IMG/VR virus record: IMGVR_UViG_3300023184_000034
Coordinates: 62,001 to 126,000 of that record
DNA length: 64,000 nt
Source of the DNA: a virus
Strand: one strand, 5' to 3'
The notes under the pieces were generated by a model, which saw nothing but the letters and a program-made list of their open reading frames with translations, ran no database searches and was not told where the DNA came from. A program made the position numbers and the translations under genes. The first letter of the stretch is position 1. Each line of letters begins with the position of its first letter. Positions 1 through 64,000 of this stretch are shown here, piece by piece.

Positions 1-1
1 T

Positions 2-937
2 GTACACAGTTTTAATAAAAATGCAACTTTTGCTTTGTCAACAGATTATTCAACAAGGACCAATGGACAAACCGCAACCATCACACTTGCCACTACCAAC
101 ATTCCAAACGGAACACTTGTTCAATATTTAATAACCGCCAAACCAACATCACAAACCACTACTTCTACAGTAGTAGACAATGGCCTAAGCGGCATTTTTT
201 CAGCAAGCGCCACAATACTTAGTGGAGCTTATTTTGATACTAGACCAAGTACTGGTAATAGATTTGAAACAACTTCCAATGCAGCATCTAATCTAGTTAT
301 TACAAATAATCTAATTGGCGCAGGCTCTTTAACATTATCAACTCCAACCACACCCGGTGCGCTTACTTTTACAGGATCCGCAGACGACGGATATTGGACG
401 GTACCACTGCCATTTAATATTACATATTTAAATCAAACATACAGCAGTGTGTATATAGGTACTAACACTTATATCACATTTAGCGGTGGATCTGTGGCCT
501 ATGCACAATTAGGTCCATCGGAGCCTCCTTATCCTAAAATTATGATATCTGCGGCAGATAACAAAGCATTTAGAATTTATCAAGGGGTTGAAGGAACATC
601 CCCAAATAGAACATTTAGAATTAGATGGGAAGGACATCACATCTATAATAGCACCGATTCAGGCAATCCCACTATGATTTATGAAGCTACTTTTTATGAA
701 CAATATCCCACAAGGGTTGAAATACACACTGGAGTTAACGCTAGATGGGCTTTGCAACCTGCAATAGCAACTCCTCCGTTTTCTGTTTCTAATATCAATA
801 AGGCGCTGGTTGGTACAATGACAGTTAACAATTCTCAGTCAACATTGCCAATAACAATAAGCACCTTAACTGGATATGTTATGAATGTTCGCTTGGGGGT
901 ATTTCCCAGCCCAAGCATTGATATAACAATAAACTAG
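2..937 (+). CDS. Virion structural/fibre protein, 5' end cut off by window
   Basis: The frame is open from base 2 with no credible start, so the N-terminus lies outside the window; about 311 codons are visible, ending in TAG. The first visible part is Thr/Ser-rich with a beta pattern (NGQTATITLATTNIPNG) like Calx-beta or Ig-like phage fibre repeats. A compact domain follows, with the segments DDGYWTVPLPFN and KIMISAADN, which I associate with structural proteins of cyanophage-like myoviruses. It is followed by further structural genes on the same strand. A role as a baseplate- or tail-associated adhesin is inferred from context. The virion assignment is fairly safe; the exact part is not. Confidence 0.7.
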   Translation, partial: VHSFNKNATFALSTDYSTRTNGQTATITLATTNIPNGTLVQYLITAKPTSQTTTSTVVDNGLSGIFSASATILSGAYFDTRPSTGNRFETTSNAASNLVITNNLIGAGSLTLSTPTTPGALTFTGSADDGYWTVPLPFNITYLNQTYSSVYIGTNTYITFSGGSVAYAQLGPSEPPYPKIMISAADNKAFRIYQGVEGTSPNRTFRIRWEGHHIYNSTDSGNPTMIYEATFYEQYPTRVEIHTGVNARWALQPAIATPPFSVSNINKALVGTMTVNNSQSTLPITISTLTGYVMNVRLGVFPSPSIDITIN

Positions 938-952
938 CAGTTAATAAACATT

Positions 953-962
953 GATAAATATA
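953..962 (+). promoter_or_regulatory. Putative T4-type late promoter
   Basis: GATAAATATA lies 18 bases upstream of the next start codon and matches the T4 late box TATAAATA at 7 of 8 positions. It sits in the short gap after the preceding stop codon and ahead of structural genes, where a late promoter is expected. No late sigma gene is visible in this window. Confidence 0.5.
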
Positions 963-980
963 AGATAAAGAGAGATCATT

Positions 981-1592
981 ATGCAGACTAAAGACCAGAC
1001 TGGAATACACATAGAAGGCCATATTAAAATATATGACCCTGTTTCCGCTGAAGTTTATATTAATAAACGCAATGCCATCCACTATGAAAATATCAGTATT
1101 GCCATGGCCCAGTCGTTGGCCAACGCAAAAGAAGGCGGATTTATCTACCAAATGGCATTTGGCAACGGCGGCACAGCAATTGATCCCACAGGAATTGTCA
1201 GTTATCTTACACCAAATTCATCAGGCGCCAACGCCAGTTTATACAATCAAACATACAGCAAGGTAGTTGACGAAAGAAGCAGCACTAACACAGATCCCAC
1301 TAGAAATTTTACAGAAGTTAGACACACCACTGGCACAAATTACAGTGATATTTTTGTTACCTGCTTGCTGGATTACGGCGAACCCAGTGGACAAACCGCA
1401 TTTGATACCACAACTGACAACAGCAGTACCTTTACTTTTGACGAACTTGGCCTGGTGAGTTACAGCACAACCGGACAAAGTTTGTTATTGACACATGTTA
1501 TTTTTCACCCAGTACTTAAAAGTCTGAATAGACTTATTCAAATTGATTATACTGTGCGTATTCAAAGTCTAACTGGCCTTGTGGGAGTATAA
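981..1592 (+). CDS. Conserved T4-like phage structural protein
   Basis: This 203-aa protein has no signal peptide or membrane segment. It opens with a soluble domain (HIEGHIKIYDPVSAEV) and is rich in Thr, Ser and Asn, as virion beta-structured proteins are. The ATG follows a purine-rich AAAGAGAG stretch. Its stop codon is 1 base before the start of the first tail-fibre gene, so the two are probably co-transcribed from the late-type promoter just upstream. I recognise the style of protein from other pelagic T4-like phages but no named function. A fibre-attachment or baseplate role is inference from position. Confidence 0.65.
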   Translation: MQTKDQTGIHIEGHIKIYDPVSAEVYINKRNAIHYENISIAMAQSLANAKEGGFIYQMAFGNGGTAIDPTGIVSYLTPNSSGANASLYNQTYSKVVDERSSTNTDPTRNFTEVRHTTGTNYSDIFVTCLLDYGEPSGQTAFDTTTDNSSTFTFDELGLVSYSTTGQSLLLTHVIFHPVLKSLNRLIQIDYTVRIQSLTGLVGV

Positions 1593-1593
1593 A

Positions 1594-3840
1594 ATGACTT
1601 ACCAAGTTTCTTATACTGATACCACAAATCCAAACAAAGTACCAATCAGGGTTGCAGATGGCACTATTAATTCCGCGTCAACCAGTTTAAAATTTGTTGG
1701 CCAATCTTATCCAAAATACAGTGAAGCAATTGCTGAAGATTTTTTACATCTGTTAGAAAACTTTGCATCGCCATTTGCTCCGGGTACCGACACCAATAAC
1801 CCAATGGGTCCTCCACTTCAAGGACAACTGTGGTACGATACCAGTGTTAGTATACTAAAAGTTTATGACGGCACCAACTGGTCAACAGCTGGCAACTTGA
1901 AAAAAAGTTCGTCAGCACCAGCTGTTGCCAGCAGTGTGGCTGGAGATTTGTGGTCAAACATTGCAACAAATCAATTGTATTTTTTTACAGGCAGTAACTG
2001 GGTACTTATTGGACCACAATTCAGTGCAGGTACACAAACTGGCCCAATTGTTGAAGAAATTATTGATACAAGTAACATTGCCCACAGTGTTATATCCATG
2101 TATGCCAATAATTCTAGAATCAGCATAATAAGTAAAGAAAAATTTATACCCAAAGCCACTATACTGGGTTTTGCCACAGTGAATCAAGGCATCACACTCA
2201 GCACAGTTGATGCAACCAGCACAGTGAGTCCAATTAGATTTCATGGAACAGCCACCAGTGCTGATAGTTTATTAGTCAACGGTTCTGCGATCAATGCAAG
2301 TAATTTTTTAACCACAGACGGTACCACAAACATTACCAATTATCCGTTCAACATTCGTGTTGACACTGGTATCAGCATAGGTTCCAACTTGGGACTTAAC
2401 ATTGGCGTAACCAATAACACACCCACAATCACATATGGCGGCAGCGGCTCAAATTTAAATATTAGATTAACCAATTCCAGTGGCGTTCTAACTACAGTTA
2501 TTCATGCAGATCCCTCGGGCAAAGTTGGTATTGGAGTTGATAAAATAGATCCAGCCACAGCATTGGATGTGGCTGGTACTATCACAGCATCCACGGGTAT
2601 TAACATACTGGGCACAGCTGACGCTAGTTACAGCACCGGTACATTGTTTACCACAGCTGCAGGAAGTATTGTTTCTCAGGGCGGTTTGGCAGTAGCAAAG
2701 AAAGCCATTATTGGCAACAATTTGACTGTGTATGGACAAAGTTTCTTCAATTATTATGATAACACATCAACACCAATTGCAGCTCCGGTATTGGTACCTG
2801 GCTATAGCACTAACGCAGTTGAAGCAACCAATTTGGCAATCCCATATGTGGTAACGGGTGTGTATGATATTGGATCACTAACGCGACCTTTTAGAAACAT
2901 TTATGCAAGCAGCTTTGCTGGAAATTTTTCCGGAGTATTTTCTGGCATATTAGAAGGCAGCGTAAGTGGATCTGCGGCTCTGTTGGCCAGCCCAACTATT
3001 TTCAGCATTGCTGGCGATTTAACCAGCAATTCTGTAAGTTTTAATGGACAAAGTGAAACTGGCACTGCTGTTTTTAATGCAACTATCAGTTCAAATGTTA
3101 TCAGTAGTAAAACAGCTGCTACTGATTCGTTTGTTGATGACCAATTATTGGTTTTTAGAGCAGGTTCTGGCTTGCTAAAAATGGCCAAAAGTGTGTTCAC
3201 TCAACATATTGCAGTTGTGCCTATTTCTACGATTCTGCCATTTGCAGGCACAACGTTGCCCACCGGTTACTTGTTCTGCGATGGATCCGAAGTTTTAATT
3301 TCAGCATACCCGGATTTGTTTAGCGTTATTGGTTTCACTTACAAAAATACAGTGTATTTGCTGGGTGCTGGAACATTTGCACTGCCAGACTTACGAGGCC
3401 GTTTTCCGTTAGGCGCTGATAACATGATCAACGACAACAACACTGTTCCCAGCAGAACCGGCGGCACCCAGATTAATACTGTTACTGATTTGAACGGCAA
3501 TTCCAGCACTTCTGCACACAGAGTCAATGAAGTCACGGCCAGCGTAGTGGGTTCAGGTAATGCAGCTGCAACAGGGTCTGTTGCACTTACTTCTGCCAAT
3601 TTGCCAGATCATACGCATACTTTGAAAAGTGCCGCTGGTGTTTCATATTATGCCGGAAGTTCTCCAGGCAGCGCATCGGATTCTGCCAGCGGTGCCACAG
3701 CAGGTTATGGTTTAAGTGGTTCTAGTACAGGTTCTGGTATCCCTAATACTGGGATAGTCAACGGCGCAACTGGATCGGGTATTAATGTAATGAATCCGTA
3801 CCAAACTATTAACTACATAATATTTACGGGTAAAATTTAA
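1594..3840 (+). CDS. Tail fibre protein with C-terminal tail-collar domain
   Basis: The start is the ATG at 1594 (MTYQVSYTD) preceded by GGGAG; an in-frame upstream codon inside the previous gene is less likely. The 748-aa protein has an N-terminal domain shared with the next two genes (DGTINSASTSLKFVG, LLENFAS, GQLWYDTS, LKVYDGTNW) and probably the virion-anchoring part. A long Ser/Thr/Asn-rich beta shaft follows. The C-terminus carries a phage tail-collar domain: TLPTGYLFCDGS, ALPDLRGRFPLG, then SANLPDHTHTL and a final NPYQTINYIIF, the usual ending of collar-containing fibres. It probably contacts the host surface. The fibre assignment is strong; which fibre is unknown. Confidence 0.85.
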   Translation: MTYQVSYTDTTNPNKVPIRVADGTINSASTSLKFVGQSYPKYSEAIAEDFLHLLENFASPFAPGTDTNNPMGPPLQGQLWYDTSVSILKVYDGTNWSTAGNLKKSSSAPAVASSVAGDLWSNIATNQLYFFTGSNWVLIGPQFSAGTQTGPIVEEIIDTSNIAHSVISMYANNSRISIISKEKFIPKATILGFATVNQGITLSTVDATSTVSPIRFHGTATSADSLLVNGSAINASNFLTTDGTTNITNYPFNIRVDTGISIGSNLGLNIGVTNNTPTITYGGSGSNLNIRLTNSSGVLTTVIHADPSGKVGIGVDKIDPATALDVAGTITASTGINILGTADASYSTGTLFTTAAGSIVSQGGLAVAKKAIIGNNLTVYGQSFFNYYDNTSTPIAAPVLVPGYSTNAVEATNLAIPYVVTGVYDIGSLTRPFRNIYASSFAGNFSGVFSGILEGSVSGSAALLASPTIFSIAGDLTSNSVSFNGQSETGTAVFNATISSNVISSKTAATDSFVDDQLLVFRAGSGLLKMAKSVFTQHIAVVPISTILPFAGTTLPTGYLFCDGSEVLISAYPDLFSVIGFTYKNTVYLLGAGTFALPDLRGRFPLGADNMINDNNTVPSRTGGTQINTVTDLNGNSSTSAHRVNEVTASVVGSGNAAATGSVALTSANLPDHTHTLKSAAGVSYYAGSSPGSASDSASGATAGYGLSGSSTGSGIPNTGIVNGATGSGINVMNPYQTINYIIFTGKI

Positions 3841-5750
3841 TGAGCTATAACATTACACTCACCAATGGCACAACGTTAACCAAAGTTAACGATGGTACTA
3901 TAAATCAAACAGTTACAGACCTCACACTTATAGGTAAAAATTCCACAGGGTACGGTGGATTTTTTAATGATAACTTTGTGAGGTTGTTGGAAAATTTCTC
4001 CAATTCAAGCCAACCCAATTATCCGTTGACTGGTCAATTGTGGTACGATACCAGTGAAAACAGACTTAAAATTTATAACGGATCTGCATTCACTACCACA
4101 AGTGGAACAATTGTTTCATCCACAGTACCAAGCAATATTGGAGTAGGTGATATTTGGATTGACAATGTGTTGGGTCAAATGCATTTTAATGACGGACTCA
4201 ACACTGTGCTTGCTGGCCCAATTTACAATTCTAATCAGGGAATTACAGGGTTCAATGTGGAAGATGTTATTGATACTGCAGGCAGAACTCAAACTGTACT
4301 GGTTTTGTATGTGGCAAGAACTATCCTTGGTATTTTTAGCAAAACTACTTTTACACCGGCCTTGCCTATACCAGGATTCACAAACATATCTCAGTTTACA
4401 GGAAGTCAATTTGGCAATGTGCTGACAGTTACCAGCATTGCTGTTGGTTCTTTAACAGTGGGACAAGTGGTTGCAGCAAATGGCATAGCAACTGGCACAC
4501 TAATTACTGGTCAACTGTCAGGAATAACCGGCGGCACCGGAACTTATTCGTTGAGTTTGTCTGGTGTAGTGTTAACCACAACAATGACAGCGTCTTCCAA
4601 TGTGGTTAGAATAGGATTTAATACTGGAACTTTTCCCGGTGTTGTGTTTGATGCAATTGCCTCCAGAACACAATCTTTGATAGCTGCAGACGGCAGTTTA
4701 AAAACAGCTGATGATTTTATTTCTGCCAGTGAGGATTCAACCAGCAACGGACAATTGAGTATTAGAAATAATATCCCACTGATTCTAGGTGCTGGTTCTA
4801 ATGTACAGCTTAAAATAGACACCAACAGCAACACGTTCCAAATGAATTCCAACACTGCTAATTTGAACTTTGGAATTAATTTACAAACAAACGGAGCATT
4901 GCAACCCAGTTTGTTTATTGCAGGATCGTCTCAATTTGTTGGTTTGGGCACTCAAATACCCACAGCCAAATTGGATGTCAACGGCGACACTGTTATTCGT
5001 GGAAACTTAACAGTTCAAGGCACAACACAGACCATTAGCAGTACCACTGTGACCATTGCTGATAAGAATATAGAGTTGGGCAAGGTCACCAATCCCACCA
5101 ACACCACTGCAGAAAGCGGTGGAATTACATTAAAGGGTACCACTGACAAGACCGTGGTGTGGTCCGTGACTGCCACATCAACTGGGTCCAACACAGGTTA
5201 TTGGAATTTTTCAGATTTTGTCAACATCAGTAGCAGCGGCGCAAATGTGGGGTATTATATTAATGGAAACAGTGTGTTAAGCGCAACCACACTGGGTTCT
5301 GGAATCACAGGAGCACCTGGCTTAACCAGTGTTGGCGCACTGACTTCACTGCAAGCTGCATACATCAATATCAACGGAAGTACTATTTCCTATGTACACT
5401 CTGCCACAAACGGCAATATTACACTTACTCCAAAAGGTTCCGGATATGTGAGTGTCAGTTCTGCATTAATTTCCAACGTGGGAACACCAGTTAGTGGAAC
5501 AGATGCTGCTAACAAGACTTATGTAGATAACCAAATTAAATCATCTCCATTGGGATTATACATTGATTTTACCGCACTGGGCATCTCGCTGGGATCAGCA
5601 AATGCTTCAATAATTAACCTTTTAACTAAAGTCTATCCTCCAGCCATCACCACAAGTACCACAACTTGCCGTGTGTTGTGTAGTGACGGCACAGTTAGGG
5701 AATTCACGTCCAGCGGAACAGCATGGTTATACACCCAAGTAATAACTTAA
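3840..5750 (+). CDS. Tail fibre protein, paralogue of its neighbours
   Basis: The 636-aa product begins at a TAATG overlap with the previous stop. Its N-terminal ~90 residues repeat the module of the flanking genes (DGTINQTVTDLTLIG, LLENFSNS, GQLWYDTSENRLKIYNG). The middle is a repetitive beta shaft; near the C-terminal third are segments typical of phage fibre shafts and trimerisation regions (LDVNGDTVIRGNLTVQG, then GTDAANKTYVDNQI). It lacks the collar motif of the first paralogue and ends in a short unique tip, so the paralogues share an anchor but differ in their distal ends. A tail or long-tail-fibre role is inferred from this organisation. Confidence 0.75.
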   Translation: MSYNITLTNGTTLTKVNDGTINQTVTDLTLIGKNSTGYGGFFNDNFVRLLENFSNSSQPNYPLTGQLWYDTSENRLKIYNGSAFTTTSGTIVSSTVPSNIGVGDIWIDNVLGQMHFNDGLNTVLAGPIYNSNQGITGFNVEDVIDTAGRTQTVLVLYVARTILGIFSKTTFTPALPIPGFTNISQFTGSQFGNVLTVTSIAVGSLTVGQVVAANGIATGTLITGQLSGITGGTGTYSLSLSGVVLTTTMTASSNVVRIGFNTGTFPGVVFDAIASRTQSLIAADGSLKTADDFISASEDSTSNGQLSIRNNIPLILGAGSNVQLKIDTNSNTFQMNSNTANLNFGINLQTNGALQPSLFIAGSSQFVGLGTQIPTAKLDVNGDTVIRGNLTVQGTTQTISSTTVTIADKNIELGKVTNPTNTTAESGGITLKGTTDKTVVWSVTATSTGSNTGYWNFSDFVNISSSGANVGYYINGNSVLSATTLGSGITGAPGLTSVGALTSLQAAYININGSTISYVHSATNGNITLTPKGSGYVSVSSALISNVGTPVSGTDAANKTYVDNQIKSSPLGLYIDFTALGISLGSANASIINLLTKVYPPAITTSTTTCRVLCSDGTVREFTSSGTAWLYTQVIT

Positions 5751-5755
5751 AACAG

Positions 5756-5768
5756 CATAAATACTAGA
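5756..5768 (+). promoter_or_regulatory. Putative T4-type late promoter
   Basis: CATAAATACTAGA closely matches the extended T4 late promoter TATAAATACTATT. It lies in the 34-base gap after one fibre gene and 17 bases before the ATG of the next, with AAGGAACGAG between as the ribosome binding site. This is the best late-promoter match on the plus strand of the window. Confidence 0.6.
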
Positions 5769-5784
5769 ATAAGGAACGAGCGAG

Positions 5785-7281
5785 ATGGCATATACAATAA
5801 ACAGATATAATGGTACCGTATTAACTACAGTCGCAGACGGTACTGTTGATACCACAACTGACCTTACCTTTATTGGTAAGAATTATGCCGGATACGGTGA
5901 AAAACAAAACGAAAATTTCTTGTACTTATTAGAAAATTTTGCAAGTACATCAGCGCCGCCCACACCGTTAAAGGGACAGTTGTGGTTTGACAGCGGCACA
6001 AGCAAGTTAAAATTCTACGACGGATCTAAATTCAGAGCAACTGGCGGCGCAGAAACTGGCCCAACACAGCCAAGTGGATTTGCTGCCACTGGAGATTTTT
6101 GGTGGGACACTGTTAATCAACAACTGTATGCATGGTCTGGCACAGCATATCAATTGATTGGACCACAGGCTGTGACTGGTTTGGGCATTACCCAGATGCA
6201 ATCTATCAGCGTTAAGGATTTGGAAAATGGTGCGTCTCATGCTGTTGTTCAAGCTGCAATAAACGGCAAGGTGGCTTTTATTATCAGTTCAGACACTGCC
6301 TTTACATTGGATCCCACACTTAATGCCATCACAGGATTTGACAAAATACAACAAGGTGTCACATTAGCCTTCACAAAAAATGCCGACGCAGGCGTAACAA
6401 ACAGCAGTTCTAATTATAGATTTCACGGCACCGCAACCAATGCTGATAAATTGGGCGGCCAGGTTGCAAGTAACTATTTGTTGGCATCCAATTCCGCGTT
6501 CAGTCAAATTGTAAATTTTGCAGATGTGGGTTACAGCGTTGGCAACCCAACTGCAAAACTAAGAGTGTTTAATGATTCCACAAACAGTTTTTTCCCGACC
6601 ATTCTAAATCAATTCAATGACACAATTATATTTAAAACAACTGTGTCATCTGTTGCAAAAACTCCTTTGAAGTTAACAGGAACTGATGTTCTTCCAGGCA
6701 CAACATTGACCAACAACTTGGGAAGCTCGTCTTTGGTTTGGAACAGCGTGTATGCTTCAAACTTTGTGGGAACAGCAACCAATTCCAACTACTTGAACCT
6801 GGGCGGCTCTTACGTGTCAGCCACCACTGCTAGCACAGCCACTACTATTGTTGCTAGAGACGCCAATCGAGACATATTTGCCAACGTTTTTAACGGCACA
6901 TCAACCAGTGCCAACTATGCTGACTTGGCAGAAAAATATTTGGCAGACAAAGCATATGATCCTGGCACTGTGGTCTGTATTGGCGGAGCAGCAGAAGTAA
7001 CTGCTGCAACATCTGGCTCAATGGCAATTGGAGTTGTGAGTGCTAATCCAGCATACATGATGAACAGTGCGCTGGCGGGCGGCACCTATATTGCTTTAAA
7101 AGGCCGTGTGCCTGTGAAAATTATTGGCCCAGTACGCAAAGGCGATGCACTGGTGCCAGCAGGTGCGGGATCAGCCAAAACCGACGATTCAACAGTGCCA
7201 GGCCAGCATAGACAATTTGGTATTGCGTTGGAAGATAATGTGGAACCCGGTGTCAAACTTGTAGAGTGTGTGATACTTTAA
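5785..7281 (+). CDS. Tail fibre protein, third paralogue
   Basis: The 498-aa product has the same N-terminal module as the two preceding fibre genes (DGTVDTTTDLTFIG, LLENFAS, LKGQLWFDSG, LKFYDGSKF), then a second conserved unit (GDFWWDTVNQQLYAW) and a shorter shaft with RFHGTATNADKLGG. The last ~110 residues form a distinct globular domain beginning YADLAEKYLAD and YDPGTVVCIGG, a C-terminal arrangement common in fibres of large myoviruses. It has its own late-type promoter directly upstream. It is the shortest of the three, so it may be a proximal or accessory fibre; receptor binding is not shown by the sequence. Confidence 0.75.
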   Translation: MAYTINRYNGTVLTTVADGTVDTTTDLTFIGKNYAGYGEKQNENFLYLLENFASTSAPPTPLKGQLWFDSGTSKLKFYDGSKFRATGGAETGPTQPSGFAATGDFWWDTVNQQLYAWSGTAYQLIGPQAVTGLGITQMQSISVKDLENGASHAVVQAAINGKVAFIISSDTAFTLDPTLNAITGFDKIQQGVTLAFTKNADAGVTNSSSNYRFHGTATNADKLGGQVASNYLLASNSAFSQIVNFADVGYSVGNPTAKLRVFNDSTNSFFPTILNQFNDTIIFKTTVSSVAKTPLKLTGTDVLPGTTLTNNLGSSSLVWNSVYASNFVGTATNSNYLNLGGSYVSATTASTATTIVARDANRDIFANVFNGTSTSANYADLAEKYLADKAYDPGTVVCIGGAAEVTAATSGSMAIGVVSANPAYMMNSALAGGTYIALKGRVPVKIIGPVRKGDALVPAGAGSAKTDDSTVPGQHRQFGIALEDNVEPGVKLVECVIL

Positions 7282-7308
7282 ATAATAAATGTTAAAAAGG
7301 GTTAAAAA

Positions 7309-10300
7309 ATGACTGCTGTTGGTACAAAAGTTTTTGCTTCAGAATACAATGCTATTCAAGCAGCCATTAGTACAGTGTTGGGAACAGGTGCCGGCGCATC
7401 GGGTTACGGACAAACTGTGCTTAGTTCACAAGTCAGCACCAGCTCCAGCATCACAGTTGCTCAGTGGGCAAATTTGAGAGCTGACTTGTTGAAAGCATAT
7501 TTGCATCAAGGCACACCAGGCGACTTACCACTGCCAAGTGTTCCTCAAAAGTCAACACTGCCATACACCATAGTTACATATTCTGATTACAATCGGTACT
7601 TGGATTTATCCAATGTTATCACAGCCAATGCAGGAGTTGCTCCTCCAGCTGGCCAAGCAACACTGCAAACATTTTCAACTGGATCTTATACATCGACTTG
7701 GAATGGCCAACTCACTCACTCAGTAGTACTGACATTTGCCACGGCTAATCAAGCAAGATTTTATTTCAACTCCGGCGGCAATATTCAATTCAGCGCCAGT
7801 TTGATCAACTATCCAGGATATCCAGGTTACGGCTCTCAAAGCGCCAGCTATGCAAAAAACAGCGATTGGAACATGTTGTTGAACAACATGGGCACAACCA
7901 CTTTTGGTAGAAACAGCACTGTGAACAGCGGCAACGGCACAGGACAAACAATTTTATCTGCTGTGGGATATTTTCAATTGACCACGGGCGAGCAAAATAT
8001 TTACCGCAAGACCACAAGCAGTGCATCCTACACACCTAACCAGTATGATTTGTATGCCAACGTGGATGCAACTGGTGCGGTTATAACATTCAATATCAGA
8101 TTTAAAGACCTATCCACAACAAGTGGCACTGGGTTTGGTGCAACTGACGAAAACGTGGAAGGTTCCTTGACCAGTTTGATACAGGGGTATTATGCGTCAG
8201 GCAGTTATGTTGCTGCAACACCGCCAGCAACCACAGCAGTATTTGCAGGCGGTGCTGTGGTGGCACCTCCTCCTCCTCCTCCTCCTCCTCCAATTTATGA
8301 ACCACCACCACCACCGGTAGTAGTTTACAACGAAGTTTTACTACCAACATCACCAATACGAGTTCAAACTAGTACTTCATTTGTTATATCAGCAAGTGGT
8401 GGTGTTCCTGGTACTTCTTATACTGTAAATGAAACTGGATCTGGTGCATATTCTAGTAATGGTGTATTAAACGGTGCCGGCGGCGCTACTATTAATATTT
8501 CAGCTAGTACTTTAACATCTGCAGGTACATACTCGTTTAATTTTGTTTTTAGTGGCAGCGGCAATTCTCGATCTGTTGCAGTAATCGCAGCAAACGCAAT
8601 ACCAAATCCAAGTTACGGACCATTTACAGTTAATCCAACTGTAGCTACTAACGGACAAACAATAACAGTAAGTGCAACAGTTTATAATTGTACTACAGCG
8701 GACTACTGGAACATACTTGTTCCTGACTCTGTTGGTACATATGCGGTTGCTACAGGCGCTGTAGCTAACTATGTAGCAGGTACACAAACATTTACTAGAA
8801 CATTTACATTCCAACAGGCAAATGCACCATATACAACGTTTTTCTCTATTGCTGGTAGCTGGGGAAGTTTAACTGCACAACAAGGCCCAACGGTAACATT
8901 GTATGTTGCACCACCTCCACCACCTCCACCGAGTTACGGTGCATATGGATGGAGTCCCGCGGGCCCAGTAAATGCAGGAACAAGCATAACATTCAGTGCC
9001 GTGGCCAACAATGCAATTGGAGACGTTTATGGAATTGGAACTACCAGTAACGGAACACCAACAGCAGTTAGTGGAGTGATTTCTACAAATCCGCAGACAA
9101 TTTCACGTACAATCACAGCGGTGTACAATGCAACTTACAGCCACAGTGGAAACTTTATATTGAACTCTCTCTCTCCATCTACAGTCCAATCGACGTTAAC
9201 TGTTAATGCTCCAGCCGCACCACCACCACCCACACCCACATACACAGTGTCGCCAGGTTCGCTGACAGTGAATGAAGGCGGCACAATATCCGTATCGATC
9301 ACCACAACCAATGTGTCCAATGGAACTTATCTGTATTGGCAATTGGCTCCCACAATCTCAGGCCTAACACCCGTTGCAGGATCTGGTGATTTTAGTAGTG
9401 CAATGTCTGGCAGTGTTCAAATAAACAGCAACGCTGGCTCCATTAACCTTGGTGTGCTTGCTGATGCACTAACAGAAGACACAGAATTTATTTCAGTTAG
9501 AGTTTATTCAGATTCAGGACTCACAAATCAAGTGGGATATGTGTCAGTTAGCATCCAGGATACCAGCACAACTCCTCCACCAAATCCAAGTATCAGCTCA
9601 GTCACAGCCAGTCCAAATCCAGCCACTAACGGCCAAACAATAACTTTAAGTGTCACTGTGATTAATATGCGTGCTGAGCTGGGCAACGGCAACAACGGCT
9701 TCGGCGCTTTAAGCATTTCCGCGATATCTCCAGCAGCAGAGCAAGTCGGTGCATCTTATTATCTTCCCGCGCAGAACGGAACTGTGATAACTACCCACAC
9801 ATTCACATTCCTGGCGGCGCAGGCTCCTTACACAACCTCCGCCCATCTGGGTTCATTTTACCCACAATCTGTGACCGCAGGGCCAACCATCACTCTGTAT
9901 GTTCCACCTCCGCCACCATATGTACCACCACCGCCACCTTATGTGCCACCTTATGTGCCACCAGCGTTTCTCTACACTGTGACTTGGCCAGGACCCAGCT
10001 GGAATATTAACGTGCCTGCTGATGGCTCAGCCATCAGCACATCAGTATCAGTTTATTGCAGTTCTGGCAGCGGCACATATGAAGTTCAAGAAACAAGCAG
10101 ACCAGCTGCTGTGTCAGTGGCAGTGGATGGTGTGTCAGGTCCTGCCAGGATCTCACAGTATATATCAGCAGGTCAAACTAGATCACACACAGTAACAGTG
10201 TATGCAAATCCGCCTGGCGCAGGATACAACGGCAGCTTCTGGGCAGGCGGCGTTTCTTACCCTTGGACTGCAACCTTCAGAGGTAGTCCACGTGTTACGG

Positions 10301-10560
10301 CATATGTCTTTATTCCAACCCCAACCTATGTAGGCCAGTACGTGCTGTTTGCTGTTGATGTGGCTGATGCAGATGGCCTGACCTGGGGCGCAAATGTATA
10401 TACCAACAACTTCTACGCCATAGGCAGCGCGAGTGGCACTGTTAGTGGCAATCAGCTTCATGCCATCATAATTGGTGGATTCTATACCACTGCCGGCATG
10501 AATCTGGGAACATTTTATTTGGGCGGCGTTGGGGTTGTTCAGACACAAGTCAATCTTTAA
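7309..10560 (+). CDS. Giant multi-domain virion adhesin (Ig-like/Calx-beta domains, polyproline linkers)
   Basis: This 1083-aa protein starts with a globular ~310-residue head domain (MTAVGTKVFASEYNAIQ) of a type found in structural proteins of T4-like aquatic phages. At least five beta-sandwich-like domains follow, separated by proline runs of 6-9 residues (about residues 319-327, 333-336, 538-544, 639-642 and 870-885). One domain around residues 645-745 looks Calx-beta-like (SLTVNEGGTISVSI, then LTEDTEFISVRV and GYVSVSIQD). The architecture suggests a long flexible surface fibre. Codon choice changes between domains: from about 8330 to 8930 Thr, Gly and Val codons end mostly in A or T, while 9600-10560 favours GGC and GTG. 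That suggests domain-wise exchange. The partner and receptor are unknown. Confidence 0.75.
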   Translation: MTAVGTKVFASEYNAIQAAISTVLGTGAGASGYGQTVLSSQVSTSSSITVAQWANLRADLLKAYLHQGTPGDLPLPSVPQKSTLPYTIVTYSDYNRYLDLSNVITANAGVAPPAGQATLQTFSTGSYTSTWNGQLTHSVVLTFATANQARFYFNSGGNIQFSASLINYPGYPGYGSQSASYAKNSDWNMLLNNMGTTTFGRNSTVNSGNGTGQTILSAVGYFQLTTGEQNIYRKTTSSASYTPNQYDLYANVDATGAVITFNIRFKDLSTTSGTGFGATDENVEGSLTSLIQGYYASGSYVAATPPATTAVFAGGAVVAPPPPPPPPPIYEPPPPPVVVYNEVLLPTSPIRVQTSTSFVISASGGVPGTSYTVNETGSGAYSSNGVLNGAGGATINISASTLTSAGTYSFNFVFSGSGNSRSVAVIAANAIPNPSYGPFTVNPTVATNGQTITVSATVYNCTTADYWNILVPDSVGTYAVATGAVANYVAGTQTFTRTFTFQQANAPYTTFFSIAGSWGSLTAQQGPTVTLYVAPPPPPPPSYGAYGWSPAGPVNAGTSITFSAVANNAIGDVYGIGTTSNGTPTAVSGVISTNPQTISRTITAVYNATYSHSGNFILNSLSPSTVQSTLTVNAPAAPPPPTPTYTVSPGSLTVNEGGTISVSITTTNVSNGTYLYWQLAPTISGLTPVAGSGDFSSAMSGSVQINSNAGSINLGVLADALTEDTEFISVRVYSDSGLTNQVGYVSVSIQDTSTTPPPNPSISSVTASPNPATNGQTITLSVTVINMRAELGNGNNGFGALSISAISPAAEQVGASYYLPAQNGTVITTHTFTFLAAQAPYTTSAHLGSFYPQSVTAGPTITLYVPPPPPYVPPPPPYVPPYVPPAFLYTVTWPGPSWNINVPADGSAISTSVSVYCSSGSGTYEVQETSRPAAVSVAVDGVSGPARISQYISAGQTRSHTVTVYANPPGAGYNGSFWAGGVSYPWTATFRGSPRVTAYVFIPTPTYVGQYVLFAVDVADADGLTWGANVYTNNFYAIGSASGTVSGNQLHAIIIGGFYTTAGMNLGTFYLGGVGVVQTQVNL
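8266..8289 (+). repeat. (CCT)8 trinucleotide tract encoding polyproline
   Basis: Eight perfect CCT triplets followed by CCA encode a run of nine prolines inside the giant adhesin, followed shortly by a CCA-based proline run. Slippage here would change linker length without breaking the frame. Confidence 0.9.
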
Positions 10561-11147
10561 TGACCTTTGATTTATTAAACGAAACACCCAAGGTAGTTTA
10601 TTATCATAATGCACTCACTGAAAAGGAGTGCGATTATGTTATTAAAAATGCTGATAATTTTGAAAAATCTTTGGGTTTTGATTTAGCGTCAAAACAACCA
10701 AAACCCACAGAATGGCGCACCAGCAGCAATCATTTTGACCATGCTGGCAAGTTCAAATACATCACGGAAAAAGCTGCAGAGCTTTCAAATCATCCAGTTG
10801 TTAATATTGAACCTCCGCAAATATTAAAATACCAAATTGATGAGTTTTATAAACCGCATCACGATTTTTTTAATTTTCCGCCTGACATAATTACCACACA
10901 CAATGACAGGGTTGGCACTGTTATTTTTTATTTGAACGATGCTTTTCTTGGCGGCGCAACTCGTTTTCCTTCATTAAACATCACTGTTCGTCCACGAAAG
11001 GGATCTGCATTGTTCTTTGAGTATAATTATTCTAAAGATATCAATTACTTAACAATGCACGGAGGAATGCCTGTGATTCAAGGCACCAAGTACATTGCTA
11101 CTTCTTGGATACGCGGCAATCAGTGGGGACACACCCATGGCTCTTAA
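10560..11147 (+). CDS. 2OG-Fe(II) oxygenase (prolyl 4-hydroxylase-like)
   Basis: The 195-aa protein begins at a TAATG overlap with the giant adhesin gene. The double-stranded beta-helix core carries the iron triad: H100-x-D102 (KPHHDFF) and H167 (MHGGMPVIQG), with K177 placed to bind 2-oxoglutarate, as in prolyl 4-hydroxylases. The segments VIFYLNDAFLGGATRFP and RPRKGSALFF are typical of the family. Such enzymes are common next to tail genes of T4-like aquatic phages, but their substrates are mostly undefined. Position directly after a very Pro-rich adhesin makes hydroxylation of a virion protein a reasonable inference, not a demonstrated activity. Confidence 0.85.
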   Translation: MTFDLLNETPKVVYYHNALTEKECDYVIKNADNFEKSLGFDLASKQPKPTEWRTSSNHFDHAGKFKYITEKAAELSNHPVVNIEPPQILKYQIDEFYKPHHDFFNFPPDIITTHNDRVGTVIFYLNDAFLGGATRFPSLNITVRPRKGSALFFEYNYSKDINYLTMHGGMPVIQGTKYIATSWIRGNQWGHTHGS

Positions 11148-11751
11148 CCACGTTGACACAGGTTATAAAACAATTTTTAGAATTGATAATGCATTAGATA
11201 CAGAAATTTGTGATCAACTTTGTAATTTTATGATCACACATAAATTAAAATCAAATCCAACTGATAATTTATTACCATGGTTTGATGGCGAGACATGCAT
11301 TCCGTGGGAATTAGATAATATCAATTTGAAAAAACAAATTGTTGCCTATAGAAAATTAGTTACAGAAATAGTGTCTGAAAAATTTAATCAAACGCTATAT
11401 CCAGAATTTACTCATCTTGTACTGTGGCGCACTGGCAGACAAATGCCCCGCCACAAAGATGATGGGTATAATGAGAATGATCCACTTGCAACAAGAAAAG
11501 TCAGTTGTGTAACTTATCTAAATGATGATTTTACAGGTGGCCAAACGTTTGTGTCTAATGAAACTGGCATTGATTATATCAGTAGACCCATTAAGGGATC
11601 TCTTGTTTGTTATCTAAGTGATAGTACAAACCAGCACGGTGTAAATCCAATATTGTCAGGCAATCGTGTTACTATGCCAATTTGGTTTTGTAGTGATATA
11701 ACCAAATCTGAAGATGTTAAGCTGAGTAATATTATTCAGTCACTTTTATAA
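11137..11751 (+). CDS. Second 2OG-Fe(II) oxygenase
   Basis: The chosen start is the ATG at 11137, 11 bases before the end of the previous gene and preceded by GGGGA; the upstream extension has no ribosome site. The 204-aa product has H106-x-D108 (MPRHKDDGY), H167 (NQHGVNPI) and R177 as the co-substrate arginine, with YLNDDFTGGQTFV matching the core strand of the family. It differs clearly from the preceding oxygenase (Arg rather than Lys for 2-oxoglutarate), so the two are not a recent duplication and may act on different targets. It ends the late structural block; an early promoter follows. Confidence 0.85.
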   Translation: MALNHVDTGYKTIFRIDNALDTEICDQLCNFMITHKLKSNPTDNLLPWFDGETCIPWELDNINLKKQIVAYRKLVTEIVSEKFNQTLYPEFTHLVLWRTGRQMPRHKDDGYNENDPLATRKVSCVTYLNDDFTGGQTFVSNETGIDYISRPIKGSLVCYLSDSTNQHGVNPILSGNRVTMPIWFCSDITKSEDVKLSNIIQSLL

Positions 11752-11769
11752 AATAATCATCCTCGGCTC

Positions 11770-11798
11770 TTGACAAGATAATTAAAGTAGTGTATTAT
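11770..11798 (+). promoter_or_regulatory. Sigma70-type early promoter
   Basis: TTGACA at 11770-11775 and TATTAT at 11793-11798 are separated by exactly 17 bases. The predicted start is near 11805, leaving a short leader before the ATG at 11818 with CGGAG as ribosome site. It separates the late fibre block from the glycosyltransferase block on the same strand. Confidence 0.8.
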
Positions 11799-11817
11799 AA
11801 GCATTACGGAGTTATCT

Positions 11818-12165
11818 ATGGATGAAAGAATTGAAAAAGCATTTGCTGTGGCCAATTACATGAGCACATTGGCGGGCCAAAAACGTATTATTTTGGAAGA
11901 GTACAATCAGCAGCTGATACATTATACAAATGGTGCAACCTTCAAAGTCTCGCGAGAACTGATTGTGTTTGTACACACACTCACTGAGCTTGGCAGCACA
12001 GATGCTGTTGTTTTAGACGATAACAATTTTCCTGCACTAATTGACAATCTTCAGGAATTCTTAGAAAAAATTTCCAACGTGTATAATGAAGCCACTAAGG
12101 AGTATGCTGACAAGTACAATGATATTAGAGTAAAACGAAAAATTTCTGATATTGTTGAACTATGA
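11818..12165 (+). CDS. Hypothetical protein, first gene of the glycosyltransferase operon
   Basis: The 115-aa, probably all-helical protein is acidic overall and has no membrane segment. I do not recognise a family. The C-terminal half (NVYNEATKEYADKYNDIRVKR) looks like an amphipathic helix or coiled coil. It is the first gene after a consensus early promoter and overlaps the next gene by ATGA, so the two are translationally coupled. Its function is unknown. Confidence 0.6.
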   Translation: MDERIEKAFAVANYMSTLAGQKRIILEEYNQQLIHYTNGATFKVSRELIVFVHTLTELGSTDAVVLDDNNFPALIDNLQEFLEKISNVYNEATKEYADKYNDIRVKRKISDIVEL

Positions 12166-13010
12166 GTCGAGGCATTGTGATATTTGCGCAGAATAATCCA
12201 CAAGTTGATTATATAAAACTGGCTGTGTTTGCAGCCAAACAAGCGCAAAAACATTTGGATTTACCTGTGAGTTTGATTACAGACAGCAGATCTTGGCTGG
12301 AACAAAATTACCCAGACCATCCATTTGACCATGTAATAGACGTTGACTTTAACGAAGTTTCTCAGCATAGAGTTTTTTACGATGGTGCCTTGGCCAGTAA
12401 AAAAGTTGACTGGCGAAATCACACAAGAAGTAAAATATACGATCTCACACCATACTATACCACACTGGTAATTGACAGTGATTACATTATCAACAGTGAT
12501 ATTTTAAAACAGGCATTTGGTAGAGATGCTGATTTGCAAATTTATTCCAACAGTATGGATTTAGCTGCCTGGCGAAATACAGAAGAATTTGCACGTATCA
12601 ATCCGTACAGTGTTAAATTTTACTGGGCTACTGCGTTTGTGTTTCAAAAAAATACAGTTACAGAATCATTTTTTTATCTAGTTAATTATATAAAATCTAA
12701 TTGGAAATATTTTAGAATGTTGTACAATATTGACACAACATTGTTTAGGAATGATTATGCTTTTAGTATTGCAATACACTTGATGAATAACAAAACACAA
12801 GGATCTTTCTCTGTAGAATTGCCAGGCACCATGATATATGTCAAAGATCGAGATATACTGGTCGGCACAAATCGTAACAAAATGAAATTCCTGTTAGAAA
12901 AAGAAAATCACCCAGGCGAATACACGCTGGCCAAAACAACAGGACTTGATGTGCATGTTATGAACAAAATAAGTCTTGCTCGTTACATAGATGGGGGTTC
13001 AGGTGTCTAA
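12162..13010 (+). CDS. Putative GT-A-fold glycosyltransferase
   Basis: The 282-aa protein opens with MSRGIVIFAQNNPQVDYIKLA, an N-terminal strand-loop resembling nucleotide-sugar-binding GT-A enzymes. It carries a DxD-like motif (LVIDSDYIINSDI) at about residues 104-116, consistent with metal-dependent sugar-nucleotide binding as in GT8-like enzymes. The next gene is a clear paralogue with the motif in the same place. ATGA coupling to the gene before and a 3' overlap with the gene after indicate one operon. The sugar donor and acceptor are unknown; modification of fibres, host glycans or DNA are all possible. Confidence 0.6.
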   Translation: MSRGIVIFAQNNPQVDYIKLAVFAAKQAQKHLDLPVSLITDSRSWLEQNYPDHPFDHVIDVDFNEVSQHRVFYDGALASKKVDWRNHTRSKIYDLTPYYTTLVIDSDYIINSDILKQAFGRDADLQIYSNSMDLAAWRNTEEFARINPYSVKFYWATAFVFQKNTVTESFFYLVNYIKSNWKYFRMLYNIDTTLFRNDYAFSIAIHLMNNKTQGSFSVELPGTMIYVKDRDILVGTNRNKMKFLLEKENHPGEYTLAKTTGLDVHVMNKISLARYIDGGSGV

Positions 13011-13845
13011 AGGATTTTTGGTTTTTGCACAGAATACTGCAGATGTTGACTATGTTCAGCAAGCATATGCATTGGCATTGAGTATCAAATTAACACAAAA
13101 AGAAGTCATTGACATTTCGCTAGTGACTGACAGTCCCGTACCTAAGAAATATCTAAGTGCGTTTGATCAAGTACTCTCCATACCGTTTGGCGATCAAAGT
13201 AACAATTCTAAATTTAGAACAGAAAATCGTTGGAAACTTTATCATGCAAGTCCTTACGATGAAACAATAGTGTTGGACTCAGACATGCTGGTATTAGAAG
13301 ATATTGCCACGTGGTGGAAATACTGTGGTAATTACGATATTAGATTTTGTAACAGCATAACAAATTATAAATTACAACAGGTAACAGATAACGTACACAG
13401 AAAAACATTTGCGTCCAACAATCTTACCAACCCATATTTTGCATTACATTACTTTAAAAAATCTCATAGGTCGTTGGAATTTTTTAAAGTGCTGGAGTTT
13501 GTAATCAATAACTGGGAATGGTTCTGGACCAAATTTGCACCTGAAAATTACCAAGATTGGTTAAGCATGGACTTGGCTGTGGCCATTGCCATTGAAGTGA
13601 TGTGTGCTCAAGAAGAATTTTTAGACACCAATTGCCCGTTGATATTTGTGCATATGAAAACACCCTTGCAAGGATGGAACATCAGCAACACTAGTTGGCA
13701 AGATTCTGTTCTTTACAATTTTAACGGTGACTTAACAGTGGGTAATATACAACAACAAAAAATATTTCATTATGTAGAAAATGATTTTTTATCTGACAAA
13801 ATTATCAATCGATTGGAGGAACTGACCAGTGGCCAAGCGAAGTAA
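13003..13845 (+). CDS. Putative GT-A-fold glycosyltransferase, paralogue of preceding gene
   Basis: I chose the GTG at 13003 because it follows GGGGG and gives an N-terminus (MSKGFLVFAQNTADVDYVQQ) that aligns with the preceding paralogue; the in-frame ATG at 12991 is the alternative. The 280-aa protein contains a DxD-like motif (IVLDSDMLVLEDI) and a downstream acidic and aromatic segment (NWEWFWTKFAPENYQDWLSMD) that may form the acceptor side. It overlaps both neighbours. The pair may act sequentially on one glycan or as a heterodimer, which is inference. Confidence 0.6.
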   Translation: MSKGFLVFAQNTADVDYVQQAYALALSIKLTQKEVIDISLVTDSPVPKKYLSAFDQVLSIPFGDQSNNSKFRTENRWKLYHASPYDETIVLDSDMLVLEDIATWWKYCGNYDIRFCNSITNYKLQQVTDNVHRKTFASNNLTNPYFALHYFKKSHRSLEFFKVLEFVINNWEWFWTKFAPENYQDWLSMDLAVAIAIEVMCAQEEFLDTNCPLIFVHMKTPLQGWNISNTSWQDSVLYNFNGDLTVGNIQQQKIFHYVENDFLSDKIINRLEELTSGQAK

Positions 13846-14455
13846 AAAAATCAAACCCTTGGTAGACATTGTAGTTGAAAGTAAATATTATGTGTACTAT
13901 GACAACAGTGACAACAAACTAATCAGTGTGAGTAATCAGTTGCAGCCTCAATTTGAACATTCATTAGACATAACATTTAATGAGTATAGTAAACTGGTAA
14001 CAGGAGTGCATAAGTTTGCTGATTATCATGTGGGTGTTGTTATAGACGCTGAAGGAAATCCTATAAAGGGATTGGTGTCTAATCAAGTAATTATCGAAAA
14101 TACCTTTAAAAACAGATTGCTGGCATGGATTGATACTGAAACTGATTCAGCAGATATTGAGATACATTGGGATCAATACAATAGTCAATGGGTGTTCGTG
14201 GCATCTGATGATTTGAGACAGCAATACTACGACAACAAGTTACCCGATACCAGCGTGTCTTTTTTTGTAACACTGGGACAAGATCCAAATTTCTTGTTGA
14301 GAACAATTGATATAGATTTTAAAACCATCACCTTGGACAAAATCTCTGTTAAATTTGAATCAAAATACGAAGAACGTATACAAGATATTGCTGTTACCGC
14401 CAACTTGGCAACCTTGGACTATTCATTAAAATTATGGAGTACTATAATTGAGTAA
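13829..14455 (+). CDS. Hypothetical protein between two glycosyltransferase pairs
   Basis: The start is a GTG at 13829 preceded by GGAGG. The 208-aa soluble protein begins with a basic stretch (MAKRSKKIKPL) followed by alternating beta-type strands, such as SKYYVYYDNSDNKLISV. I see no known catalytic motif. It overlaps the genes on both sides and belongs to the operon driven from 11770. A virion-associated or accessory glycosylation role is possible only by position. Confidence 0.55.
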   Translation: MAKRSKKIKPLVDIVVESKYYVYYDNSDNKLISVSNQLQPQFEHSLDITFNEYSKLVTGVHKFADYHVGVVIDAEGNPIKGLVSNQVIIENTFKNRLLAWIDTETDSADIEIHWDQYNSQWVFVASDDLRQQYYDNKLPDTSVSFFVTLGQDPNFLLRTIDIDFKTITLDKISVKFESKYEERIQDIAVTANLATLDYSLKLWSTIIE

Positions 14456-15347
14456 AATAATAAAAGTCATAGAACAAGACATCATATTTTTAAGTTATGA
14501 TGAACCCAACGCTGAAAAAAATTACGCAGACTTGCTGGCCAAAGTACCATGGGCAAAGCGTGTACACGGAGTCAAAGGGTCGGATGCCGCACACAAAGCC
14601 TGTGCTGCCAAATGTGAAACTGAATACTTTGTCACAGTGGATGGTGATAACATTGTTGACCCAGCATTTTTAGAAGTTGAAATTGACCTTGAAGCTATCA
14701 ACGTAACCAAAAATCATGTGTTCAGTTGGTGCGGCCATGTTCACGTGAACGGTCTACGTTATGGCAATGGCGGACTCAAAATGTGGACACCCAAATTTGT
14801 CAACGCTATGAAAACACACGAAAATTCGGATGATGATGACACCAAAGGCCTAGTTGAATTTTGTTTCGATGACCGGTACTATCAGTTCAACGACAACTAC
14901 AGTAACAGCTACACCAATGCCAGTGCTTTCCAAGCCTGGCGTGCTGGGTTTCGAGAAGGTGTAAAGATGAGTTTAGATCAAGGTGCCAAAGTAACAGACC
15001 TTAAAACAATATGGTGGCAAAATTATCACCGATTATTAATTTGGTGCAACATTGGTGCTGATGTAGAAAACGGATTGTGGAGTATGTACGGTGCTAGACA
15101 AGGTGCGTACTTGACTAATTGTACTGATTGGGATTACACTAATGTACGAGATTTTGATTGGCTCACAACAGAGTGGGAAGAAACATACAGCAAGATCACT
15201 GACAAAATGTTGCCCTATGAAATAATGGGTTTAGGTGAAACACTCAAACATGAATGCGGATTAGAAATTACTGATGTTGATGCAACTGGCAGTAAGTTTT
15301 TTAAAACTGTGTTTAACAACAGCCCAAGAATTATTAGGAAAAGATAA
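14448..15347 (+). CDS. Putative glycosyltransferase-like protein (second paralogous pair)
   Basis: A TTG at 14448 with GGAG eight bases upstream is the best start, overlapping the previous gene by 8 bases. The 299-aa protein has a GT-A-like nucleotide-sugar domain: IIFLSYDEPNAEKNYADLL, then VHGVKGSDAAHKAC and a DxD-like motif in YFVTVDGDNIVDPAFL. A conserved GLRYGNGGLKMW segment reappears in the next gene as GLEYGFGGVKLL. Long Trp- and Asn-rich C-terminal regions are shared by the pair. I associate this type with large aquatic myoviruses; biochemical function is unassigned. Confidence 0.6.
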   Translation: MSKIIKVIEQDIIFLSYDEPNAEKNYADLLAKVPWAKRVHGVKGSDAAHKACAAKCETEYFVTVDGDNIVDPAFLEVEIDLEAINVTKNHVFSWCGHVHVNGLRYGNGGLKMWTPKFVNAMKTHENSDDDDTKGLVEFCFDDRYYQFNDNYSNSYTNASAFQAWRAGFREGVKMSLDQGAKVTDLKTIWWQNYHRLLIWCNIGADVENGLWSMYGARQGAYLTNCTDWDYTNVRDFDWLTTEWEETYSKITDKMLPYEIMGLGETLKHECGLEITDVDATGSKFFKTVFNNSPRIIRKR

Positions 15348-16063
15348 TGTACGATATTGTGTTTATTACATACAAAGAAGAAATATCTTCAAGTTACTAT
15401 ATTGAAGAATTTGTAAAGAAATTTCCTTATCACAGAACACATTGGGTTCGAGGTGTTAAAGGTATCCATAATGCCCACAAAGAAGCTGCAGGTAGAGTAT
15501 TTTCTAAAATGTTCTATGTGGTTGATGCTGATGCTAAACTGTTACCAAGTTTTAAGTTTGATACAAAACTAGATCCCAGCGAAGAGGATATTGTGCATGT
15601 GTGGAGAGCTATCAATCCTGTGAATGGATTAGAATATGGTTTTGGTGGAGTCAAATTACTGCCAACAGAACTGACTCGTGTCATGTCAATTGACAGCGTT
15701 GACATGACTACCAGCATCAGCCCACGATTTAAAATAATGCCAGAAATCAACAATGTCACAGCATTCAACACTGATCCACTCAGCACATGGCGCAGTGCAT
15801 TCAGAGAATGTGTCAAGTTGGCCAGCAGAATAATTCCAGGACAAGATAATTCACAATCAGAACACCGACTACATACATGGATACACTTCGGCGGTAATGA
15901 ACCGTTTGGCGAATATTCAAAGGGTGGTGCGAGTGCGGGACAATGGTATGGAACCACCTATAAAGATGATCCCGAAGCACTGGCCAAAATCAATGATTAT
16001 GATTGGTTGGAACATCAGTTCAATGCACACATTGAACAGTTTCCGCCGGAGACTTTTAAATAA
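15347..16063 (+). CDS. Putative glycosyltransferase-like protein, paralogue of preceding gene
   Basis: The 238-aa protein starts at a TAATG overlap. It repeats the preceding gene in shorter form: DIVFITYKEEISSS, WVRGVKGIHNAHKEAAG, a DxD-like motif in MFYVVDADAKL, GLEYGFGGVKLL and STWRSAFRECVKL. Its 3' end overlaps the convergently transcribed thyX by 8 bases, so the two strands collide here and it is the last plus-strand gene before about 45 kb of minus-strand genes. The donor sugar is unknown. Confidence 0.6.
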   Translation: MYDIVFITYKEEISSSYYIEEFVKKFPYHRTHWVRGVKGIHNAHKEAAGRVFSKMFYVVDADAKLLPSFKFDTKLDPSEEDIVHVWRAINPVNGLEYGFGGVKLLPTELTRVMSIDSVDMTTSISPRFKIMPEINNVTAFNTDPLSTWRSAFRECVKLASRIIPGQDNSQSEHRLHTWIHFGGNEPFGEYSKGGASAGQWYGTTYKDDPEALAKINDYDWLEHQFNAHIEQFPPETFK

Positions 16064-16718
16064 GATCTTTGGTTAGGGGAAAGATCTCTGCAATAACTTG
16101 GGCACAGGCTCGTGCTACTTCTTGATGCTCTTTTTGTGTGCCGTTAGCACTGCGCAATTCAATAAAGTGAATCCAGCTGCGCAGTGTACCATTCATGTAA
16201 ATTCTACTTTCTGTAAGGCCTTCTGGCAACACAGCTCGTGCTTGTTCTTTTGCTATGCCATTAGCGATAGCCCACTCGTATTCCCGTTTGGCAGCATAGA
16301 TGACTCGCTGTTGAGCTCTGTACCATTCGTTTTGTAACATTGTATCATCCACTTGGACGCTGTTCTGGCGGTTTTTTGGATCTTGAAGTCTTGCTTCTCT
16401 TGTAACAAAGTTGAGATCTTTAGTTGGGTCAGCATATCGTTGACTGAACTCTTGGAAGCTGAAACTACGATGTCTAAGGATCTGTCTAGCAATATCTCTA
16501 GTGGTTGTGATTTCGATACAGGCTGACACCATTTCGAGTGGGCTCCAGTGTTGGTGCTTGACCAAGTATCGGATGAGCTTGTCTGATGTTTCAGTGTTAA
16601 GTTGGTTGCTGGGATTGGACACACGGGCGCAATACGCAATGAGTTCCTGCGCATCTGTGATTCCAAGATTTGCAAATTCTGCGGTTGGTTGTGAATAGGA
16701 TAAAAGCTGAACATTCAT
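16056..16718 (-). CDS. thyX: Flavin-dependent thymidylate synthase ThyX
   Basis: The 220-aa protein converts dUMP to dTMP using methylenetetrahydrofolate and reduced FAD. It carries the full ThyX signature at residues 82-95 (RHRSFSFQEFSQRY), preceded by HQHWSPLEM, and the C-terminal LRSWIHFIELR segment, all at family spacing; length is normal. It probably supplies dTTP for phage DNA synthesis together with the dCMP deaminase at 62.1 kb. It is the last gene of the minus-strand run and its stop overlaps the convergent gene. It lies 3 bases after the upstream gene, so it belongs to the operon that starts near 19.4 kb. Confidence 0.95.
   Translation of the reverse strand: MNVQLLSYSQPTAEFANLGITDAQELIAYCARVSNPSNQLNTETSDKLIRYLVKHQHWSPLEMVSACIEITTTRDIARQILRHRSFSFQEFSQRYADPTKDLNFVTREARLQDPKNRQNSVQVDDTMLQNEWYRAQQRVIYAAKREYEWAIANGIAKEQARAVLPEGLTESRIYMNGTLRSWIHFIELRSANGTQKEHQEVARACAQVIAEIFPLTKDLI
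16063..16087. terminator. Inverted repeat at a convergent gene junction, possible bidirectional terminator
   Basis: AGATCTTT (16063-16070) and AAAGATCT (16080-16087) form a perfect 8-base stem with a 9-base loop inside the 3' end of thyX. On the minus strand it is followed by TATTTAAAAG. It sits exactly where the opposing operons meet. The U-tract is poor, so termination is only possible. Confidence 0.35.
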
Positions 16719-16721
16719 TAT

Positions 16722-17042
16722 TTATAATTTCTTCTTTTTTAAAAATTTCTGAGTACTACGTTCTATGTCTTTTTTTACACGTTCAGTATCTAATTTAAAA
16801 TCAATGTTATCTATGGTGTCTTCGTAGGTTTTGCACAATTCACTAAGGTTCTGTTCAAAGACACTCCATCCTTCACGTTTTGCTTTAGCAGTTACTTTGA
16901 TTTCCCAAGTCTTACCATCTTTAAAATTAACCAAAACGGTATGTAGATACCTAACAGGTAACACGTTTAATTCAACGTCTCCGAATACTTCTGGCCAATG
17001 CTCTATGACATCCTTGGGAAGAATTTTCCCAGATTTGGTCAC
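16722..17042 (-). CDS. Hypothetical phage protein
   Basis: The 106-aa protein has a small N-terminal alpha/beta part (KILPKDVIEHWPEVF) and a highly charged C-terminal helix ending in a lysine run (STQKFLKKKKL). There is no membrane segment. It overlaps the upstream gene by 4 bases. I recognise it as a type found in T4-like aquatic phages without a function. The basic tail could bind nucleic acid, which is speculative. Confidence 0.6.
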   Translation of the reverse strand: MTKSGKILPKDVIEHWPEVFGDVELNVLPVRYLHTVLVNFKDGKTWEIKVTAKAKREGWSVFEQNLSELCKTYEDTIDNIDFKLDTERVKKDIERSTQKFLKKKKL

Positions 17043-17635
17043 TTTACAGGTTTTTTGGTCGGGACCAAGTCCTCGGCAAGACGTCTAAACTGTGCAGCTT
17101 CTTTTGCCAACTTATCTGCTTTGCTACGATATTCTTTGGCTTGTTCTTCAGGAGTAGATGCAACTGATGCCACGGGCATAATTGTTTTAACAGCTTCAAC
17201 AGTGGCTGTGGCTTTTTCAACTTTGGCTTTTTCGTTTGGCCCGTTTGGCTTCAAAGACAACTCGTCCACAGCAATACCACGTTGCTCTGCAATAATTTGA
17301 TTAAGTTCGGACAACTGAATACTGACACCTATAGTTGGAGTCATTTCGATAGCATTGGTTGGTGCCTTGATTAACCGACCACTTCCGTGTAATGCCGGCA
17401 ACATGCGACTACCGTCTGGGAATTGTGTACGATCCAGTGCTTCAGCAAACTCGTAAGACTCTTGTCCTGCACTACTCTCTACCAAATTAATAATAGCATC
17501 GTGGTAAATATCAGGCAAGTTTTCTGTAGGAACAATTAGACAACTATGTGCATCACCGGGCAAGGTGCGATATGCCACAATACATTTTTTGTTTGTGGCA
17601 ACAACACGACCTATGTGTTTTAGTTCTTTGGCCAT
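17039..17635 (-). CDS. Conserved hypothetical phage protein
   Basis: The 198-aa protein has a folded N-terminal half (HIGRVVATNKKCIVAYRTLPG, then FPDGSRMLPALHGSG) and a C-terminal Ala/Lys/Glu-rich helical tail (SKADKLAKEAAQFRRLAEDL) that looks like a coiled coil. No catalytic motif is visible. It overlaps the downstream gene by 4 bases and is 4 bases from the upstream gene, so it is co-expressed with both. I have seen similar proteins in marine T4-like phages, always unassigned. Confidence 0.6.
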   Translation of the reverse strand: MAKELKHIGRVVATNKKCIVAYRTLPGDAHSCLIVPTENLPDIYHDAIINLVESSAGQESYEFAEALDRTQFPDGSRMLPALHGSGRLIKAPTNAIEMTPTIGVSIQLSELNQIIAEQRGIAVDELSLKPNGPNEKAKVEKATATVEAVKTIMPVASVASTPEEQAKEYRSKADKLAKEAAQFRRLAEDLVPTKKPVK

Positions 17636-17639
17636 AATA

Positions 17640-17900
17640 TTATGCTCCTACCACAGCGTTTGCTACGGATTGTGTGTTAGTTTGCGGCGCAGGTTGTTGT
17701 GCTTGCTGTGCTGAAACTGTGTCTAAAAATGTTGTTAGCTTGGTATATGTTTGACCCACGGCTACCATTTCGTTTGGTTTGAATGCACCCCGCGAACTAG
17801 CAATATCGATAATAACCTTCATGGCATTCAAGTCATTGATGGTAAGATCGTTATTTTGTGCAGCATCAGCTGCTGGTTGTTGATTTTGTACATCAGCCAT
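17640..17900 (-). CDS. Small conserved phage protein with Gln/Ala-rich ends
   Basis: The start at 17900 (MADVQNQQPAADAAQ) has an AAGGAG ribosome site, so an in-frame codon further upstream is unlikely. The 86-aa product has a folded core (LTINDLNAMKVIIDIASSRGAF) between low-complexity Gln/Ala/Pro ends. The function is unknown. Its strong ribosome site suggests high expression. Confidence 0.6.
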   Translation of the reverse strand: MADVQNQQPAADAAQNNDLTINDLNAMKVIIDIASSRGAFKPNEMVAVGQTYTKLTTFLDTVSAQQAQQPAPQTNTQSVANAVVGA

Positions 17901-17933
17901 TAGAATCTCCTTATTGTGAAAGTACACAATTAA

Positions 17934-18221
17934 TTATCTCGCCTGCAAAAGTGGACAGGCAATTGTGAAAAAACTTAATTCTTTTTCACTTTCAAAGCCA
18001 ATGCGTGTATTATACACAATTGTGTTGGAATTATCTAATGTAATACCTTGCCCTATATAATACCTATTATTTAAATTTTTACGAATCCACAAATCTAATG
18101 ATTTAACCAGCATTGGATTGTATTTGTCTAAAGAAGTGTATTTGAAGTGAGGACAGGCAAACTCAACCCTGCGTAGATTAAAGTAATCTAAAGGATTGGG
18201 CTTGCCATTCTTCAATGCCAT
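17934..18221 (-). CDS. Hypothetical phage protein
   Basis: The 95-aa soluble protein starts at a TAATG overlap with the stop of the VWA/metallopeptidase gene, so it is probably translationally coupled to it. It contains PNPLDYFNLRRVEFACPHF and NLNNRYYIGQGI. I do not recognise a family. Coupling suggests a role alongside the MoxR/VWA pair, but this is only positional. Confidence 0.5.
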   Translation of the reverse strand: MALKNGKPNPLDYFNLRRVEFACPHFKYTSLDKYNPMLVKSLDLWIRKNLNNRYYIGQGITLDNSNTIVYNTRIGFESEKELSFFTIACPLLQAR

Positions 18222-19405
18222 TACGCTGATTCCGCTTCAAGCTCGTAATAAGCGTACTCGCCAAATGGAGGAACAATAGTGTTATTACCGTGGATGATGA
18301 ATACTGTATCACAGTAGTTTTCATCACCCCAGCTGCCCCAAGGGTAGCCGTCTGTGAACATGATGAACTTTTTAGGTTGAATATCATTAGCTTTCATGTA
18401 TTCCCAATTGGCATCAAACTCAGTACCACCGCCACCTATTGGTTGGTAGCTATCAAACTCATCAATATTGTAACCGTCAAAGTCTGCTTCATTATATACT
18501 CTGGTGTCAAAACACCAAACTTTAATTTTAAAGTCTTTGTATTCTTCCATGATGCCTTTGATCTCTGACAAGAAATCTTTAGCTTGTTCGTCACCAATGG
18601 AACCCGACATGTCAATACCAACACAAATATCAATTGTTTCTTGAAATTGTGTACCAGGAAGTATAGCACTCATGTGCCAACCCTTGCGATTAGGACGCAT
18701 AAACGAATAGTCATTCTTGATAGTGCTTTGGATTTGCTGACGCAAAATTTCACGCCAGTTCATTTTAGGCTCTGTAAGATCTTTAATCATGCGTTGTACA
18801 TTTGCGGGAGTATTTCCCGCACCCGCTGCCTGAGCAGCTTGTATGGTGGCCTCACGTATCTCGTCACGAATTTGTTTCAATTCTTCTTTGCTGTAGCGAG
18901 GTTGACCATCTTTGCCTGGCTCACCCCAGTCAATATGTTCGTCCAGCAATTGACCAAGTGCATCTAATTCTTTTTCATCCATTTCATCATAAATCTGATC
19001 ATACACTTCTTCTGCACCCATGCCGTAGTACTTTTGATCATGGAAGATTTTAATATCCGGAATATTATGATCACCAATACGATCACGCACCAATTGTCCA
19101 TTTACACAATAGTCAGCTGCAATGTTAAAGATTTTAGCATTGCGACTTTCTCGACGACCCATGTGGTCAAATACATTGTGTAAAATTTCATGAGCAATAA
19201 CAAACTCAACTTGCTTTACAGTTAGTTTTTCAAAAAACCCACGATTAAAATAAATATGGCGACCATCAGTGGCTGCTGTGGTCAACCAATCTTCACCTTC
19301 TTGGATTTTCAATCGGGTAGCCATGTTGCCAAAGAATGGATGTTTGAGCAACAAGCTCACTCGTGCAATAATAATTTTATCAATAATTGGATCTGTATGT
19401 GACAT
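18221..19405 (-). CDS. VWA-domain protein with HExxH metallopeptidase-like domain (DUF2201 type)
   Basis: The start at 19405 (MSHTDPIIDK) has AGGA upstream and lies 23 bases downstream of a predicted transcript start. The 394-aa protein joins an N-terminal zincin-like region (HEILH at residues 72-76, further His at 81) to a C-terminal von Willebrand A domain with a MIDAS motif (DMSGS at 265-269, then later Thr and Asp loops). This matches the DUF2201 layout. The MoxR ATPase gene lies just upstream. MoxR/VWA pairs act as chaperones or activators of other complexes in bacteria; the target here is unknown. Peptidase activity is inferred only from HExxH. Confidence 0.8.
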   Translation of the reverse strand: MSHTDPIIDKIIIARVSLLLKHPFFGNMATRLKIQEGEDWLTTAATDGRHIYFNRGFFEKLTVKQVEFVIAHEILHNVFDHMGRRESRNAKIFNIAADYCVNGQLVRDRIGDHNIPDIKIFHDQKYYGMGAEEVYDQIYDEMDEKELDALGQLLDEHIDWGEPGKDGQPRYSKEELKQIRDEIREATIQAAQAAGAGNTPANVQRMIKDLTEPKMNWREILRQQIQSTIKNDYSFMRPNRKGWHMSAILPGTQFQETIDICVGIDMSGSIGDEQAKDFLSEIKGIMEEYKDFKIKVWCFDTRVYNEADFDGYNIDEFDSYQPIGGGGTEFDANWEYMKANDIQPKKFIMFTDGYPWGSWGDENYCDTVFIIHGNNTIVPPFGEYAYYELEAESA

Positions 19406-19434
19406 GTTTGTTCCTAAGTTCTTACTATGTATAT

Positions 19435-19463
19435 AGTATAACACCACCCGAAGGTGGTGTCAA
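19435..19463 (-). promoter_or_regulatory. Consensus sigma70 promoter with a hairpin filling its spacer
   Basis: On the minus strand TTGACA (19463-19458) and TATACT (19440-19435) are 17 bases apart, with a predicted start near 19428 ahead of the VWA gene. The spacer and the end of the -35 form the hairpin listed separately. Confidence 0.85.
19441..19460 (-). terminator. UUCG-capped hairpin overlapping a promoter
   Basis: ACACCACC and GGTGGTGT form a perfect 8-base stem closed by TTCG on the minus strand, 19 bases after the MoxR stop codon. UUCG-capped stems are typical of T4 terminators. No U-tract follows (TTATACT), so it could instead be an RNA-end stabiliser or processing site. Confidence 0.55.
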
Positions 19464-19479
19464 ACAGTATTAAACCAAT

Positions 19480-20580
19480 TTATTTAGAATCTTTGTCAGT
19501 TGCGGCGCTAATGTACTTGCCAAACTTAGCGTGGAAGTTGTCAAAACATTTAATCTCATCTGGATCTAACGGCAATTTGTATGTGCTCAATGCCAATTTA
19601 GTACCCATAATAACCAATTCTGTTTCAAAGTTGTTCATCATAAATTCGAAGAAATTATTAACTTGCTCGTTCCAATTCTTAGCTTTCTTATCGCAAGAAT
19701 CTTTCAACTCGTAGCACAGGGACACAGTCAACGAGTACATTGCAGAAATTTCTTTAGATTTCATTTCTTTAACTTTGCCATTCAAAATGTCTGTAGGATT
19801 AGGCATTTTGCTGGCGTGTTTACGGTGCGCCATAAATTTAATAGCAAGGCCTTCACCAACGGAACCTGACACCAAATCAGTTAATGTTTCGTTATCACAG
19901 TCGTCGTCGTGCAACAATTCGCTAACAAAGGACCAGCTGCGTGGTGTAGCAAAGGCACGGCTACTGGATTTTGGATCAAAGTCGTACAAGTCCTTTTTGG
20001 AGAAACTCAAGAAGCCAACCACATCCTTGTGAACTTTGTTTTCAGCAGCCCACTCAAAATAGTCATCCCAATTAACTAACATTTCCAAGTGAACAAAACG
20101 ATTAGCCAACGGCGCTGGCATACGGAATGTAACACCTTTGTCAGTTTCTCGGTTGCCTGCTGCAACAATTACAACATTGTCGGGCAAAGTGTATGCACCA
20201 ACTTTACGATTAAGCACCAATTGATATGCAGCTGCTTGAACGCTGGGTGCTGCACTGTTCATTTCATCCAGGAACAAGATAATGTGTTTGTGCTTTTTAG
20301 CCATTTCTTGGCTGGGCAGTTCGCTGGGCGGAGCCCACACCATTGTGTTGGAGTTTGAATCAAAATACGGAATACCTTTAATATCAGTAGGCTCCCACAG
20401 ACTCAAACGTACATCAATCACGTGAGCTTCAATCTCAACGCCAAGTTGTTTGATAATGTCAGACTTACCAATGCCGGGAGGACCCCATAGAAAGATTGGA
20501 CGCTTGTTTTTAAAAGCCTTACGGAGAGACTTTTTGGCGCCGCTTGGGCCCACTGTACGGCCTGAAATATCTGTTGCCAT
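19480..20580 (-). CDS. MoxR-family AAA+ ATPase
   Basis: The start at 20580 (MATDISGRTV) has AGGA upstream; longer alternatives run into the promoter. The 366-aa protein has Walker A GPPGIGKS (33-40), Walker B LFLDEMN (102-108), a sensor region (VVIVAAGNRETDKG) and the MoxR-type MPAPLANRFVHLEM segment. MoxR ATPases work with VWA proteins, and the next gene downstream encodes one with a metallopeptidase-like domain, so the two probably form a remodelling pair. It has its own consensus promoter and is separated from the VWA gene by a hairpin with a second promoter, so the two can be expressed at different levels. A role in takeover or assembly is inference. Confidence 0.85.
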   Translation of the reverse strand: MATDISGRTVGPSGAKKSLRKAFKNKRPIFLWGPPGIGKSDIIKQLGVEIEAHVIDVRLSLWEPTDIKGIPYFDSNSNTMVWAPPSELPSQEMAKKHKHIILFLDEMNSAAPSVQAAAYQLVLNRKVGAYTLPDNVVIVAAGNRETDKGVTFRMPAPLANRFVHLEMLVNWDDYFEWAAENKVHKDVVGFLSFSKKDLYDFDPKSSSRAFATPRSWSFVSELLHDDDCDNETLTDLVSGSVGEGLAIKFMAHRKHASKMPNPTDILNGKVKEMKSKEISAMYSLTVSLCYELKDSCDKKAKNWNEQVNNFFEFMMNNFETELVIMGTKLALSTYKLPLDPDEIKCFDNFHAKFGKYISAATDKDSK

Positions 20581-20635
20581 TTTATTTCCTATCTTAGTTA
20601 AAAAAATTGTTACGAATAACGTTGTGTATGTATGT

Positions 20636-20664
20636 ATTATAGCGTCGATACACAATCACGTCAA
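20636..20664 (-). promoter_or_regulatory. Consensus sigma70 promoter for the MoxR gene
   Basis: TTGACG (20664-20659), 17-base spacer and a perfect TATAAT (20641-20636) on the minus strand; an A-rich CTTAAAAAA stretch just upstream could act as an UP-like element. The leader to the ATG at 20580 is about 49 bases. Confidence 0.85.
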
Positions 20665-20680
20665 CAAGTTTTTTAAGTAT

Positions 20681-21082
20681 TTAGGCATTTTTGGCTAAAT
20701 CTTTTTCGCGCTCGTTCATGGCTTTGATAAGTCCAAATTTTCTAATGTCGTCAGAAAACAACATCAGCTCAAAACTCTTGCGTTCAGAAAATACAGTAAT
20801 TGACATGTTGGTAAGATAATATGGGCAATCCACGTATCTTTCCAAAAATATGATTGTTTGGGGACTTAATTCAATTGGTTCAGTAAATGGAATTTCGTAT
20901 TCTCTCAAATCCAATTCTTTTACCAAAAATTCGTAACCTTCATCACTTAATCGAAATGCACTGTCTTTACCAACCCGTGTGCTTTGCCACCACTTGCGTG
21001 AAAATAACTGTACATTTGCATCATCTATACTTTTGCCCCATTGTTGTAAAAATATCTTAGTCAGAGCAGTTCTGCTGATCAT
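20681..21082 (-). CDS. Conserved hypothetical T4-like phage protein
   Basis: The start at 21082 ([11 protein letters not shown]) overlaps the upstream stop as ATGA. The 133-aa protein contains [32 protein letters not shown] and [14 protein letters not shown]. It is soluble and mixed alpha/beta. I recognise the family as frequent in marine T4-like phages with no assigned role. It ends before the MoxR promoter. Confidence 0.65.
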
Positions 21083-21363
21083 TTTAGAATAGCACCCTGT
21101 GTGAGTTTGACCACTTGAAAATCTTCGCAACCAAATGTGAGATTCAATTTTTTAGCCAAATTAATAGCATGTCCAGGATTACTAAAGCTGACTTTCTTGT
21201 ATTTTGGCCCAGGATAGCTGGTGAGACTATTGAAGCTCTTCAAATTAAAAGGCTCGTTTTTGTAGAACACAGCCCAAATTGCTTCAGCTTCTAAAATCTG
21301 TTCTGCTTTATAATTTTTCTTACTGATATATTCCAGTAAGATCTTTGGCTTGGGTCTTGACAT
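21079..21363 (-). CDS. Hypothetical phage protein
   Basis: I set the start at 21363 ([12 protein letters not shown]), which has an AGGA ribosome site; a longer frame upstream lacks one. The 94-aa basic protein includes [34 protein letters not shown] and [14 protein letters not shown]. Lys-rich composition fits a small DNA- or RNA-associated protein but no motif proves it. It is coupled by ATGA to the next gene. Confidence 0.55.
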
Positions 21364-21388
21364 ATGCGTATCCTGGTAATGTACGCAT

Positions 21389-21397
21389 ATATTTATG
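21389..21397 (-). promoter_or_regulatory. Possible late-type promoter
   Basis: CATAAATAT on the minus strand, in the 37-base gap upstream of the small gene starting at 21363, matches seven of eight bases of the T4 late box. It overlaps a palindromic GCATATATTTATGC, so chance in AT-rich DNA is a real alternative. Confidence 0.3.
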
Positions 21398-21400
21398 CTA

Positions 21401-21643
21401 TTAGTTCTTGAAATCCCCGCCGTCCAGCTGTATGGACACAACCTCAGTATCAGCACTTTCTTTGAGTTTGATATAGAGACTTTCGTAATCTTGTATCAGT
21501 TTGTCTTGTATCTCAGACAGTGCCAAACTAAGCAATCGCGCCTGCTGCAGAGGTAATTTTACCTCTTTGCTTTGACTCAATTCAGCGGCTCTTACTGATT
21601 GTATAAACTGTGTTATGGGTGTGAGATTAATCTGATTTTGCAT
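21401..21643 (-). CDS. Small helical hypothetical protein
   Basis: The 80-aa protein is predicted mostly helical ([39 protein letters not shown]) with a short C-terminal strand. It overlaps the upstream gene by 17 bases. It has no known motif. The composition suggests a small protein-protein or nucleic-acid-associated factor, but nothing more specific can be supported. Confidence 0.55.
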
Positions 21644-22106
21644 TTGAAAACACCTGTTTCATCTCTAACTCAGTTTTAAACGGACCCTTGTATGGGTTGC
21701 GTTCTAGAGTGATAAGTTTAGGACAAAATGATTTGACCCATCCTTTGTTAAATTGAATTGTGTAGTAACCTGCACAATACAAACTCTTACTCTGTGAGCT
21801 TTTTGTAAACAATGGTAACTTGTTTCTAACATCGTACATGCTGTTGTATGGTTTAACGCTGGTGGGGAAACCATGGCATTCTTGCGGTTCTGCTGGGGTA
21901 ACTTTTACTTTGGTATTGTTTAAAAAGAAAGTCTCACCAAATTGCTTGGTAAGGTCTTGTTTCTTATTAAAAGTAACTTCTCCGTTGGTGCTGCTGAGAA
22001 TAAACTTGTTGTTTTCTTTCTTGTGTAGTGTTGCAACCTTAGTGCCATCTTGCTCTACGATCCAAAACTTACCATCCACAATGGGCTTGGCGTGTATAAC
22101 TGTCAT
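21627..22106 (-). CDS. Conserved hypothetical phage protein
   Basis: The 159-aa soluble protein starts at 22106 with an AGGAG site. It has an N-terminal beta-rich half (KFWIVEQDGTKVATLHKKE) and a conserved middle (VTPAEPQECHGFPTSVKPYN). I recall homologues in cyanophages and related myoviruses without a function. It lies between the 5' nuclease and small genes of the same operon. A possible late promoter lies about 50 bases upstream inside the nuclease gene. Confidence 0.6.
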   Translation of the reverse strand: MTVIHAKPIVDGKFWIVEQDGTKVATLHKKENNKFILSSTNGEVTFNKKQDLTKQFGETFFLNNTKVKVTPAEPQECHGFPTSVKPYNSMYDVRNKLPLFTKSSQSKSLYCAGYYTIQFNKGWVKSFCPKLITLERNPYKGPFKTELEMKQVFSNAKSD

Positions 22107-22116
22107 ATTTTTCTCC

Positions 22117-23151
22117 TTATGTACTCAGCCCCGGAGGCGCTGGAGTAATGTATGTATTTATCTCTTGTTTTTGAGGATATCTTGCTTGTAAGGGCTCAGC
22201 ATACGATTGAATATTATCTGCAATTTTTTTCATATCCCATGCATTGCAGAATTTAAGCATGCGAATACCCACTTGATCCACAGATTTAGTAACAGCATTG
22301 GCCTTCACAGTTTCCATAATCTTTTCTTTAATCTCAGCAGGTTGTGCTGTGAGATCGCATAGTTGTATGTTACGTTGGTAATCTTCTAGCACACGATGTT
22401 CTGCACCGTGGTGGTCAACCCATCTCTGCAGCATGAGATTGTTCCACGCAAATCCTTTGCTTTTACGATCTTCGAACGCTTCAGTCAGACCCACTTTGTT
22501 TTTACTACCTTTAGTACGTACTCCGGGATAAGCAGAGAACACATTGTCACTGGTATCACCACGCATACATTTCTCAAACAGCATCCATTCTGGATCTTGC
22601 GCGGCTTTGGGTTCGCCAGTCTTTTTGTCTTTAACAGGTTTGCCTTTGGCGTCAAATGTGCCTTGGTGTGTGATATGTAAATCGCCCACACCATTGTACT
22701 GACTCACATTGCTACTGATAAGTTGTGCAAAGTCTCCGTCTGTACTGATAATCACATGCTTTGCATCTGGATGTGCTTGCACCCAACCTGCAATTAAATC
22801 GTCTGCTTCTAATTCTGCATGACGCATCACTGTGCAATTGGTCTTGTCCACAATAAAATTCTTGAACTCGTCAAATGCTTCCCAGAACAATTTGTCTTCA
22901 TCTTGTTCTCGTTGTGTCATTGCTGCACGAGTTTCTTGTCTGTTGGCTTTGTAAGGCTTGTAAAAGTCTTTGCGCCATGATCTACCCTCGAGGCAGAACA
23001 CCACATGAGTGCCACCAAAGTCATGCCATGCTTTTTTAATACTGTTGAAGGTGATGTGAAAAGCCATGCCAAGTTTAATTTCAGCTGCGCCTTGCACCAC
23101 GTGCCTAGCACGAAAAAACGTGTTAGCAGTATCAACAATAATATATGTCAT
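22117..23151 (-). CDS. rnh: 5'-3' exonuclease / T4 RNase H-like FEN nuclease
   Basis: This 344-aa FEN-superfamily enzyme would remove RNA primers from lagging strands. Metal-binding acidic motifs are in place: D7 (IIVDTANTFFRAR), the ELEADDLIAGW motif and IISTDGDFAQL, followed by GDTSDNVFSAYPGVRTKG, the helix-hairpin-helix-like region with its conserved Asp residues. Length is close to T4 RNase H (about 305 aa) plus a C-terminal extension. It overlaps the upstream gene by ATGA coupling. It fits with the polymerase, clamp and clamp loader in this window as part of one replisome. Confidence 0.85.
   Translation of the reverse strand: MTYIIVDTANTFFRARHVVQGAAEIKLGMAFHITFNSIKKAWHDFGGTHVVFCLEGRSWRKDFYKPYKANRQETRAAMTQREQDEDKLFWEAFDEFKNFIVDKTNCTVMRHAELEADDLIAGWVQAHPDAKHVIISTDGDFAQLISSNVSQYNGVGDLHITHQGTFDAKGKPVKDKKTGEPKAAQDPEWMLFEKCMRGDTSDNVFSAYPGVRTKGSKNKVGLTEAFEDRKSKGFAWNNLMLQRWVDHHGAEHRVLEDYQRNIQLCDLTAQPAEIKEKIMETVKANAVTKSVDQVGIRMLKFCNAWDMKKIADNIQSYAEPLQARYPQKQEINTYITPAPPGLST
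22154..22162 (-). promoter_or_regulatory. Possible late-type promoter inside the 3' end of the nuclease gene
   Basis: GATAAATAC on the minus strand matches the T4 late box (TATAAATAC) at all but the first base and lies about 50 bases upstream of the ATG at 22106. It is within coding sequence, so its use is uncertain. Confidence 0.3.
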
Positions 23152-23582
23152 TCAACTTCCGATCTGCCACCTGGCAACTTCCTTACATTGATATAACCAG
23201 CACTTGTACGTCCTGGGTCTTGTCCAGCTTCGGCAATCATGTTGCCTGCAAGATCTCTGAACCACCGGTCCACAATTTCTTCATCAGGGTCACCCTCATA
23301 ACCATAACCAGCTTGTTTCAATTGTACTACAAAATAGTCATTCCAGTCAAGCTCAAAAAAGCCATTGCGTATATTTTCTTTGTTCACGTGTGTATCTAAC
23401 ACAGCAACCCACGGTTCGTTTCGAGAAGTAGCTCGTTCCTTTGGAGTCAACTTGGCCAGTGTTTCGGCTGCTTGTGCTTTTTTAGTTTCTTCTTGAGCTT
23501 TTGATAATGCCTCGTTAGCTTGAGCTTTCTCCAATTCTAATTTTTCAATACCAAACAACTTTTTAACAAATTTACCAATCAT
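23148..23582 (-). CDS. Conserved hypothetical phage protein with helical N-terminus
   Basis: I chose the ATG at 23582 (MIGKFVKKLFGIEKLEL), which has AAGGA upstream. The 144-aa product begins with a Lys/Glu/Ala-rich predicted coiled coil (residues ~10-45), then a conserved globular part: SRNEPWVAVLDTHVN, FFELDWNDYFVVQLKQAGY, and DPGRTSAGYINVRKLPGG at the end. I recognise this C-terminal block from aquatic T4-like phages, function unknown. The first residues could form an amphipathic membrane-contact helix. An 85-base gap separates it from queE; it holds a TATAAT box but no good -35. Confidence 0.65.
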   Translation of the reverse strand: MIGKFVKKLFGIEKLELEKAQANEALSKAQEETKKAQAAETLAKLTPKERATSRNEPWVAVLDTHVNKENIRNGFFELDWNDYFVVQLKQAGYGYEGDPDEEIVDRWFRDLAGNMIAEAGQDPGRTSAGYINVRKLPGGRSEVE

Positions 23583-23667
23583 TTCTTTTTCCTTGAAATT
23601 ATATACCGTGCAAATATACACACTATGATAATGCATGCTAGTACTGTACAGGTATAATAAAATATCA

Positions 23668-24513
23668 TCAAGTGCCCCACTCATTTTTAAATAGCGGAAC
23701 TTGCAAACGGTCACTGTAACGCCAGCCACGCTTCATAGCTGCCAGTGCCACATTCTTGGCATTTAATGCATAAACACTTTCTACACCTCCCACTGGCATC
23801 AAGTATACATGGCCTTCAAAGCCCGCACTACGAAATGCGCCTACTGCACATTCAGCATCTGCAATATCTTCTTCCGTTGCTACTACAAATTTCAAATATG
23901 CAGTACCCACTTGTTCGTATTCACAAACTACTTCTGGAAGAATAGCTTCTCCCCATTTTTCGCCACTTGCTGGTAGTTTGGCACTTACTGAGAATGTAAG
24001 TTCTCTGCCCACTACACTATTCCACTTTCTCAAGTATTCTTTAAACTCTGGTGTAAGACGTTGAGTACCATTTGTTTCAAATGTAATCTCTTTTAGACCA
24101 CGCATCTTAGCATTGTTAATCAAATCTGGATAAGCACGTTGCCAACCCAGCAGGGGCTCACCACCTGTAATAACCAAGTGTTCATATTCCCAATGATCTT
24201 GCGGAAGAATTTCCATAATGCGATCTGCAATTGCTTCGCTGGTCAACATTGGACTTAGATCTTTAAAACGTGGATCCCAACTGGCATAACTATCACACCC
24301 TGTACTCACCAATGGTAAGTCTTGGTATTTGAAAAACTTTTTAATATCAGCCGCAATGAAATCACGTTCTTTGCTTTGCTCACCACGCGGCATACCAAAA
24401 CCGTCGCAGGTAAAGTTACAACCAAATGTACGTAGAAACACACTCGGTACACCCATGTAACGTCCTTCACCTTGAATACTGTAAAATAACTCTGCTATTT
24501 TAATTTTACTCAT
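23668..24513 (-). CDS. queE: QueE-like 7-carboxy-7-deazaguanine synthase (radical SAM) with displaced third cysteine
   Basis: The 281-aa protein has the QueE start ELFYSIQGEGRYMG (8-21), the SAM-binding TGGEP (116-120), and a substrate-type C-terminal half. QueE converts carboxytetrahydropterin to CDG on the route to preQ0. The usual cluster motif CX3CX2C is altered here: C32 and C36 are present (GCNFTC), but the next plausible ligand is C73 (STGCDSY), after a 36-residue insertion. I recall similar insertions in phage QueE proteins. It overlaps the gene before it and shares an operon with folE, supporting a deazaguanine pathway. preQ0 would feed DpdA at 32.8-34.5 kb. Confidence 0.88.
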   Translation of the reverse strand: MSKIKIAELFYSIQGEGRYMGVPSVFLRTFGCNFTCDGFGMPRGEQSKERDFIAADIKKFFKYQDLPLVSTGCDSYASWDPRFKDLSPMLTSEAIADRIMEILPQDHWEYEHLVITGGEPLLGWQRAYPDLINNAKMRGLKEITFETNGTQRLTPEFKEYLRKWNSVVGRELTFSVSAKLPASGEKWGEAILPEVVCEYEQVGTAYLKFVVATEEDIADAECAVGAFRSAGFEGHVYLMPVGGVESVYALNAKNVALAAMKRGWRYSDRLQVPLFKNEWGT

Positions 24514-24841
24514 TGCTTTTCCTAAATTCTTCTACATCGCTGATTGCTAATTGTAACACATTTGCATAATTAAGAGCTTGTTGTTTGGTTAAATGCACCG
24601 TCGATTCAGTATCAACATAGCCTTTAGTCAACAGCGTCCAAATATGATACCAGCGTGTCTTCGACCAGTAGTTTGTTTTACCTGTAGTATAAATGGTTAC
24701 TTGAATATCGCAGTCATCTGCTTCTACCCACATGTTATGATTGTGATTTTCATCACCGCAATTACAAGCAATTCGGTAGACTTTTGAGTCTCCCCAATCG
24801 TTTGTTTTCATTATGCCTTCTGCTGGAATTTGATACTTCAT
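24506..24841 (-). CDS. Hypothetical protein between folE and queE
   Basis: The 111-aa soluble protein contains VYRIACNCGDENHNHNMWVE, a Cys/His-rich stretch that could bind metal, and a Trp-rich middle (NYWSKTRWYHIWTLL). It overlaps queE by 8 bases and the upstream gene by 4. I recall cyanophage homologues with no function. Its place between two deazaguanine genes makes a link to that pathway possible, but general packing of small genes explains it as well. Confidence 0.6.
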   Translation of the reverse strand: MKYQIPAEGIMKTNDWGDSKVYRIACNCGDENHNHNMWVEADDCDIQVTIYTTGKTNYWSKTRWYHIWTLLTKGYVDTESTVHLTKQQALNYANVLQLAISDVEEFRKSNE

Positions 24842-25056
24842 TCTATATCTTCCTCAAACCATTCGTCAACCATAGATTCTGCTTCTTGTTGTGTAAGTGC
24901 TGGAACAAAAATTCTAGCAGGCTCTCCTTGAGCGTGTTGAATATTGTATCGCACAACACCTCCAGGGATATGATTAAATTCTCGTTGTACTACAAACTCT
25001 TTTAAGTTCTTAGCACGTTCAATTAATTGATCTGTTAAGTCTTTGGCTGTGGTCAT
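24838..25056 (-). CDS. Small hypothetical protein downstream of folE
   Basis: The 72-aa acidic protein has an N-terminal helix (AKDLTDQLIERAKNLKEF) and a C-terminal acidic helix (QQEAESMVDEWFEEDIE). It overlaps folE by 4 bases (ATGA) and the next gene by 4. It has no recognisable family. Confidence 0.5.
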   Translation of the reverse strand: MTTAKDLTDQLIERAKNLKEFVVQREFNHIPGGVVRYNIQHAQGEPARIFVPALTQQEAESMVDEWFEEDIE

Positions 25057-25889
25057 CTTGGAGCAAAGTCCTGTTGTAGTTTGATGTTGTCAAAGAATTC
25101 TTTCTTTGTGCCTGCGTCAGTTGTGAATGCACCTTTGAGTACAGTGGTCTGTGTTAAACTACTGTGCGCCATAATTCCTCTATTTTCGCAACACCCGTGA
25201 ATTGCTTGTATGTATACTCCTACATTCTCACTATCTGTTGCTTTCATTATTTCTCTTGCAATGTCGTTACACAGCTCTTCTTGTAGTGTACCACGACGAG
25301 CACACCACTGTGCTATTCTGGTATACTTGCTGAGACCAATAAGTTTATTAGCGGCAATGATACCGATGTAGGCAACCCCACTGACAGGCTGGTGATGATG
25401 AGAACACATACTTCGTAGCTCACTACGTACCACAAGCATACCTTCGTAACGGTCGGCGCTGTCATTTGGAAAAGCTGTTGCGTCGGGCGCTGGTTCATAT
25501 CTTCCTGCCATTACTTCGTTAAAATACATCTTAGCCAGTCGACGGGCTGTGCCTTTTGAGTTTGGATCATTCTCACGATCAATAAGCAATTGATCAAGTA
25601 CTAGTTCAAATGCTTCTGTTGCATCTGTGATTAATGTTTCTTTGTCCTCTTCGCTAACATATTCGCTAATGTTGTCACCTGCCCAAAAACGTTTGCCTGC
25701 ACGTTTCATTTTCATGCGGATTGCACCTGCCAAGGTTCCTTCTTGATATCCGCCGTCACCTGCCATTGCATCCAGGCCTGTTTCTTTTTTTACATACACT
25801 TCTTTGCCCAAGGGTTTGTATTCGTCTGCAACAAATTTATTATCTGCATCTGAATGAAATACTGGATCTGGTGTAAATTCTTTAGTCAT
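25053..25889 (-). CDS. folE: GTP cyclohydrolase I
   Basis: The 278-aa enzyme converts GTP to dihydroneopterin triphosphate, the first step for both folate and 7-deazaguanine synthesis. The zinc site is visible: C162 with H164-H166 (MCSHHHQPVSG) and C233/C234 (HGCCENRG). GLSKYTRI and TLQEELCNDIA match the T-fold core. The N-terminus is about 50 residues longer than in bacterial FolE. It has its own promoter upstream and shares an operon with queE, pointing to preQ0 production for DNA modification rather than folate alone. Extra folate for ThyX is a secondary possibility. Confidence 0.93.
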   Translation of the reverse strand: MTKEFTPDPVFHSDADNKFVADEYKPLGKEVYVKKETGLDAMAGDGGYQEGTLAGAIRMKMKRAGKRFWAGDNISEYVSEEDKETLITDATEAFELVLDQLLIDRENDPNSKGTARRLAKMYFNEVMAGRYEPAPDATAFPNDSADRYEGMLVVRSELRSMCSHHHQPVSGVAYIGIIAANKLIGLSKYTRIAQWCARRGTLQEELCNDIAREIMKATDSENVGVYIQAIHGCCENRGIMAHSSLTQTTVLKGAFTTDAGTKKEFFDNIKLQQDFAPR

Positions 25890-25907
25890 TGTTACTCCTA
25901 TGTTGGT

Positions 25908-25936
25908 ATTATATAGGTTTATTTAGGTTTTTGCAA
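25908..25936 (-). promoter_or_regulatory. Sigma70-type promoter for the folE-queE operon
   Basis: TTGCAA (25936-25931), 17-base spacer and a perfect TATAAT (25913-25908) on the minus strand. The -35 lies within the 3' end of the upstream gene. The leader is about 12 bases with AGGAG before the folE ATG. Confidence 0.7.
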
Positions 25937-26134
25937 GTTATTTGATGCTCGAACTTGTCTACAAGCTTCGCGCATTTCGTTAGTAAAATCTGGACTTATT
26001 TCGGAAAGTTCACAATTGATCCAAACTCCGTCTGATTTTTTTGGAAGTGTTAAAAACAACAGTGGCACAACTAATACAAACACAATGACAACCACTGATA
26101 TTTTTATAGTCTCTCGCTTAGAAGTATCTTGCAT
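25919..26134 (-). CDS. Small single-pass membrane protein
   Basis: The 71-aa protein has a short charged N-terminus, one hydrophobic segment at about residues 12-30 (ISVVVIVFVLVVPLLFL), and a polar C-terminus with two cysteines that would face the periplasm. There is no signal-peptidase site. It overlaps the upstream gene by 31 bases. Small membrane proteins are common in early phage regions; the role is unknown. Confidence 0.55.
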   Translation of the reverse strand: MQDTSKRETIKISVVVIVFVLVVPLLFLTLPKKSDGVWINCELSEISPDFTNEMREACRQVRASNNLQKPK

Positions 26135-26310
26135 AATTCAGCATCCTTTTTTGATTTGAAACAAAATGTCATAAAATCTTCAGTTGGAGTGTACACGAAT
26201 CGTTGCCCTGGCAAACCAAACACTTCCACCACCATGGCACATGTTTCATTCCACCATAGCGCACCTTGATTATGCCAATCCACAATAATTTCATGATCAC
26301 TAGGAGACAT
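26104..26310 (-). CDS. Small hypothetical protein
   Basis: The 68-aa protein contains HEIIVDWHNQGALWWNETC, FVYTPTEDFMTFCF and a C-terminal helix. It starts at the last base of the upstream stop codon. I recognise the style from cyanophage small proteins but have no function for it. Confidence 0.5.
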   Translation of the reverse strand: MSPSDHEIIVDWHNQGALWWNETCAMVVEVFGLPGQRFVYTPTEDFMTFCFKSKKDAELCKILLSERL

Positions 26311-26462
26311 TATAGGTCTTTTTTCAACATTGTTAATTCATCTTTGAGATATTCTTTGTAACTGGATAACACTTCAGTAGCATGTATATTTTGTGAATTT
26401 TTTTCAATATCTTCAGTAACTTGTTTGATTTTTTCTTGTAATTCTTCAACAGTTAAGGTCAT
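26310..26462 (-). CDS. Very small coiled-coil protein
   Basis: The start at 26462 (MTLTVEELQEKIKQV) is set by GGAG six bases upstream; the longer frame lacks a ribosome site. The 50-aa product is almost entirely a charged helix with heptad spacing (VEELQEKIKQVTEDIEKN) and ends LTMLKKDL, so it is probably a coiled coil. The function is unknown. Confidence 0.5.
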   Translation of the reverse strand: MTLTVEELQEKIKQVTEDIEKNSQNIHATEVLSSYKEYLKDELTMLKKDL

Positions 26463-26659
26463 TTTGAACTCCTCACGGACCTTAAGCCACTGGCTCCGCC
26501 CAATAAAATGGCAAATGCTGCCCACGTTTCCCAAGTCAATGGAATGTTTAGTACAGGAAATAATGTATTCAAACTCCAAATACCTAATATGGGTCCAATA
26601 GCAATGGCGATTACAATTAGAGCAATGCCAAAAATAAGTTTAATTAATGATGATGTCAT
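26459..26659 (-). CDS. Small membrane protein, two hydrophobic segments
   Basis: The start at 26659 overlaps the upstream stop as ATGA. The 66-aa product has hydrophobic segments at about 4-25 (LIKLIFGIALIVIAIAIG) and 42-57 (WAAFAILLGGASG), with basic residues at the end (LRSVRSSK). It is probably a two-pass inner-membrane protein. The role is unknown; it is far from the lysis genes, so a holin function is unlikely. Confidence 0.55.
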   Translation of the reverse strand: MTSSLIKLIFGIALIVIAIAIGPILGIWSLNTLFPVLNIPLTWETWAAFAILLGGASGLRSVRSSK

Positions 26660-27147
26660 AGCCAAAATTCCTCCCAGGGATAAACCAACCAACAATCTTC
26701 TTGTGCTTTGTTAACAGTCCATACATGGTAGTCTGGATCTTTAAACTGGCTTGATTGATTGTGCGTCAATACTGCAAATCGAACATTATCTCCCCAGATG
26801 GTAGACCATTTGGCATCGTCGGGGAAACAACCGCTGGGCCAATCCGTCTTAATCCATGCAACAGTTGAGCCTTGATCGTTGATGTCGTCTACAATAAGTA
26901 TATTCTTACCATTAAATGCATCTTCTGCCATGCCAAGATTACTAACACAATCACCACCATCACGTAGACTGATGTCCAAACTACACATTTTAATGCCAGT
27001 ATACTGACTAAGCAAATTAGCAGGAACAAGTCCGCCTCTAGTAATGCCCACAATATAATCTGGACGCCAATTGTGATTATGCATTTGTCTAGCAATATCC
27101 AAACATGCACCTTGAACATTGCGCCAAGTGTAATAAACTTTTTTCAT
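26656..27147 (-). CDS. Phosphoribosyltransferase (xanthine/hypoxanthine PRTase type)
   Basis: The 163-aa protein has the type I PRTase fold. YIVGITRGGLVPANLLSQ is the PPi-binding loop region, and ILIVDDINDQGST at about residues 84-96 is the 13-residue PRPP-binding motif with two Asp residues. Such enzymes salvage purine bases as nucleotides. In this operon with DNA-base modification genes it could recycle guanine released by DpdA exchange, which is inference. It is linked by 4-base overlaps to its neighbours. Confidence 0.85.
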   Translation of the reverse strand: MKKVYYTWRNVQGACLDIARQMHNHNWRPDYIVGITRGGLVPANLLSQYTGIKMCSLDISLRDGGDCVSNLGMAEDAFNGKNILIVDDINDQGSTVAWIKTDWPSGCFPDDAKWSTIWGDNVRFAVLTHNQSSQFKDPDYHVWTVNKAQEDCWLVYPWEEFWL

Positions 27148-27371
27148 GCTACTAGTCCAGCTGCCAATTTAGCAAGTTCTTCTTTGGTCATAAAAAAATT
27201 GTATGTTTGACTATCATGAACTACACCGTCTTTAAGACTTTCTTGAATGATGTCAAGACTAAACAAGCCCTTTGGTGCTAGTACTTCGTGCTTAGTTACA
27301 CGTACTCGAAATCCTTCAAATTCTTTAACTGTTATTTCTTTGCGTGTGTGCGCTACTGATTCGTGTAACAT
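27144..27371 (-). CDS. Small hypothetical protein
   Basis: The 75-aa protein is beta-rich at the N-terminus (KEITVKEFEGFRVRVTKHE) with a C-terminal helix (MTKEELAKLAAGLVA). It overlaps the PRTase gene by 4 bases and starts at the stop of the preceding gene. No family is recognised. Confidence 0.5.
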   Translation of the reverse strand: MLHESVAHTRKEITVKEFEGFRVRVTKHEVLAPKGLFSLDIIQESLKDGVVHDSQTYNFFMTKEELAKLAAGLVA

Positions 27372-27772
27372 TATTTTGATTCCTTTATTGTGTCAAATGT
27401 TCTATATTTTGCCAATGCCGCAATGTATTCGTCATACAGCTTCTTTAACTTTGGATGCTTACGTTCAAGTATAGCATCTCTTTCAGGAATACTCAAGACT
27501 CGTTCAATTGTGTTTAACCGTTCTTCCAAGTCTCGCCCATTAAGAACTAGCCGACCTTTGACTTCTAATTCTGGCGGACTTTGATTGACTTTGAGTACAG
27601 TGTCATATTCATTTGCCCAACTTGTACCGTTTGATCCAGTTGTTAAGAAAGCACCGGTATTATTAGTGGTATACACTTTTCCAATTGTTAATGGGGAAGG
27701 TGCAGGCGGTATTGCACCGTAGCCTGGACTTGTTGTATTAGATATGCTTATGAGATTCGAGATAGCGGTCAT
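27371..27772 (-). CDS. Modular phage protein: low-complexity N-terminus, helical C-terminus
   Basis: The 133-aa product has an N-terminal Ser/Thr/Pro/Gly-rich half (YGAIPPAPSPLTIGKVY, then GAFLTTGSNGTSWANEY) that resembles displayed or fibre-like sequence. Its charged helical C-terminal half (LEERLNTIERVLSIPERD, LKKLYDEYIAALAKY) I recognise as a recurring module in T4-like aquatic phages. A second gene of the same build lies at 28177-28590. The start has GGAT upstream and overlaps the cupin gene by 35 bases. Virion association is possible. Confidence 0.6.
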   Translation of the reverse strand: MTAISNLISISNTTSPGYGAIPPAPSPLTIGKVYTTNNTGAFLTTGSNGTSWANEYDTVLKVNQSPPELEVKGRLVLNGRDLEERLNTIERVLSIPERDAILERKHPKLKKLYDEYIAALAKYRTFDTIKESK

Positions 27773-28217
27773 TGTGTATCCATTTGTTGTTTACTAAAAA
27801 TCCCCATTCTTGTTGTTGCGGCCCTGGCACGAACAAGGTCCATGCAGTTACTTCAGGAACCAATTCGATACGATGGTAGCTGTTAGCACTACAAACACGC
27901 CAGTGTCCAGGACCACGCCAATGTTTTGTTTCACTGACCATTTGGCCATGTTCAAAATTGGGAGTATACTCGTAGTAGCCGCCTGCCAGTATCAGTGTAG
28001 CATAGGGCCACGGATGATCATGCACATCACCAGGATCGCCTTTGTGAAACTTGTGTAAGAACACATTGAATGGAAAATGCCTACGTTCTTTTAACAACAA
28101 GTAGTAACGAGTCAGCAAGGGCTCGTTGCACTGACGATCCATGATGATCCGTTTGCGATCCAGCCGTTCCAGACAATCAAGGACGAGGTCTTTTATTTTT
28201 TGGAGTATCATAGTCAT
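27738..28217 (-). CDS. Cupin-fold protein
   Basis: The 159-aa protein has a cupin metal-binding pattern: KGDPGDVHDHPWPYATLILAGG provides the two-His motif, then GHWRVCSANSYHRIEL the second cupin box with His, ending in TLFVPGPQQQEWGF. Related proteins include small sugar-modifying and cysteine-dioxygenase-like cupins. With a glycosyltransferase and two dehydrogenases nearby, a role in nucleotide-sugar or modified-base chemistry is plausible but not shown. The ATG at 28217 and another at 28211 are both possible starts. Confidence 0.7.
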   Translation of the reverse strand: MTMILQKIKDLVLDCLERLDRKRIIMDRQCNEPLLTRYYLLLKERRHFPFNVFLHKFHKGDPGDVHDHPWPYATLILAGGYYEYTPNFEHGQMVSETKHWRGPGHWRVCSANSYHRIELVPEVTAWTLFVPGPQQQEWGFLVNNKWIHNDRYLESHKHI

Positions 28218-28590
28218 CCCGCACTAATTTATACGTTGTTTTAAACTTGTCAAATGCAATTGCCAATCCTGGATATTCTTTGCACATTTTTTGCACACGA
28301 TCAAAGTCTGGAAATTGATTAACCCACTCTTCGGGCAAATTTATTGTGAACGACGAAGTATCTATACTGTTTATTGCACCAATCTGTACTGTGGAGATTG
28401 ACGGAAATGTAATAGTGCCACTTGTACTATACGTGTATGATGACGGTGATGATACATATGTTATACTATTGCTAGTATCCGTAGCAGTAAGAGAATCCCA
28501 AGCGATAGTGTCTGTACCACTAATGGTTATAGTGTCTATCGTATCACTTGATATTGGCGAGTAAGCCACCGGCTGAGAAATAGTTGTCAC
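28177..28590 (-). CDS. Modular phage protein: Ser/Thr-rich N-terminus, conserved helical C-terminus
   Basis: A GTG start at 28590 is supported by CGGAG eight bases upstream. The first ~80 residues are extremely Ser/Thr/Ile-rich (SSDTIDTITISGTDTIAW), like fibre repeats. The last ~55 residues are a conserved charged block (LPEEWVNQFPDFDRVQKMC, YPGLAIAFDKFKTTYKLV) that I recognise from other aquatic T4-like phages. It is the second protein of this two-part build in the operon and overlaps both the cupin and glycosyltransferase genes. The function is unknown. Confidence 0.6.
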   Translation of the reverse strand: MTTISQPVAYSPISSDTIDTITISGTDTIAWDSLTATDTSNSITYVSSPSSYTYSTSGTITFPSISTVQIGAINSIDTSSFTINLPEEWVNQFPDFDRVQKMCKEYPGLAIAFDKFKTTYKLVRDDYDTPKNKRPRP

Positions 28591-29635
28591 GTAAAAACTC
28601 CGTTTGTTTATGTAGCATAGGAAGTCTAGTTTCGTAATTTTCCATATGCTGTATTATTGTTTTGCAAATAAAAGGTCTGTATCTACTGTATGCTTCAAAA
28701 CTTTCAGTCCATTCGCTGGGATACTTAAAAGTATCAAAAGCCATTTCACTATAGCTAAGTCTATCCGGCACCATGGGAACAGCACCCACCACAGCACCTT
28801 CGTACCAGCTGATGCCCAGCGTCTCTTGCAAGTTAGCACTGAACACCATTTTAGCACGACCTAACAGCTTGTGATATTCGTGTTTGTCTAATTGTGTATC
28901 TTGGCAAACTACAAATTCATATTGAGGCAAATGCGTGGCCAAGTCTCGGAAGATTTCAACTTGCTTCTCTGGCGCAATGCGATGCGGAAACAATATAAGG
29001 TCACGCTTGGGGGTAGTCCAGTAGTTGTTCAAAGTATCTTGCATATACTCCATGGGCCAACCAGTACGAACTATCTTACCGCTGTTGTATCGTTCTGCCC
29101 AGTCTTCTTCATACCAGGGATTTTCTGTTGGATAATCATGTAACAGATTATCAAAGAACATCTTAACATGGAATTCAGTAGCAAAGTAGTTGTGATCAAA
29201 AGCATGATAAAAACTTCTTTCAGCGTTTCTCACCCAAGGCTTATTGCCAACCAACCTGCCTAAAAAGTCTTGTGGATCATAACTACCAGCATGCCACAAG
29301 CCATGTGTAGTTACTGGAATACCCAACAACTCACTCATGTACTTTAGATTAATGATACCTGGATGCCAAGCATCAGTAAACACAAAATGATCGCCGGGAT
29401 TAACGGATCCACTGCAAAATAACCTACCCATCTGCTCCACTTGACTAGCCTTGTATATATTAGTGCCGCCAAAGTTAAGAAATGCTCCAGGAGTGGTAGC
29501 ACTAGGAATGTCCGTAGGACCTGATATAATGTTGACATGGTGTCCTGCCTTTTGTAAGAGTGCAGGTACATGAGTCTTCCATTGACCCGTGTACCTTGTC
29601 TCAACTGACTCTAAATCAATTAAGAAGATAGTCAT
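28544..29635 (-). CDS. GT-B-type glycosyltransferase
   Basis: The 363-aa protein has a two-domain GT-B layout: an N-terminal Rossmann-type half (IFLIDLESVETRYTGQW, LLQKAGHHVNIISG) and a C-terminal donor-binding half (RDLILFPHRIAPEKQVEIF, FVVCQDTQLDKHEYHKLL, then the EX7E-like ETLGISWYEGAVVGAVPMVP). This matches family 1/4-like enzymes. It sits in the operon with dpdA, a nucleotide-sugar-type MDR and an oxidoreductase, so DNA or virion glycosylation is the leading inference. The acceptor is unknown. Confidence 0.75.
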   Translation of the reverse strand: MTIFLIDLESVETRYTGQWKTHVPALLQKAGHHVNIISGPTDIPSATTPGAFLNFGGTNIYKASQVEQMGRLFCSGSVNPGDHFVFTDAWHPGIINLKYMSELLGIPVTTHGLWHAGSYDPQDFLGRLVGNKPWVRNAERSFYHAFDHNYFATEFHVKMFFDNLLHDYPTENPWYEEDWAERYNSGKIVRTGWPMEYMQDTLNNYWTTPKRDLILFPHRIAPEKQVEIFRDLATHLPQYEFVVCQDTQLDKHEYHKLLGRAKMVFSANLQETLGISWYEGAVVGAVPMVPDRLSYSEMAFDTFKYPSEWTESFEAYSRYRPFICKTIIQHMENYETRLPMLHKQTEFLRDNYFSAGGLLANIK

Positions 29636-29886
29636 TAGTTTTCAAAACGTTCGTGTTTGGGATTTTTACCCAAGTAAGGTTTACGTTCACCTGTGTATGC
29701 TTTCTTAGGCCGACGACTCTTTTCAAAATTACGCCACTGCCAACTTTCTCTATTGTACAAATCTGATTCATCAAACGGCGCCCCCTCGATTTTACACCAA
29801 TCTAAAAATCCCTCAAGGTCGTCAAAGATTTTTACAATGTCCGGCCGGGTTTCGAAATAACTGATATTTTTGTAATTATTAGCCAT
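29635..29886 (-). CDS. Small basic hypothetical protein
   Basis: The 83-aa protein has an acidic N-terminal half (IVKIFDDLEGFLDWCKIEG) and a strongly basic, disordered C-terminus (KSRRPKKAYTGERKPYLG). It has an AGGA ribosome site and abuts the glycosyltransferase start. The basic tail suggests nucleic-acid contact. No family is recognised. Confidence 0.55.
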   Translation of the reverse strand: MANNYKNISYFETRPDIVKIFDDLEGFLDWCKIEGAPFDESDLYNRESWQWRNFEKSRRPKKAYTGERKPYLGKNPKHERFEN

Positions 29887-29900
29887 TGTAGCTTTTCCTA

Positions 29901-30290
29901 TTAATACTTAATGAATGAACCATTTTCTCCGTCTTCGGAGACCTCAATCCAAACCTCACGGTTGGGATACTTTTGTGAAATCTGTTGATATAAATCTCCA
30001 GACATCATTTCACAACTCTTGTAGTCTAACGCTAGTATACTATCTTTGTAGAGATTTAGCAACCAGCGTTTAAACTGAATAAACTCAATATCACGGTCGT
30101 CGTGTGTAACACCAATCCAAACTTTAAAGTGGAAGATGTGACGATGCGGATAGCCTAGAAAACTCACATCGTATTCATCACCTGTTGCTAGGTTAGAATC
30201 TGTAAGTGCAGCCGGATACTTGTGCATACCCTCTTTGTTAAAGGTAACCCAAATCATTTTGTTTGGTCTAACGTCTTGCCGAATAATCAT
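29901..30290 (-). CDS. QueD-like T-fold protein (6-pyruvoyl-tetrahydropterin synthase family), tentative
   Basis: The 129-aa protein contains YPHRHIFHFKVWIGVTHDDRDIEF, whose His-x-x-x-His pattern before a strand and the later DRDIEFIQFKRWL resemble the zinc-His and DFxxLK segments of QueD/PTPS enzymes, and the size fits. QueD makes carboxytetrahydropterin between the FolE and QueE steps, and both those genes are in this window. The usual catalytic Cys is not evident, so it may be a divergent QueD, a related T-fold protein or something else. The operon position beside dpdA supports the link. Confidence 0.4.
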   Translation of the reverse strand: MIIRQDVRPNKMIWVTFNKEGMHKYPAALTDSNLATGDEYDVSFLGYPHRHIFHFKVWIGVTHDDRDIEFIQFKRWLLNLYKDSILALDYKSCEMMSGDLYQQISQKYPNREVWIEVSEDGENGSFIKY

Positions 30291-30820
30291 TCTGTATCCT
30301 TTGCTGTTTGAACAATTGGTGTGTCATTAACATATTGATCCCAATGTGTGTAAGTTTCCTTGGTCATCAGGCTTGGAAGATGATGAGTCCAAACTCCAGG
30401 GTTTGTTTTGCCCCAAGTTAGGTCATCAATTTTAAGAGTTGCATTGTAGTTAAACAATTTGATATACGGAATCTTAACACTGATCATGGGCACAAACGTG
30501 TCATGTTCACACCAGCCGTCTTCGTGAATTTGATCTGCATACTTGACGTCAAAGTCTAAACTGACCCAATACTTTAAATTAAGTAAAGGGGTAATCATAG
30601 AATTCCATGACTTCCAGTCTTCGTGAGTCGCTGGATTAAAACTTTGACTGGTTCCAAGATAGATATGCTTGCAGTTGTCACTATCTGCAAGTTGCATGAT
30701 TTTTTCTATATCTTGAACGCCTACCACAAACAAAGTTTTCATACCATAACAAACAGTATGCTCAACTTCATCTCCAATAAAAAAATCAATTTGTTTTCGG
30801 GCTTCGGTGTTTAGTCCCAT
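30287..30820 (-). CDS. Conserved hypothetical protein of the deazaguanine/sugar operon
   Basis: The 177-aa soluble protein contains KQIDFFIGDEVEHTVCYGMKT, a Rossmann-like LFVVGVQDIEKIM, HIYLGTSQSFNP and WVSLDFDVKYADQI. I associate it with cyanophage genomes that also carry deazaguanine genes, without a function. It overlaps the QueD-like gene by 4 bases and the MDR gene by 10. A role in sensing or completing base modification is only positional inference. Confidence 0.6.
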   Translation of the reverse strand: MGLNTEARKQIDFFIGDEVEHTVCYGMKTLFVVGVQDIEKIMQLADSDNCKHIYLGTSQSFNPATHEDWKSWNSMITPLLNLKYWVSLDFDVKYADQIHEDGWCEHDTFVPMISVKIPYIKLFNYNATLKIDDLTWGKTNPGVWTHHLPSLMTKETYTHWDQYVNDTPIVQTAKDTE

Positions 30821-31689
30821 TTGATATAACCTCTACTATAATTACTCGGACGATTTGCGCCGTCCGCAAACGCTTGTTGCCATTCAGTGTTACGATTATA
30901 ACATTTAGTCCAAAAAGAATCAACCTTTAGATAGCCGTTTTCAATCATCCAAACTGCATCTTTCATGCATTGATGAAAATTTGTATTACGTGGACTTGGT
31001 TTAACAGTGGTAACAGCTTTCCAAAGTTGAGCTTGTGCTTCTTCTTTACTTACTGCTTTACCAACTGCATCAACAATTAGGGCATTGTTATTTAGGTTAA
31101 TGTCAATGCCTAAAGCATATTTGCCACTCAAGTCAATCACTACATCATAACTTTCAGTAGTACCAAGTAACAATCGATCTCCCCATAGATCAATATTACT
31201 TGATCCCACAACATCAACATTTTCAAGATGTTTAAATTTGGTCAACGTATGATAAGCCACCCATGCCAAGAATCCACTGCCAATGATCAGTATTTTATCT
31301 CGTCTAGCACAATCCGCCACATCCACTGCATTGATACCACAAGCAACCGGCTCGATAATATAGCGTGGGTGAGCTTCTGGTACTTGTACATATTCATCTT
31401 TGCGTACATTATAAAAGTCTGCATATGCTGGCTCGCCGCGTGTGGCAACAATGTCACCAAAATTCACATCTGTAATGTTAGCACCGATACCAATTACTTG
31501 GCCCAGTCCTTCGTGACCCTGCATTTGCAACGGTAATGGCCCAAAATTACCATTCATCATGTCTATATCACTACGACATACACCGGTCATAACAGCCCGT
31601 ACACAAATTTCATTCTCAGTCAATGTAGGCATGACATATTCCACTTCTTCAAAATAGCCTTGCCCAGTCGTTTGTAAACAGCGTGTCAT
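30811..31689 (-). CDS. Zinc-type medium-chain dehydrogenase/reductase
   Basis: The 292-aa MDR protein resembles threonine, sorbitol or aminocyclitol dehydrogenases. Catalytic zinc ligands are visible: C38 (GVCRSD), H59-E60 (QGHEGLG) and E113 (IIEPVACGIN). The Rossmann part has ILIIGSGFLAW. The structural-zinc cysteine lobe is missing, making it about 50 residues shorter than bacterial relatives. It is translationally coupled to the Gfo/Idh/MocA gene. Two NAD(P) oxidoreductases in a row suggest a small sugar or cyclitol oxidation step; the substrate is unknown. Confidence 0.8.
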   Translation of the reverse strand: MTRCLQTTGQGYFEEVEYVMPTLTENEICVRAVMTGVCRSDIDMMNGNFGPLPLQMQGHEGLGQVIGIGANITDVNFGDIVATRGEPAYADFYNVRKDEYVQVPEAHPRYIIEPVACGINAVDVADCARRDKILIIGSGFLAWVAYHTLTKFKHLENVDVVGSSNIDLWGDRLLLGTTESYDVVIDLSGKYALGIDINLNNNALIVDAVGKAVSKEEAQAQLWKAVTTVKPSPRNTNFHQCMKDAVWMIENGYLKVDSFWTKCYNRNTEWQQAFADGANRPSNYSRGYIKWD

Positions 31690-32570
31690 AAATTTTCTAT
31701 TCTCTCATGTATCCAAGTATCGATTGCATATTGTTTTAACCAAAACTCAGGAGTATCCATATTATCCACAGCATCAACAATCATATTATGGTATGCTTCT
31801 TCCGGACACCAACCTAAATCAAATTGTTCTATTGTATTATCTGGCATAACAAATGTAATAGAACTATCTTCTTTGTCTATGCTACGCCAATTGGCCGCAC
31901 ACTGCCACTTGTTACCAAAATTAATCACGCACATGTCGTCAACATTGTATGTGCCATTGGGGTCAACAACTCCATAGTCAGTACTATCGATATCTTTTAA
32001 TTTCCAACATTGCATGGCAGTTTGGCCAGATACGTTTTCACGTTTCCAATTAGGGTTCATAGCCACATACAAACTCAACAAGTGTGGCATTAAATCTCTG
32101 CTGACACCTCCAAATGCCAACTTCTTGGTAGTGAACCAACTACCTGGACTAGGAATACAATTCTTTCTAATCCAGTTTATCTTTACAGTCCTGGACTTGC
32201 TTGCCAGTTCAACTAGTTCAGCTATATTACTACGCCACATATTGTTTTTAACCATTATGAAGCGTGTTTGTTTAAATTCAGTTACTAGTTTGGTCCAAGT
32301 ATCGCTCGTAGCAACTCCAGGTTTCTCAATAAACACAATTTTACTGTGCGGAGAAACTCTAGCTGCAATTTCAAAGTGTGTAAAGTTGGGAGTACAGATG
32401 TGAGCAGTATCAAATAAACCGTGTATCAGTAACGCTTTATCAACGGAATCAAAATCTGCACCTTTACTAATATCTCGATCCACTGTGACAACTTTGTGAC
32501 CAAGTTTTGTCAGTACATCTTTGTACAAGTTACCAATACCCATGCCAATGACTAGACTACGCTTGCTCAT
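31686..32570 (-). CDS. Gfo/Idh/MocA-family oxidoreductase
   Basis: The 294-aa protein has an N-terminal dinucleotide-binding motif (VIGMGIGNLYKDV, residues 7-19), the family segments AHICTPNFTHFEIA and IVFIEKPG (the EKP motif with catalytic Lys), and a C-terminal beta-sheet domain. Relatives oxidise sugars, inositols or nucleotide sugars with NAD(P). It overlaps the MDR gene by ATGA and the upstream small gene by 14 bases. Position between dpdA and a glycosyltransferase suggests sugar chemistry tied to DNA or virion modification, which is inference. Confidence 0.8.
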   Translation of the reverse strand: MSKRSLVIGMGIGNLYKDVLTKLGHKVVTVDRDISKGADFDSVDKALLIHGLFDTAHICTPNFTHFEIAARVSPHSKIVFIEKPGVATSDTWTKLVTEFKQTRFIMVKNNMWRSNIAELVELASKSRTVKINWIRKNCIPSPGSWFTTKKLAFGGVSRDLMPHLLSLYVAMNPNWKRENVSGQTAMQCWKLKDIDSTDYGVVDPNGTYNVDDMCVINFGNKWQCAANWRSIDKEDSSITFVMPDNTIEQFDLGWCPEEAYHNMIVDAVDNMDTPEFWLKQYAIDTWIHERIENL

Positions 32571-32802
32571 TTTTATTTTGCTCGTATTGTTTAAAAAGCC
32601 TAGTCACTGGTTCCATTCTCTCTTGAAATACATCAGGCGCCTGAAGTGCTGTACGTTGCATATCCCAGTCCGTTGGATAGTGACGCAAACAATATCTAGC
32701 ACCATCTTTAATTGCTTTAGGAACTCGAGGAGTATTTAGGATCTCAAGTAAGAACTTTTGAGTCTGTACTACTGCTCGATATCTTTCGTCTGGCAGTGTC
32801 AT
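32557..32802 (-). CDS. BPSL0761-like small protein
   Basis: The 81-aa protein (MTLPDERYRAVVQTQKFLLE, then AIKDGARYCLRHYPTDWDM) resembles from memory the BPSL0761 family of small bacterial proteins, which I associate with Burkholderia relatives and whose function is unknown. It is helical and starts 4 bases inside the end of dpdA. Its presence hints at gene exchange with a betaproteobacterial host. The family call needs an HMM search. Confidence 0.6.
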   Translation of the reverse strand: MTLPDERYRAVVQTQKFLLEILNTPRVPKAIKDGARYCLRHYPTDWDMQRTALQAPDVFQERMEPVTRLFKQYEQNKNEQA

Positions 32803-34496
32803 TTTTTTACCTGTAATTCTAGCTGGTTTAATTTTGATTCCTCGTCATCACCCCATTCGGGTTCGTCGTCTGATTGTACAGTATCTTCATTGTCTTCTAC
32901 AAAGAATTCGGAGAACTTGCCGCTGGCGTTAACTGTTTTCTTACCAATAGCACCTCGGGTACCAGGAATAGCTTGCCAAAATTTATCAAAGCCGTCAATA
33001 ATTGCCAGTGCTGTTTCTTGATCTGTCGCACTAAAAATAGCATCAACAACATCTTTGAAGTAAACACGTTCAAACTTTTCGTCCACCAGCATTGCAGGAC
33101 ACAGTCCAGAATCGTATTGCCGATTGGCTTCCTGCACACTGTTCAAATGCAACCACACATTATGTCCCATCATGATTGCATATGTAAAACTATCCCAACT
33201 GGTTTTGCCTTCCTTACCAATCTTATTCAAATCACCCGGACCGTAGATACAAATATCTTTCACTTCGACACCGTCCATTAATGGGCTAGTGGTAAACGAT
33301 TCAAAATGCTTGTCTTGCACCACTACTTCTTGGAAGAGACGAGTATCCTTGGCATATTTTTTGTTGTCAAGAGACGGCAACATGCGGTAAAGCCATTTTT
33401 GTCTGTCTTCAATCTCTGTTTGGACATAGATTTGTCCGTTTGCTGTTGCGAGGAAGGGACTTGCGCAATCAAAAGATATGGTAAAGTTTTCATTATGATA
33501 TTTCCTAATAGCTCGTTGTATGTCAGTTAATAACAATGCCCACTCTAGTTTAGAGGTGCCTAGGAAGTGCATCCAGTCTTGATGACCTTTTTCAAGAAGT
33601 CCATCAAACTTCAATGCCACTAATCTACGTAACACTAAATCAACGTCGCACATGTTTTGTCCACCCATGGCCCATCCGTTGAACGGTTTATCATACTTTG
33701 TTGGATCGCAAAAGTCTTTCATTTGCTGATACCAGTCGTTTGCTTGTTTATGGTTTTCGCCTTGCAATACGTTCAAGAACTTACAAGCACCTGTACGATG
33801 TTTGATAAAATATTCGTTATTGTATTTTGTAGCTGCCACTGCTTGATCGTAGTCACCAACTCCGCTGTTTTTAGCACCTACTGGGCTACGACCAACCCAT
33901 GCTGGAATATCCAGTACCATGCCATAGTCCATGAGTGCATCCATCCATGCCAACACTTGCCCACGTTTCTTTTGTGCTGCATCTAGTTTGGCTTGATAAA
34001 GTTTAACATGATCAATCTTATTGTACTTGGGATTACCGTTTTTATCAGTTTTAGGATGACCGGTGGGATGTAATTGCGGTACTAATTCCACACCCTTGGA
34101 CACAGCTTCGGCCATGCGTTGTGCAACTACTGCACCATTAGGATCATTCCACTCACCTTCCCACACACCTTTACCAATCTGAAATCCGCCCGAGTCACCT
34201 AATACCCAACTGGTACTACGGTCTCTATTACGAAACATGTCTTCACTGGGATCAGGTTTTGTCAAATCCAAGTTGGCATGCCCTGCGGAATACAAACAAT
34301 GGTCGAAATAAAATGCCGCATTGGGATTCAAATAGTTCATGGCTTCAATGCCCATGGGTCCAAAACTGGCAGGTATACGTGCAGGATCCACATAGTTACT
34401 GTAACGTTGTTTGCCTATATACGTGCTGTAAAAGCCTGACGTTGCCGGCAAGAAATATGCATAATCGCTTTGAGCTGCTGTCAGATTTTTATTCAT
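32799..34496 (-). CDS. dpdA: DpdA-like DNA-guanine transglycosylase (TGT superfamily)
   Basis: The 565-aa protein carries the TGT active-site series in order: DSGGFQ (101-106, first catalytic Asp 101), VLDIPAW (194-200), NVLQGEN (242-248), GWAMGG (274-279), MHFLGTSK (309-316) and SFDCASP (341-347), where D343 fits the nucleophile that attacks the glycosidic bond. The CxCxxC zinc motif of tRNA enzymes is not seen. TGT relatives next to deazaguanine genes in phages are DpdA enzymes that exchange guanine for preQ0 or a derivative in DNA and so block restriction. The C-terminal ~150 residues are extra and end in an acidic tail. It starts on the last base of the clamp stop codon. Confidence 0.85.
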   Translation of the reverse strand: MNKNLTAAQSDYAYFLPATSGFYSTYIGKQRYSNYVDPARIPASFGPMGIEAMNYLNPNAAFYFDHCLYSAGHANLDLTKPDPSEDMFRNRDRSTSWVLGDSGGFQIGKGVWEGEWNDPNGAVVAQRMAEAVSKGVELVPQLHPTGHPKTDKNGNPKYNKIDHVKLYQAKLDAAQKKRGQVLAWMDALMDYGMVLDIPAWVGRSPVGAKNSGVGDYDQAVAATKYNNEYFIKHRTGACKFLNVLQGENHKQANDWYQQMKDFCDPTKYDKPFNGWAMGGQNMCDVDLVLRRLVALKFDGLLEKGHQDWMHFLGTSKLEWALLLTDIQRAIRKYHNENFTISFDCASPFLATANGQIYVQTEIEDRQKWLYRMLPSLDNKKYAKDTRLFQEVVVQDKHFESFTTSPLMDGVEVKDICIYGPGDLNKIGKEGKTSWDSFTYAIMMGHNVWLHLNSVQEANRQYDSGLCPAMLVDEKFERVYFKDVVDAIFSATDQETALAIIDGFDKFWQAIPGTRGAIGKKTVNASGKFSEFFVEDNEDTVQSDDEPEWGDDEESKLNQLELQVKK

Positions 34497-35227
34497 TATT
34501 TAGATTGTGCTGGCAAAATGTAGTCATACACAGTAATGCCACTGTCGACAGTGATGTTTAATGCACCTGCATCAGCAATACGCATAGAAATATCGCCGGG
34601 CAAGTTCAAAATACTTTGAATGGCTGTGACAGGCCATGACCATGTTTGTTTTAATTTACCATTTACACCTGCTTGGAACACAAAGTTACCAGCATGTGTA
34701 CTTGCATCTCCAAAACTAAACACTAGGTTACCATCTTTGGTGGACACTTGAAATGTCTTTTCATCACTGTGAGCTGCACTTTGGAATTTAAACTTCTGTA
34801 TACTGGCCATACTGGGTTTAAAGTCAATGTCCCATGTTGCGCCTTTGAACTTGACAGTTTTCAACTTTTCATTGATAATGTCTTGGTTCATAAAACGATA
34901 ATCGTTTTCAAAGTCTCCTGCGCCGTTTTGGAAATGTAATCCTGTTGGAATTGTTTCTCCATTACGTTCTTGCTTAACTACTTTAATAGTAAAGTTTTCT
35001 TTGTATTCTGGACATTTGAGAATAATGTCTAACCTGTTAAGGTTAGGCATACCAAATGTGCCTTCAAAGTCCTCTACTGGTGCTTTGGCTTTTGCTGTTA
35101 AGATAACGCTACGGTCTTCAGCCATTGATTCGATCACCGCTTCTTTTTCTGTTGCACTAATTTTAACCAACGGCAAAAAGCCCAAGTTATGTGTATGTGC
35201 CACTAGGTCTTGTAAAAAGTCTTTCAT
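34496..35227 (-). CDS. 45: Sliding clamp (T4 gp45-like)
   Basis: The start at 35227 (MKDFLQDLVAHTHNLG) has GGAG six bases upstream; an ATG 12 bases earlier coincides with the predicted transcript start and cannot be used well. The 243-aa protein is the size of gp45 and has the repeated clamp-type beta strands (LTAKAKAPVEDFEG, NLVFSFGDASTHAGN, PGDISMRIADAGALNITVDS, then ITVYDYILPA). gp45 holds the polymerase on DNA and activates late transcription. The polymerase gene lies upstream and the clamp loader at 62.5 kb. It is the first gene of the operon containing dpdA. Confidence 0.85.
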   Translation of the reverse strand: MKDFLQDLVAHTHNLGFLPLVKISATEKEAVIESMAEDRSVILTAKAKAPVEDFEGTFGMPNLNRLDIILKCPEYKENFTIKVVKQERNGETIPTGLHFQNGAGDFENDYRFMNQDIINEKLKTVKFKGATWDIDFKPSMASIQKFKFQSAAHSDEKTFQVSTKDGNLVFSFGDASTHAGNFVFQAGVNGKLKQTWSWPVTAIQSILNLPGDISMRIADAGALNITVDSGITVYDYILPAQSK

Positions 35228-35245
35228 ATTATTCTCCATCTTTGT

Positions 35246-35274
35246 AGTATATAGGTTTTGTGTGACTATGTCAA
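35246..35274 (-). promoter_or_regulatory. Consensus sigma70 promoter for the clamp-dpdA operon
   Basis: TTGACA (35274-35269) abuts the stop codon of the upstream gene; a 17-base spacer and TATACT (35251-35246) follow on the minus strand. The predicted start is near 35239, giving a leader of about a dozen bases that contains the GGAG site. Confidence 0.85.
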
Positions 35275-36045
35275 TTATTTTCTAACTCTTTTATTATATT
35301 TTATTGCCGATTCTAAAATACTTACTGATGTACTCAGTCGGTCGGAATACCATACAAACGCATTTGTGTCTTTGGAAAAACAAGATCCTCCAAAACCACG
35401 AAGCCCATCTGGACCAGGCACTTGCATGTGACTTGATCCAATCCTGTTGTCAAGTTTAAGTAAACTGATCACAGTATCAAAATCAACGTTATTAGCAATA
35501 CACATATCATGCAATTGATTAAAAAATGCCACTTTGACACTTAGAAAACAATTGGTTGCATATTTGACCATGCTGGCTTCTGCAACAGTACAGTGGAAAG
35601 ATGATTTGAGTTTTGGCAATGACTCAAAAAAGAGATCTCGCCACATAACTGTATCAATATTTTCTCCACCCAGTATCATGTATGTTTGATTTTTAAAGTC
35701 TTCATCTGCAGTAGAGGCTCTTAAAAATTCTGGACTATAGCAAATACCATGTTTGGGATAAGATGCCATTAGCTTATTTAGGTAATCTGGTACAATTGTG
35801 CATTTAATCAACACTGGCATTGTTTCAGGAATAGTATCCATCACACTGTGTACTTGACTAACATCGCAATCACCCAGTATAGTTGCAGGAGTTCCCACGC
35901 AAATAATTACGCCATCTGCATTTTTATAATCGGACACTATACTATTGTTGATCTGTGGATCAACGATGTGTATAAAATTTTTATCTTTAATAGCGTTGGT
36001 AACAGCCTTGCCAACAAATCCATACCCTGCAATTATAATTTTCAT
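35275..36045 (-). CDS. Nucleotide-sugar (UDP-glucose/GDP-mannose) dehydrogenase, short form
   Basis: The 256-aa protein has the N-terminal NAD-binding motif GYGFVG (7-12), VIICVGTP, ICYSPEFLRAS, the central helix KYATNCFLSVKVAFFNQL and the catalytic-Cys motif GGSCFSKD (219-226, C222). It stops about 30 residues later, so the C-terminal sugar-nucleotide domain of cellular enzymes (390 residues or more) is absent. Short forms are known from cyanophage-type genomes by memory. It would oxidise a UDP-sugar to a uronate if active. It lies 1 base after the polymerase stop codon. Confidence 0.85.
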   Translation of the reverse strand: MKIIIAGYGFVGKAVTNAIKDKNFIHIVDPQINNSIVSDYKNADGVIICVGTPATILGDCDVSQVHSVMDTIPETMPVLIKCTIVPDYLNKLMASYPKHGICYSPEFLRASTADEDFKNQTYMILGGENIDTVMWRDLFFESLPKLKSSFHCTVAEASMVKYATNCFLSVKVAFFNQLHDMCIANNVDFDTVISLLKLDNRIGSSHMQVPGPDGLRGFGGSCFSKDTNAFVWYSDRLSTSVSILESAIKYNKRVRK

Positions 36046-36046
36046 A

Positions 36047-38716
36047 TTAAAACTCGAATAAACTGTTAAATGTATTTTTTTCTTCTGTGCTGTTGATATC
36101 CCAATTCAACACACCGATCAAGTTGTCTAATTTGTTATCAATAATTGTTTGTTCCATTTCCGCATGGTCAAACGGAAGATCTTTAAACCATTGTGGCAAT
36201 CTCAGTTCATCAACTGGATATGCAACTGACGTGAACTCTAACGGATTGGGTTTGAGTTTACACACAATAACCTTGGCACCGTCGGTTATGTTCATTGAGT
36301 ATTTGTCGTTGTACATGCGTTTGAGCGTGTTCCAATTAATACTGGCTCTAACATGACCGGGCATATTGGCCTTGCCAGCTTTCTTTTCCTTTGCTTGATA
36401 GTCTGTGATGTTGTTGGCACGTTTGGGGCTTCCTTTTTCCCAACCAGGTCTAGCTTTGAATCGAATACGAAATTCGCTGATATGATCCAACACTTGTTGT
36501 TCTGGTTTACCCATGAGAACCATTTCAAGAACATCACTTAAAAAGTTTTGAATAAATTCTGGAGTATCACTGCGTTTGAGATCCAATCCCATGGCCTTGA
36601 TCTTGCCAGCTTTGCCATCTGTGTCCGTGCGTTTGCCTTCTTTGTCATAGTACAACACTGCGTAACGCTTCTTGGTAATAAACAAACTTTTACTACCAAC
36701 AATCTCACGACCTGCTTTGATAACTTCGCCGCGAGATTTGGGACAATGGAATGTGTCCAACATAAACTGTGGAAATGTGGTATTGACTTCTTCTGCTATT
36801 TGGTCGTATAAACCAATCACAGTTTCTCTAGTCCAAGGAATAGCACCTTTATCAATGTCCTTTTGCAATGTTTTGTAAGCACTGAAATAACACGAGTCTG
36901 TATCACCGTAAATAATGGCCTTGCCTCTGTGGTCATACTCACCTGTGATAATCTCATTTACCTTTGATGCCATGTGTTTGACAATTTGTCGACCACTCAA
37001 TGTGGTTGATTGCCCGATACGCTTGTCAAAAAACCTACAACCGTTGTTGAGAATAGCACCATACAGACTGTTAAGATTAATCTTCTTGACCAGTTGACGC
37101 TTGTCCCAGTATTCTTCTTCAACTTTGTTACCACTTTTAATACATTCTTTCAGTTTGGCCTGCATCTCTTTACGTTCACTGTACCAACGTTTTAACAAGC
37201 CTGGAATGATACCTTCTTTTTCGTAAGTGAAGATTGTGCCGTTGGCACTGAGCATCCACGGCTGATTACTTTCAAATATTAATCTGTATACTTCTGCAGC
37301 ACTTAACACATCGCTGGACTTGTCTTCCCAGTCGATGGTGATGTCAGTACCTATTTCTTGTGACATAACAGCTTCAAACTCGTCACAACCAAACTTGCCT
37401 TCCCAAGCAGCCGCAAACGATTTGCCTTTGGCCAGCTGTAATTCAATGAATTCTTCTGTGCGTGTTTGACGCAGTTGTCCAATGATGGTTTCCGGACCCA
37501 TATTGAGTGCTCTAATTGCACTGGGATATAGGCTGTTGATGTCCAATGACCCAACCCAGTCCTGTATACCTTCTTTGGGCACAGCAACATACGCACCTGC
37601 GGCCGCAGTATTTTCTTCACGGTCGTCTTTCTTAACGCGATTAGGCACTTGAAACCCACGACGATGTGCTTCGTTAATGATGGCCTGTTCAGTAACAGCC
37701 ACAGCACCCATTGTGGTCTGTAGCAACACTGTGTTTTCATGTGCCAGTGTGTTGGCTAGATCCAAAAACTTCAGTTTCTTGTCTAGTCTGTCCAACAGTG
37801 ATGTATCTTGTCTGTTGTATTCAATAAACGTTTTAAAATCATTGTTGTACAACTGATCCAGTGTGCCTTCGTACTGTGTTTTACGTTCGCCCAGTTCGTA
37901 TTCAGCAATGGCATCCAGTCTGTATGTGTGACGTTCTTCATACGTGTATTTGCGATACAGTTCAAGACTGTCCAAGTGTACACGACCAATAAAGTCATAT
38001 GTAACTGATTGACGTCCAAACTTTTCGTATTCTCTGCGTTTGGGAAACTGATCAAACAAACAAAAGCGACGAGTGTCATCTTTGCTCAACACCTTGGTCA
38101 CACGGTTAACAGTGTATGGAATATCATAACCTTCACTGTTCCAACCAGTCAGTATGTCAGCATCTTGAATTAGATCTAAAAATGCATCCAACATTTCACC
38201 TTCTGTTTTAAACAGCACAGTGTTGGGGAATTCCTTAATTTCTTCTTGTGCTTGTTCCCAAGTCAATGTCTTGGGAGGCACAGCAAAACAAATTAATGTT
38301 TCCAACCATTGTAGGTGAACAGCAATTGAGGTAATGGGCATGAACGCATCATCTGGTGTGCTGTAGCCACGTTCTGGATCAAAGTCCACTTCGATGTCAA
38401 AAAACGCCACATTGAGTTTTGGAGGATCTTGATTTAAATAATGTTCACTAAGTGTAACAAAGATTGGATTAATGTCGCTTTCAAACAGTTCTTTACTGCT
38501 GTTGATAGCTTGTTCTTTGCGTAGTTCTTTGGTGTTCTTACAGACAATGCGTGTTAATGCATCTCCGTAGATTGATTGATGTTTGCCCTTGGGGTCTTTT
38601 ACATAAAAAGTATGTTTGACAGGAATGTCTCGGAACTCACGTTCACCTTTCTTGTTGCGTTCAACCACTCGAATAACATCATTCTCGCGATCAAACCATG
38701 CATCCACATAGCTCAT
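36047..38716 (-). CDS. 43: Family B DNA polymerase (T4 gp43-like)
   Basis: The start at 38716 (MSYVDAWFDREND) has AAGGAG upstream. The 889-aa enzyme matches gp43 in length. The proofreading domain shows Exo I D107-I-E109 (VAFFDIEVDFD), Exo II LTGWNSEGYDIPY and Exo III YNRQDTSLLDRL. The polymerase domain shows motif A LDINSLYPSAIRALN, motif B KKINLNSLYGAIL and motif C IYGDTDSCYF at about residue 605. No intein or interruption is seen. It replicates the genome with the clamp, clamp loader and 5' nuclease of this window. Confidence 0.97.
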   Translation of the reverse strand: MSYVDAWFDRENDVIRVVERNKKGEREFRDIPVKHTFYVKDPKGKHQSIYGDALTRIVCKNTKELRKEQAINSSKELFESDINPIFVTLSEHYLNQDPPKLNVAFFDIEVDFDPERGYSTPDDAFMPITSIAVHLQWLETLICFAVPPKTLTWEQAQEEIKEFPNTVLFKTEGEMLDAFLDLIQDADILTGWNSEGYDIPYTVNRVTKVLSKDDTRRFCLFDQFPKRREYEKFGRQSVTYDFIGRVHLDSLELYRKYTYEERHTYRLDAIAEYELGERKTQYEGTLDQLYNNDFKTFIEYNRQDTSLLDRLDKKLKFLDLANTLAHENTVLLQTTMGAVAVTEQAIINEAHRRGFQVPNRVKKDDREENTAAAGAYVAVPKEGIQDWVGSLDINSLYPSAIRALNMGPETIIGQLRQTRTEEFIELQLAKGKSFAAAWEGKFGCDEFEAVMSQEIGTDITIDWEDKSSDVLSAAEVYRLIFESNQPWMLSANGTIFTYEKEGIIPGLLKRWYSERKEMQAKLKECIKSGNKVEEEYWDKRQLVKKINLNSLYGAILNNGCRFFDKRIGQSTTLSGRQIVKHMASKVNEIITGEYDHRGKAIIYGDTDSCYFSAYKTLQKDIDKGAIPWTRETVIGLYDQIAEEVNTTFPQFMLDTFHCPKSRGEVIKAGREIVGSKSLFITKKRYAVLYYDKEGKRTDTDGKAGKIKAMGLDLKRSDTPEFIQNFLSDVLEMVLMGKPEQQVLDHISEFRIRFKARPGWEKGSPKRANNITDYQAKEKKAGKANMPGHVRASINWNTLKRMYNDKYSMNITDGAKVIVCKLKPNPLEFTSVAYPVDELRLPQWFKDLPFDHAEMEQTIIDNKLDNLIGVLNWDINSTEEKNTFNSLFEF

Positions 38717-38795
38717 AATTCTCCTTATGTCATTTAGGGCTGACAAACACCTTACATGCGGTTTATGGCCCGCTGACCCTTGCTAGCAATACTTA

Positions 38796-39053
38796 TTAGA
38801 TACGCTTGGTGATATCCAAAATTGCTTCAATCTCTTCCCAATCTGCATTATGCGCACTCCAATCACCCTTGTGAGCAATTTTGATAGCTTTGTTAATGAC
38901 ACTGGGTTTTACTTGTAATTCTTCAGCAACTGCTTTGACTGTTTCTTTCAAACCTTCTGATAGATCTTCAATTTCACGCAGCACTGTGCTGCCTTCTGAA
39001 ATCAAACGCTCTAATTTTGCCTTTTCTTCTGGACCATATGAACGACCTGACAT
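38796..39053 (-). CDS. DsbA-like small double-stranded DNA-binding protein
   Basis: The 85-aa protein is all-helical and charged. Its second half (ELQVKPSVINKAIKIAHKGD, WEEIEAILDIT) resembles T4 DsbA (89 aa), in which a similar helix pattern ends in a His-Lys-Asp stretch and an acidic helix. T4 DsbA binds late-promoter DNA and helps late transcription. It has its own promoter and an AGGAG site and lies directly upstream of the polymerase gene. The match is from remembered sequence, so it is moderate. Confidence 0.6.
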   Translation of the reverse strand: MSGRSYGPEEKAKLERLISEGSTVLREIEDLSEGLKETVKAVAEELQVKPSVINKAIKIAHKGDWSAHNADWEEIEAILDITKRI

Positions 39054-39076
39054 GCTGTCTCCTAATGTATATGCCT

Positions 39077-39105
39077 ATTATACTTTACTTATCCAGCTAA
39101 TGCAA
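39077..39105 (-). promoter_or_regulatory. Sigma70-type promoter for the DsbA-like gene
   Basis: TTGCAT (39105-39100), 17-base spacer and a perfect TATAAT (39082-39077) on the minus strand. It follows directly after the terminator of the late cluster. The leader is about 17 bases with AGGAG before the ATG at 39053. Confidence 0.65.
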
Positions 39106-39127
39106 GCGGTTAGATATTTTAGAGGTG

Positions 39128-39154
39128 AAAATGGCAGAATAAATCTGCCATTTT
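39128..39154. terminator. Bidirectional-looking terminator at the end of the late minus-strand cluster
   Basis: AAAATGGCAGA (39128-39138) and TCTGCCATTTT (39144-39154) form a perfect 11-base stem with a 5-base loop, A-rich on one side and U-rich on the other in both directions. It lies 5 bases after the stop codon of the 985-aa gene and upstream of the DsbA promoter. Confidence 0.85.
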
Positions 39155-39159
39155 ATTGA

Positions 39160-42117
39160 TTAACCGCGGGCTATTCTCAACCAGCGAGCCAATTCGTTAT
39201 CGCTTTCTGTAACAGGTTCGAATTGTTTTGTTGCTGGATTTTGTTTATACTCTTTACCAGACACATCTCGATTTACACCCTTGCTGTCTTTATATAGATC
39301 TCCGGGTTTAACACTTGCGGACTTGGGCTGCGCGGCAATACCACCTGCCTTCTTCTCGCTTGCCGTTGCAATAGCTGCAGCTTCCGCTTGTTTTCTTTTT
39401 TCAGCTTTATCTAAAACAGCTTGTGCAGCCATTGTTGAGTTGAGCCAATCTTTATCGTCGCCCCAATCGTTACGCATCAGCTCGCGGATTTTTTTGATTA
39501 AGTCTTTTTGTTCTGGAGTTAATTCGCTTGTGGTGGTATTAGTCGGTGATGCCGCAACATCTGAACCCGTTGTTGTTGGCTCGTGTGCTGGATCAGTTGC
39601 TGGCCCGTTTGCTGTATCAGGTTTTCTCTCATCGTCAAAACCTCCCAATGCTGCCACTGTTCCTGCACCAATTGCTGCAGCTCCGGCCAAGCCCAATGCA
39701 GCAGCCAGCTTGGGATTAGCCTTTATCCAACCTGTTAATCTACCGGATCGTTTGGCGGCCCGGGCTTCTGCAGATGCAGCAGCTCTTTCGGCAGCACTGA
39801 GTTCCTTACCAGCAACACCTGCAACATCGTCTGCAGATTTGGATAAGGCCGCACCAGCGCCTCGCACAGCATCGTCTGCAGCATTGGCACCTGCCTTGGC
39901 ACCTGCACCTACAACATCGTCTGCAGATTTGGATAAGGCCGCACCAGCGCCTCGCACAGCATCGTCTGCAGCATTGGCAACATTATCGCTGCCTCTGACC
40001 ACGGCGTTCATTGTGCCACCTAATTCTTTACTTGCGGCCCTGCCCGCATTCACCGCGTCATTTGCAGCGGCCTGCGCTCTAGCAGCCGCAATGCTGCCAC
40101 CACCTAATTCTCCAGGCTTTGTGATTGCATTGCCGGCGAGGTCTTTGGTTACAGCAGGTGCCTTTGGTAATTCAGCTCTTGCTGCATTGGCGTTGTTGGC
40201 GGTGCGTGTATAAACGGTACCAGCAGGAGTACTAGCTGGTGGCTTTGTAGCAACTTGCGCTGCTTTCTTTTCACCTGCGCCAAACAGTTTTCCAGCTGCA
40301 CCTTTAATGGCGTCATATCCTTTGCCTAGATATTTTGCACCGTAATCAAATTCTGCTAAAAATTTTGGATCCCATTGAATATTTTCAAGCAATTCGTCAT
40401 CTGTAATCAACACGCCGTTGTCATCGATAACAGTATTGTCAGGTCTTAACCACACACGATACACTGTATCTTCTTCCAAACTCCATTGACCACTTTCAAT
40501 CATGGCCAATTTTTGTTGCATTGATCTGATATCTTCTGCCACTGTGTGTACACGATTTTCTGCAATGCCTGCTTTGGACATTGTGGCTGGATCTGCTTTG
40601 CCTGTAACAGGTAGTCCTTGAGCTTTCTGATAAGCCATTAGAGCTTTTGCAGTGTTTGGACCCATCTTTCCATCAATTTGAGCACCAACTAAACCAATTG
40701 CTTGTTGCAATGCTCCAATACGTTTGTCTCCGCCTGGCCCAACAAATGTATTAATATCGGATTTTTGAGCAGCAAGGTTGGCACCCACTATTCCTGCTAC
40801 TTTTGCACCACCTTGCGCAAGTTTACCCGTTGCCCCAATAGTTTTTGCTGCACCCATTGCAGCTCGACCAGCAAGCGCACCAGGAACTGGCACAGCCAAT
40901 GAACCTGCCACATTGCCAGCACCATACAACCATGGACTACGTGTTTCTGCTTCTTTGCTTGCTGCGGCCTGTTGCGCCAATTCGTCTTTGTATGTGCCAG
41001 GACCAAATGCACTCTTGACACCAGCAGCAATGTTGTCTCCTGCGCCCAGTGTCACACCATTCCACATACCACGACCAAAATCGCCTGCATCTTTACCAAA
41101 CTGGCTCATGCTGTATTCATCCAATTGGTCATCTTGAAATTCGTAACCAAGACTTTCAGTCAGTGATCGAGCAATACTTGAATTGTATTGGATGCCTTCT
41201 TGTAAAGCATTCACTCCCATTGCGCCAGCGGCGCCGCCTGTGAGTCCAGCAAGGCCTTGACCTACCACACCAGCTCCCGCTCTTCTAGCCAATTTCCACG
41301 CAGCCAATGCACCAGCAGCTCCGCCAGCGCCAATACCAACTTTCTGTGCTGTGGTTTTTTCTGGGCTTTGTAGTGGTTTAACGAAAGGACCAGTATTTGG
41401 ACTTGGCGCAGGAATTGGTTGTGGAGCAACATCTCCACCCAGTGATGCATCCAATCGTGCAACCAATGCATTTAATTGTGCAACATCTTGTCCGGAACCT
41501 GTGTCTTGTCCAGGCAATCGTGGTCGAGTTGTTGTTCCTGGTGGAATTCTTGTTGATGGGTTTACTACTTCTCCAGCATTAGGGTCAACAGTTCCAATAG
41601 GTAGTGGTGAGTTTACCGGACCGGTAACCGGACCGGGTGGTTTAACAGCAGGCTCAGTAGTAACAGCAGATGGAAGTTTACCCTGTTGTAATAATTTTAC
41701 TTGATCTAATGGAACTGAAGCATTTCCAGCACCGTAACTTGTAAATTTATTCCAGCCGCTGCCTGTTGCTGCCGCTGACGGAACAATACTTACGCCTGCA
41801 CTGTCTAATAACTGTTTAATATCTTTGTGTAAATTGGTTATCTGATCCATTCGCACAGGCTCGGGTCTAGGCGTCTCACCACCATATGGAGTTGACCAAA
41901 ATATAATACCATTTTTTGGATCAATGGTGTGCCCTGCACCTCTGGCACTTGGATCTTCTTGACCTTTAATCATTGCTTGAATTTTTTGAGCCAATGCTGA
42001 TTTGGCTTTTACATCTTCTTGTTTTTTTATATACGCAGCAAATCTAGCTTCTTCATCACCACTTGCGTCTGCTTCTGCAATAGTGTCCAGCTTGTTCATT
42101 AGGTCTCTTAAGTTCAT
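39160..42117 (-). CDS. Large low-complexity putative virion-internal protein with peptidoglycan-binding domain
   Basis: The 985-aa protein starts with a short leader (MNLRDLMNKLDTIAEADASG) similar in style to neighbouring genes. Long Ala/Gly/Pro-rich regions follow, with glycine-rich helical hairpins near residues 265-315 (GAGGAAGALAAWKLARR). A PG_binding_1-like domain spans about residues 463-512 (LQQAIGLVGAQIDGKMGPNT, AYQKAQGLPVTG). The end is ESDNELARWLRIARG, a motif shared with several neighbours. Such a protein could travel inside the capsid and act at the cell wall during DNA entry; this is inference. It is the last gene of the late cluster, with a strong terminator 5 bases after its stop codon. 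Confidence 0.7.
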   Translation of the reverse strand: MNLRDLMNKLDTIAEADASGDEEARFAAYIKKQEDVKAKSALAQKIQAMIKGQEDPSARGAGHTIDPKNGIIFWSTPYGGETPRPEPVRMDQITNLHKDIKQLLDSAGVSIVPSAAATGSGWNKFTSYGAGNASVPLDQVKLLQQGKLPSAVTTEPAVKPPGPVTGPVNSPLPIGTVDPNAGEVVNPSTRIPPGTTTRPRLPGQDTGSGQDVAQLNALVARLDASLGGDVAPQPIPAPSPNTGPFVKPLQSPEKTTAQKVGIGAGGAAGALAAWKLARRAGAGVVGQGLAGLTGGAAGAMGVNALQEGIQYNSSIARSLTESLGYEFQDDQLDEYSMSQFGKDAGDFGRGMWNGVTLGAGDNIAAGVKSAFGPGTYKDELAQQAAASKEAETRSPWLYGAGNVAGSLAVPVPGALAGRAAMGAAKTIGATGKLAQGGAKVAGIVGANLAAQKSDINTFVGPGGDKRIGALQQAIGLVGAQIDGKMGPNTAKALMAYQKAQGLPVTGKADPATMSKAGIAENRVHTVAEDIRSMQQKLAMIESGQWSLEEDTVYRVWLRPDNTVIDDNGVLITDDELLENIQWDPKFLAEFDYGAKYLGKGYDAIKGAAGKLFGAGEKKAAQVATKPPASTPAGTVYTRTANNANAARAELPKAPAVTKDLAGNAITKPGELGGGSIAAARAQAAANDAVNAGRAASKELGGTMNAVVRGSDNVANAADDAVRGAGAALSKSADDVVGAGAKAGANAADDAVRGAGAALSKSADDVAGVAGKELSAAERAAASAEARAAKRSGRLTGWIKANPKLAAALGLAGAAAIGAGTVAALGGFDDERKPDTANGPATDPAHEPTTTGSDVAASPTNTTTSELTPEQKDLIKKIRELMRNDWGDDKDWLNSTMAAQAVLDKAEKRKQAEAAAIATASEKKAGGIAAQPKSASVKPGDLYKDSKGVNRDVSGKEYKQNPATKQFEPVTESDNELARWLRIARG
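39824..39979 (-). repeat. Perfect 66-base direct duplication within the 985-aa gene
   Basis: Bases 39824-39889 and 39914-39979 are identical, with a 90-base period. They encode the Ala-rich ADDAVRGAGAALSKSADDV unit twice. Identity at the DNA level suggests a recent duplication or ongoing recombination. Confidence 0.9.
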
Positions 42118-42137
42118 TGTGTTCCCCGAATTAATAT

Positions 42138-42148
42138 GTATTTATTTC
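42138..42148 (-). promoter_or_regulatory. Possible late-type promoter
   Basis: GAAATAAATAC on the minus strand matches seven of eight bases of the T4 late box and overlaps the stop codon (AAATAA) of the upstream gene, about 20 bases before the ATG of the 985-aa gene, which has a CGGGGA ribosome site. Confidence 0.4.
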
Positions 42149-43902
42149 ACAGAGCATTTGGGAACAGACATTCCGTTCTTGGTTTGCATACCTGTTTGTG
42201 TTTGCCCAGTTCGACAAACACTTGTTTTTGTTCTGGGTTTGATTGTTTTGGGCCTGGTTGATTTAACCGGCTGCAACATCTCTTCTTTTGTTAGTCTGGC
42301 CAGTTTGTTGGCTTCTTTGATTGGATTTTTTTCTTGAGATTGTTTCTCTTGTTTTTCTTTCCATTCTTTTTCAAATTCTGCTTTGGCTTGTCTAGCACGT
42401 TCAGCACTGGCTGTTGATTTGGCCTGCTCACGATCCCACGCACGGCTCAGTTTCACCTGTGCAGACATGCCTTCGTTGGGCATGATACCAGGCGCACCTG
42501 CTCCTGGTTTGAATCCCATGCTGTGTCCGGGAATTTCATTCTCTGCTACACTTTTCTTTTTCTTCTTGGCAATAGCAATGGCAGCTTGTTGTGCAGGATT
42601 GGCCGCTTCTTTCATCATCACACGTTCAGCAATCACAGTGGCATATTGATTGATCAAGTTGCGTTTTTGTACATGTTGTTCTGCAATCTCAGATTCCACT
42701 TGGTGAAAGTACTTGCCCAAGATGTTTTCACGTTCAATTGGTTCAAATACATGTGGTGTTTCTTCTTGGGGTGTTTGATAGTGTTGCATGGCCATTTGTA
42801 CTGGCAGTGTGACTTTGTGTGGACTTTTGCCTTCTTTTAAAATACCAACATTATTCTTATTTACAATAGATAAAAACTTATTTAGATTGTTTTCCTGTAC
42901 AGGAACAGTCTGTTGTGCTTTTTGTTTTTGTAATTCTGCTTGTGCTGGAGTCATTCTTAGTTTTTGATCATATTTCCAACCAGGAGTAAATATTCCGTCA
43001 GGTTGTTGCATGAATCTAGCGTTAGCTTGTTTTTCAAATTCTTTATGTTGAGCACGATTAAATTCCGCGTCTGGGGATTTGTCATCGATGTTTGATAGAC
43101 CAATTGATTGATCAATTGCATATTCTTTACCTTCTGGGGTTCCTAACATACGTTGAATTAGTTCCCAGTCATCTTTAACAAATGCAGGTTGTTTAAAATT
43201 AGGATCAGCTTGTCTTGCTTGATAGTAAGAACCACTTAATGCCATCATCAAATCAGCAAAGTCACTACCACCTTTCCATGCACCGATGCGTGTTGGGTCT
43301 GACGTAGAAGGATGTGCCCCATCAATAATGTCTGCAGGATGTTTGTAATTCTTTTTAAAGAAATCAATACTTGGTACTTGATATTTTGCTGGATCAACTT
43401 GTGGCGTAGTAGGTGCTGCTGTAGCAGGCGCTGCAGGTTGATTTATTTCAGCTTCTTTAACAATTTGAAGTAAATTTCTCATCCCAACATCTTCTAAATA
43501 TTTTTTAGCAAGCTCTGCGTGTGGCGTTCCGCCTGCTACTAAATCGGCATGCTCTTTTTGTCTTGCCTGTTCCCACGCTTGTAAGTTAGGTCCTGCTAGT
43601 TTTTCAGCAGCCGCTTTTAGCTTATCAATCTCGGTCCTAGCGTCTGCACTAACACCGACCTCGACTGGAACAAGATTGCCGGAGCCCGTTGCTTCTTTTT
43701 CTAGGAAATCATACTTCCCCATTAGTTCTTGATACCTTTCCCAGTTAGGATTCGAGTAGTTAGGACCAGTTGGATCTGCTTGGGGTGGTTGATTTAACTC
43801 AGCTTCTTGAACCACTTGAAGAAATTTCCTCATACTGTTGGCATCAACTGCTGGGTTAGCAGCCACACTGTCCAACTTCTGAAGTAATTTCGCCATGTCC
43901 AT
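42142..43902 (-). CDS. Low-complexity putative virion-internal protein with repeated leader-like module
   Basis: The 586-aa protein is Gln/Ala/Lys-rich and probably largely disordered. A short module occurs three times with variation: MRKFLQVVQEAELNQPPQ near residue 24, MRNLLQIVKEAEINQPA near 143, and LNKFLSIVNKNNVGILKEG near 340. The spacing suggests fused leader peptides, each with a possible E-terminated protease site. A later segment, NPIKEANKLARLTKEEML, contains the EANxLAR motif seen in neighbours. The C-terminus is basic. The start has AAGG upstream, 4 bases after the previous gene. Function as an ejected or scaffolding-type protein is inference. Confidence 0.65.
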   Translation of the reverse strand: MDMAKLLQKLDSVAANPAVDANSMRKFLQVVQEAELNQPPQADPTGPNYSNPNWERYQELMGKYDFLEKEATGSGNLVPVEVGVSADARTEIDKLKAAAEKLAGPNLQAWEQARQKEHADLVAGGTPHAELAKKYLEDVGMRNLLQIVKEAEINQPAAPATAAPTTPQVDPAKYQVPSIDFFKKNYKHPADIIDGAHPSTSDPTRIGAWKGGSDFADLMMALSGSYYQARQADPNFKQPAFVKDDWELIQRMLGTPEGKEYAIDQSIGLSNIDDKSPDAEFNRAQHKEFEKQANARFMQQPDGIFTPGWKYDQKLRMTPAQAELQKQKAQQTVPVQENNLNKFLSIVNKNNVGILKEGKSPHKVTLPVQMAMQHYQTPQEETPHVFEPIERENILGKYFHQVESEIAEQHVQKRNLINQYATVIAERVMMKEAANPAQQAAIAIAKKKKKSVAENEIPGHSMGFKPGAGAPGIMPNEGMSAQVKLSRAWDREQAKSTASAERARQAKAEFEKEWKEKQEKQSQEKNPIKEANKLARLTKEEMLQPVKSTRPKTIKPRTKTSVCRTGQTQTGMQTKNGMSVPKCSVK

Positions 43903-43906
43903 GTTG

Positions 43907-45934
43907 TTAGCCTTTTACCGGTGTAAGTGATCCGGATATACTCTGTAGAATTTGAGGGCCGATATTACCAGCACCTGTACTGGTATTTACAACCACTACC
44001 AAGATCATGTCATTGACATTGAAACTTTGATTGGCCGAAAAAACTGTACCGTTTTTTGATGGTATACGTTCGTTGCTGGTCTTTATTCCAGGATGATTCC
44101 AAGTTCTGTAGTGTCTGCCTGTACTGAGTTTTGTGTTGTAGTACAACTGGGGGGCAATCAAAATAAAATCCTTACTGAGCATGCCTTGTTTGCGATAAGC
44201 ATAGACCCAATCCATATTTACATTTACTGCGCCTTCGTCTCCATTTTTACTGAATTGACTAGCATCTACTTGTTTGTATCCTGGTATTGTAGGAGCCCCA
44301 TCAGGCAGTTTTATAGATTTTTGTTGTTCAACAGCACAACCACCGTTACTAATAAATTTACTCTCTATCTTTTGTAACTTTATCAGCATTGGCCTTGTTA
44401 ACTGCTGACGGAGTTGCGCTGGAATTATCCAATTGCCAACTCCATTTCTTACGTGAAACGGTGTGGGAATCCACATACCGTTGGGATCTAGATAGCCAAA
44501 GTCCGGTGCAGGTTTGACACCCGCCGGCCATGTTTTAGGATCTTCAGGGTCAGAATTAGGACCAGCGGTTGATCCAGTTTGACCACCGGCGGCGCCAGCG
44601 GCGCCAGCGGCACCTACAGCACCCACGATTGCTGGCAATTGACCAGACATGGCCTTGTCTTTAAGATCTTCTATACCGTCTATTGTTGCTTTTATATCTA
44701 ATTTTAAATCGGCACTGGTGGTAGTTAGTCCGAAATAACGCACAAGTACGGGCAGTTGTTTTTTGATTGTATCAACATCTTCTTTTGATAAAACTCCAGA
44801 CTGTATGGCTTGAGCAACGCCGCCGCCATCTGCACCTGCACCTGCACCTGCCTCGGCGCCACCGTCGAATCCCGCCACGCCTCCGGTGGGTTTATCTTCT
44901 GGTTTTTCTTCTGTGTTATTCCACCAGTCCCATAATGCTTTACCACCTTCATATGCTCCCCATCCGGTCAATGCTGCACCGCCAATCTTGGGCAAGGCAG
45001 CACGAATTGGATTACGGGCTTTAAACGCAAGTGATCGTCTAGCCAGTGACTGGGCTGTTGTTCTGGCTGCTGTTCTAGCGCCTGCTGTGGCACCCGGACC
45101 CATTCTGAACATTCTACCAAGTCCCTTTATTAACGGAGCAATAAATTCATTCAGTTGTTCTGGCTTGTTTTCAACTAAAATAGTAAAAATTCTAATTTGT
45201 TCAGCAGGTGAAAATTCATGTAGGTTCTCAGATATCATCCTACGTTTGAGATTATTTCTACTTTCTGTTGTTACATTATATTTTTTAAGAATATTTTTTA
45301 ATTGAGTTAATGCCGTGGCTAATTCAGCTGGTGGACCAATATCTTTTTCTGGATCTCCTGTTTTTCCTCGAAGCTTGGCATCTGCAGCACCAATATCTTT
45401 TTCTGGATCTCCTGATTTACCCCAAGGTTTGACACCTGCAGCACCAATATCTTTTTCTGGATCTCCTGATTTACCCCAAGGTTTGACATCTGCAGCACCA
45501 ATATCTTTTTCTGGATCTCCTGATTTACCCCAAGGTTTGTCGCCCATGTTTGATGGCTTGTTAGTACTGGTGGGAAGTTCTTCTGCCATAGGGTGTTGTG
45601 GTGGGATACCAAATCCCACTTCACCGTCTGTGGCACCTGCATCACTGGTTTTAGTTGCGGATAATTTTTGAAAATCTTTAGGACTTACAATTATTTTACC
45701 ACCGCCTTCTAAACCAGCAATAATACTACCAGCTGATGAGATGCTTATTTTTCTAAATCCTTGAGATAGAGCCTTTGTTTCAACATCTGGGGTAAGTTCA
45801 AACCATAGTTTACTTGGTTCAACTGGAGTTAAGCCGTTGCCACTTTTGACCATGGGCTTGCCGCCCTGCATGGTTATGTAGTAAGGAGCCTCTCCTTCAG
45901 CTATGAATTTAGAAACAATATCTTTTACACGCAT
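43907..45934 (-). CDS. Large putative virion-internal protein with 18-residue tandem repeats
   Basis: The 675-aa protein begins MRVKDIVSKFIAEGEAPYY, a leader with an IAE-G sequence that fits a T4 prohead-protease-type cleavage site. About residues 130-200 hold four 18-residue repeats (KPWGKSGDPEKDIGAADV type). A glycine-rich helical segment and an Asp/Glu/Ala-rich linker follow. The C-terminal ~170 residues look folded (WVYAYRKQGMLSKDFILIAP, TGRHYRTWNHPGIKTS), with no family recognised. It is co-directional and closely spaced with its neighbours. A packaged or structural role is inferred from the cluster. Confidence 0.65.
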   Translation of the reverse strand: MRVKDIVSKFIAEGEAPYYITMQGGKPMVKSGNGLTPVEPSKLWFELTPDVETKALSQGFRKISISSAGSIIAGLEGGGKIIVSPKDFQKLSATKTSDAGATDGEVGFGIPPQHPMAEELPTSTNKPSNMGDKPWGKSGDPEKDIGAADVKPWGKSGDPEKDIGAAGVKPWGKSGDPEKDIGAADAKLRGKTGDPEKDIGPPAELATALTQLKNILKKYNVTTESRNNLKRRMISENLHEFSPAEQIRIFTILVENKPEQLNEFIAPLIKGLGRMFRMGPGATAGARTAARTTAQSLARRSLAFKARNPIRAALPKIGGAALTGWGAYEGGKALWDWWNNTEEKPEDKPTGGVAGFDGGAEAGAGAGADGGGVAQAIQSGVLSKEDVDTIKKQLPVLVRYFGLTTTSADLKLDIKATIDGIEDLKDKAMSGQLPAIVGAVGAAGAAGAAGGQTGSTAGPNSDPEDPKTWPAGVKPAPDFGYLDPNGMWIPTPFHVRNGVGNWIIPAQLRQQLTRPMLIKLQKIESKFISNGGCAVEQQKSIKLPDGAPTIPGYKQVDASQFSKNGDEGAVNVNMDWVYAYRKQGMLSKDFILIAPQLYYNTKLSTGRHYRTWNHPGIKTSNERIPSKNGTVFSANQSFNVNDMILVVVVNTSTGAGNIGPQILQSISGSLTPVKG
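45335..45545 (-). repeat. 54-base tandem repeats (about four units)
   Basis: Units begin at 45335, 45389, 45443 and 45497, a strict 54-base period encoding 18 residues each. Units 2-4 are nearly identical and unit 1 has diverged. The array is in frame inside the 675-aa gene. Confidence 0.9.
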
Positions 45935-45938
45935 AATA

Positions 45939-47552
45939 TTATCCTAATAAACGTTTTGTCAATGCACGAATTTGATCAACTTCACGATTCTCAACCAGTG
46001 CTGGCTGTTCAGTACGATTCAAACGACCAGTAAGTTCACGCATGCGAGCCAAATCATTTCCTTCGCTGATAGGATCTTTTTTGCCTGCTGGTGCTGGCAT
46101 CATTGCACCTAATTTTTTAGCTTCTTCTGCATCTTTGGCACCCGATGGATTTGGCACAACAACTAAATTCTCATCAGTTACTTTTTCTTTCTTCTTTCTT
46201 TCTGCCATGTAAGCAGTAGTTTCTTTCATGTTCCGCCAAATGGCTGCTGCTACCATCTTGTCATCTGTTTCCTTAACAGTTTGCTTTTTATGACCCTTGG
46301 CCGCACGACTCATAGTTTGTTTGGCAGCTTCTTTAACACCCACTGCCTTCATAGCTCCATACGTCATTGCGGCATTCTTTAAACCTGGCACCATTGCTGA
46401 TCCCAGAGACTTTGTTTTTTCCCAAGCACTCATTGGTGCTGGAGCACCCGCAGCGGTAGGAGTATCTTCTTTAACTTTCTTGCCGCCTTTTTCATCTTTG
46501 CCAATGCGCCCGGCGATAACATCACCGCGTGTTACTTTGTCATAAGGTTTGGCATTGTTGGCCAAGTTACCGTCGCCTTTCTTTTTGGCTTCGTACATGC
46601 CACATTCTTTTAAACCGTGTACTGGACACTTTTTATCTTTTGGTGTGTGATTGCATTTGCCTTCACCCATTGCTGCACTTGCTCCAGCTTTCTTTAGATC
46701 AGCACCAGTGGCTCTCATGCCTGGCACTGTGGTTGTTGCGGTTGTGGGAATTCCAGATTTTTGTGGTGCACCACTTATTGCGGTTTCTTTAACACCACCG
46801 CGCAACTTCTTAAAATCATCTCCGTCTAATTTGCCGTTATGATTCTTGTCCAGTTTCTTCTTACCACCTTTGAGTGCTTCGTCAACTTTCTTGCCGTCTT
46901 TCACACGAGTCACTGAATCTTTACCAAAACGTTTTTCCCAGTTTTTGCCTTCTTTCTCTTCAGCTTTGTCAGCAGCTTTGTTGCCTTCCTTGTCTGCAGC
47001 TGATTGTGATTTGGCATTTGATTTGGGCTCAGTATGCTCTTCATCACTGAATCTGTTGGGATTCTCTTTGTGTTTAGTTACACCTTTGGTTGAACGGTCA
47101 ATTTCGCCACCTGTGGATGATTTTTCTTCAGAAACTTTTTCAGCTTGAGCTTTCTTGAGTTCTTTCACTTTTGATTTTGCTTCTGATAATAATTCTTTGA
47201 TTCTCATTTTTTGTCCTTCGCTCAGTGTATCACTGTTGTCCAAGTGGTGACCGTATTCGCTGAATTTCATTTCATATTCTAAATAGTGATATACTGATGC
47301 AATATAGTCAGCAGCCTTGGTAATTTTGGCCTGTACCCATGATTCCAATTGGTCATTGTCTTCCAACTGTTGATACAGCTTGTGTGCGTAGTTGGCTATT
47401 TTGAACAAATCAGCTTTGGCCATGGCACCTTCGCGGTCAGTCTCGCCACCGTGTAAGCCTATGGTGCCGCCCACTGGTTCTGAATCCATTTCTGGCTGAT
47501 CCATCTCAGGTTGGTCCATTTCTGAGTCAATGTTATCTAATTCTGCTGGCAT
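45939..47552 (-). CDS. Charged low-complexity putative virion protein with EF-hand loop and Cys/His cluster
   Basis: The 537-aa protein starts with acidic repeats (EMDQPEMDQPEMDSEP), then a helical domain (residues ~50-140) and a long Lys/Glu-rich region. At about residues 235-246 lies a canonical EF-hand loop (DKNHNGKLDGDD), a motif seen in structural proteins of aquatic phages. A Cys/His cluster CNHTPKDKKCPVHGLKEC follows near 300 and could bind zinc. The C-terminus carries SEGNDLARMRELTGRLN and REVDQIRALTKRLLG, related to motifs in neighbours. It has a CGGAG ribosome site. The virion-internal role is inference. Confidence 0.65.
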   Translation of the reverse strand: MPAELDNIDSEMDQPEMDQPEMDSEPVGGTIGLHGGETDREGAMAKADLFKIANYAHKLYQQLEDNDQLESWVQAKITKAADYIASVYHYLEYEMKFSEYGHHLDNSDTLSEGQKMRIKELLSEAKSKVKELKKAQAEKVSEEKSSTGGEIDRSTKGVTKHKENPNRFSDEEHTEPKSNAKSQSAADKEGNKAADKAEEKEGKNWEKRFGKDSVTRVKDGKKVDEALKGGKKKLDKNHNGKLDGDDFKKLRGGVKETAISGAPQKSGIPTTATTTVPGMRATGADLKKAGASAAMGEGKCNHTPKDKKCPVHGLKECGMYEAKKKGDGNLANNAKPYDKVTRGDVIAGRIGKDEKGGKKVKEDTPTAAGAPAPMSAWEKTKSLGSAMVPGLKNAAMTYGAMKAVGVKEAAKQTMSRAAKGHKKQTVKETDDKMVAAAIWRNMKETTAYMAERKKKEKVTDENLVVVPNPSGAKDAEEAKKLGAMMPAPAGKKDPISEGNDLARMRELTGRLNRTEQPALVENREVDQIRALTKRLLG

Positions 47553-47578
47553 GAGTATACTCCGTTGTCTTTATGTAT

Positions 47579-48595
47579 TTAGCGTCGTTTGATAGGCGGC
47601 CCACCAAATAAGCTAGCGCCTTTGATGTCCAAGCCGTTCTTGGCTGTGCCGTCTTTGTTTTTGGGTTGATTAACTTTGGGTTGCGGTGGTGCCTTGCTGC
47701 CTGATTTGCCAGGACTACCAATATAACTCTTTTTACCACGTGCTTTGCCAGGGCTCAAATGCGGTGCATCTACCGTGCCAATGTTAGCAGCACTGGTTGC
47801 ACCCACGGTGGCTGACTCACCCATTGGTTTGCCTTCCGCCACACCTTGCTCTTTACTTTTCTTCAGTATATCAGGATGTGCGAAACCTTTTTTGACTTGT
47901 TCTGCCGGACTCATCTTATCAACTAACTTACCAAGTTTAGGATCAACATCATGCCAAGTCTTTGGATAGGGCTTTTTATCACCTCCCGCCACACCTTTGT
48001 TTCCTTTTGCCATTTTCAATGAGGTTTTTAGTGCTGCCGTTTTTCCTCTAGGAGTTTTAGCATCATTTGCGGTATCTGCTCTGCGTTGAAGTGGATCGTA
48101 CCCAAACTTTGGGCTATTAGGATTGCGCGGTGTTTTGTTGCCTTCGTCATCTACATCATACGCATCTGGATCGCTACGCCATTTAGCAGCCTCCGCCACA
48201 CCTTGCTCACCATGCTTTTTAGCACGACGAATTCTATTTGCTAAATGATGTAATCCAGACTCCATACTACGTGCTTTACGCTCTCCAGCAGATAAATTTT
48301 GCTCACGATCCGCATATTGCCAATCTGATCCACCTAATGCTTCGTATTCTTTTTTCATTTTTGCATATTCAGCTTCGAGGTGCGGAAGATCTGCGTGGTC
48401 CTGTGCTTGGTCATCTTGAGATTTTTGATGTGCTACTGCTCTATCTGTTTCACGTTTTTCAGAATCTTGTCTGCGTAACTCATCGTGCTCTGGATCACCG
48501 TGGATACGTAGATTTTTAAATTTAGGATTATTTTTTTGTAAATCTTTAAGAAACGAAGACATATCGTTTTCTTGTACTAACTCATTTATTTTCAT
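47579..48595 (-). CDS. Charged low-complexity putative virion-internal protein
   Basis: The 338-aa protein begins MKINELVQENDMSSFLKDL, another short helical leader with a possible VQE cleavage site. It is very rich in Lys, Asp, Glu and Gln. The segments GEQGVAEAAKW and KEQGVAEGKPMGES repeat a QGVAE motif that itself fits an (I/L/V)xE cleavage rule. Mid-region SDPDAYDVDDEGNKTPRNP looks disordered. The C-terminus is Lys/Gly/Pro-rich. It overlaps the upstream gene by 4 bases. No enzymatic domain is seen. Confidence 0.6.
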   Translation of the reverse strand: MKINELVQENDMSSFLKDLQKNNPKFKNLRIHGDPEHDELRRQDSEKRETDRAVAHQKSQDDQAQDHADLPHLEAEYAKMKKEYEALGGSDWQYADREQNLSAGERKARSMESGLHHLANRIRRAKKHGEQGVAEAAKWRSDPDAYDVDDEGNKTPRNPNSPKFGYDPLQRRADTANDAKTPRGKTAALKTSLKMAKGNKGVAGGDKKPYPKTWHDVDPKLGKLVDKMSPAEQVKKGFAHPDILKKSKEQGVAEGKPMGESATVGATSAANIGTVDAPHLSPGKARGKKSYIGSPGKSGSKAPPQPKVNQPKNKDGTAKNGLDIKGASLFGGPPIKRR

Positions 48596-48822
48596 TTTTT
48601 AATTCCTCTAAATCCTGTGCCTACAGCAACTTCACCACCCATGAACTTGGGCAAACTAAACCATAACTTAAACCATTCTTCGGTTCCGGGTTTGATATTC
48701 TGCTCACGCATTATAACTGCTTTTTCAGTACCAGTTACACTGATGTTGCTTCCGTCATAAGGTTGCAGGCCTTTAAATTCCTTAATGCCTGCTAACTTTT
48801 TAAGACGTGCTAATTCATCCAT
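48592..48822 (-). CDS. Small putative virion-associated protein
   Basis: The 76-aa protein begins MDELARLKKLAGIKEFKG, the clearest stand-alone copy of the LARL/LAGI-type motif of this cluster, followed by a small domain (GSNISVTGTEKAVIM, WFKLWFSLPKFMGG). I recall similar short proteins in T4-like aquatic phages. It starts on the last base of the dps stop codon, so translation is coupled. The function is unknown. Confidence 0.6.
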   Translation of the reverse strand: MDELARLKKLAGIKEFKGLQPYDGSNISVTGTEKAVIMREQNIKPGTEEWFKLWFSLPKFMGGEVAVGTGFRGIKK

Positions 48823-49259
48823 TATTTCAAACTGGACCTTAACATCCAGCTGTGCTTTTTATGTGCATCTTGGCGATCTGCTAAAAAGTTACTCAACCCA
48901 TGATCTCCAGCTTGTTCAGCCATGTCAAATGTGATGCGGAATATATTAGCCATACGCTCGCTATCTTCTAACAACTCACTCAGCATGCCACTCCAATCAG
49001 GCACAGCGTTTTCATCTTCAACTTTGGTAAGCATACTGAACTTGGCTAGGCTTGCTGGTGTGTAAATCTGTAATGCACGTAGGTGTTCCGCAAATGGATC
49101 CACAGCACCATATACTTCTTCATATATGGTTTGAAATAAGTTGTGCAGTTGAGCAAACAACGGACCCTCCACATTCCAATGGAAATTATGTGCTTTTAAA
49201 TAAAAACTAAATTCGCTGGCAAACGCTGTTTTCAATGCCAAGTGATATTTCTCGTCCAT
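48822..49259 (-). CDS. dps: Dps-like ferritin-family protein
   Basis: The 145-aa protein has the Dps four-helix pattern and ferroxidase ligands in the right spacing: H27 (AHNFHWNVEG), H39 (LHNLFQTIYEE), D54 and E58 (VDPFAEHLRALQ), followed by the last helix (FLADRQDAHKKHSWMLRS). Bacterial Dps forms a 12-subunit shell that oxidises iron and protects DNA. The basic DNA-binding tail of E. coli Dps is absent at the N-terminus. Its position in a cluster of putative packaged proteins raises the possibility that it enters the virion or protects phage DNA in the cell; that is inference. Confidence 0.88.
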   Translation of the reverse strand: MDEKYHLALKTAFASEFSFYLKAHNFHWNVEGPLFAQLHNLFQTIYEEVYGAVDPFAEHLRALQIYTPASLAKFSMLTKVEDENAVPDWSGMLSELLEDSERMANIFRITFDMAEQAGDHGLSNFLADRQDAHKKHSWMLRSSLK

Positions 49260-49261
49260 GA

Positions 49262-50332
49262 TTAAATTCCGTATTTGTTCTTTTTAATTTTTGCCACTGC
49301 ACTGGTTTTATTAACATCAGCAGTTTCTAAACTTCGATTGTTACTCCATGTCTGTCGCTTACCGCCACCTACTTGTTTAGCGGCAGCATTGATCATATCG
49401 TTTTCTTCTTCAGTGTAGGGTGCTAGTAATGGATCTCCACCGATCCAATTGTCTGCTTCAATTTTTGTGGGATAATCAGGAGCACCTGCCAATGCAATAC
49501 CCATCCTGTACCCCATATATGCACTACCAGTACTTTGATTCATTGAAGGAAATGTTGTTGCATTTTTAATTGCGGCCTTATGATGTCCGTGCATCTTTTG
49601 TGTGCCACCGTGACCTTCTCTTAATGATCTTGCCAACGCATTGGCTTCCTTCAAAGATACATCTGGTTCGGCTTTTTCTTTTTTTGCTCGCACCTTGGGC
49701 TTGCTGAAATCTTGCATGCGTGTTTGTGCTTTTTGCATCAAATCTCTTACTTCGTCATCATCCAGTTCGGGGTTCATTGCATCACGCCAAACAGCAAACT
49801 TTTCGTCATCACTCTTGCTTGGATCCATTAACACATCTCGCATGGGCGTGGCACGTGGCCCTTCTTGTTCACGACTTGGATCGTTGGTTTCTTGACGAGC
49901 AATCACATTTAAACTGTTAAAACTAAACGGAATTCTGCCAGCTTTGTCTGGAACTCCGTTATACTGCTTGACATAACTTAAACCTTTGACTTGATCTTCT
50001 CCCACTACCACAGTTACATCAGTATAACCGTGATGGTCGAGTTTTGTTAACACACGAGTTAAATCAGGCATATCATCTGTGGCAGTGTGAAAAATATGTC
50101 CGTGAGCTGGAAATACTTTTTTATAAATCTGCATTTTTTCTTCTGGCTTGATTGGATCGTCTTTGCCCACTGTGCGGCTAACAACAAAGTAAGGATCAGC
50201 ACCTTGTTCGTCTGCTTGTGTGATAACACTGCTGGCCAGATACATGTGACCTTTGTGACCCATGCCACGCCCCCAGCCCACCACAGCAGCTTTGCCTTCC
50301 CCAGTGCGATTAAGAAATTCACGTAACAACAT
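49262..50332 (-). CDS. HxGH nucleotidyltransferase (cytidylyltransferase/NMNAT-like) with leader
   Basis: The 356-aa protein starts MLLREFLNRTGEG, nearly identical to the leader of the next gene upstream. A cytidylyltransferase-like domain follows: VVGWGRGMGHKGHMYLA contains the HxGH motif at 26-29, VTVVVGEDQVKGL the middle strand, and RATPMRD (160-166) fits the ISxTxxR motif. After about residue 205 is a Lys/Ala-rich linker with the EANALARSLREG motif and a C-terminal basic region. Relatives adenylylate NMN or activate sugars. A leader plus enzyme suggests a protein delivered with the genome, which is inference. Confidence 0.75.
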   Translation of the reverse strand: MLLREFLNRTGEGKAAVVGWGRGMGHKGHMYLASSVITQADEQGADPYFVVSRTVGKDDPIKPEEKMQIYKKVFPAHGHIFHTATDDMPDLTRVLTKLDHHGYTDVTVVVGEDQVKGLSYVKQYNGVPDKAGRIPFSFNSLNVIARQETNDPSREQEGPRATPMRDVLMDPSKSDDEKFAVWRDAMNPELDDDEVRDLMQKAQTRMQDFSKPKVRAKKEKAEPDVSLKEANALARSLREGHGGTQKMHGHHKAAIKNATTFPSMNQSTGSAYMGYRMGIALAGAPDYPTKIEADNWIGGDPLLAPYTEEENDMINAAAKQVGGGKRQTWSNNRSLETADVNKTSAVAKIKKNKYGI

Positions 50333-52230
50333 TAGTCTTTCCTCGGAGCCCAGTTGGCCTGGTCAATGGTTTTTACAAACTGTCCAGGCAAATCATTTTT
50401 AAATTTACCACCCGGATGTGCTTGTACATATCCTTCTGGTTTTGTTTGACGAATACCGCCGTGTGTGCCTGAACTCAATGTGTTGATAACTTTCATCTTT
50501 TCGTGTGTTAGTAATTCAACAGCACTCAACACAGCATCTAATCCAGGATGACTCAACACTTTTTGTGCTTGTGTATTGCTTAGTTTTGCAGTGGCCCATT
50601 CTCTAAATTTCTGTTTAACACCAGCCACACGTAAATTTTGATTAAAGAAACTGTACAACACATCGCCAGGTTTGCTTAGTCCAGGCTGACCCGCAATAAA
50701 GCTATCTATAGCAGCCTTGTTTTGTTTGATGTATGACTCGGCGTGTTTTAATCCAGTGTTGTCAACTTTGGGTGCATTTTCAACATATGTTGTGCCTTGT
50801 ACAATAACATCACCGTTGGATAATTTTTCAGCATTGGGATAACGTGTTTCATCTGCACCAATGTGTGTGTAGTAACCAGTTGCAGCCACCATAACTTTTG
50901 ATCTAGAAATTTTCTTACCCAGTGCGCTGCCTACTGGAATATGGAAACTTGTTATGTTGGGAGTGAAATCATATTCATTGGTACTGGGATTTAACACAGC
51001 TGGCTTTAAAGGACTAAACAGTATCCCACCTTCGATATATCCTGATTTGGGACTGATGCTTTCAAAGTAAGGCCATAGGTCTGCAAGTCCTTGAGCAAAT
51101 GCTTTGCGTTGATCTTCTTGTCCGGGTTGTGCTGTGCCTGTGCCCAACACAAACATGGCCACATCGTCCGGGTCGTTCATCATGGTGGTAACACCACTCT
51201 TGGTATGAGTGGTGCCGCGCTTCATGTAGTCCCATGCGTTCTTTGGAAACATGTGAAATTTGCCATGCTCGTCTCGACCCCAGTATACCACAGGACTTCC
51301 GTCCCATTTTAATTCTATACCTTTGCCTTTGGCAGTCATGTCACGCAGTCGTTCAACTGCATGTAAACCACCCACACTGCCATCAGTGAAAACCAAATCT
51401 TCAATGTGTTGATACTTGCGGCCCACAGCTGCTTCCAACAATGATGTGGCTGGACCACGTAACGGAGCAGCTGACCAACTGGACCCAGATGTTGCAGCAT
51501 CATGTACTTGTTGTTTTAATGCAGGATCTTTAATTGCTGACATGATACTTTCTGCACTGCCAAGATCATTACCAGTGTGTCCAGGCCCTAATAATAGTGT
51601 GGCTATTTCATCCCAACTATCGGACAACAAGTCTGCTTTCTTTCTAGCAGCATCTCTTGCGTACAGTCCTTCGTCTGGGCTCCACAGCATGTTCTTAGCA
51701 CTGGCCAACGCACTCATCACCACTTGCTTGTGTACACCCTTGTATGGACTACCCTTGGGTATCTGATGTTGATGGAACTTGGATACTTTCTCAGCTTTAC
51801 GAACAACTTTGATATCACACTGATAAAATTGTCCGTTGTATGGAAATTTAATGTGTACAGTTACCCCAGCTTTATAAGTTGCTGGAACACCATTGTCTAA
51901 TAAAAATTGTTCCAGAGCGTTTCTAGCGGCCTTGTCATCGTCAGCCAACTTCTTGCTCTGAGGAATTTTAAAATATTGTTTAACTTGATCCATGTCGCAG
52001 CTAACATCCAAGTCACCTGTTGGATGTTCTGGTGTAGGGTCTGTGTTGGCACCACTGCCTTGTACATACAACGGAAAACCTGCTTTGCGAAGATACTTCT
52101 TAACTTGCGATAACAGTGCTTGTACTATATCCGGAGTAGGATAAAACTCCACAGTTTCAGGCCAGATGTTGCCACCACCTTCTTTGAGAATAGGCTTTCT
52201 AACATTAGAAAATAATTCACGTAGTAACAT
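50332..52230 (-). CDS. Putative two-enzyme protein: pol-beta-like NTase plus ATP-ligase-like domain
   Basis: The start at 52230 overlaps the previous stop as TAATG and gives the leader MLLRELFSNVRKPILKEGG. The 632-aa protein shows a pol-beta-type nucleotidyltransferase pattern: GS at 58-59, D73-x-D75 (PTGDLDVSCDM) and a third acidic D139 (QCDIKVV). At 308-311 KWDG (IELKWDGSPVVYWG) matches ligase motif I with the adenylated Lys, followed by GYIEGGILFSP as a motif III/IV candidate. I recall related uncharacterised proteins in T4-like cyanophages. Repair or tRNA modification is conceivable; no activity is proven. Confidence 0.6.
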   Translation of the reverse strand: MLLRELFSNVRKPILKEGGGNIWPETVEFYPTPDIVQALLSQVKKYLRKAGFPLYVQGSGANTDPTPEHPTGDLDVSCDMDQVKQYFKIPQSKKLADDDKAARNALEQFLLDNGVPATYKAGVTVHIKFPYNGQFYQCDIKVVRKAEKVSKFHQHQIPKGSPYKGVHKQVVMSALASAKNMLWSPDEGLYARDAARKKADLLSDSWDEIATLLLGPGHTGNDLGSAESIMSAIKDPALKQQVHDAATSGSSWSAAPLRGPATSLLEAAVGRKYQHIEDLVFTDGSVGGLHAVERLRDMTAKGKGIELKWDGSPVVYWGRDEHGKFHMFPKNAWDYMKRGTTHTKSGVTTMMNDPDDVAMFVLGTGTAQPGQEDQRKAFAQGLADLWPYFESISPKSGYIEGGILFSPLKPAVLNPSTNEYDFTPNITSFHIPVGSALGKKISRSKVMVAATGYYTHIGADETRYPNAEKLSNGDVIVQGTTYVENAPKVDNTGLKHAESYIKQNKAAIDSFIAGQPGLSKPGDVLYSFFNQNLRVAGVKQKFREWATAKLSNTQAQKVLSHPGLDAVLSAVELLTHEKMKVINTLSSGTHGGIRQTKPEGYVQAHPGGKFKNDLPGQFVKTIDQANWAPRKD

Positions 52231-52604
52231 TATATACCCTTGTACTTGCCAGCTTGTATGTGTTCTTGTATATCGTCGTGCATTTTGGAACAAGCTTCTT
52301 TGCACATCTTTTCTTCTAATTCATCGGGCAATTCACGTATGGGGAATTTTTCTTTGTACTGTTTATAGCATTCTTTTATGGCTTCGGCAAACATGGTGGC
52401 TTGTACCGGCTTCTTGGCATTGACCAAATCTAAACATTTAACTAAAACTGGAAAAACGTGACGACGGTATATATGGTCGTCGTTGTGCATGAAATGCAAC
52501 AAGTCTTCTATTAGATCGTAGTCTAACTCACGTTTATCGCCATGTTGTTTAACATATGCTAATTCTTTAAAATTAGCGTTTTCTAATAACTCTTTTATAA
52601 GCAT
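52230..52604 (-). CDS. Small helical protein, first gene of the late cluster
   Basis: The start is the ATG at 52604 (MLIKELLENANFKELAY), preceded by GGGA, just below a late-type promoter. The 124-aa protein is acidic and helical (YDLIEDLLHFMHNDDHIYRR, AEAIKECYKQYKEKFP). Its leader resembles those of the following two genes. Four Cys residues are scattered. No family is recognised. It ends in the TAATG overlap with the NTase/ligase-like gene. Confidence 0.6.
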   Translation of the reverse strand: MLIKELLENANFKELAYVKQHGDKRELDYDLIEDLLHFMHNDDHIYRRHVFPVLVKCLDLVNAKKPVQATMFAEAIKECYKQYKEKFPIRELPDELEEKMCKEACSKMHDDIQEHIQAGKYKGI

Positions 52605-52633
52605 TTTTATTCCCAACAGAATACTCTGGATTT

Positions 52634-52646
52634 AGAGTATTTATCG
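52634..52646 (-). promoter_or_regulatory. T4-type late promoter for the virion-internal cluster, inside an inverted repeat
   Basis: CGATAAATACTCT on the minus strand matches the extended T4 late box (TATAAATACTATT) very well and lies 30 bases upstream of the first gene of the 39-52.6 kb cluster. It overlaps an inverted repeat, AATACTCT/AGAGTATT (52620-52641, 6-base loop). Confidence 0.6.
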
Positions 52647-52663
52647 CTTTTACGATCATTAGG

Positions 52664-53287
52664 CTATGCTTTGATAATGCGAGAAACCTTGGATATACTA
52701 CCGCCAAGGTGCATTTTTGACATGAGTAAGTTGTTATCACCTGTTACATAGAAGTGTGTACCGCCCCAACTGCGATTCCTTGTCAAGGCTGCTATACAAC
52801 TCTTTGTTAGTTTGAGTTTTTTATTACATGATGCCCATGATATAAATGCACTGTGTTCCTGTGTAGTTTTACCCAGCGTCACTCGGAAATCGTAGTTCAT
52901 CTTGGGCATAATCACAGTATCAGAACTCAGTGACACATTGGCCGGCGGCGCACAAACATACTTGACCCTGTTGCTGTCCAACTTTGCTAAATCATCTATA
53001 TGACTTTTATTATTTGTGTACACAGTAATCCATGGGTTTTCTATCCTGATATTTAAATCAACCGATATAGACAACACTTTATACAGAGACAACGCATAGT
53101 CCTTGTCTTCAAAACTTTTAAAACTTAGAGATCCAGGCCGAGAACTTGGAGAAATGCTACTTTTTTGCAACATGTTCAAACAGTGTTGCCAATCACCGTT
53201 GCGAAAGAAGTGTGCATTGGAACACACCAACACTATCTTGTATTGGTATATCCCCATGAACAACTTGCTAGTGGTTTTAACTAACAT
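52664..53287 (-). CDS. Conserved hypothetical protein downstream of clpA
   Basis: The 207-aa protein begins MLVKTTSKLFMGIYQYKIVL and contains DKDYALSLYKVLS, ENPWITVYTNNKSHIDDLA and NRSWGGTHFYVTGDNNLLMSK. It is basic and mixed alpha/beta, with no membrane segment. I have seen similar proteins in pelagic T4-like phages with no function. It overlaps the clpA stop by 11 bases, so it is probably co-translated with the unfoldase. A possible link to ClpA as adaptor or substrate is only positional. Confidence 0.6.
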   Translation of the reverse strand: MLVKTTSKLFMGIYQYKIVLVCSNAHFFRNGDWQHCLNMLQKSSISPSSRPGSLSFKSFEDKDYALSLYKVLSISVDLNIRIENPWITVYTNNKSHIDDLAKLDSNRVKYVCAPPANVSLSSDTVIMPKMNYDFRVTLGKTTQEHSAFISWASCNKKLKLTKSCIAALTRNRSWGGTHFYVTGDNNLLMSKMHLGGSISKVSRIIKA

Positions 53288-55556
53288 TCATCTCAACCAA
53301 CGAAGTAGTGGAATCCACTGTTAGCAACGGCGTTTTTGATTCCTTGGGAGTTGACAACAACACCAACTTGTCGTCTTGAACTGTGATGTTTAGTACTCCG
53401 CCGTTCTTTAAATTACCAAACAACATGAGCTTTGCCATCGGACGTTTGATTTCCTTGTCAATCACACGTTGTAACGGACGTGCGCCCATCTTGGGATCAA
53501 AACCTTTGGTAATAAGCCAGTTAGTACTTTCCTTATCTAACTTGATACGAATGCCTTTTTCTTTAACTTGAGCACGTAACTCATCCATAAATTTAACAAT
53601 AACCTTGGTCATAGACTCTTTGCCCAACTTGTTAAAAGTCATAATACCATCCAATCGATTACGGAACTCTGGTGTAAAGAATTTCTTCAAATCTGCATCA
53701 CTGTAATCTTTTTCCTGTGCGCCAAAACCAATGGCATTCTTTTCCGCAGATTGTGCGCCAGCATTGGTAGTGAGGATAAGAATCAAATTACGGCAATCTG
53801 CTTGTTTGCCATTTGACCCTGTGACAAAACCGTTATCCATCATTTGCAACAACACAGTTGTGACATCTGGATGCGATTTTTCAACTTCATCAAACAACAA
53901 CACTGCATTTGGATTCTCTTGAATCTGTGTGATTAGCAATCCAGCGTTCTCCTCAAACCCCACATAGCCAGGAGGACTACCGATCAGTTTGGAAATGCTG
54001 TGCTTTTCTTGGTATTCTGACATGTCAAATCTCAACAACTTGACACTCAAGTGCTTGGCCAGTGATTTGGCAGTTTCGGTCTTGCCGCAACCCGTGGGCC
54101 CCATGAACACAAATGATCCAATGGGTTTATTTTCTGATTTTAATCCAGCCTGCGCCACCATGATCTTATCCACAACTTCTGTAAGAGCAAGATCTTGCCC
54201 GTAAACTTCACGTTGCAAGTTTTCTTGTAGCATGGAAAGATTGCTGGATTCTGTTTCCATGATCTTTTCTTCAGGCATTTGAATCATCTTGGCCAGTTCA
54301 AACTGAATTTCACGCTCGCCAATGATTCGATCATCTGCAAGTTTGAGATTAAAACGACTACATGCCAAATCGATCAAGTCAATTGCTTTGTCTGGCAACT
54401 TCTTGTCTGTTTGATATTTGACTGACAATTTAATAGCAGCATCCAGTGCATCATCACGTATTTTAACCTTGTGGAAACCTTCGTAGTATTTCTTAATACC
54501 TTTGAGGATTTGTTTGGTAACTTCCACGGTGGGCTCGTCAACTGTGATGCGTTGAAACCTGCGCATCAGCGCACGATCCTTTTCAAAGTGCTTGCGATAT
54601 TCTTCCCATGTGGTTGATGCAATGACTTTGATGTTGCCTTTGCTCAGTGCAGGTTTCATCATGTTGGCAAGGTCGTTTGAACTGTTGCCACCTGCGCCAG
54701 CACCACTAATCATGTGAGCTTCGTCGATAAACAACACAGTTTTGCCTTTCTTCTGCAATGCCTTAATAACATGCTTGAATCTTTCTTCAAAGTCTCCACG
54801 ATACTTGCTGCCAGCCAGCATAGCACTGATATCTAAACTGTAAACTTTGTATTCTTTGAGAAATTCTGGAACAGCACCATTCACAATATTGTGTGCAAGG
54901 CCTTCAGCAATAGCAGTCTTGCCCACGCCAGGATCACCAACTAAAATCACATTATTTTTATTGCGACGACCCAATGCCAGTGCAATATTTTCTAATTCGT
55001 CAATACGACCAATAACTGGATCAATCTTTTGTTTTTCAACCATGTCGTTTAGATTGGTTGTAAACGCACGAAGTGCTCTGTCGCTTTGATTGTCTGTGCC
55101 AGATTCTTCTTCAGATTCTTCAGAATTGCTGTTATTAACAAAGTCATTGAACTTGTCTTTATCGATTTTGGCCTTTTGGATGTAATAATGTGCCCAGCTG
55201 CGTTTTTCACCAATCATGCTCATGAACACATCAGTGGGTTCAATACGTTGCCTACCGTTAAACAACACTTGTGTAAATGCACGATTAAGCACACGCTCTA
55301 CACTTTGAGTTTTCTTTGGTTTAACAACCACATCAGTGATGGTGATTTCTTGACACTTGTTGTGCAAATAATCTGTTAGATCATTTTTAAGTTCGTCAAG
55401 ATTTGCGCCAAATCCTGTGATCACGTTTCCAAATGGTTCCTCCAACAACATGGCATACAATAAATGTTCTATTGTAAGATACTCGTGATGAAGTTTTTTA
55501 GCTGTATCAATTGCTTTTTCAAATACCGCTTGTAGGTTATCACTTGGTTCAACCAT
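53277..55556 (-). CDS. clpA: ClpA-type AAA+ unfoldase
   Basis: The 759-aa protein matches bacterial ClpA in length and order: Clp N-domain (EYLTIEHLLYAMLLEEP), first AAA+ module with Walker A GDPGVGKT (207-214) and FIDEAH, and second module with GPTGCGKT (486-493) and LLFDEVEKSHPDV. The ClpP-docking IGF tripeptide is present at 609-611 (EKNAIGFGAQ), followed by FFTPEFRNRLDG. It can therefore probably use the host ClpP; no clpP is visible here. It overlaps peptide deformylase by 8 bases. It may redirect host proteolysis or assist virion maturation, which is inference. Confidence 0.95.
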   Translation of the reverse strand: MVEPSDNLQAVFEKAIDTAKKLHHEYLTIEHLLYAMLLEEPFGNVITGFGANLDELKNDLTDYLHNKCQEITITDVVVKPKKTQSVERVLNRAFTQVLFNGRQRIEPTDVFMSMIGEKRSWAHYYIQKAKIDKDKFNDFVNNSNSEESEEESGTDNQSDRALRAFTTNLNDMVEKQKIDPVIGRIDELENIALALGRRNKNNVILVGDPGVGKTAIAEGLAHNIVNGAVPEFLKEYKVYSLDISAMLAGSKYRGDFEERFKHVIKALQKKGKTVLFIDEAHMISGAGAGGNSSNDLANMMKPALSKGNIKVIASTTWEEYRKHFEKDRALMRRFQRITVDEPTVEVTKQILKGIKKYYEGFHKVKIRDDALDAAIKLSVKYQTDKKLPDKAIDLIDLACSRFNLKLADDRIIGEREIQFELAKMIQMPEEKIMETESSNLSMLQENLQREVYGQDLALTEVVDKIMVAQAGLKSENKPIGSFVFMGPTGCGKTETAKSLAKHLSVKLLRFDMSEYQEKHSISKLIGSPPGYVGFEENAGLLITQIQENPNAVLLFDEVEKSHPDVTTVLLQMMDNGFVTGSNGKQADCRNLILILTTNAGAQSAEKNAIGFGAQEKDYSDADLKKFFTPEFRNRLDGIMTFNKLGKESMTKVIVKFMDELRAQVKEKGIRIKLDKESTNWLITKGFDPKMGARPLQRVIDKEIKRPMAKLMLFGNLKNGGVLNITVQDDKLVLLSTPKESKTPLLTVDSTTSLVEMNVS

Positions 55557-56049
55557 TACGTTTTCCTTTTCTCTTTAATAATTTCTTTTTAGCTAATGAC
55601 AATTTTAATGGACTAATATTGTCTATAAAACAAACACCATCCAAGTGGTCTAGTTCATGTTGAAAACATCTTGAATCTATTCCAGTTAGTTCTATTATAC
55701 ATTCTTTGTTTTGTCTGTCAATGTATCTGACTGTAATATTGTTATGTCTGGGTACTTTTAAAATTAGTCCAGGAAAGCTCAAGCATCCTTCTTCTCCAGT
55801 GACCATATTGTTATCTCCCCACAATATCGATGGATTGAACATACAAAACGGTACTTGATTTGTCAAGTGTATGGCAAAAACTCGTTTAAGTAAACCAACT
55901 TGATTGGCCGCTAATCCCCTGCCGTGACTCACAACCATAAGTTGAACCATGTCAACTTCTAAATTGGCCGGGTTCTGATCTTTTTCAAAATCCCAACGTT
56001 CTGCAGTTTGTTTTAGAATAAGATCAGACGACTCTATTAATTTCAGCAT
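55549..56049 (-). CDS. def: Peptide deformylase
   Basis: The 166-aa metalloenzyme removes formyl groups from nascent proteins. All three family motifs are intact: GRGLAANQ (43-50, motif GxGxAAxQ), EGCLS (87-91, metal-binding Cys89) and HELDH (131-135, catalytic Glu132). It is full length for a bacterial PDF, with a basic C-terminal tail (KKKLLKRKGKRNG). Phage PDFs are known from cyanophages, where they may speed processing of newly made proteins. It overlaps dnaJ upstream by 26 bases and clpA downstream, forming one protein-quality operon. Confidence 0.95.
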   Translation of the reverse strand: MLKLIESSDLILKQTAERWDFEKDQNPANLEVDMVQLMVVSHGRGLAANQVGLLKRVFAIHLTNQVPFCMFNPSILWGDNNMVTGEEGCLSFPGLILKVPRHNNITVRYIDRQNKECIIELTGIDSRCFQHELDHLDGVCFIDNISPLKLSLAKKKLLKRKGKRNG

Positions 56050-56884
56050 CCAGCGCCCTTAGTTTTGCTATTAAATTTTGGTCAGTAATTATTGGTGTTT
56101 TAATTTTGACCACACTGACAAATCTTCCCTTTCCTCCATTATTTACATTTGTGAAGCCAGTTCCGTGGCTAGCAAACTCAACTCCAGTTTCTACGCCTGC
56201 ACGTATATCGATCTCCATGCGGTCACCTGATATATTACTAACAGTTTTTTTACAACCCAGCATGGCTTCAATGGGAGATATTTCTATGTTGGTATACAAA
56301 TCATCGCCTCGACGTTCAAACTTGGGATCTGCTTGCACTAAAATTGTCACGTTAAGGTTACCACGTTGCATTTGAGGAATGGAATCGTCTCCTAGCCCGT
56401 TGTATCTAATGGTGTCGCCGTTGGTGATTCCAGGCGGCACATTGATCTTAACTGACTGATTACGGCCACTGGGTAATTGGAAATTAGCTTCAAGTTGTTT
56501 GCCAAGATATGAATCTACCAAGCTAACTTGACACTGGATGTTTAAATCTCGATTTTTCCTTACTCCTCGCATTTGCCCAAATATATCTCCAAACGGATGG
56601 CCAGCCCCGCCAAACATTTGTCCAAAAGGATCCTGACCACCTCCAAACGGATTTCCAGTATGAAAGTGGAATTGTGGTTGATCACCGTACATACGTTTTT
56701 GGTCGTATTCGGTTTTTTTGTTAGCATCGCTCAATGTGTCGTATGCCACACTGATATCTTTGAATTTGGCTTGGTCGCCGCCCTTGTCCGGATGGTGCTT
56801 GTTGGCCAGGCTTCGATATGCTTTTTTAATTTGTTCTGGGTCAGCGTCTGCGCCAACACCTAGTGTTTGGTAATAGTCAGTCAT
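56024..56884 (-). CDS. dnaJ: DnaJ/CbpA-type co-chaperone
   Basis: The 286-aa protein has a J domain with HPD at 31-33 (ANKHHPDKGG), a Gly/Phe-rich region (NPFGGGQDPFGQMFGG) and the two C-terminal substrate-binding subdomains (VNVPPGITNGDTIRY, LYTNIEISPIEAMLG). The CxxCxGxG zinc finger is absent, so it is the class B (CbpA/DnaJ2) type. It probably recruits host DnaK to phage proteins. It is first in the operon with deformylase and ClpA. The only Shine-Dalgarno-like GGAG lies 14 bases upstream within the 3' arm of a terminator hairpin. Confidence 0.9.
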   Translation of the reverse strand: MTDYYQTLGVGADADPEQIKKAYRSLANKHHPDKGGDQAKFKDISVAYDTLSDANKKTEYDQKRMYGDQPQFHFHTGNPFGGGQDPFGQMFGGAGHPFGDIFGQMRGVRKNRDLNIQCQVSLVDSYLGKQLEANFQLPSGRNQSVKINVPPGITNGDTIRYNGLGDDSIPQMQRGNLNVTILVQADPKFERRGDDLYTNIEISPIEAMLGCKKTVSNISGDRMEIDIRAGVETGVEFASHGTGFTNVNNGGKGRFVSVVKIKTPIITDQNLIAKLRALDAEINRVV

Positions 56885-56890
56885 AGTCGT

Positions 56891-56939
56891 AAAAAAGGCT
56901 CCATTAATAGTATTAATTATACTATCTTAAATGGAGCCT
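56891..56939 (-). terminator. Rho-independent terminator enclosing a promoter
   Basis: On the minus strand AGGCTCCATT (56939-56930) pairs with AATGGAGCCT (56905-56896) and is followed by a T-run (56895-56891). An inner stem (56907-56913 with 56919-56925) closes the loop. It begins 13 bases after the stop codon of the small secreted-protein gene. Confidence 0.85.
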
Positions 56940-56944
56940 GTCAA
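56916..56944 (-). promoter_or_regulatory. Perfect consensus sigma70 promoter nested in a terminator
   Basis: TTGACA (56944-56939), 17-base spacer and TATAAT (56921-56916) on the minus strand. The predicted RNA start near 56909 lies inside the loop of the terminator, before its 3' arm. It drives dnaJ-def-clpA. Confidence 0.9.
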
Positions 56945-56952
56945 TGATTTGA

Positions 56953-57162
56953 TTATTTCTTTTCTGGAACCTTGTCACCTTCTACTTTCTTGTGAACTTT
57001 GATTTTTTTACAATCTTCGGCTTGCTTACCAGTCTTCTTGTTCATCACAGCTTTGCCTTCTTTGTCAACTCGCGGTGTGCAAACTTCTTTAGTTTCCCCG
57101 CCAGCAACTGCTGGGCTAGACAATACCAAACATAAACCTGCTACAAATATAACATTTTTCAT
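56953..57162 (-). CDS. Small secreted (periplasmic) protein
   Basis: The 69-aa protein has a clear signal peptide (MKNVIFVAGLCLVLSSPAVA, cleavage after AVA-G). The ~49-residue mature part is Lys-rich with two Cys residues (EVCTPRVDKEG, EDCKKIKVHKK) that could form a disulfide. It is not a lipoprotein. It is the last gene of the lysis-side operon and is followed by the terminator at 56.9 kb. A role in the periplasm during lysis or exclusion is inference. Confidence 0.65.
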   Translation of the reverse strand: MKNVIFVAGLCLVLSSPAVAGGETKEVCTPRVDKEGKAVMNKKTGKQAEDCKKIKVHKKVEGDKVPEKK

Positions 57163-57164
57163 TT

Positions 57165-57287
57165 TTATGATCCTCTCTTAGCTATTATAGCTTGAATTTT
57201 TTCTTGGATGATCTTTGCCCAAACCGGTTGTGGCAAATTCCAACCAACAAATGCTCCCACTGCTATCCAAAATAATATATCTAACAT
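57165..57287 (-). CDS. 40-residue single-pass membrane protein
   Basis: This short gene starts with ATG at 57287, preceded by AAAGGA at good spacing, and ends in TAA 2 bases before the next ATG. The product has a hydrophobic N-terminal segment (MLDILFWIAVGAFVGWNLP) and an amphipathic basic tail (KIIQEKIQAIIAKRGS). I recall very similar tiny proteins in cyanophage-type genomes. Its place next to the holin suggests a lysis accessory or membrane role. Confidence 0.7.
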   Translation of the reverse strand: MLDILFWIAVGAFVGWNLPQPVWAKIIQEKIQAIIAKRGS

Positions 57288-57299
57288 ATGCTGTTTCCT

Positions 57300-57911
57300 T
57301 TATAGAACTGGTTGGTCAAAATCTGGAACGATTTTTTTACCACTTGCTGTTGTAGTTATTGCGGTTGCCCCACCAAACCCTGCGTTTGGAGATGAGCCTC
57401 CAAAGCCGCCTCCGCTAAAGCTACTCGGTGTTGGTGAACTAAAACCACCGGAGTTGCCGAAGCCTCCTGATTGCGGTTGGCCAAATGTTGATGACACGCC
57501 CTGAAATCCTGTTGTTGCTGTGCCTGACCCGCCATAGTTGTTTCCTCCAAAACTGCCTTGTTGTCCACTACCAAAACCACCAGCAACATTACCGGCCATG
57601 TTGTTAGTTACTGTTTGACTCGTAGAAGTTGGGTTTGCCGCTGTGCCTGCTAGTTTTTCTTGTGTACGGCCAAACGCCGCAATGCCTAAAACTGCGCCCA
57701 TTGCAATGTGGAACAGGCCAGCACCTTGAAGTGTTAAAGGATTCCATTGTGTAATTGGCATGTGCATAAATGCTTGTAGTAACGACCAGCAAACTGGGAA
57801 TATAGCCATGTCTAACAAACATATTAACATGTACATCCAGCCCATAGCTGGACGCCACAATTTCTGCATCCAATCACTACTGCTACTGCTATCTTTTTCT
57901 TTATCTGCCAT
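57300..57911 (-). CDS. Holin-like membrane protein with Gly/Ser-rich tail
   Basis: I chose the ATG at 57911 (MADKEKDSSSSSDWMQKLW), six bases after AGGAG; a GTG one codon earlier is possible. Residues ~18-90 resemble the three-helix holin family associated with gene-transfer agents: WRPAMGWMYMLICLLDMAIF, LLQAFMHMPITQWNPL and LFHIAMGAVLGIAAFGR. The remaining ~100 residues are a Gly/Ser/Phe/Thr-rich low-complexity tail (GGFGNSGGFSSPTPSS type). It lies in the cluster with spanin-like and endolysin genes, so a role in timing membrane opening fits. The tail is unusual for a holin. Confidence 0.7.
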   Translation of the reverse strand: MADKEKDSSSSSDWMQKLWRPAMGWMYMLICLLDMAIFPVCWSLLQAFMHMPITQWNPLTLQGAGLFHIAMGAVLGIAAFGRTQEKLAGTAANPTSTSQTVTNNMAGNVAGGFGSGQQGSFGGNNYGGSGTATTGFQGVSSTFGQPQSGGFGNSGGFSSPTPSSFSGGGFGGSSPNAGFGGATAITTTASGKKIVPDFDQPVL

Positions 57912-57922
57912 CACCAGCTCCT

Positions 57923-58201
57923 TTAAAGCATGTTATCATTTAGAGGTGTTAATACTTGTTCGTTCATAACCCCCAACGCTAGCTCAGCCCGCGCCGCATG
58001 CAACTTGTGTGCTGACTCATGTTGTGCCTGTTGTTCTGGTGTTAACGCTTGAAATTCCGCTAAGATGCGGGTTGTTTGTGCTGCATCGTGCTCTGCCCGT
58101 TGCTCTGTGGTCATTGCCACATATGCTTCAACAGCTGCTACGCAAGCAGATTTTGCAGCTTCCATTGCTGCTTCATTGTTTAAAATAATATCGTCCGCCA
58201 T
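57923..58201 (-). CDS. Small Ala/Glu-rich helical protein in lysis cluster
   Basis: The 92-aa protein is helical and Ala/Gln/Glu-rich (NNEAAMEAAKSACVAAVEAY, QTTRILAEFQALTPEQQAQ). It has a strong AAAGGAG ribosome site. There is no membrane segment. Composition is similar to the next upstream gene, suggesting distant paralogues. The function is unknown. Confidence 0.55.
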   Translation of the reverse strand: MADDIILNNEAAMEAAKSACVAAVEAYVAMTTEQRAEHDAAQTTRILAEFQALTPEQQAQHESAHKLHAARAELALGVMNEQVLTPLNDNML

Positions 58202-58220
58202 TGCGTACTCCTTTGTAATA

Positions 58221-58232
58221 CAGTTATTTATC
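58221..58232 (-). promoter_or_regulatory. Possible late-type promoter
   Basis: GATAAATAACTG on the minus strand, 20 bases upstream of the ATG at 58201, matches seven of eight bases of the T4 late box. It overlaps the stop codon of the upstream gene. Late expression of the lysis genes would make sense. Confidence 0.4.
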
Positions 58233-58502
58233 TATCAAACTTGCTTGGTATTTCGCACGTTCTTCTGCTGATTTTACTTCTATCAGCAATTCAGCAGCAA
58301 CTGTTTGTGCTTTTTGTGCTGCATCCATTGCTGCTTTATGTGCAAGGTCAGTAGCTTCTGCCGCCCGAATCTTTGCATCAATTAGTGACTTTTCAGCACG
58401 TTCCAAATCTTCCACAGCAGAATCTGCATAGTTTTTGGCACTCAAAAACAACTTTTTAAGTTTTTTTGCGGCCGATTCTTCCACCCGTCTAATAAAACTC
58501 AT
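58224..58502 (-). CDS. Small coiled-coil protein in lysis cluster
   Basis: The 92-aa protein is one long charged Ala-rich helix (AAKKLKKLFLSAKNYADSAV, AEATDLAHKAAMDAAQKAQ), probably a coiled coil, with a basic amphipathic N-terminus. It starts 2 bases after the stop of the spanin-like lipoprotein gene. No family is recognised. Confidence 0.55.
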   Translation of the reverse strand: MSFIRRVEESAAKKLKKLFLSAKNYADSAVEDLERAEKSLIDAKIRAAEATDLAHKAAMDAAQKAQTVAAELLIEVKSAEERAKYQASLIDK

Positions 58503-58504
58503 GA

Positions 58505-58774
58505 TTATTTTCCATTGTGTATTTTTTGTTGACCGTTATACCACACAATCCAGTCGTCTACTTTGGCTTTACAATCATAGTACAGAGCGTAGTTATCGCT
58601 CACAACATCTATGATGTCACTTAGTTTGTTAACCTTGGGATCCATTTGTTTCAAGTCTGGACACGCTTCCAGCAACTCTTTGGGAACAGTGGGCCATGCT
58701 TGTTTAATAGGCACAGTATCTTTTAAACAACCAGTTAGCAGCAACACAGGAATTAATAAAAACAATCGTTTCAT
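58505..58774 (-). CDS. Outer-membrane lipoprotein, o-spanin-like
   Basis: The 89-aa protein has a lipoprotein signal peptide with lipobox LTGC (MKRLFLLIPVLLLTGC, Cys16), a short mature region (LLEACPDLKQMDPKVNKLSD) and Trp-rich C-terminus (DDWIVWYNGQQ). It overlaps the upstream inner-membrane coiled-coil gene by 4 bases, the usual layout of two-component spanins. Spanins fuse inner and outer membranes in the last step of lysis of Gram-negative hosts. The assignment rests on topology and context; sequence identity in such pairs is normally low. Confidence 0.75.
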   Translation of the reverse strand: MKRLFLLIPVLLLTGCLKDTVPIKQAWPTVPKELLEACPDLKQMDPKVNKLSDIIDVVSDNYALYYDCKAKVDDWIVWYNGQQKIHNGK

Positions 58775-59229
58775 TTATTTTCTCCTGCTGGGTTTCTTGC
58801 AGCTTTATTAAGCAGTTCAGGAACTTTGGGATCAATTTCGCACTTGCTGTTGATTACTTTTTCTACTTCTTTAATTTCAGTCTTGACTGTGTTGTAGTAT
58901 TCCACACGAACTTTTTGTTTCTTTTTACGTTCTTCGTCCAGCTTCTTGCTGAATTCTTCAGATTCTTTTGCTTTGCGATCTGCTTCTGCTTGAGCTATTT
59001 GTACCTTTTCTTCCCATATTGCCTGTACACCAGCGCCGCCATACATGAATACACAAGCCAATGTAAGTATGCCAGCCACTGGTTTAAGGAATTTAGCATA
59101 TATGCCAACTGCGGGGAAATGTACCAATATGCCACTAAGAAAAAATACTGCAAGAGATGCCCCTGCACCAACTAACCAAAACCAGGATGGAATACTACTT
59201 AATACAAAGTCGATCATCCAGATGAACAT
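58771..59229 (-). CDS. Inner-membrane coiled-coil protein, i-spanin/holin-like
   Basis: The 152-aa protein has two hydrophobic segments at about 16-35 (WFWLVGAGASLAVFFLSGIL) and 49-67 (PVAGILTLACVFMYGGAG). A long charged coiled coil follows (QAEADRKAKESEEFSKKLDE, RVEYYNTVKTEIKEVEKVI), then a short end. One transmembrane anchor plus periplasmic coiled coil is the i-spanin pattern; a second membrane segment is atypical and could reflect a holin-spanin mix. It is flanked by the endolysin (3 bases upstream) and the lipoprotein gene (4-base overlap). Confidence 0.7.
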   Translation of the reverse strand: MFIWMIDFVLSSIPSWFWLVGAGASLAVFFLSGILVHFPAVGIYAKFLKPVAGILTLACVFMYGGAGVQAIWEEKVQIAQAEADRKAKESEEFSKKLDEERKKKQKVRVEYYNTVKTEIKEVEKVINSKCEIDPKVPELLNKAARNPAGENK

Positions 59230-59232
59230 GAC

Positions 59233-59859
59233 TTATCCTTCTAGAACGTGAATAGCATGGCCGTAGTGCTTTTGACGGTCAGCTAGTCCCAATGTTCCAC
59301 CGTTAATCTTTTTGGTTAATGTGAGAATGTCGCCTGTGTCTGCCCACTGATTCAAGTTGTTGGCTTCCCAGAACCATGCAGCACTTTGTACACAACCTTC
59401 AAATGTGGTCAAATGCTCGCTGGCTTCGTCTAAGCTAATTTCTAAACTCTGTGCATATCGTTCGTAATTGCTTTTGCCAGTCAATTGAATCAGTCCACGA
59501 CCGCAGAACTTCCAACCATCACCGGATTCTTCTGGGCCGTTGCCCATGCGATTTGCATAAGCTCTGTTGGCAATGCGCTCTGGTTGCTGTGCATATTGGC
59601 GAGCAATATCAATGCTGGGGAAATATCTCGGCCACACTTTGCATAGACTTTCTGCTCGATAGTTTAGGTTTTCTTTAATAGCACGATAGTTACCAGACTC
59701 ATGTGCAGTTTGTGCTATAAAAGCAGCAACACGGGGCACAGTATGAATATCGTAATCGGGTAGTATTTGCACCAGTGCCTCATACCATTGTTCAGTATAC
59801 GGGTTCTTACCGATGATTGCTTCTAACTTACTTTGTGTAAAATCAAATTCAAAACTCAT
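59233..59859 (-). CDS. GH19 (chitinase-like) endolysin
   Basis: The 208-aa protein is a single-domain glycoside hydrolase family 19 lysozyme. AAFIAQTAHESGNYRAIKE contains the catalytic Glu54, NYRAESLCKVWPRYFPS and WKFCGRGLIQLTGKSNY are family segments, and AWFWEANNLNQWAD follows. It lacks a signal peptide, so it needs a holin to reach the wall. It degrades peptidoglycan at the end of infection. It lies directly upstream of the membrane lysis genes with an AGGAAA ribosome site. Confidence 0.93.
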   Translation of the reverse strand: MSFEFDFTQSKLEAIIGKNPYTEQWYEALVQILPDYDIHTVPRVAAFIAQTAHESGNYRAIKENLNYRAESLCKVWPRYFPSIDIARQYAQQPERIANRAYANRMGNGPEESGDGWKFCGRGLIQLTGKSNYERYAQSLEISLDEASEHLTTFEGCVQSAAWFWEANNLNQWADTGDILTLTKKINGGTLGLADRQKHYGHAIHVLEG

Positions 59860-59861
59860 TG

Positions 59862-60593
59862 TTATTTCCTTTTCAGTGCAACAGCCCAGTTTTTGTTTTC
59901 AAATATAAAAGTGTCACTGATTTTTGTTATGTTATAGTTGCCTATAACTTTGGTTAAAAACATGACTTCTGCCATGTCTTTACTTTCCAAAACAATTGGC
60001 CCTTTGATATTGTTGTATATATCTTGTTTGGCGCCGCTTGCAACAATATCAAAAGATACCGGGCCACTGTAAGCACGTTTAAATGTTATGCTTTCATCTA
60101 CTACATTTAAATTCTCAGCATAGCTGTTACTAAAAAAATTACTAAAATTATCTAGACTATTTTTTTCTGTAGCTATGTTGTATGTGTTTTTATCTATGGG
60201 GACAATTGTTTCCAACTCTTCCAATGTGGCAGGGTGACTTTTAAAACTCTTAAAGTATCTAAAACGCATGTTATCCAAACCAGATACTTTTTTAACACCC
60301 TCGATTAGTTCAAAAATTTGTTCAGCTGTGTCACGCCCTCTCTCCAGCTCTACAAAAACTGTGTAATTGCCCTCGTCGGTTTCTCCAGGAGTGCAATCTG
60401 CATCAAGAATAAAGTTATAACCCATCTCAAAGAAATTTTCCAAATCGTGAGCAGGGTCTTCGTGATCAACGGTGAAACTCAACACCACAATATCTTCATC
60501 GTCGCCAATTTTACTTTTATAGCTGTCGATCTCAAAAACTTTTTGTACCAAGTTACGAAGATCTGCATTGCGTAATGCTTCGTTCAAGCTCAT
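59862..60593 (-). CDS. Conserved hypothetical phage protein
   Basis: The 243-aa acidic protein contains [20 protein letters not shown], a repeated alpha/beta pattern ([20 protein letters not shown]) and [17 protein letters not shown]. The first ~100 residues look like a ferredoxin-like fold. I know no function. It is coupled by ATGA to the upstream gene and ends 2 bases before the endolysin ATG. Confidence 0.6.
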
Positions 60594-61144
60594 ACTGGTG
60601 CTCCTGGTGCTCCTGGTGCTCCTGGTGCTGCTGGTGCAGCTGGTGCAGCTGGTGCTGCTGCACCGCCGGGTGCTGGTGCAGAATCAGTCAATGCACCTTC
60701 TTCGGATTTGTAATCTTTCTTCATCTTGTCCATGTAACCTTTGTATATATCAAATGCTATTTTCTTGGGCATTTGAATTTCAACAATCCATATGGGCTTG
60801 CGATCTAACTGACCTTTCTTAGAACCAGGACGAATGTCTTCGTGTGTGCGAATTTTTCGAGGTTCAATCAAATGACTCTTTTGATATATAACTTTGCAAC
60901 CCAGCTCTGTTAAACGTTTTCCTGCTATGGGATTAGGCATCTTTTTTTCCGGCCACATAAAACCTACTGTGATCCAATGACGATCCACTTTGGGACCATA
61001 GGCCAACTCACCGTTCTCCCAGTTTTCATACACATACATGTCAGTTTCTTCTAAAACACGTTCAAAGTCCTTCAATACAGCAAGGCTGCTGTTGTTTTCA
61101 TATAGTTCTTCTATGTTGCGTATAACGTCTAATATATCGTGCAT
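60590..61144 (-). CDS. Conserved hypothetical protein with Ala/Pro/Gly repeat tail
   Basis: The 184-aa protein has a folded N-terminal ~150 residues ([53 protein letters not shown]). Its C-terminal tail of Ala-Pro-Ala and Gly-Ala-Pro repeats is encoded by 9-base DNA repeats. No catalytic motif is seen. It is first in its operon, after a 161-base divergent gap shared with phoH. The collagen-like tail could mediate assembly or surface exposure. The function is unknown. Confidence 0.6.
60595..60685 (-). repeat. 9-base minisatellite encoding an Ala/Pro/Gly tail
   Basis: The plus strand reads CTGGTGCTC repeated with small changes (CTGGTGCAG, CTGGTGCTG) for about 70 bases, at the extreme 3' end of the 184-aa gene. 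Unit loss or gain would keep the frame. Confidence 0.9.
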
Positions 61145-61305
61145 GATTAATCCTAGAATTCACTGTACTTATTTAGCTGGTTCAAAATCATATAGTATCA
61201 GTTTGTTATTCTGTGTATCTGTTAAATAATAGTGTAGGACCTCTGTAGTTATCGAGGCGGTCACTACAAGTCCTGCTTAACCAGTAAAGTAGGAGCACAA
61301 CTTAG
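61145..61305. promoter_or_regulatory. Divergent intergenic region with structured phoH leader
   Basis: This 161-base gap separates two divergent operons. On the plus strand AGGAC (61236-61240) and GTCCT (61270-61274) enclose TGTAGT (61244-61249) and ACTACA (61263-61268), a plausible two-part hairpin 30 bases before phoH. TATAGT and TAAATAAT boxes are present but no convincing -35. On the minus strand GCTAAATAAG is a weak late-box match. It is not a tRNA. Confidence 0.45.
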
Positions 61306-62028
61306 ATGAGAAAAAACACAAGAGTGAAAAAGCGTTTTACATCAGAAGTTAACATAATTGATTTCCAGCCATATCTTCCGGCAAAAAAGCAACGTGTGAT
61401 TATAAATGCACGTAATGCTAATCAGAAATCTTATCTCAGCAAATTGTATTCAGAAACCACAAGCATTGTGTTTGCTATTGGTCCTGCGGGCACGGGTAAA
61501 ACCATGCTGGCTGTGCAATATGGGATCAAGCTGTTTCAGGAAGGTGTAGTTGACAAAATTGTTGTGACAAGACCCGCCGTTAGTGTAGACGAAGATTTGG
61601 GATTTTTACCAGGTACATTGAATGAAAAAATGGCACCTTGGACCCGTCCTATATTTGATGTGTTTGCAGAGTATTATCAAGCCAAAGACATTGCAAAAAT
61701 GCTGGAGGATGGAACTATTGAAATAAGCCCACTTGCCTACATGCGAGGTAGAACCTTTAAAAATGCATATATTATTGCAGATGAGTGTCAAAATACCACT
61801 GTTAATCAGATGAAGATGCTGTTGACCCGTTTGGGGGAAGGATCTAAGATGGTAGTTACAGGGGATCTAGCACAGGCAGACCGATTGAGCGATAATGGTC
61901 TGATTGATTTTTGCAACCTACTTGAACAAAAGGAATATTTGGAACATATCGATATCATACGATTTGACCACAAGGACATCGAACGCCATAATGCCGTGAA
62001 GGAGGTGTTAGCGGTTTATGGAGAATAA
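61306..62028 (+). CDS. phoH: PhoH-family ATPase
   Basis: The 240-aa protein has Walker A GPAGTGKT (59-66), Walker B YIIADE (155-160) followed by CQNTTVNQMKMLLTRLG and a sensor motif KMVVTGDLAQ. This is the PhoH core without the KH extension of longer bacterial forms. PhoH is very common in aquatic phages; an RNA-related or phosphate-stress role is suggested for the family but not settled. It is the only plus-strand gene in the right-hand 48 kb. It has an AGGAG site ten bases upstream and ends at a strong terminator. Confidence 0.95.
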   Translation: MRKNTRVKKRFTSEVNIIDFQPYLPAKKQRVIINARNANQKSYLSKLYSETTSIVFAIGPAGTGKTMLAVQYGIKLFQEGVVDKIVVTRPAVSVDEDLGFLPGTLNEKMAPWTRPIFDVFAEYYQAKDIAKMLEDGTIEISPLAYMRGRTFKNAYIIADECQNTTVNQMKMLLTRLGEGSKMVVTGDLAQADRLSDNGLIDFCNLLEQKEYLEHIDIIRFDHKDIERHNAVKEVLAVYGE

Positions 62029-62052
62029 CGCATACTGCGTTAGATAGTCAAG

Positions 62053-62074
62053 AAAAGGGCCTACGGGCCCTTTT
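62053..62074. terminator. Bidirectional terminator between convergent phoH and dCMP deaminase
   Basis: AAAAGGGCC (62053-62061) and GGCCCTTTT (62066-62074) form a 9-base stem with a TACG tetraloop, followed by more T on the plus strand. On the minus strand the stop codon of the deaminase gene lies in the loop, so the hairpin ends that operon too. Confidence 0.92.
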
Positions 62075-62519
62075 TTACTTGTGTAACAGTTACGCCCGAC
62101 TTTTCAAGAAACGCAACACCACTAGTATCCCTGTAAGCGTCCCGATATAAAACACTGCTAATACCGCTTTGGTATATAAGTTTGGCACAGTCCAAACATG
62201 GAGCATGGGTAATAAACATAGTAGCACCCATACCAGATTCGTTAGATTTAGCCAACTTAGCGATTGCATTAGTTTCGGCATGAAGTACCTCTGGTTTAGT
62301 TTTTAATCTAATTTCAACAACATTTTCATCAACGTCTAGCACATGTCCAATCTCATCTTCGCAGTTGTTGTCCCAACCTGCCGGCATACCATTGTAGCCA
62401 ATTGAAATAATTCTATCATCTTTCACCACAATAGCACCCACATGTAATCTGCGAGCATGACTGAGTTCTGCAAATGTCTCTGCAGTAGTCATGTATGCAT
62501 CGATCAGTCGTTGTTTCAT
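62061..62519 (-). CDS. Deoxycytidylate (dCMP) deaminase
   Basis: The 152-aa zinc enzyme turns dCMP into dUMP, the ThyX substrate. Zinc and proton-shuttle residues are at H80-A-E82 (VLHAETNAIAKL) and P107-C108-L-D-C111 (APCLDCAKLI), and GYNGMPAGWDNNCE is typical of phage and bacterial dCMP deaminases. Length is normal. It overlaps the clamp-loader gene by 4 bases, tying nucleotide supply to replication. Together with ThyX at 16 kb it completes a route to dTTP. Confidence 0.93.
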   Translation of the reverse strand: MKQRLIDAYMTTAETFAELSHARRLHVGAIVVKDDRIISIGYNGMPAGWDNNCEDEIGHVLDVDENVVEIRLKTKPEVLHAETNAIAKLAKSNESGMGATMFITHAPCLDCAKLIYQSGISSVLYRDAYRDTSGVAFLEKSGVTVTQVKKGP

Positions 62520-63433
62520 TGCAAATAGCTTAATCTAATAAGTGTTGCAGCCAAGTTGATCTCAGGATCAATCACCAATGCATGATCCACAAGGCCCTGT
62601 TTAATCACAAGAATAGCTTTGTTTTGTTTTTCTTCCTCGCCAAAGATTTCTATGTTGTCATACAACCAGCGATAGATTTCATCCATTTCTTCTGGACGAG
62701 CTTGGCTACACACCAGTTTTCGACCTTCGTTAATTTTACCAGCCTTGAACAGTTCAACCATCTTGAACTTGTAGTCAGCTTCTCCTGTGTCACCACGCTG
62801 AGGAGTTTTCAACACATTTTCGCCACAGTTCATCTGCACAGTATTGATGCACTTGCGCAAATCCGGATATGTGGCTTTGACAAATGTATCCAGTGTGTCA
62901 ATATCAAATTCTACACCTTCGCTGATAAGTATCTCGGCCATGCGAGCTGTGAACTCTGTTTGGTCTGTCTTTTCAATATGAAATCCTTGGCATCGACTGT
63001 GTAGCGCAGGAATAATTTTATGTGGATAATTACAAGTTAAAATAAATCTAGCGGTTGTGTGATATTCCTCCATAACACCCCGAAGTGCGGCTTGTGCGCT
63101 GGGACTCAAGTAGTCTGCTTCGTCCAGCAACACAACTTTGAAGTCACCAAACGGAATCATCTGCACAAAGTTGATAATTTTATCTCTAACATCATCAACT
63201 GAGTTGGTTCGACTTGCATTGATCTCTAACAAATCCAAATCGTTTACTTCTAGTTCGTTGAACAGAATTTTAGCCAAGGTAGTTTTTCCAATACCAGCAC
63301 TGCCGCTGAACAACAGGTGTGGGATTGATTTTTCTTTGATCCAAGTTTTAACTTGTTCTCGTTGATGACTATCTCTAAACACGTATCCTTCGATAGTGCT
63401 TGGCCGATACTTTTCTACCCACAATTCTTTCAT
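62516..63433 (-). CDS. 44: Clamp loader ATPase subunit (T4 gp44-like, RFC small-subunit type)
   Basis: The 305-aa AAA+ protein has the RFC start WVEKYRPSTIEGYV, Walker A GSAGIGKT (44-51), Walker B LLDEAD (102-107) and the SRC arginine-finger motif (146-148). It matches gp44 (319 aa). It loads the gp45-like clamp of this window onto DNA. The partner gp62 is not visible here and probably lies elsewhere. It has its own promoter directly upstream and is coupled to the dCMP deaminase. Confidence 0.95.
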   Translation of the reverse strand: MKELWVEKYRPSTIEGYVFRDSHQREQVKTWIKEKSIPHLLFSGSAGIGKTTLAKILFNELEVNDLDLLEINASRTNSVDDVRDKIINFVQMIPFGDFKVVLLDEADYLSPSAQAALRGVMEEYHTTARFILTCNYPHKIIPALHSRCQGFHIEKTDQTEFTARMAEILISEGVEFDIDTLDTFVKATYPDLRKCINTVQMNCGENVLKTPQRGDTGEADYKFKMVELFKAGKINEGRKLVCSQARPEEMDEIYRWLYDNIEIFGEEEKQNKAILVIKQGLVDHALVIDPEINLAATLIRLSYLQ

Positions 63434-63460
63434 TGCAGTTCCTTATTGATATATGTGTTT

Positions 63461-63489
63461 ATTATACAGGTGAAAACAGGCCTTGTCTA
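63461..63489 (-). promoter_or_regulatory. Sigma70-type promoter for the clamp loader, overlapping a terminator
   Basis: TAGACA (63489-63484), 17-base spacer and a perfect TATAAT (63466-63461) on the minus strand. The -35 lies in the loop of the hairpin that ends the co-chaperonin gene. AAGGAA precedes the ATG at 63433. Confidence 0.8.
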
Positions 63490-63499
63490 GAGGCCTGTT
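63473..63499 (-). terminator. Terminator of the co-chaperonin gene, -35 element in its loop
   Basis: On the minus strand AACAGGCCT (63499-63491) pairs with AGGCCTGTT (63483-63475) around a 7-base loop (CTAGACA) and is followed by TTTTC overlapping the end of the arm. It starts 5 bases after the stop codon. Confidence 0.8.
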
Positions 63500-63504
63500 G
63501 TTCT

Positions 63505-63906
63505 TTATTGCTCGAAGCTGGGACGAGAAAATGTAGCTGGATCGAATTCTGCGTGATTTACTTTGCTGTGTGAACCAAAGGTGTTGTCACCCGGCTCTTC
63601 GTCCGTTACTGCCAAAATTGCTTTGGTGTCAGCCCGGCGAATTGTGATCTCTTCACCGTTGTTGTCTATCACTTTAACACCGCGAGTCCATCTGCCGTGC
63701 TCCAACAAAATCCACTCCCCAACACAAACATCAATTTGTTTTGGACCAACTTTCCAAACACGGGCCCAACGATGGCGCACACCTTCGCTTTTGCCGTCAT
63801 CGCTGGGTAACACAATACCACCCGCAGATACTCGGGCATCAAAATTCATACCAGTAACAAGAATATTATCGTTGAGCGGCTTGAGTGTGCCAGTGATCAC
63901 AGCCAT
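63505..63906 (-). CDS. GroES-like co-chaperonin (gp31-type)
   Basis: The start at 63906 (MAVITGTLKPLNDNILVTG) has GGAAGG upstream and follows another frame's stop by one base. The 133-aa protein has the GroES beta-barrel pattern: LKPLNDNILV, the mobile-loop region VSAGGIVLPSDDG, GVRHRWARVWKVGPK, GEWILLEHGRW and TRGVKVIDNNGEEITIRR. It is longer than GroES (97 aa) because of an acidic C-terminal extension. As gp31 does in T4, it may replace host GroES to fold a phage protein, often the major capsid protein. With DnaJ and ClpA it makes a broad protein-quality set. Confidence 0.85.
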   Translation of the reverse strand: MAVITGTLKPLNDNILVTGMNFDARVSAGGIVLPSDDGKSEGVRHRWARVWKVGPKQIDVCVGEWILLEHGRWTRGVKVIDNNGEEITIRRADTKAILAVTDEEPGDNTFGSHSKVNHAEFDPATFSRPSFEQ

Positions 63907-63907
63907 G

Positions 63908-64000
63908 TTATTCGTTGCCTTCCGGATCTTGATTACCAATGTCTTTTTTGGATAAAGCTGCTGGCGCTGCTCGAACATTGATTTGATTAGGGATAGTAAC
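63908..64000 (-). CDS. 3' end of an unidentified gene cut off by window end
   Basis: A frame open from the window edge ends in TAA at 63908, one base before the co-chaperonin ATG. The visible 30 residues (VTIPNQINVRAAPAALSKKD, then a short acidic end) look like a disordered C-terminal tail. Too little is visible to identify it. The tight TAA-C-ATG spacing is typical of genes in this window and supports it being real. Confidence 0.5.
   Translation of the reverse strand, partial: VTIPNQINVRAAPAALSKKDIGNQDPEGNE

Follow-up and report, generated by a model that had tools for sequence, protein, structure and literature searches.

Can the same few bases of a phage genome end one transcript and begin the next? 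This question is raised by a 29-base element, termed here site A, in a stretch of viral DNA of 64,000 nucleotides (the window) that corresponds to bases 62001–126000 of the 161,029-base virus record IMGVR_UViG_3300023184_000034. On the minus strand, site A separates the stop codon of a gene for a MoxR-type AAA+ ATPase (MoxR; 19480–20580, minus strand) from the ATG of a gene for a protein with a DUF2201 metallopeptidase-like domain and a VWA-like domain (VWA; 18221–19405, minus strand); these gene coordinates confirm the position that an earlier note on this DNA had given for the element. Comparative analyses suggest that site A is probably the terminator of the MoxR gene, or a T4-type CUUCGG hairpin marking its RNA 3′ end, fused with a strong sigma70 promoter for the VWA gene.

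The source of the window is a T4-related freshwater phage, the relation to T4 being based on a gp44-type clamp loader encoded at 62516–63433 (PHROG 168, E 2e-77). In terms of the ATPase and VWA genes, the nearest cultured relatives are jumbo phages. The protein encoded at 18221–19405 is labeled as an HNH (or homing) endonuclease by PHROG 1314 and in many phage records, and Pfam assigns to it the DUF2201 metallopeptidase-like and VWA-like domains; the endonuclease label is probably a propagated misannotation.

Structure of the element

Minus-strand positions 19463–19435 read TTGACA-CCACCTTCGGGTGGTGT-TATACT, a sequence with a single exact match in the whole virus record. The −35 hexamer TTGACA (19458–19463), which begins 16 nt after the MoxR stop codon, is separated by 17 nt from the −10 hexamer TATACT (19435–19440), and the spacer ends in TGT, forming an extended −10 (TGTTATACT) whose TG (19442–19443) is invariant in the alignment of relatives. 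The element scores 11/12 as a sigma70 promoter with an extended −10. The same bases include a hairpin, ACACCACC-TTCG-GGTGGTGT (19441–19460), with a perfect 8-bp stem (19460–19453 with 19448–19441), a TTCG loop (19452–19449; a UUCG tetraloop in RNA) and the promoter TG in its 3′ arm. The stem and loop occupy the entire 17-nt spacer as well as the ACA at the end of the −35, exactly as the earlier note had read them, and additional G·U and A-U pairs lengthen the stem to 10 bp. The sense RNA is predicted to fold with −19.8 kcal/mol (z = −3.5), a value equaled by 1 of 200 shuffled sequences. In a genome-wide promoter scan, site A was the sole site with a strong hairpin wholly within the spacer.

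The transcription start predicted from the spacing to the −10 is at 19428 (minus strand), and RNA from this position would fold with only −0.8 kcal/mol. A Shine-Dalgarno-like AGGA of the VWA gene (19415–19412), conserved as AGGA(G) in most relatives, precedes the VWA ATG at 19405–19403.

These features suggest a model in which RNA polymerase leaving the MoxR gene would transcribe both arms of the inverted repeat, and the CUUCGG hairpin would form in the nascent RNA just past the MoxR stop codon, either ending the transcript or pausing the polymerase and fixing the RNA 3′ end. As double-stranded DNA, the same 29 bp would be a near-consensus extended −10 sigma70 promoter, at which transcription would restart at about 19428 for the VWA gene. 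Because the new RNA would start downstream of both arms, it would lack the hairpin, and the signal would act only on RNA derived from upstream. The RNA 3′ end and 5′ start at site A, and their efficiency, are predictions from the DNA sequence; uncoupled doses of the ATPase and the VWA protein would be a plausible consequence.

The hairpin as a probable RNA 3′-end signal

Like the stem of an intrinsic terminator, the site A hairpin is a GC-rich stem-loop that would form in RNA directly 3′ of the upstream gene, right after its stop codon, and this position and shape suggest that it is the terminator, or at least an RNA 3′-end signal, of MoxR. Unlike in an intrinsic terminator, TTATA(A/C)T stands in place of the U-tract because it also serves as the −10 (TATAAT or TATACT in relatives). 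The resulting tail is U-poor rather than U-rich, with 3–4 U in the 8 nt past the stem in 79/79 relatives, and a terminator scan gave no call at site A, suggesting that termination at this site may be weak or partial. A search of Rfam gave no match for the element.

The U-poor tail is also what would be expected if the hairpin were a stabilizer or processing signal, in which case RNA 3′ ends would be made elsewhere or by cutting and the CUUCGG stem would block 3′–5′ exonucleases on the MoxR message, beside an ordinary promoter. Several intercistronic CUUCGG hairpins of T4 likewise lack a U-run. However, proper U-tracts accompany the hairpins that follow the orthologous ATPase genes of cultured jumbo phages: plain intrinsic terminators (hairpin plus U-run) are present at the MoxR–VWA junction of 121Q, GAP32, RaK2, Munch, CBB, XaC1, Phosso and Atu_ph07, and that at the ATPase gene end of Munch is annotated as a terminator. 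In addition, the hairpins of two further sites in the window, B and C, have the tails TTTTTT and TTTT, respectively. A function in stabilization or processing is thus considered unlikely, and termination remains the preferred role.

The junctions in cultured phages differ in the arrangement of their promoter elements. In 121Q, TTGACA is located directly before the terminator and TATCCT follows 17 nt on, inside the terminator; in Phosso, a separate TTGACA-17-TAAAGT follows the terminator. One Vibrio phage has a hairpin of the window type, ACACCTCC-TTCG-GGAGGTGT, with TTTTT, which makes it a plain terminator. In Paride, a plain intrinsic terminator is present at the ATPase gene end, which is not an ATPase–VWA junction, and in SCTP-2 there is only a weak hairpin before the VWA gene.

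Two further merged sites in the window

The earlier note had counted site A as a third case of merged end and start signals, and the other two, sites B (56944) and C (63489), proved to be real and conserved. At site B (56896–56944, minus strand), the promoter TTGACA-17-TATAAT (56944–56916) is embedded in a terminator hairpin (56939–56896), GGCTCCATT...AATGGAGCC-TTTTTT, so that the upper stem and loop contain the −10. Both signals are retained in 46 distinct relatives, with folding energies of −16.5 to −28 kcal/mol, and compensatory changes can be recognized by eye (GGCTCC/GGAGCC, GGTCTC/GAGACC, GGTTCC/GGAACC and GGTCCAA/TTGGACC). RNA from the predicted start of site B would fold no better than about −1.3 kcal/mol. 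In the region 56944–56890 (minus strand), the terminator 3′ arm, which contains GGAG, and the U-run constitute the leader of the next gene.

Site C (63461–63499, minus strand) is located upstream of the gp44-type clamp-loader gene and contains the hairpin AACAGGCCT-ctagaca-AGGCCTGTT, whose loop contains the −35 TAGACA (63489–63484), with the −10 TATAAT (63466–63461) located downstream. This layout is kept in five relatives, with two-sided changes at four pairs. In most other gp44 relatives, another gene is located upstream and a site-C-like element is lacking, and no merged element was found before gp44 in the cyanophages S-RIM50, S-T4 and S-SCSM2R.

The genome thus contains three merge geometries, with the hairpin in the spacer (site A), the −10 in the loop region (site B) or the −35 in the loop (site C). 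In each of them, RNA from the new start would be missing the 5′ arm.

Conservation and covariation of site A

A consensus sigma70 promoter with a covarying spacer hairpin is kept in 80/80 viral relatives. The element is directly upstream of the VWA gene in 79 of these loci; at the 80th (L033), it is at 4377 and is separated from the VWA gene by an inserted ORF. Where the VWA start is directly downstream, an identical TTGACA and a 17-nt hairpin spacer are present in 79/79 relatives, and the −10 is TATAAT or TATACT in 76/79. Arm sequences have changed in a compensatory manner (CCACC, CCTCC, CCGCC, GGACC and GGGCC, each with its complement), and the loop is mostly TNCG.

Comparison of the stem among relatives, which the earlier note had suggested, revealed that 99.5% of cells pair in an alignment of 41 distinct rows. 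The covariation score is 0.321, compared with 0.076 in shuffled alignments (0/500 reach the observed value) and at most 0.114 in slid registers, and RNAalifold recovered the same helix unprompted. Six of the ten pairs are invariant, and covariation is carried by three inner pairs. The outer five pairs are fixed by promoter elements. Because the −35 and extended −10 consensus accounts in part for the outer ACA/TGT pairing, the independent evidence comes from only five pairs, three of which covary. Promoter and hairpin are kept in the same 29 bases in dozens of related phages, and the arrangement of site A therefore looks selected rather than accidental.

The promoter of the MoxR gene itself, TTGACG-17-TATAAT (20636–20664, minus strand), is located about 1.2 kb upstream of site A in the same phages and provides an internal control, as its spacer contains no hairpin. 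TTGAC-17-TATAAT is present before MoxR in 49/64 relatives, with a 17-nt spacer in all among the matches listed. Whereas 28/30 distinct versions of the VWA promoter spacer are fully paired (mean fold, −15.1 kcal/mol), this is the case for 0/39 distinct versions of the MoxR promoter spacer (mean fold, −1.6 kcal/mol). A promoter of this phage group thus needs no spacer hairpin, in agreement with the proposal of the earlier note that the hairpin is unnecessary for the promoter.

Recurrence at other gene junctions

A scan of viral contigs for TTGACA-N4-CTTCGG-N4-TGN-TATAAT, in which eight stem bases are free, gave at least 120 stretches. Among the matches listed, all four free positions are paired in 81 of 84 distinct viral sequences; of these 81, 23 are not recognized as a MoxR/VWA junction. 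When clustered by hand, the matches listed include about 13 other gene contexts with the same design, such as sites before gp44-like and gp32-like genes (identities assigned by eye from translations). The virus IMGVR_UViG_3300006467_000093 (L123) has two promoters with spacer hairpins, each at a different gene junction, and a separate CTTCGG hairpin is located upstream of one of them.

The strand of the loop and the distance to the preceding stop codon are characteristic of these sites. The reverse-complement loop CCGAAG gave 7 matches, compared with at least 120 for CTTCGG, and the GNRA loop CGAAAG gave 8, one of which is fully paired. This one-strand bias for the UUCG loop suggests sense-strand selection of the loop, as expected of an RNA element. 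Among the matches listed, 71/79 fully paired viral sites, or 13/14 of the hand-clustered contexts, are no more than 20 nt downstream of a co-directional stop codon (based on mechanical ORF calls on the contigs), compared with 36/137 strong viral promoters generally (p ~1e-6 by context); in the other contexts, the hairpin is nearly always 0–18 nt after such a codon.

When strong viral promoters were scanned without bias, 144 sites among the matches listed included two (0.2 expected) with full pairing in this register, and the flanks of both (L088 and L312) look like a MoxR/VWA junction, suggesting that spacer hairpins are generally rare and found mainly at particular junctions. A scan of GTDB gave 19 matches, all in Clostridia-type genomes and most of them unpaired, and cellular genomes were therefore used as background. 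Four of the loci in Clostridia MAGs (L205, L207, L213 and L222) share a repeat around CGTCCCG-TTGACA-...-TTCTTCGGGGCG-TGTTATAAT, followed by ttatcgttgcgcgcgcaac, which seems to be a distinct and unrelated repeat family that includes a strong promoter.

Three readings of site A in which no RNA hairpin is used were tested against these data and judged unlikely. A palindrome in the spacer is a common operator layout, and the inverted repeat could in principle bind a dimeric phage or host regulator. Sequence-conserved half-sites would then be expected, but the arms change in sequence with their pairing kept, and nearly every arm position varies across contexts among the matches listed; in addition, the UNCG loop is confined to one strand and the MoxR promoter has no such repeat. 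An operator is thus very unlikely. As the hairpin coincides with promoter elements, it might alternatively act as DNA, in the form of a cruciform or a single-strand hairpin, as in the promoters of the phage N4 virion RNA polymerase, which are short single-strand hairpins without sigma70 elements. Unlike those promoters, site A has the full sigma70 consensus, with the 17-bp spacing and extended −10 conserved; the loop bias is confined to one strand and follows the UNCG type of RNA, and a purely promoter-side function would not predict the placement after stop codons, making this reading highly improbable. Chance, by which the GC-rich spacer of a strong promoter would be accidentally palindromic and inherited by close relatives, could explain the outer pairs, which follow from the promoter consensus, but it is contradicted by the covariation and by the hairpin-free neighboring promoter of the same phages, is at odds with the recurrence in other contexts, and is hardly credible.

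The merging of an RNA end and a start through a T4-style hairpin, as the earlier note had envisaged, is thus supported comparatively by covariation, the sense-strand UNCG loop, stop-codon placement and the orthologous terminators.

Comparison with known elements

Tuerk et al. reportedly described intercistronic C(UUCG)G hairpins of T4 in 1988. In the T4 genome (NC_000866), about 20 CUNCGG hairpins are present between genes on the coding strand. Like site A, which has a C(UNCG)G loop, they are coding-strand CUUCGG stems of high stability that separate co-directional genes. Some adjoin MotA-box-like middle promoters, at 36619 (TAAAGGGCTTCGGCCCTTTAGCTTTA...TATAAT), 5392 and 38727 (L370 and L372 are T4 loci), and at 125555 the hairpin 3′ arm adjoins the late promoter TATAAATA. 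Unlike at site A, promoter elements in T4 adjoin or overlap only the 3′ end of such hairpins, and none of the hairpins is in a sigma70 −35/−10 spacer. Compared with an extended −10 sigma70 promoter such as a T4-like early promoter, site A has the same TTGACA, 17-nt spacing and TGnTATAAT, but its spacer is constrained to a hairpin.

An overlap of the frd terminator with the ampC promoter of E. coli was reportedly found by Grundstrom and Jaurin in 1982. As at site A, the end of a transcription unit overlaps the next control region; however, the frd/ampC terminator also acts as an attenuator in the leader, downstream of the start, whereas the site A hairpin is wholly upstream and the new RNA would escape it. 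At the gp20/gp21 junction of the cultured cyanophage Syn9 (NC_008296, 18628), TTGACACCCTggacAGGGTGTGCTATAAT is located at the gp20 end and the gp20 stop codon overlaps the −35; the loop is GGAC instead of UUCG. A weaker case is present in Syn9 at 162082. In the searched literature, which covered few subscription papers, no report of a promoter spacer that contains a terminator was found. The parts are known, and their fusion in this position appears to be new.

Implications for phage transcription

A broader idea, which is put forward tentatively although it comes close to being an even proposition, is that phages of several lineages have repeatedly evolved a compact mark of about 30–50 bp in which a terminator hairpin is merged with a sigma70 promoter, the new RNA being exempt from the stop because it lacks the 5′ arm. 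At least three geometries of such a mark would exist, all in this genome. RNA polymerase that reaches such a mark from upstream might even be handed directly to the overlapping promoter. If so, dense phage genomes place a transcription stop and a start in the same bases, and a simple rule, starting downstream of the 5′ arm, would let the new RNA escape the stop. Separate predictors for promoters and terminators would miss merged sites, as exemplified by the terminator scan at site A. Elements of this kind would also be ready-made stop/start parts of about 30 bp, and the conserved sets (80 relatives for site A and 46 distinct sequences for site B) make the idea directly testable.

The window also contains a UACG-loop hairpin with a T-run (62051–62074) between convergent genes that end at 62028 and 62061. 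This is an ordinary, unmerged terminator with the same loop class as site A.
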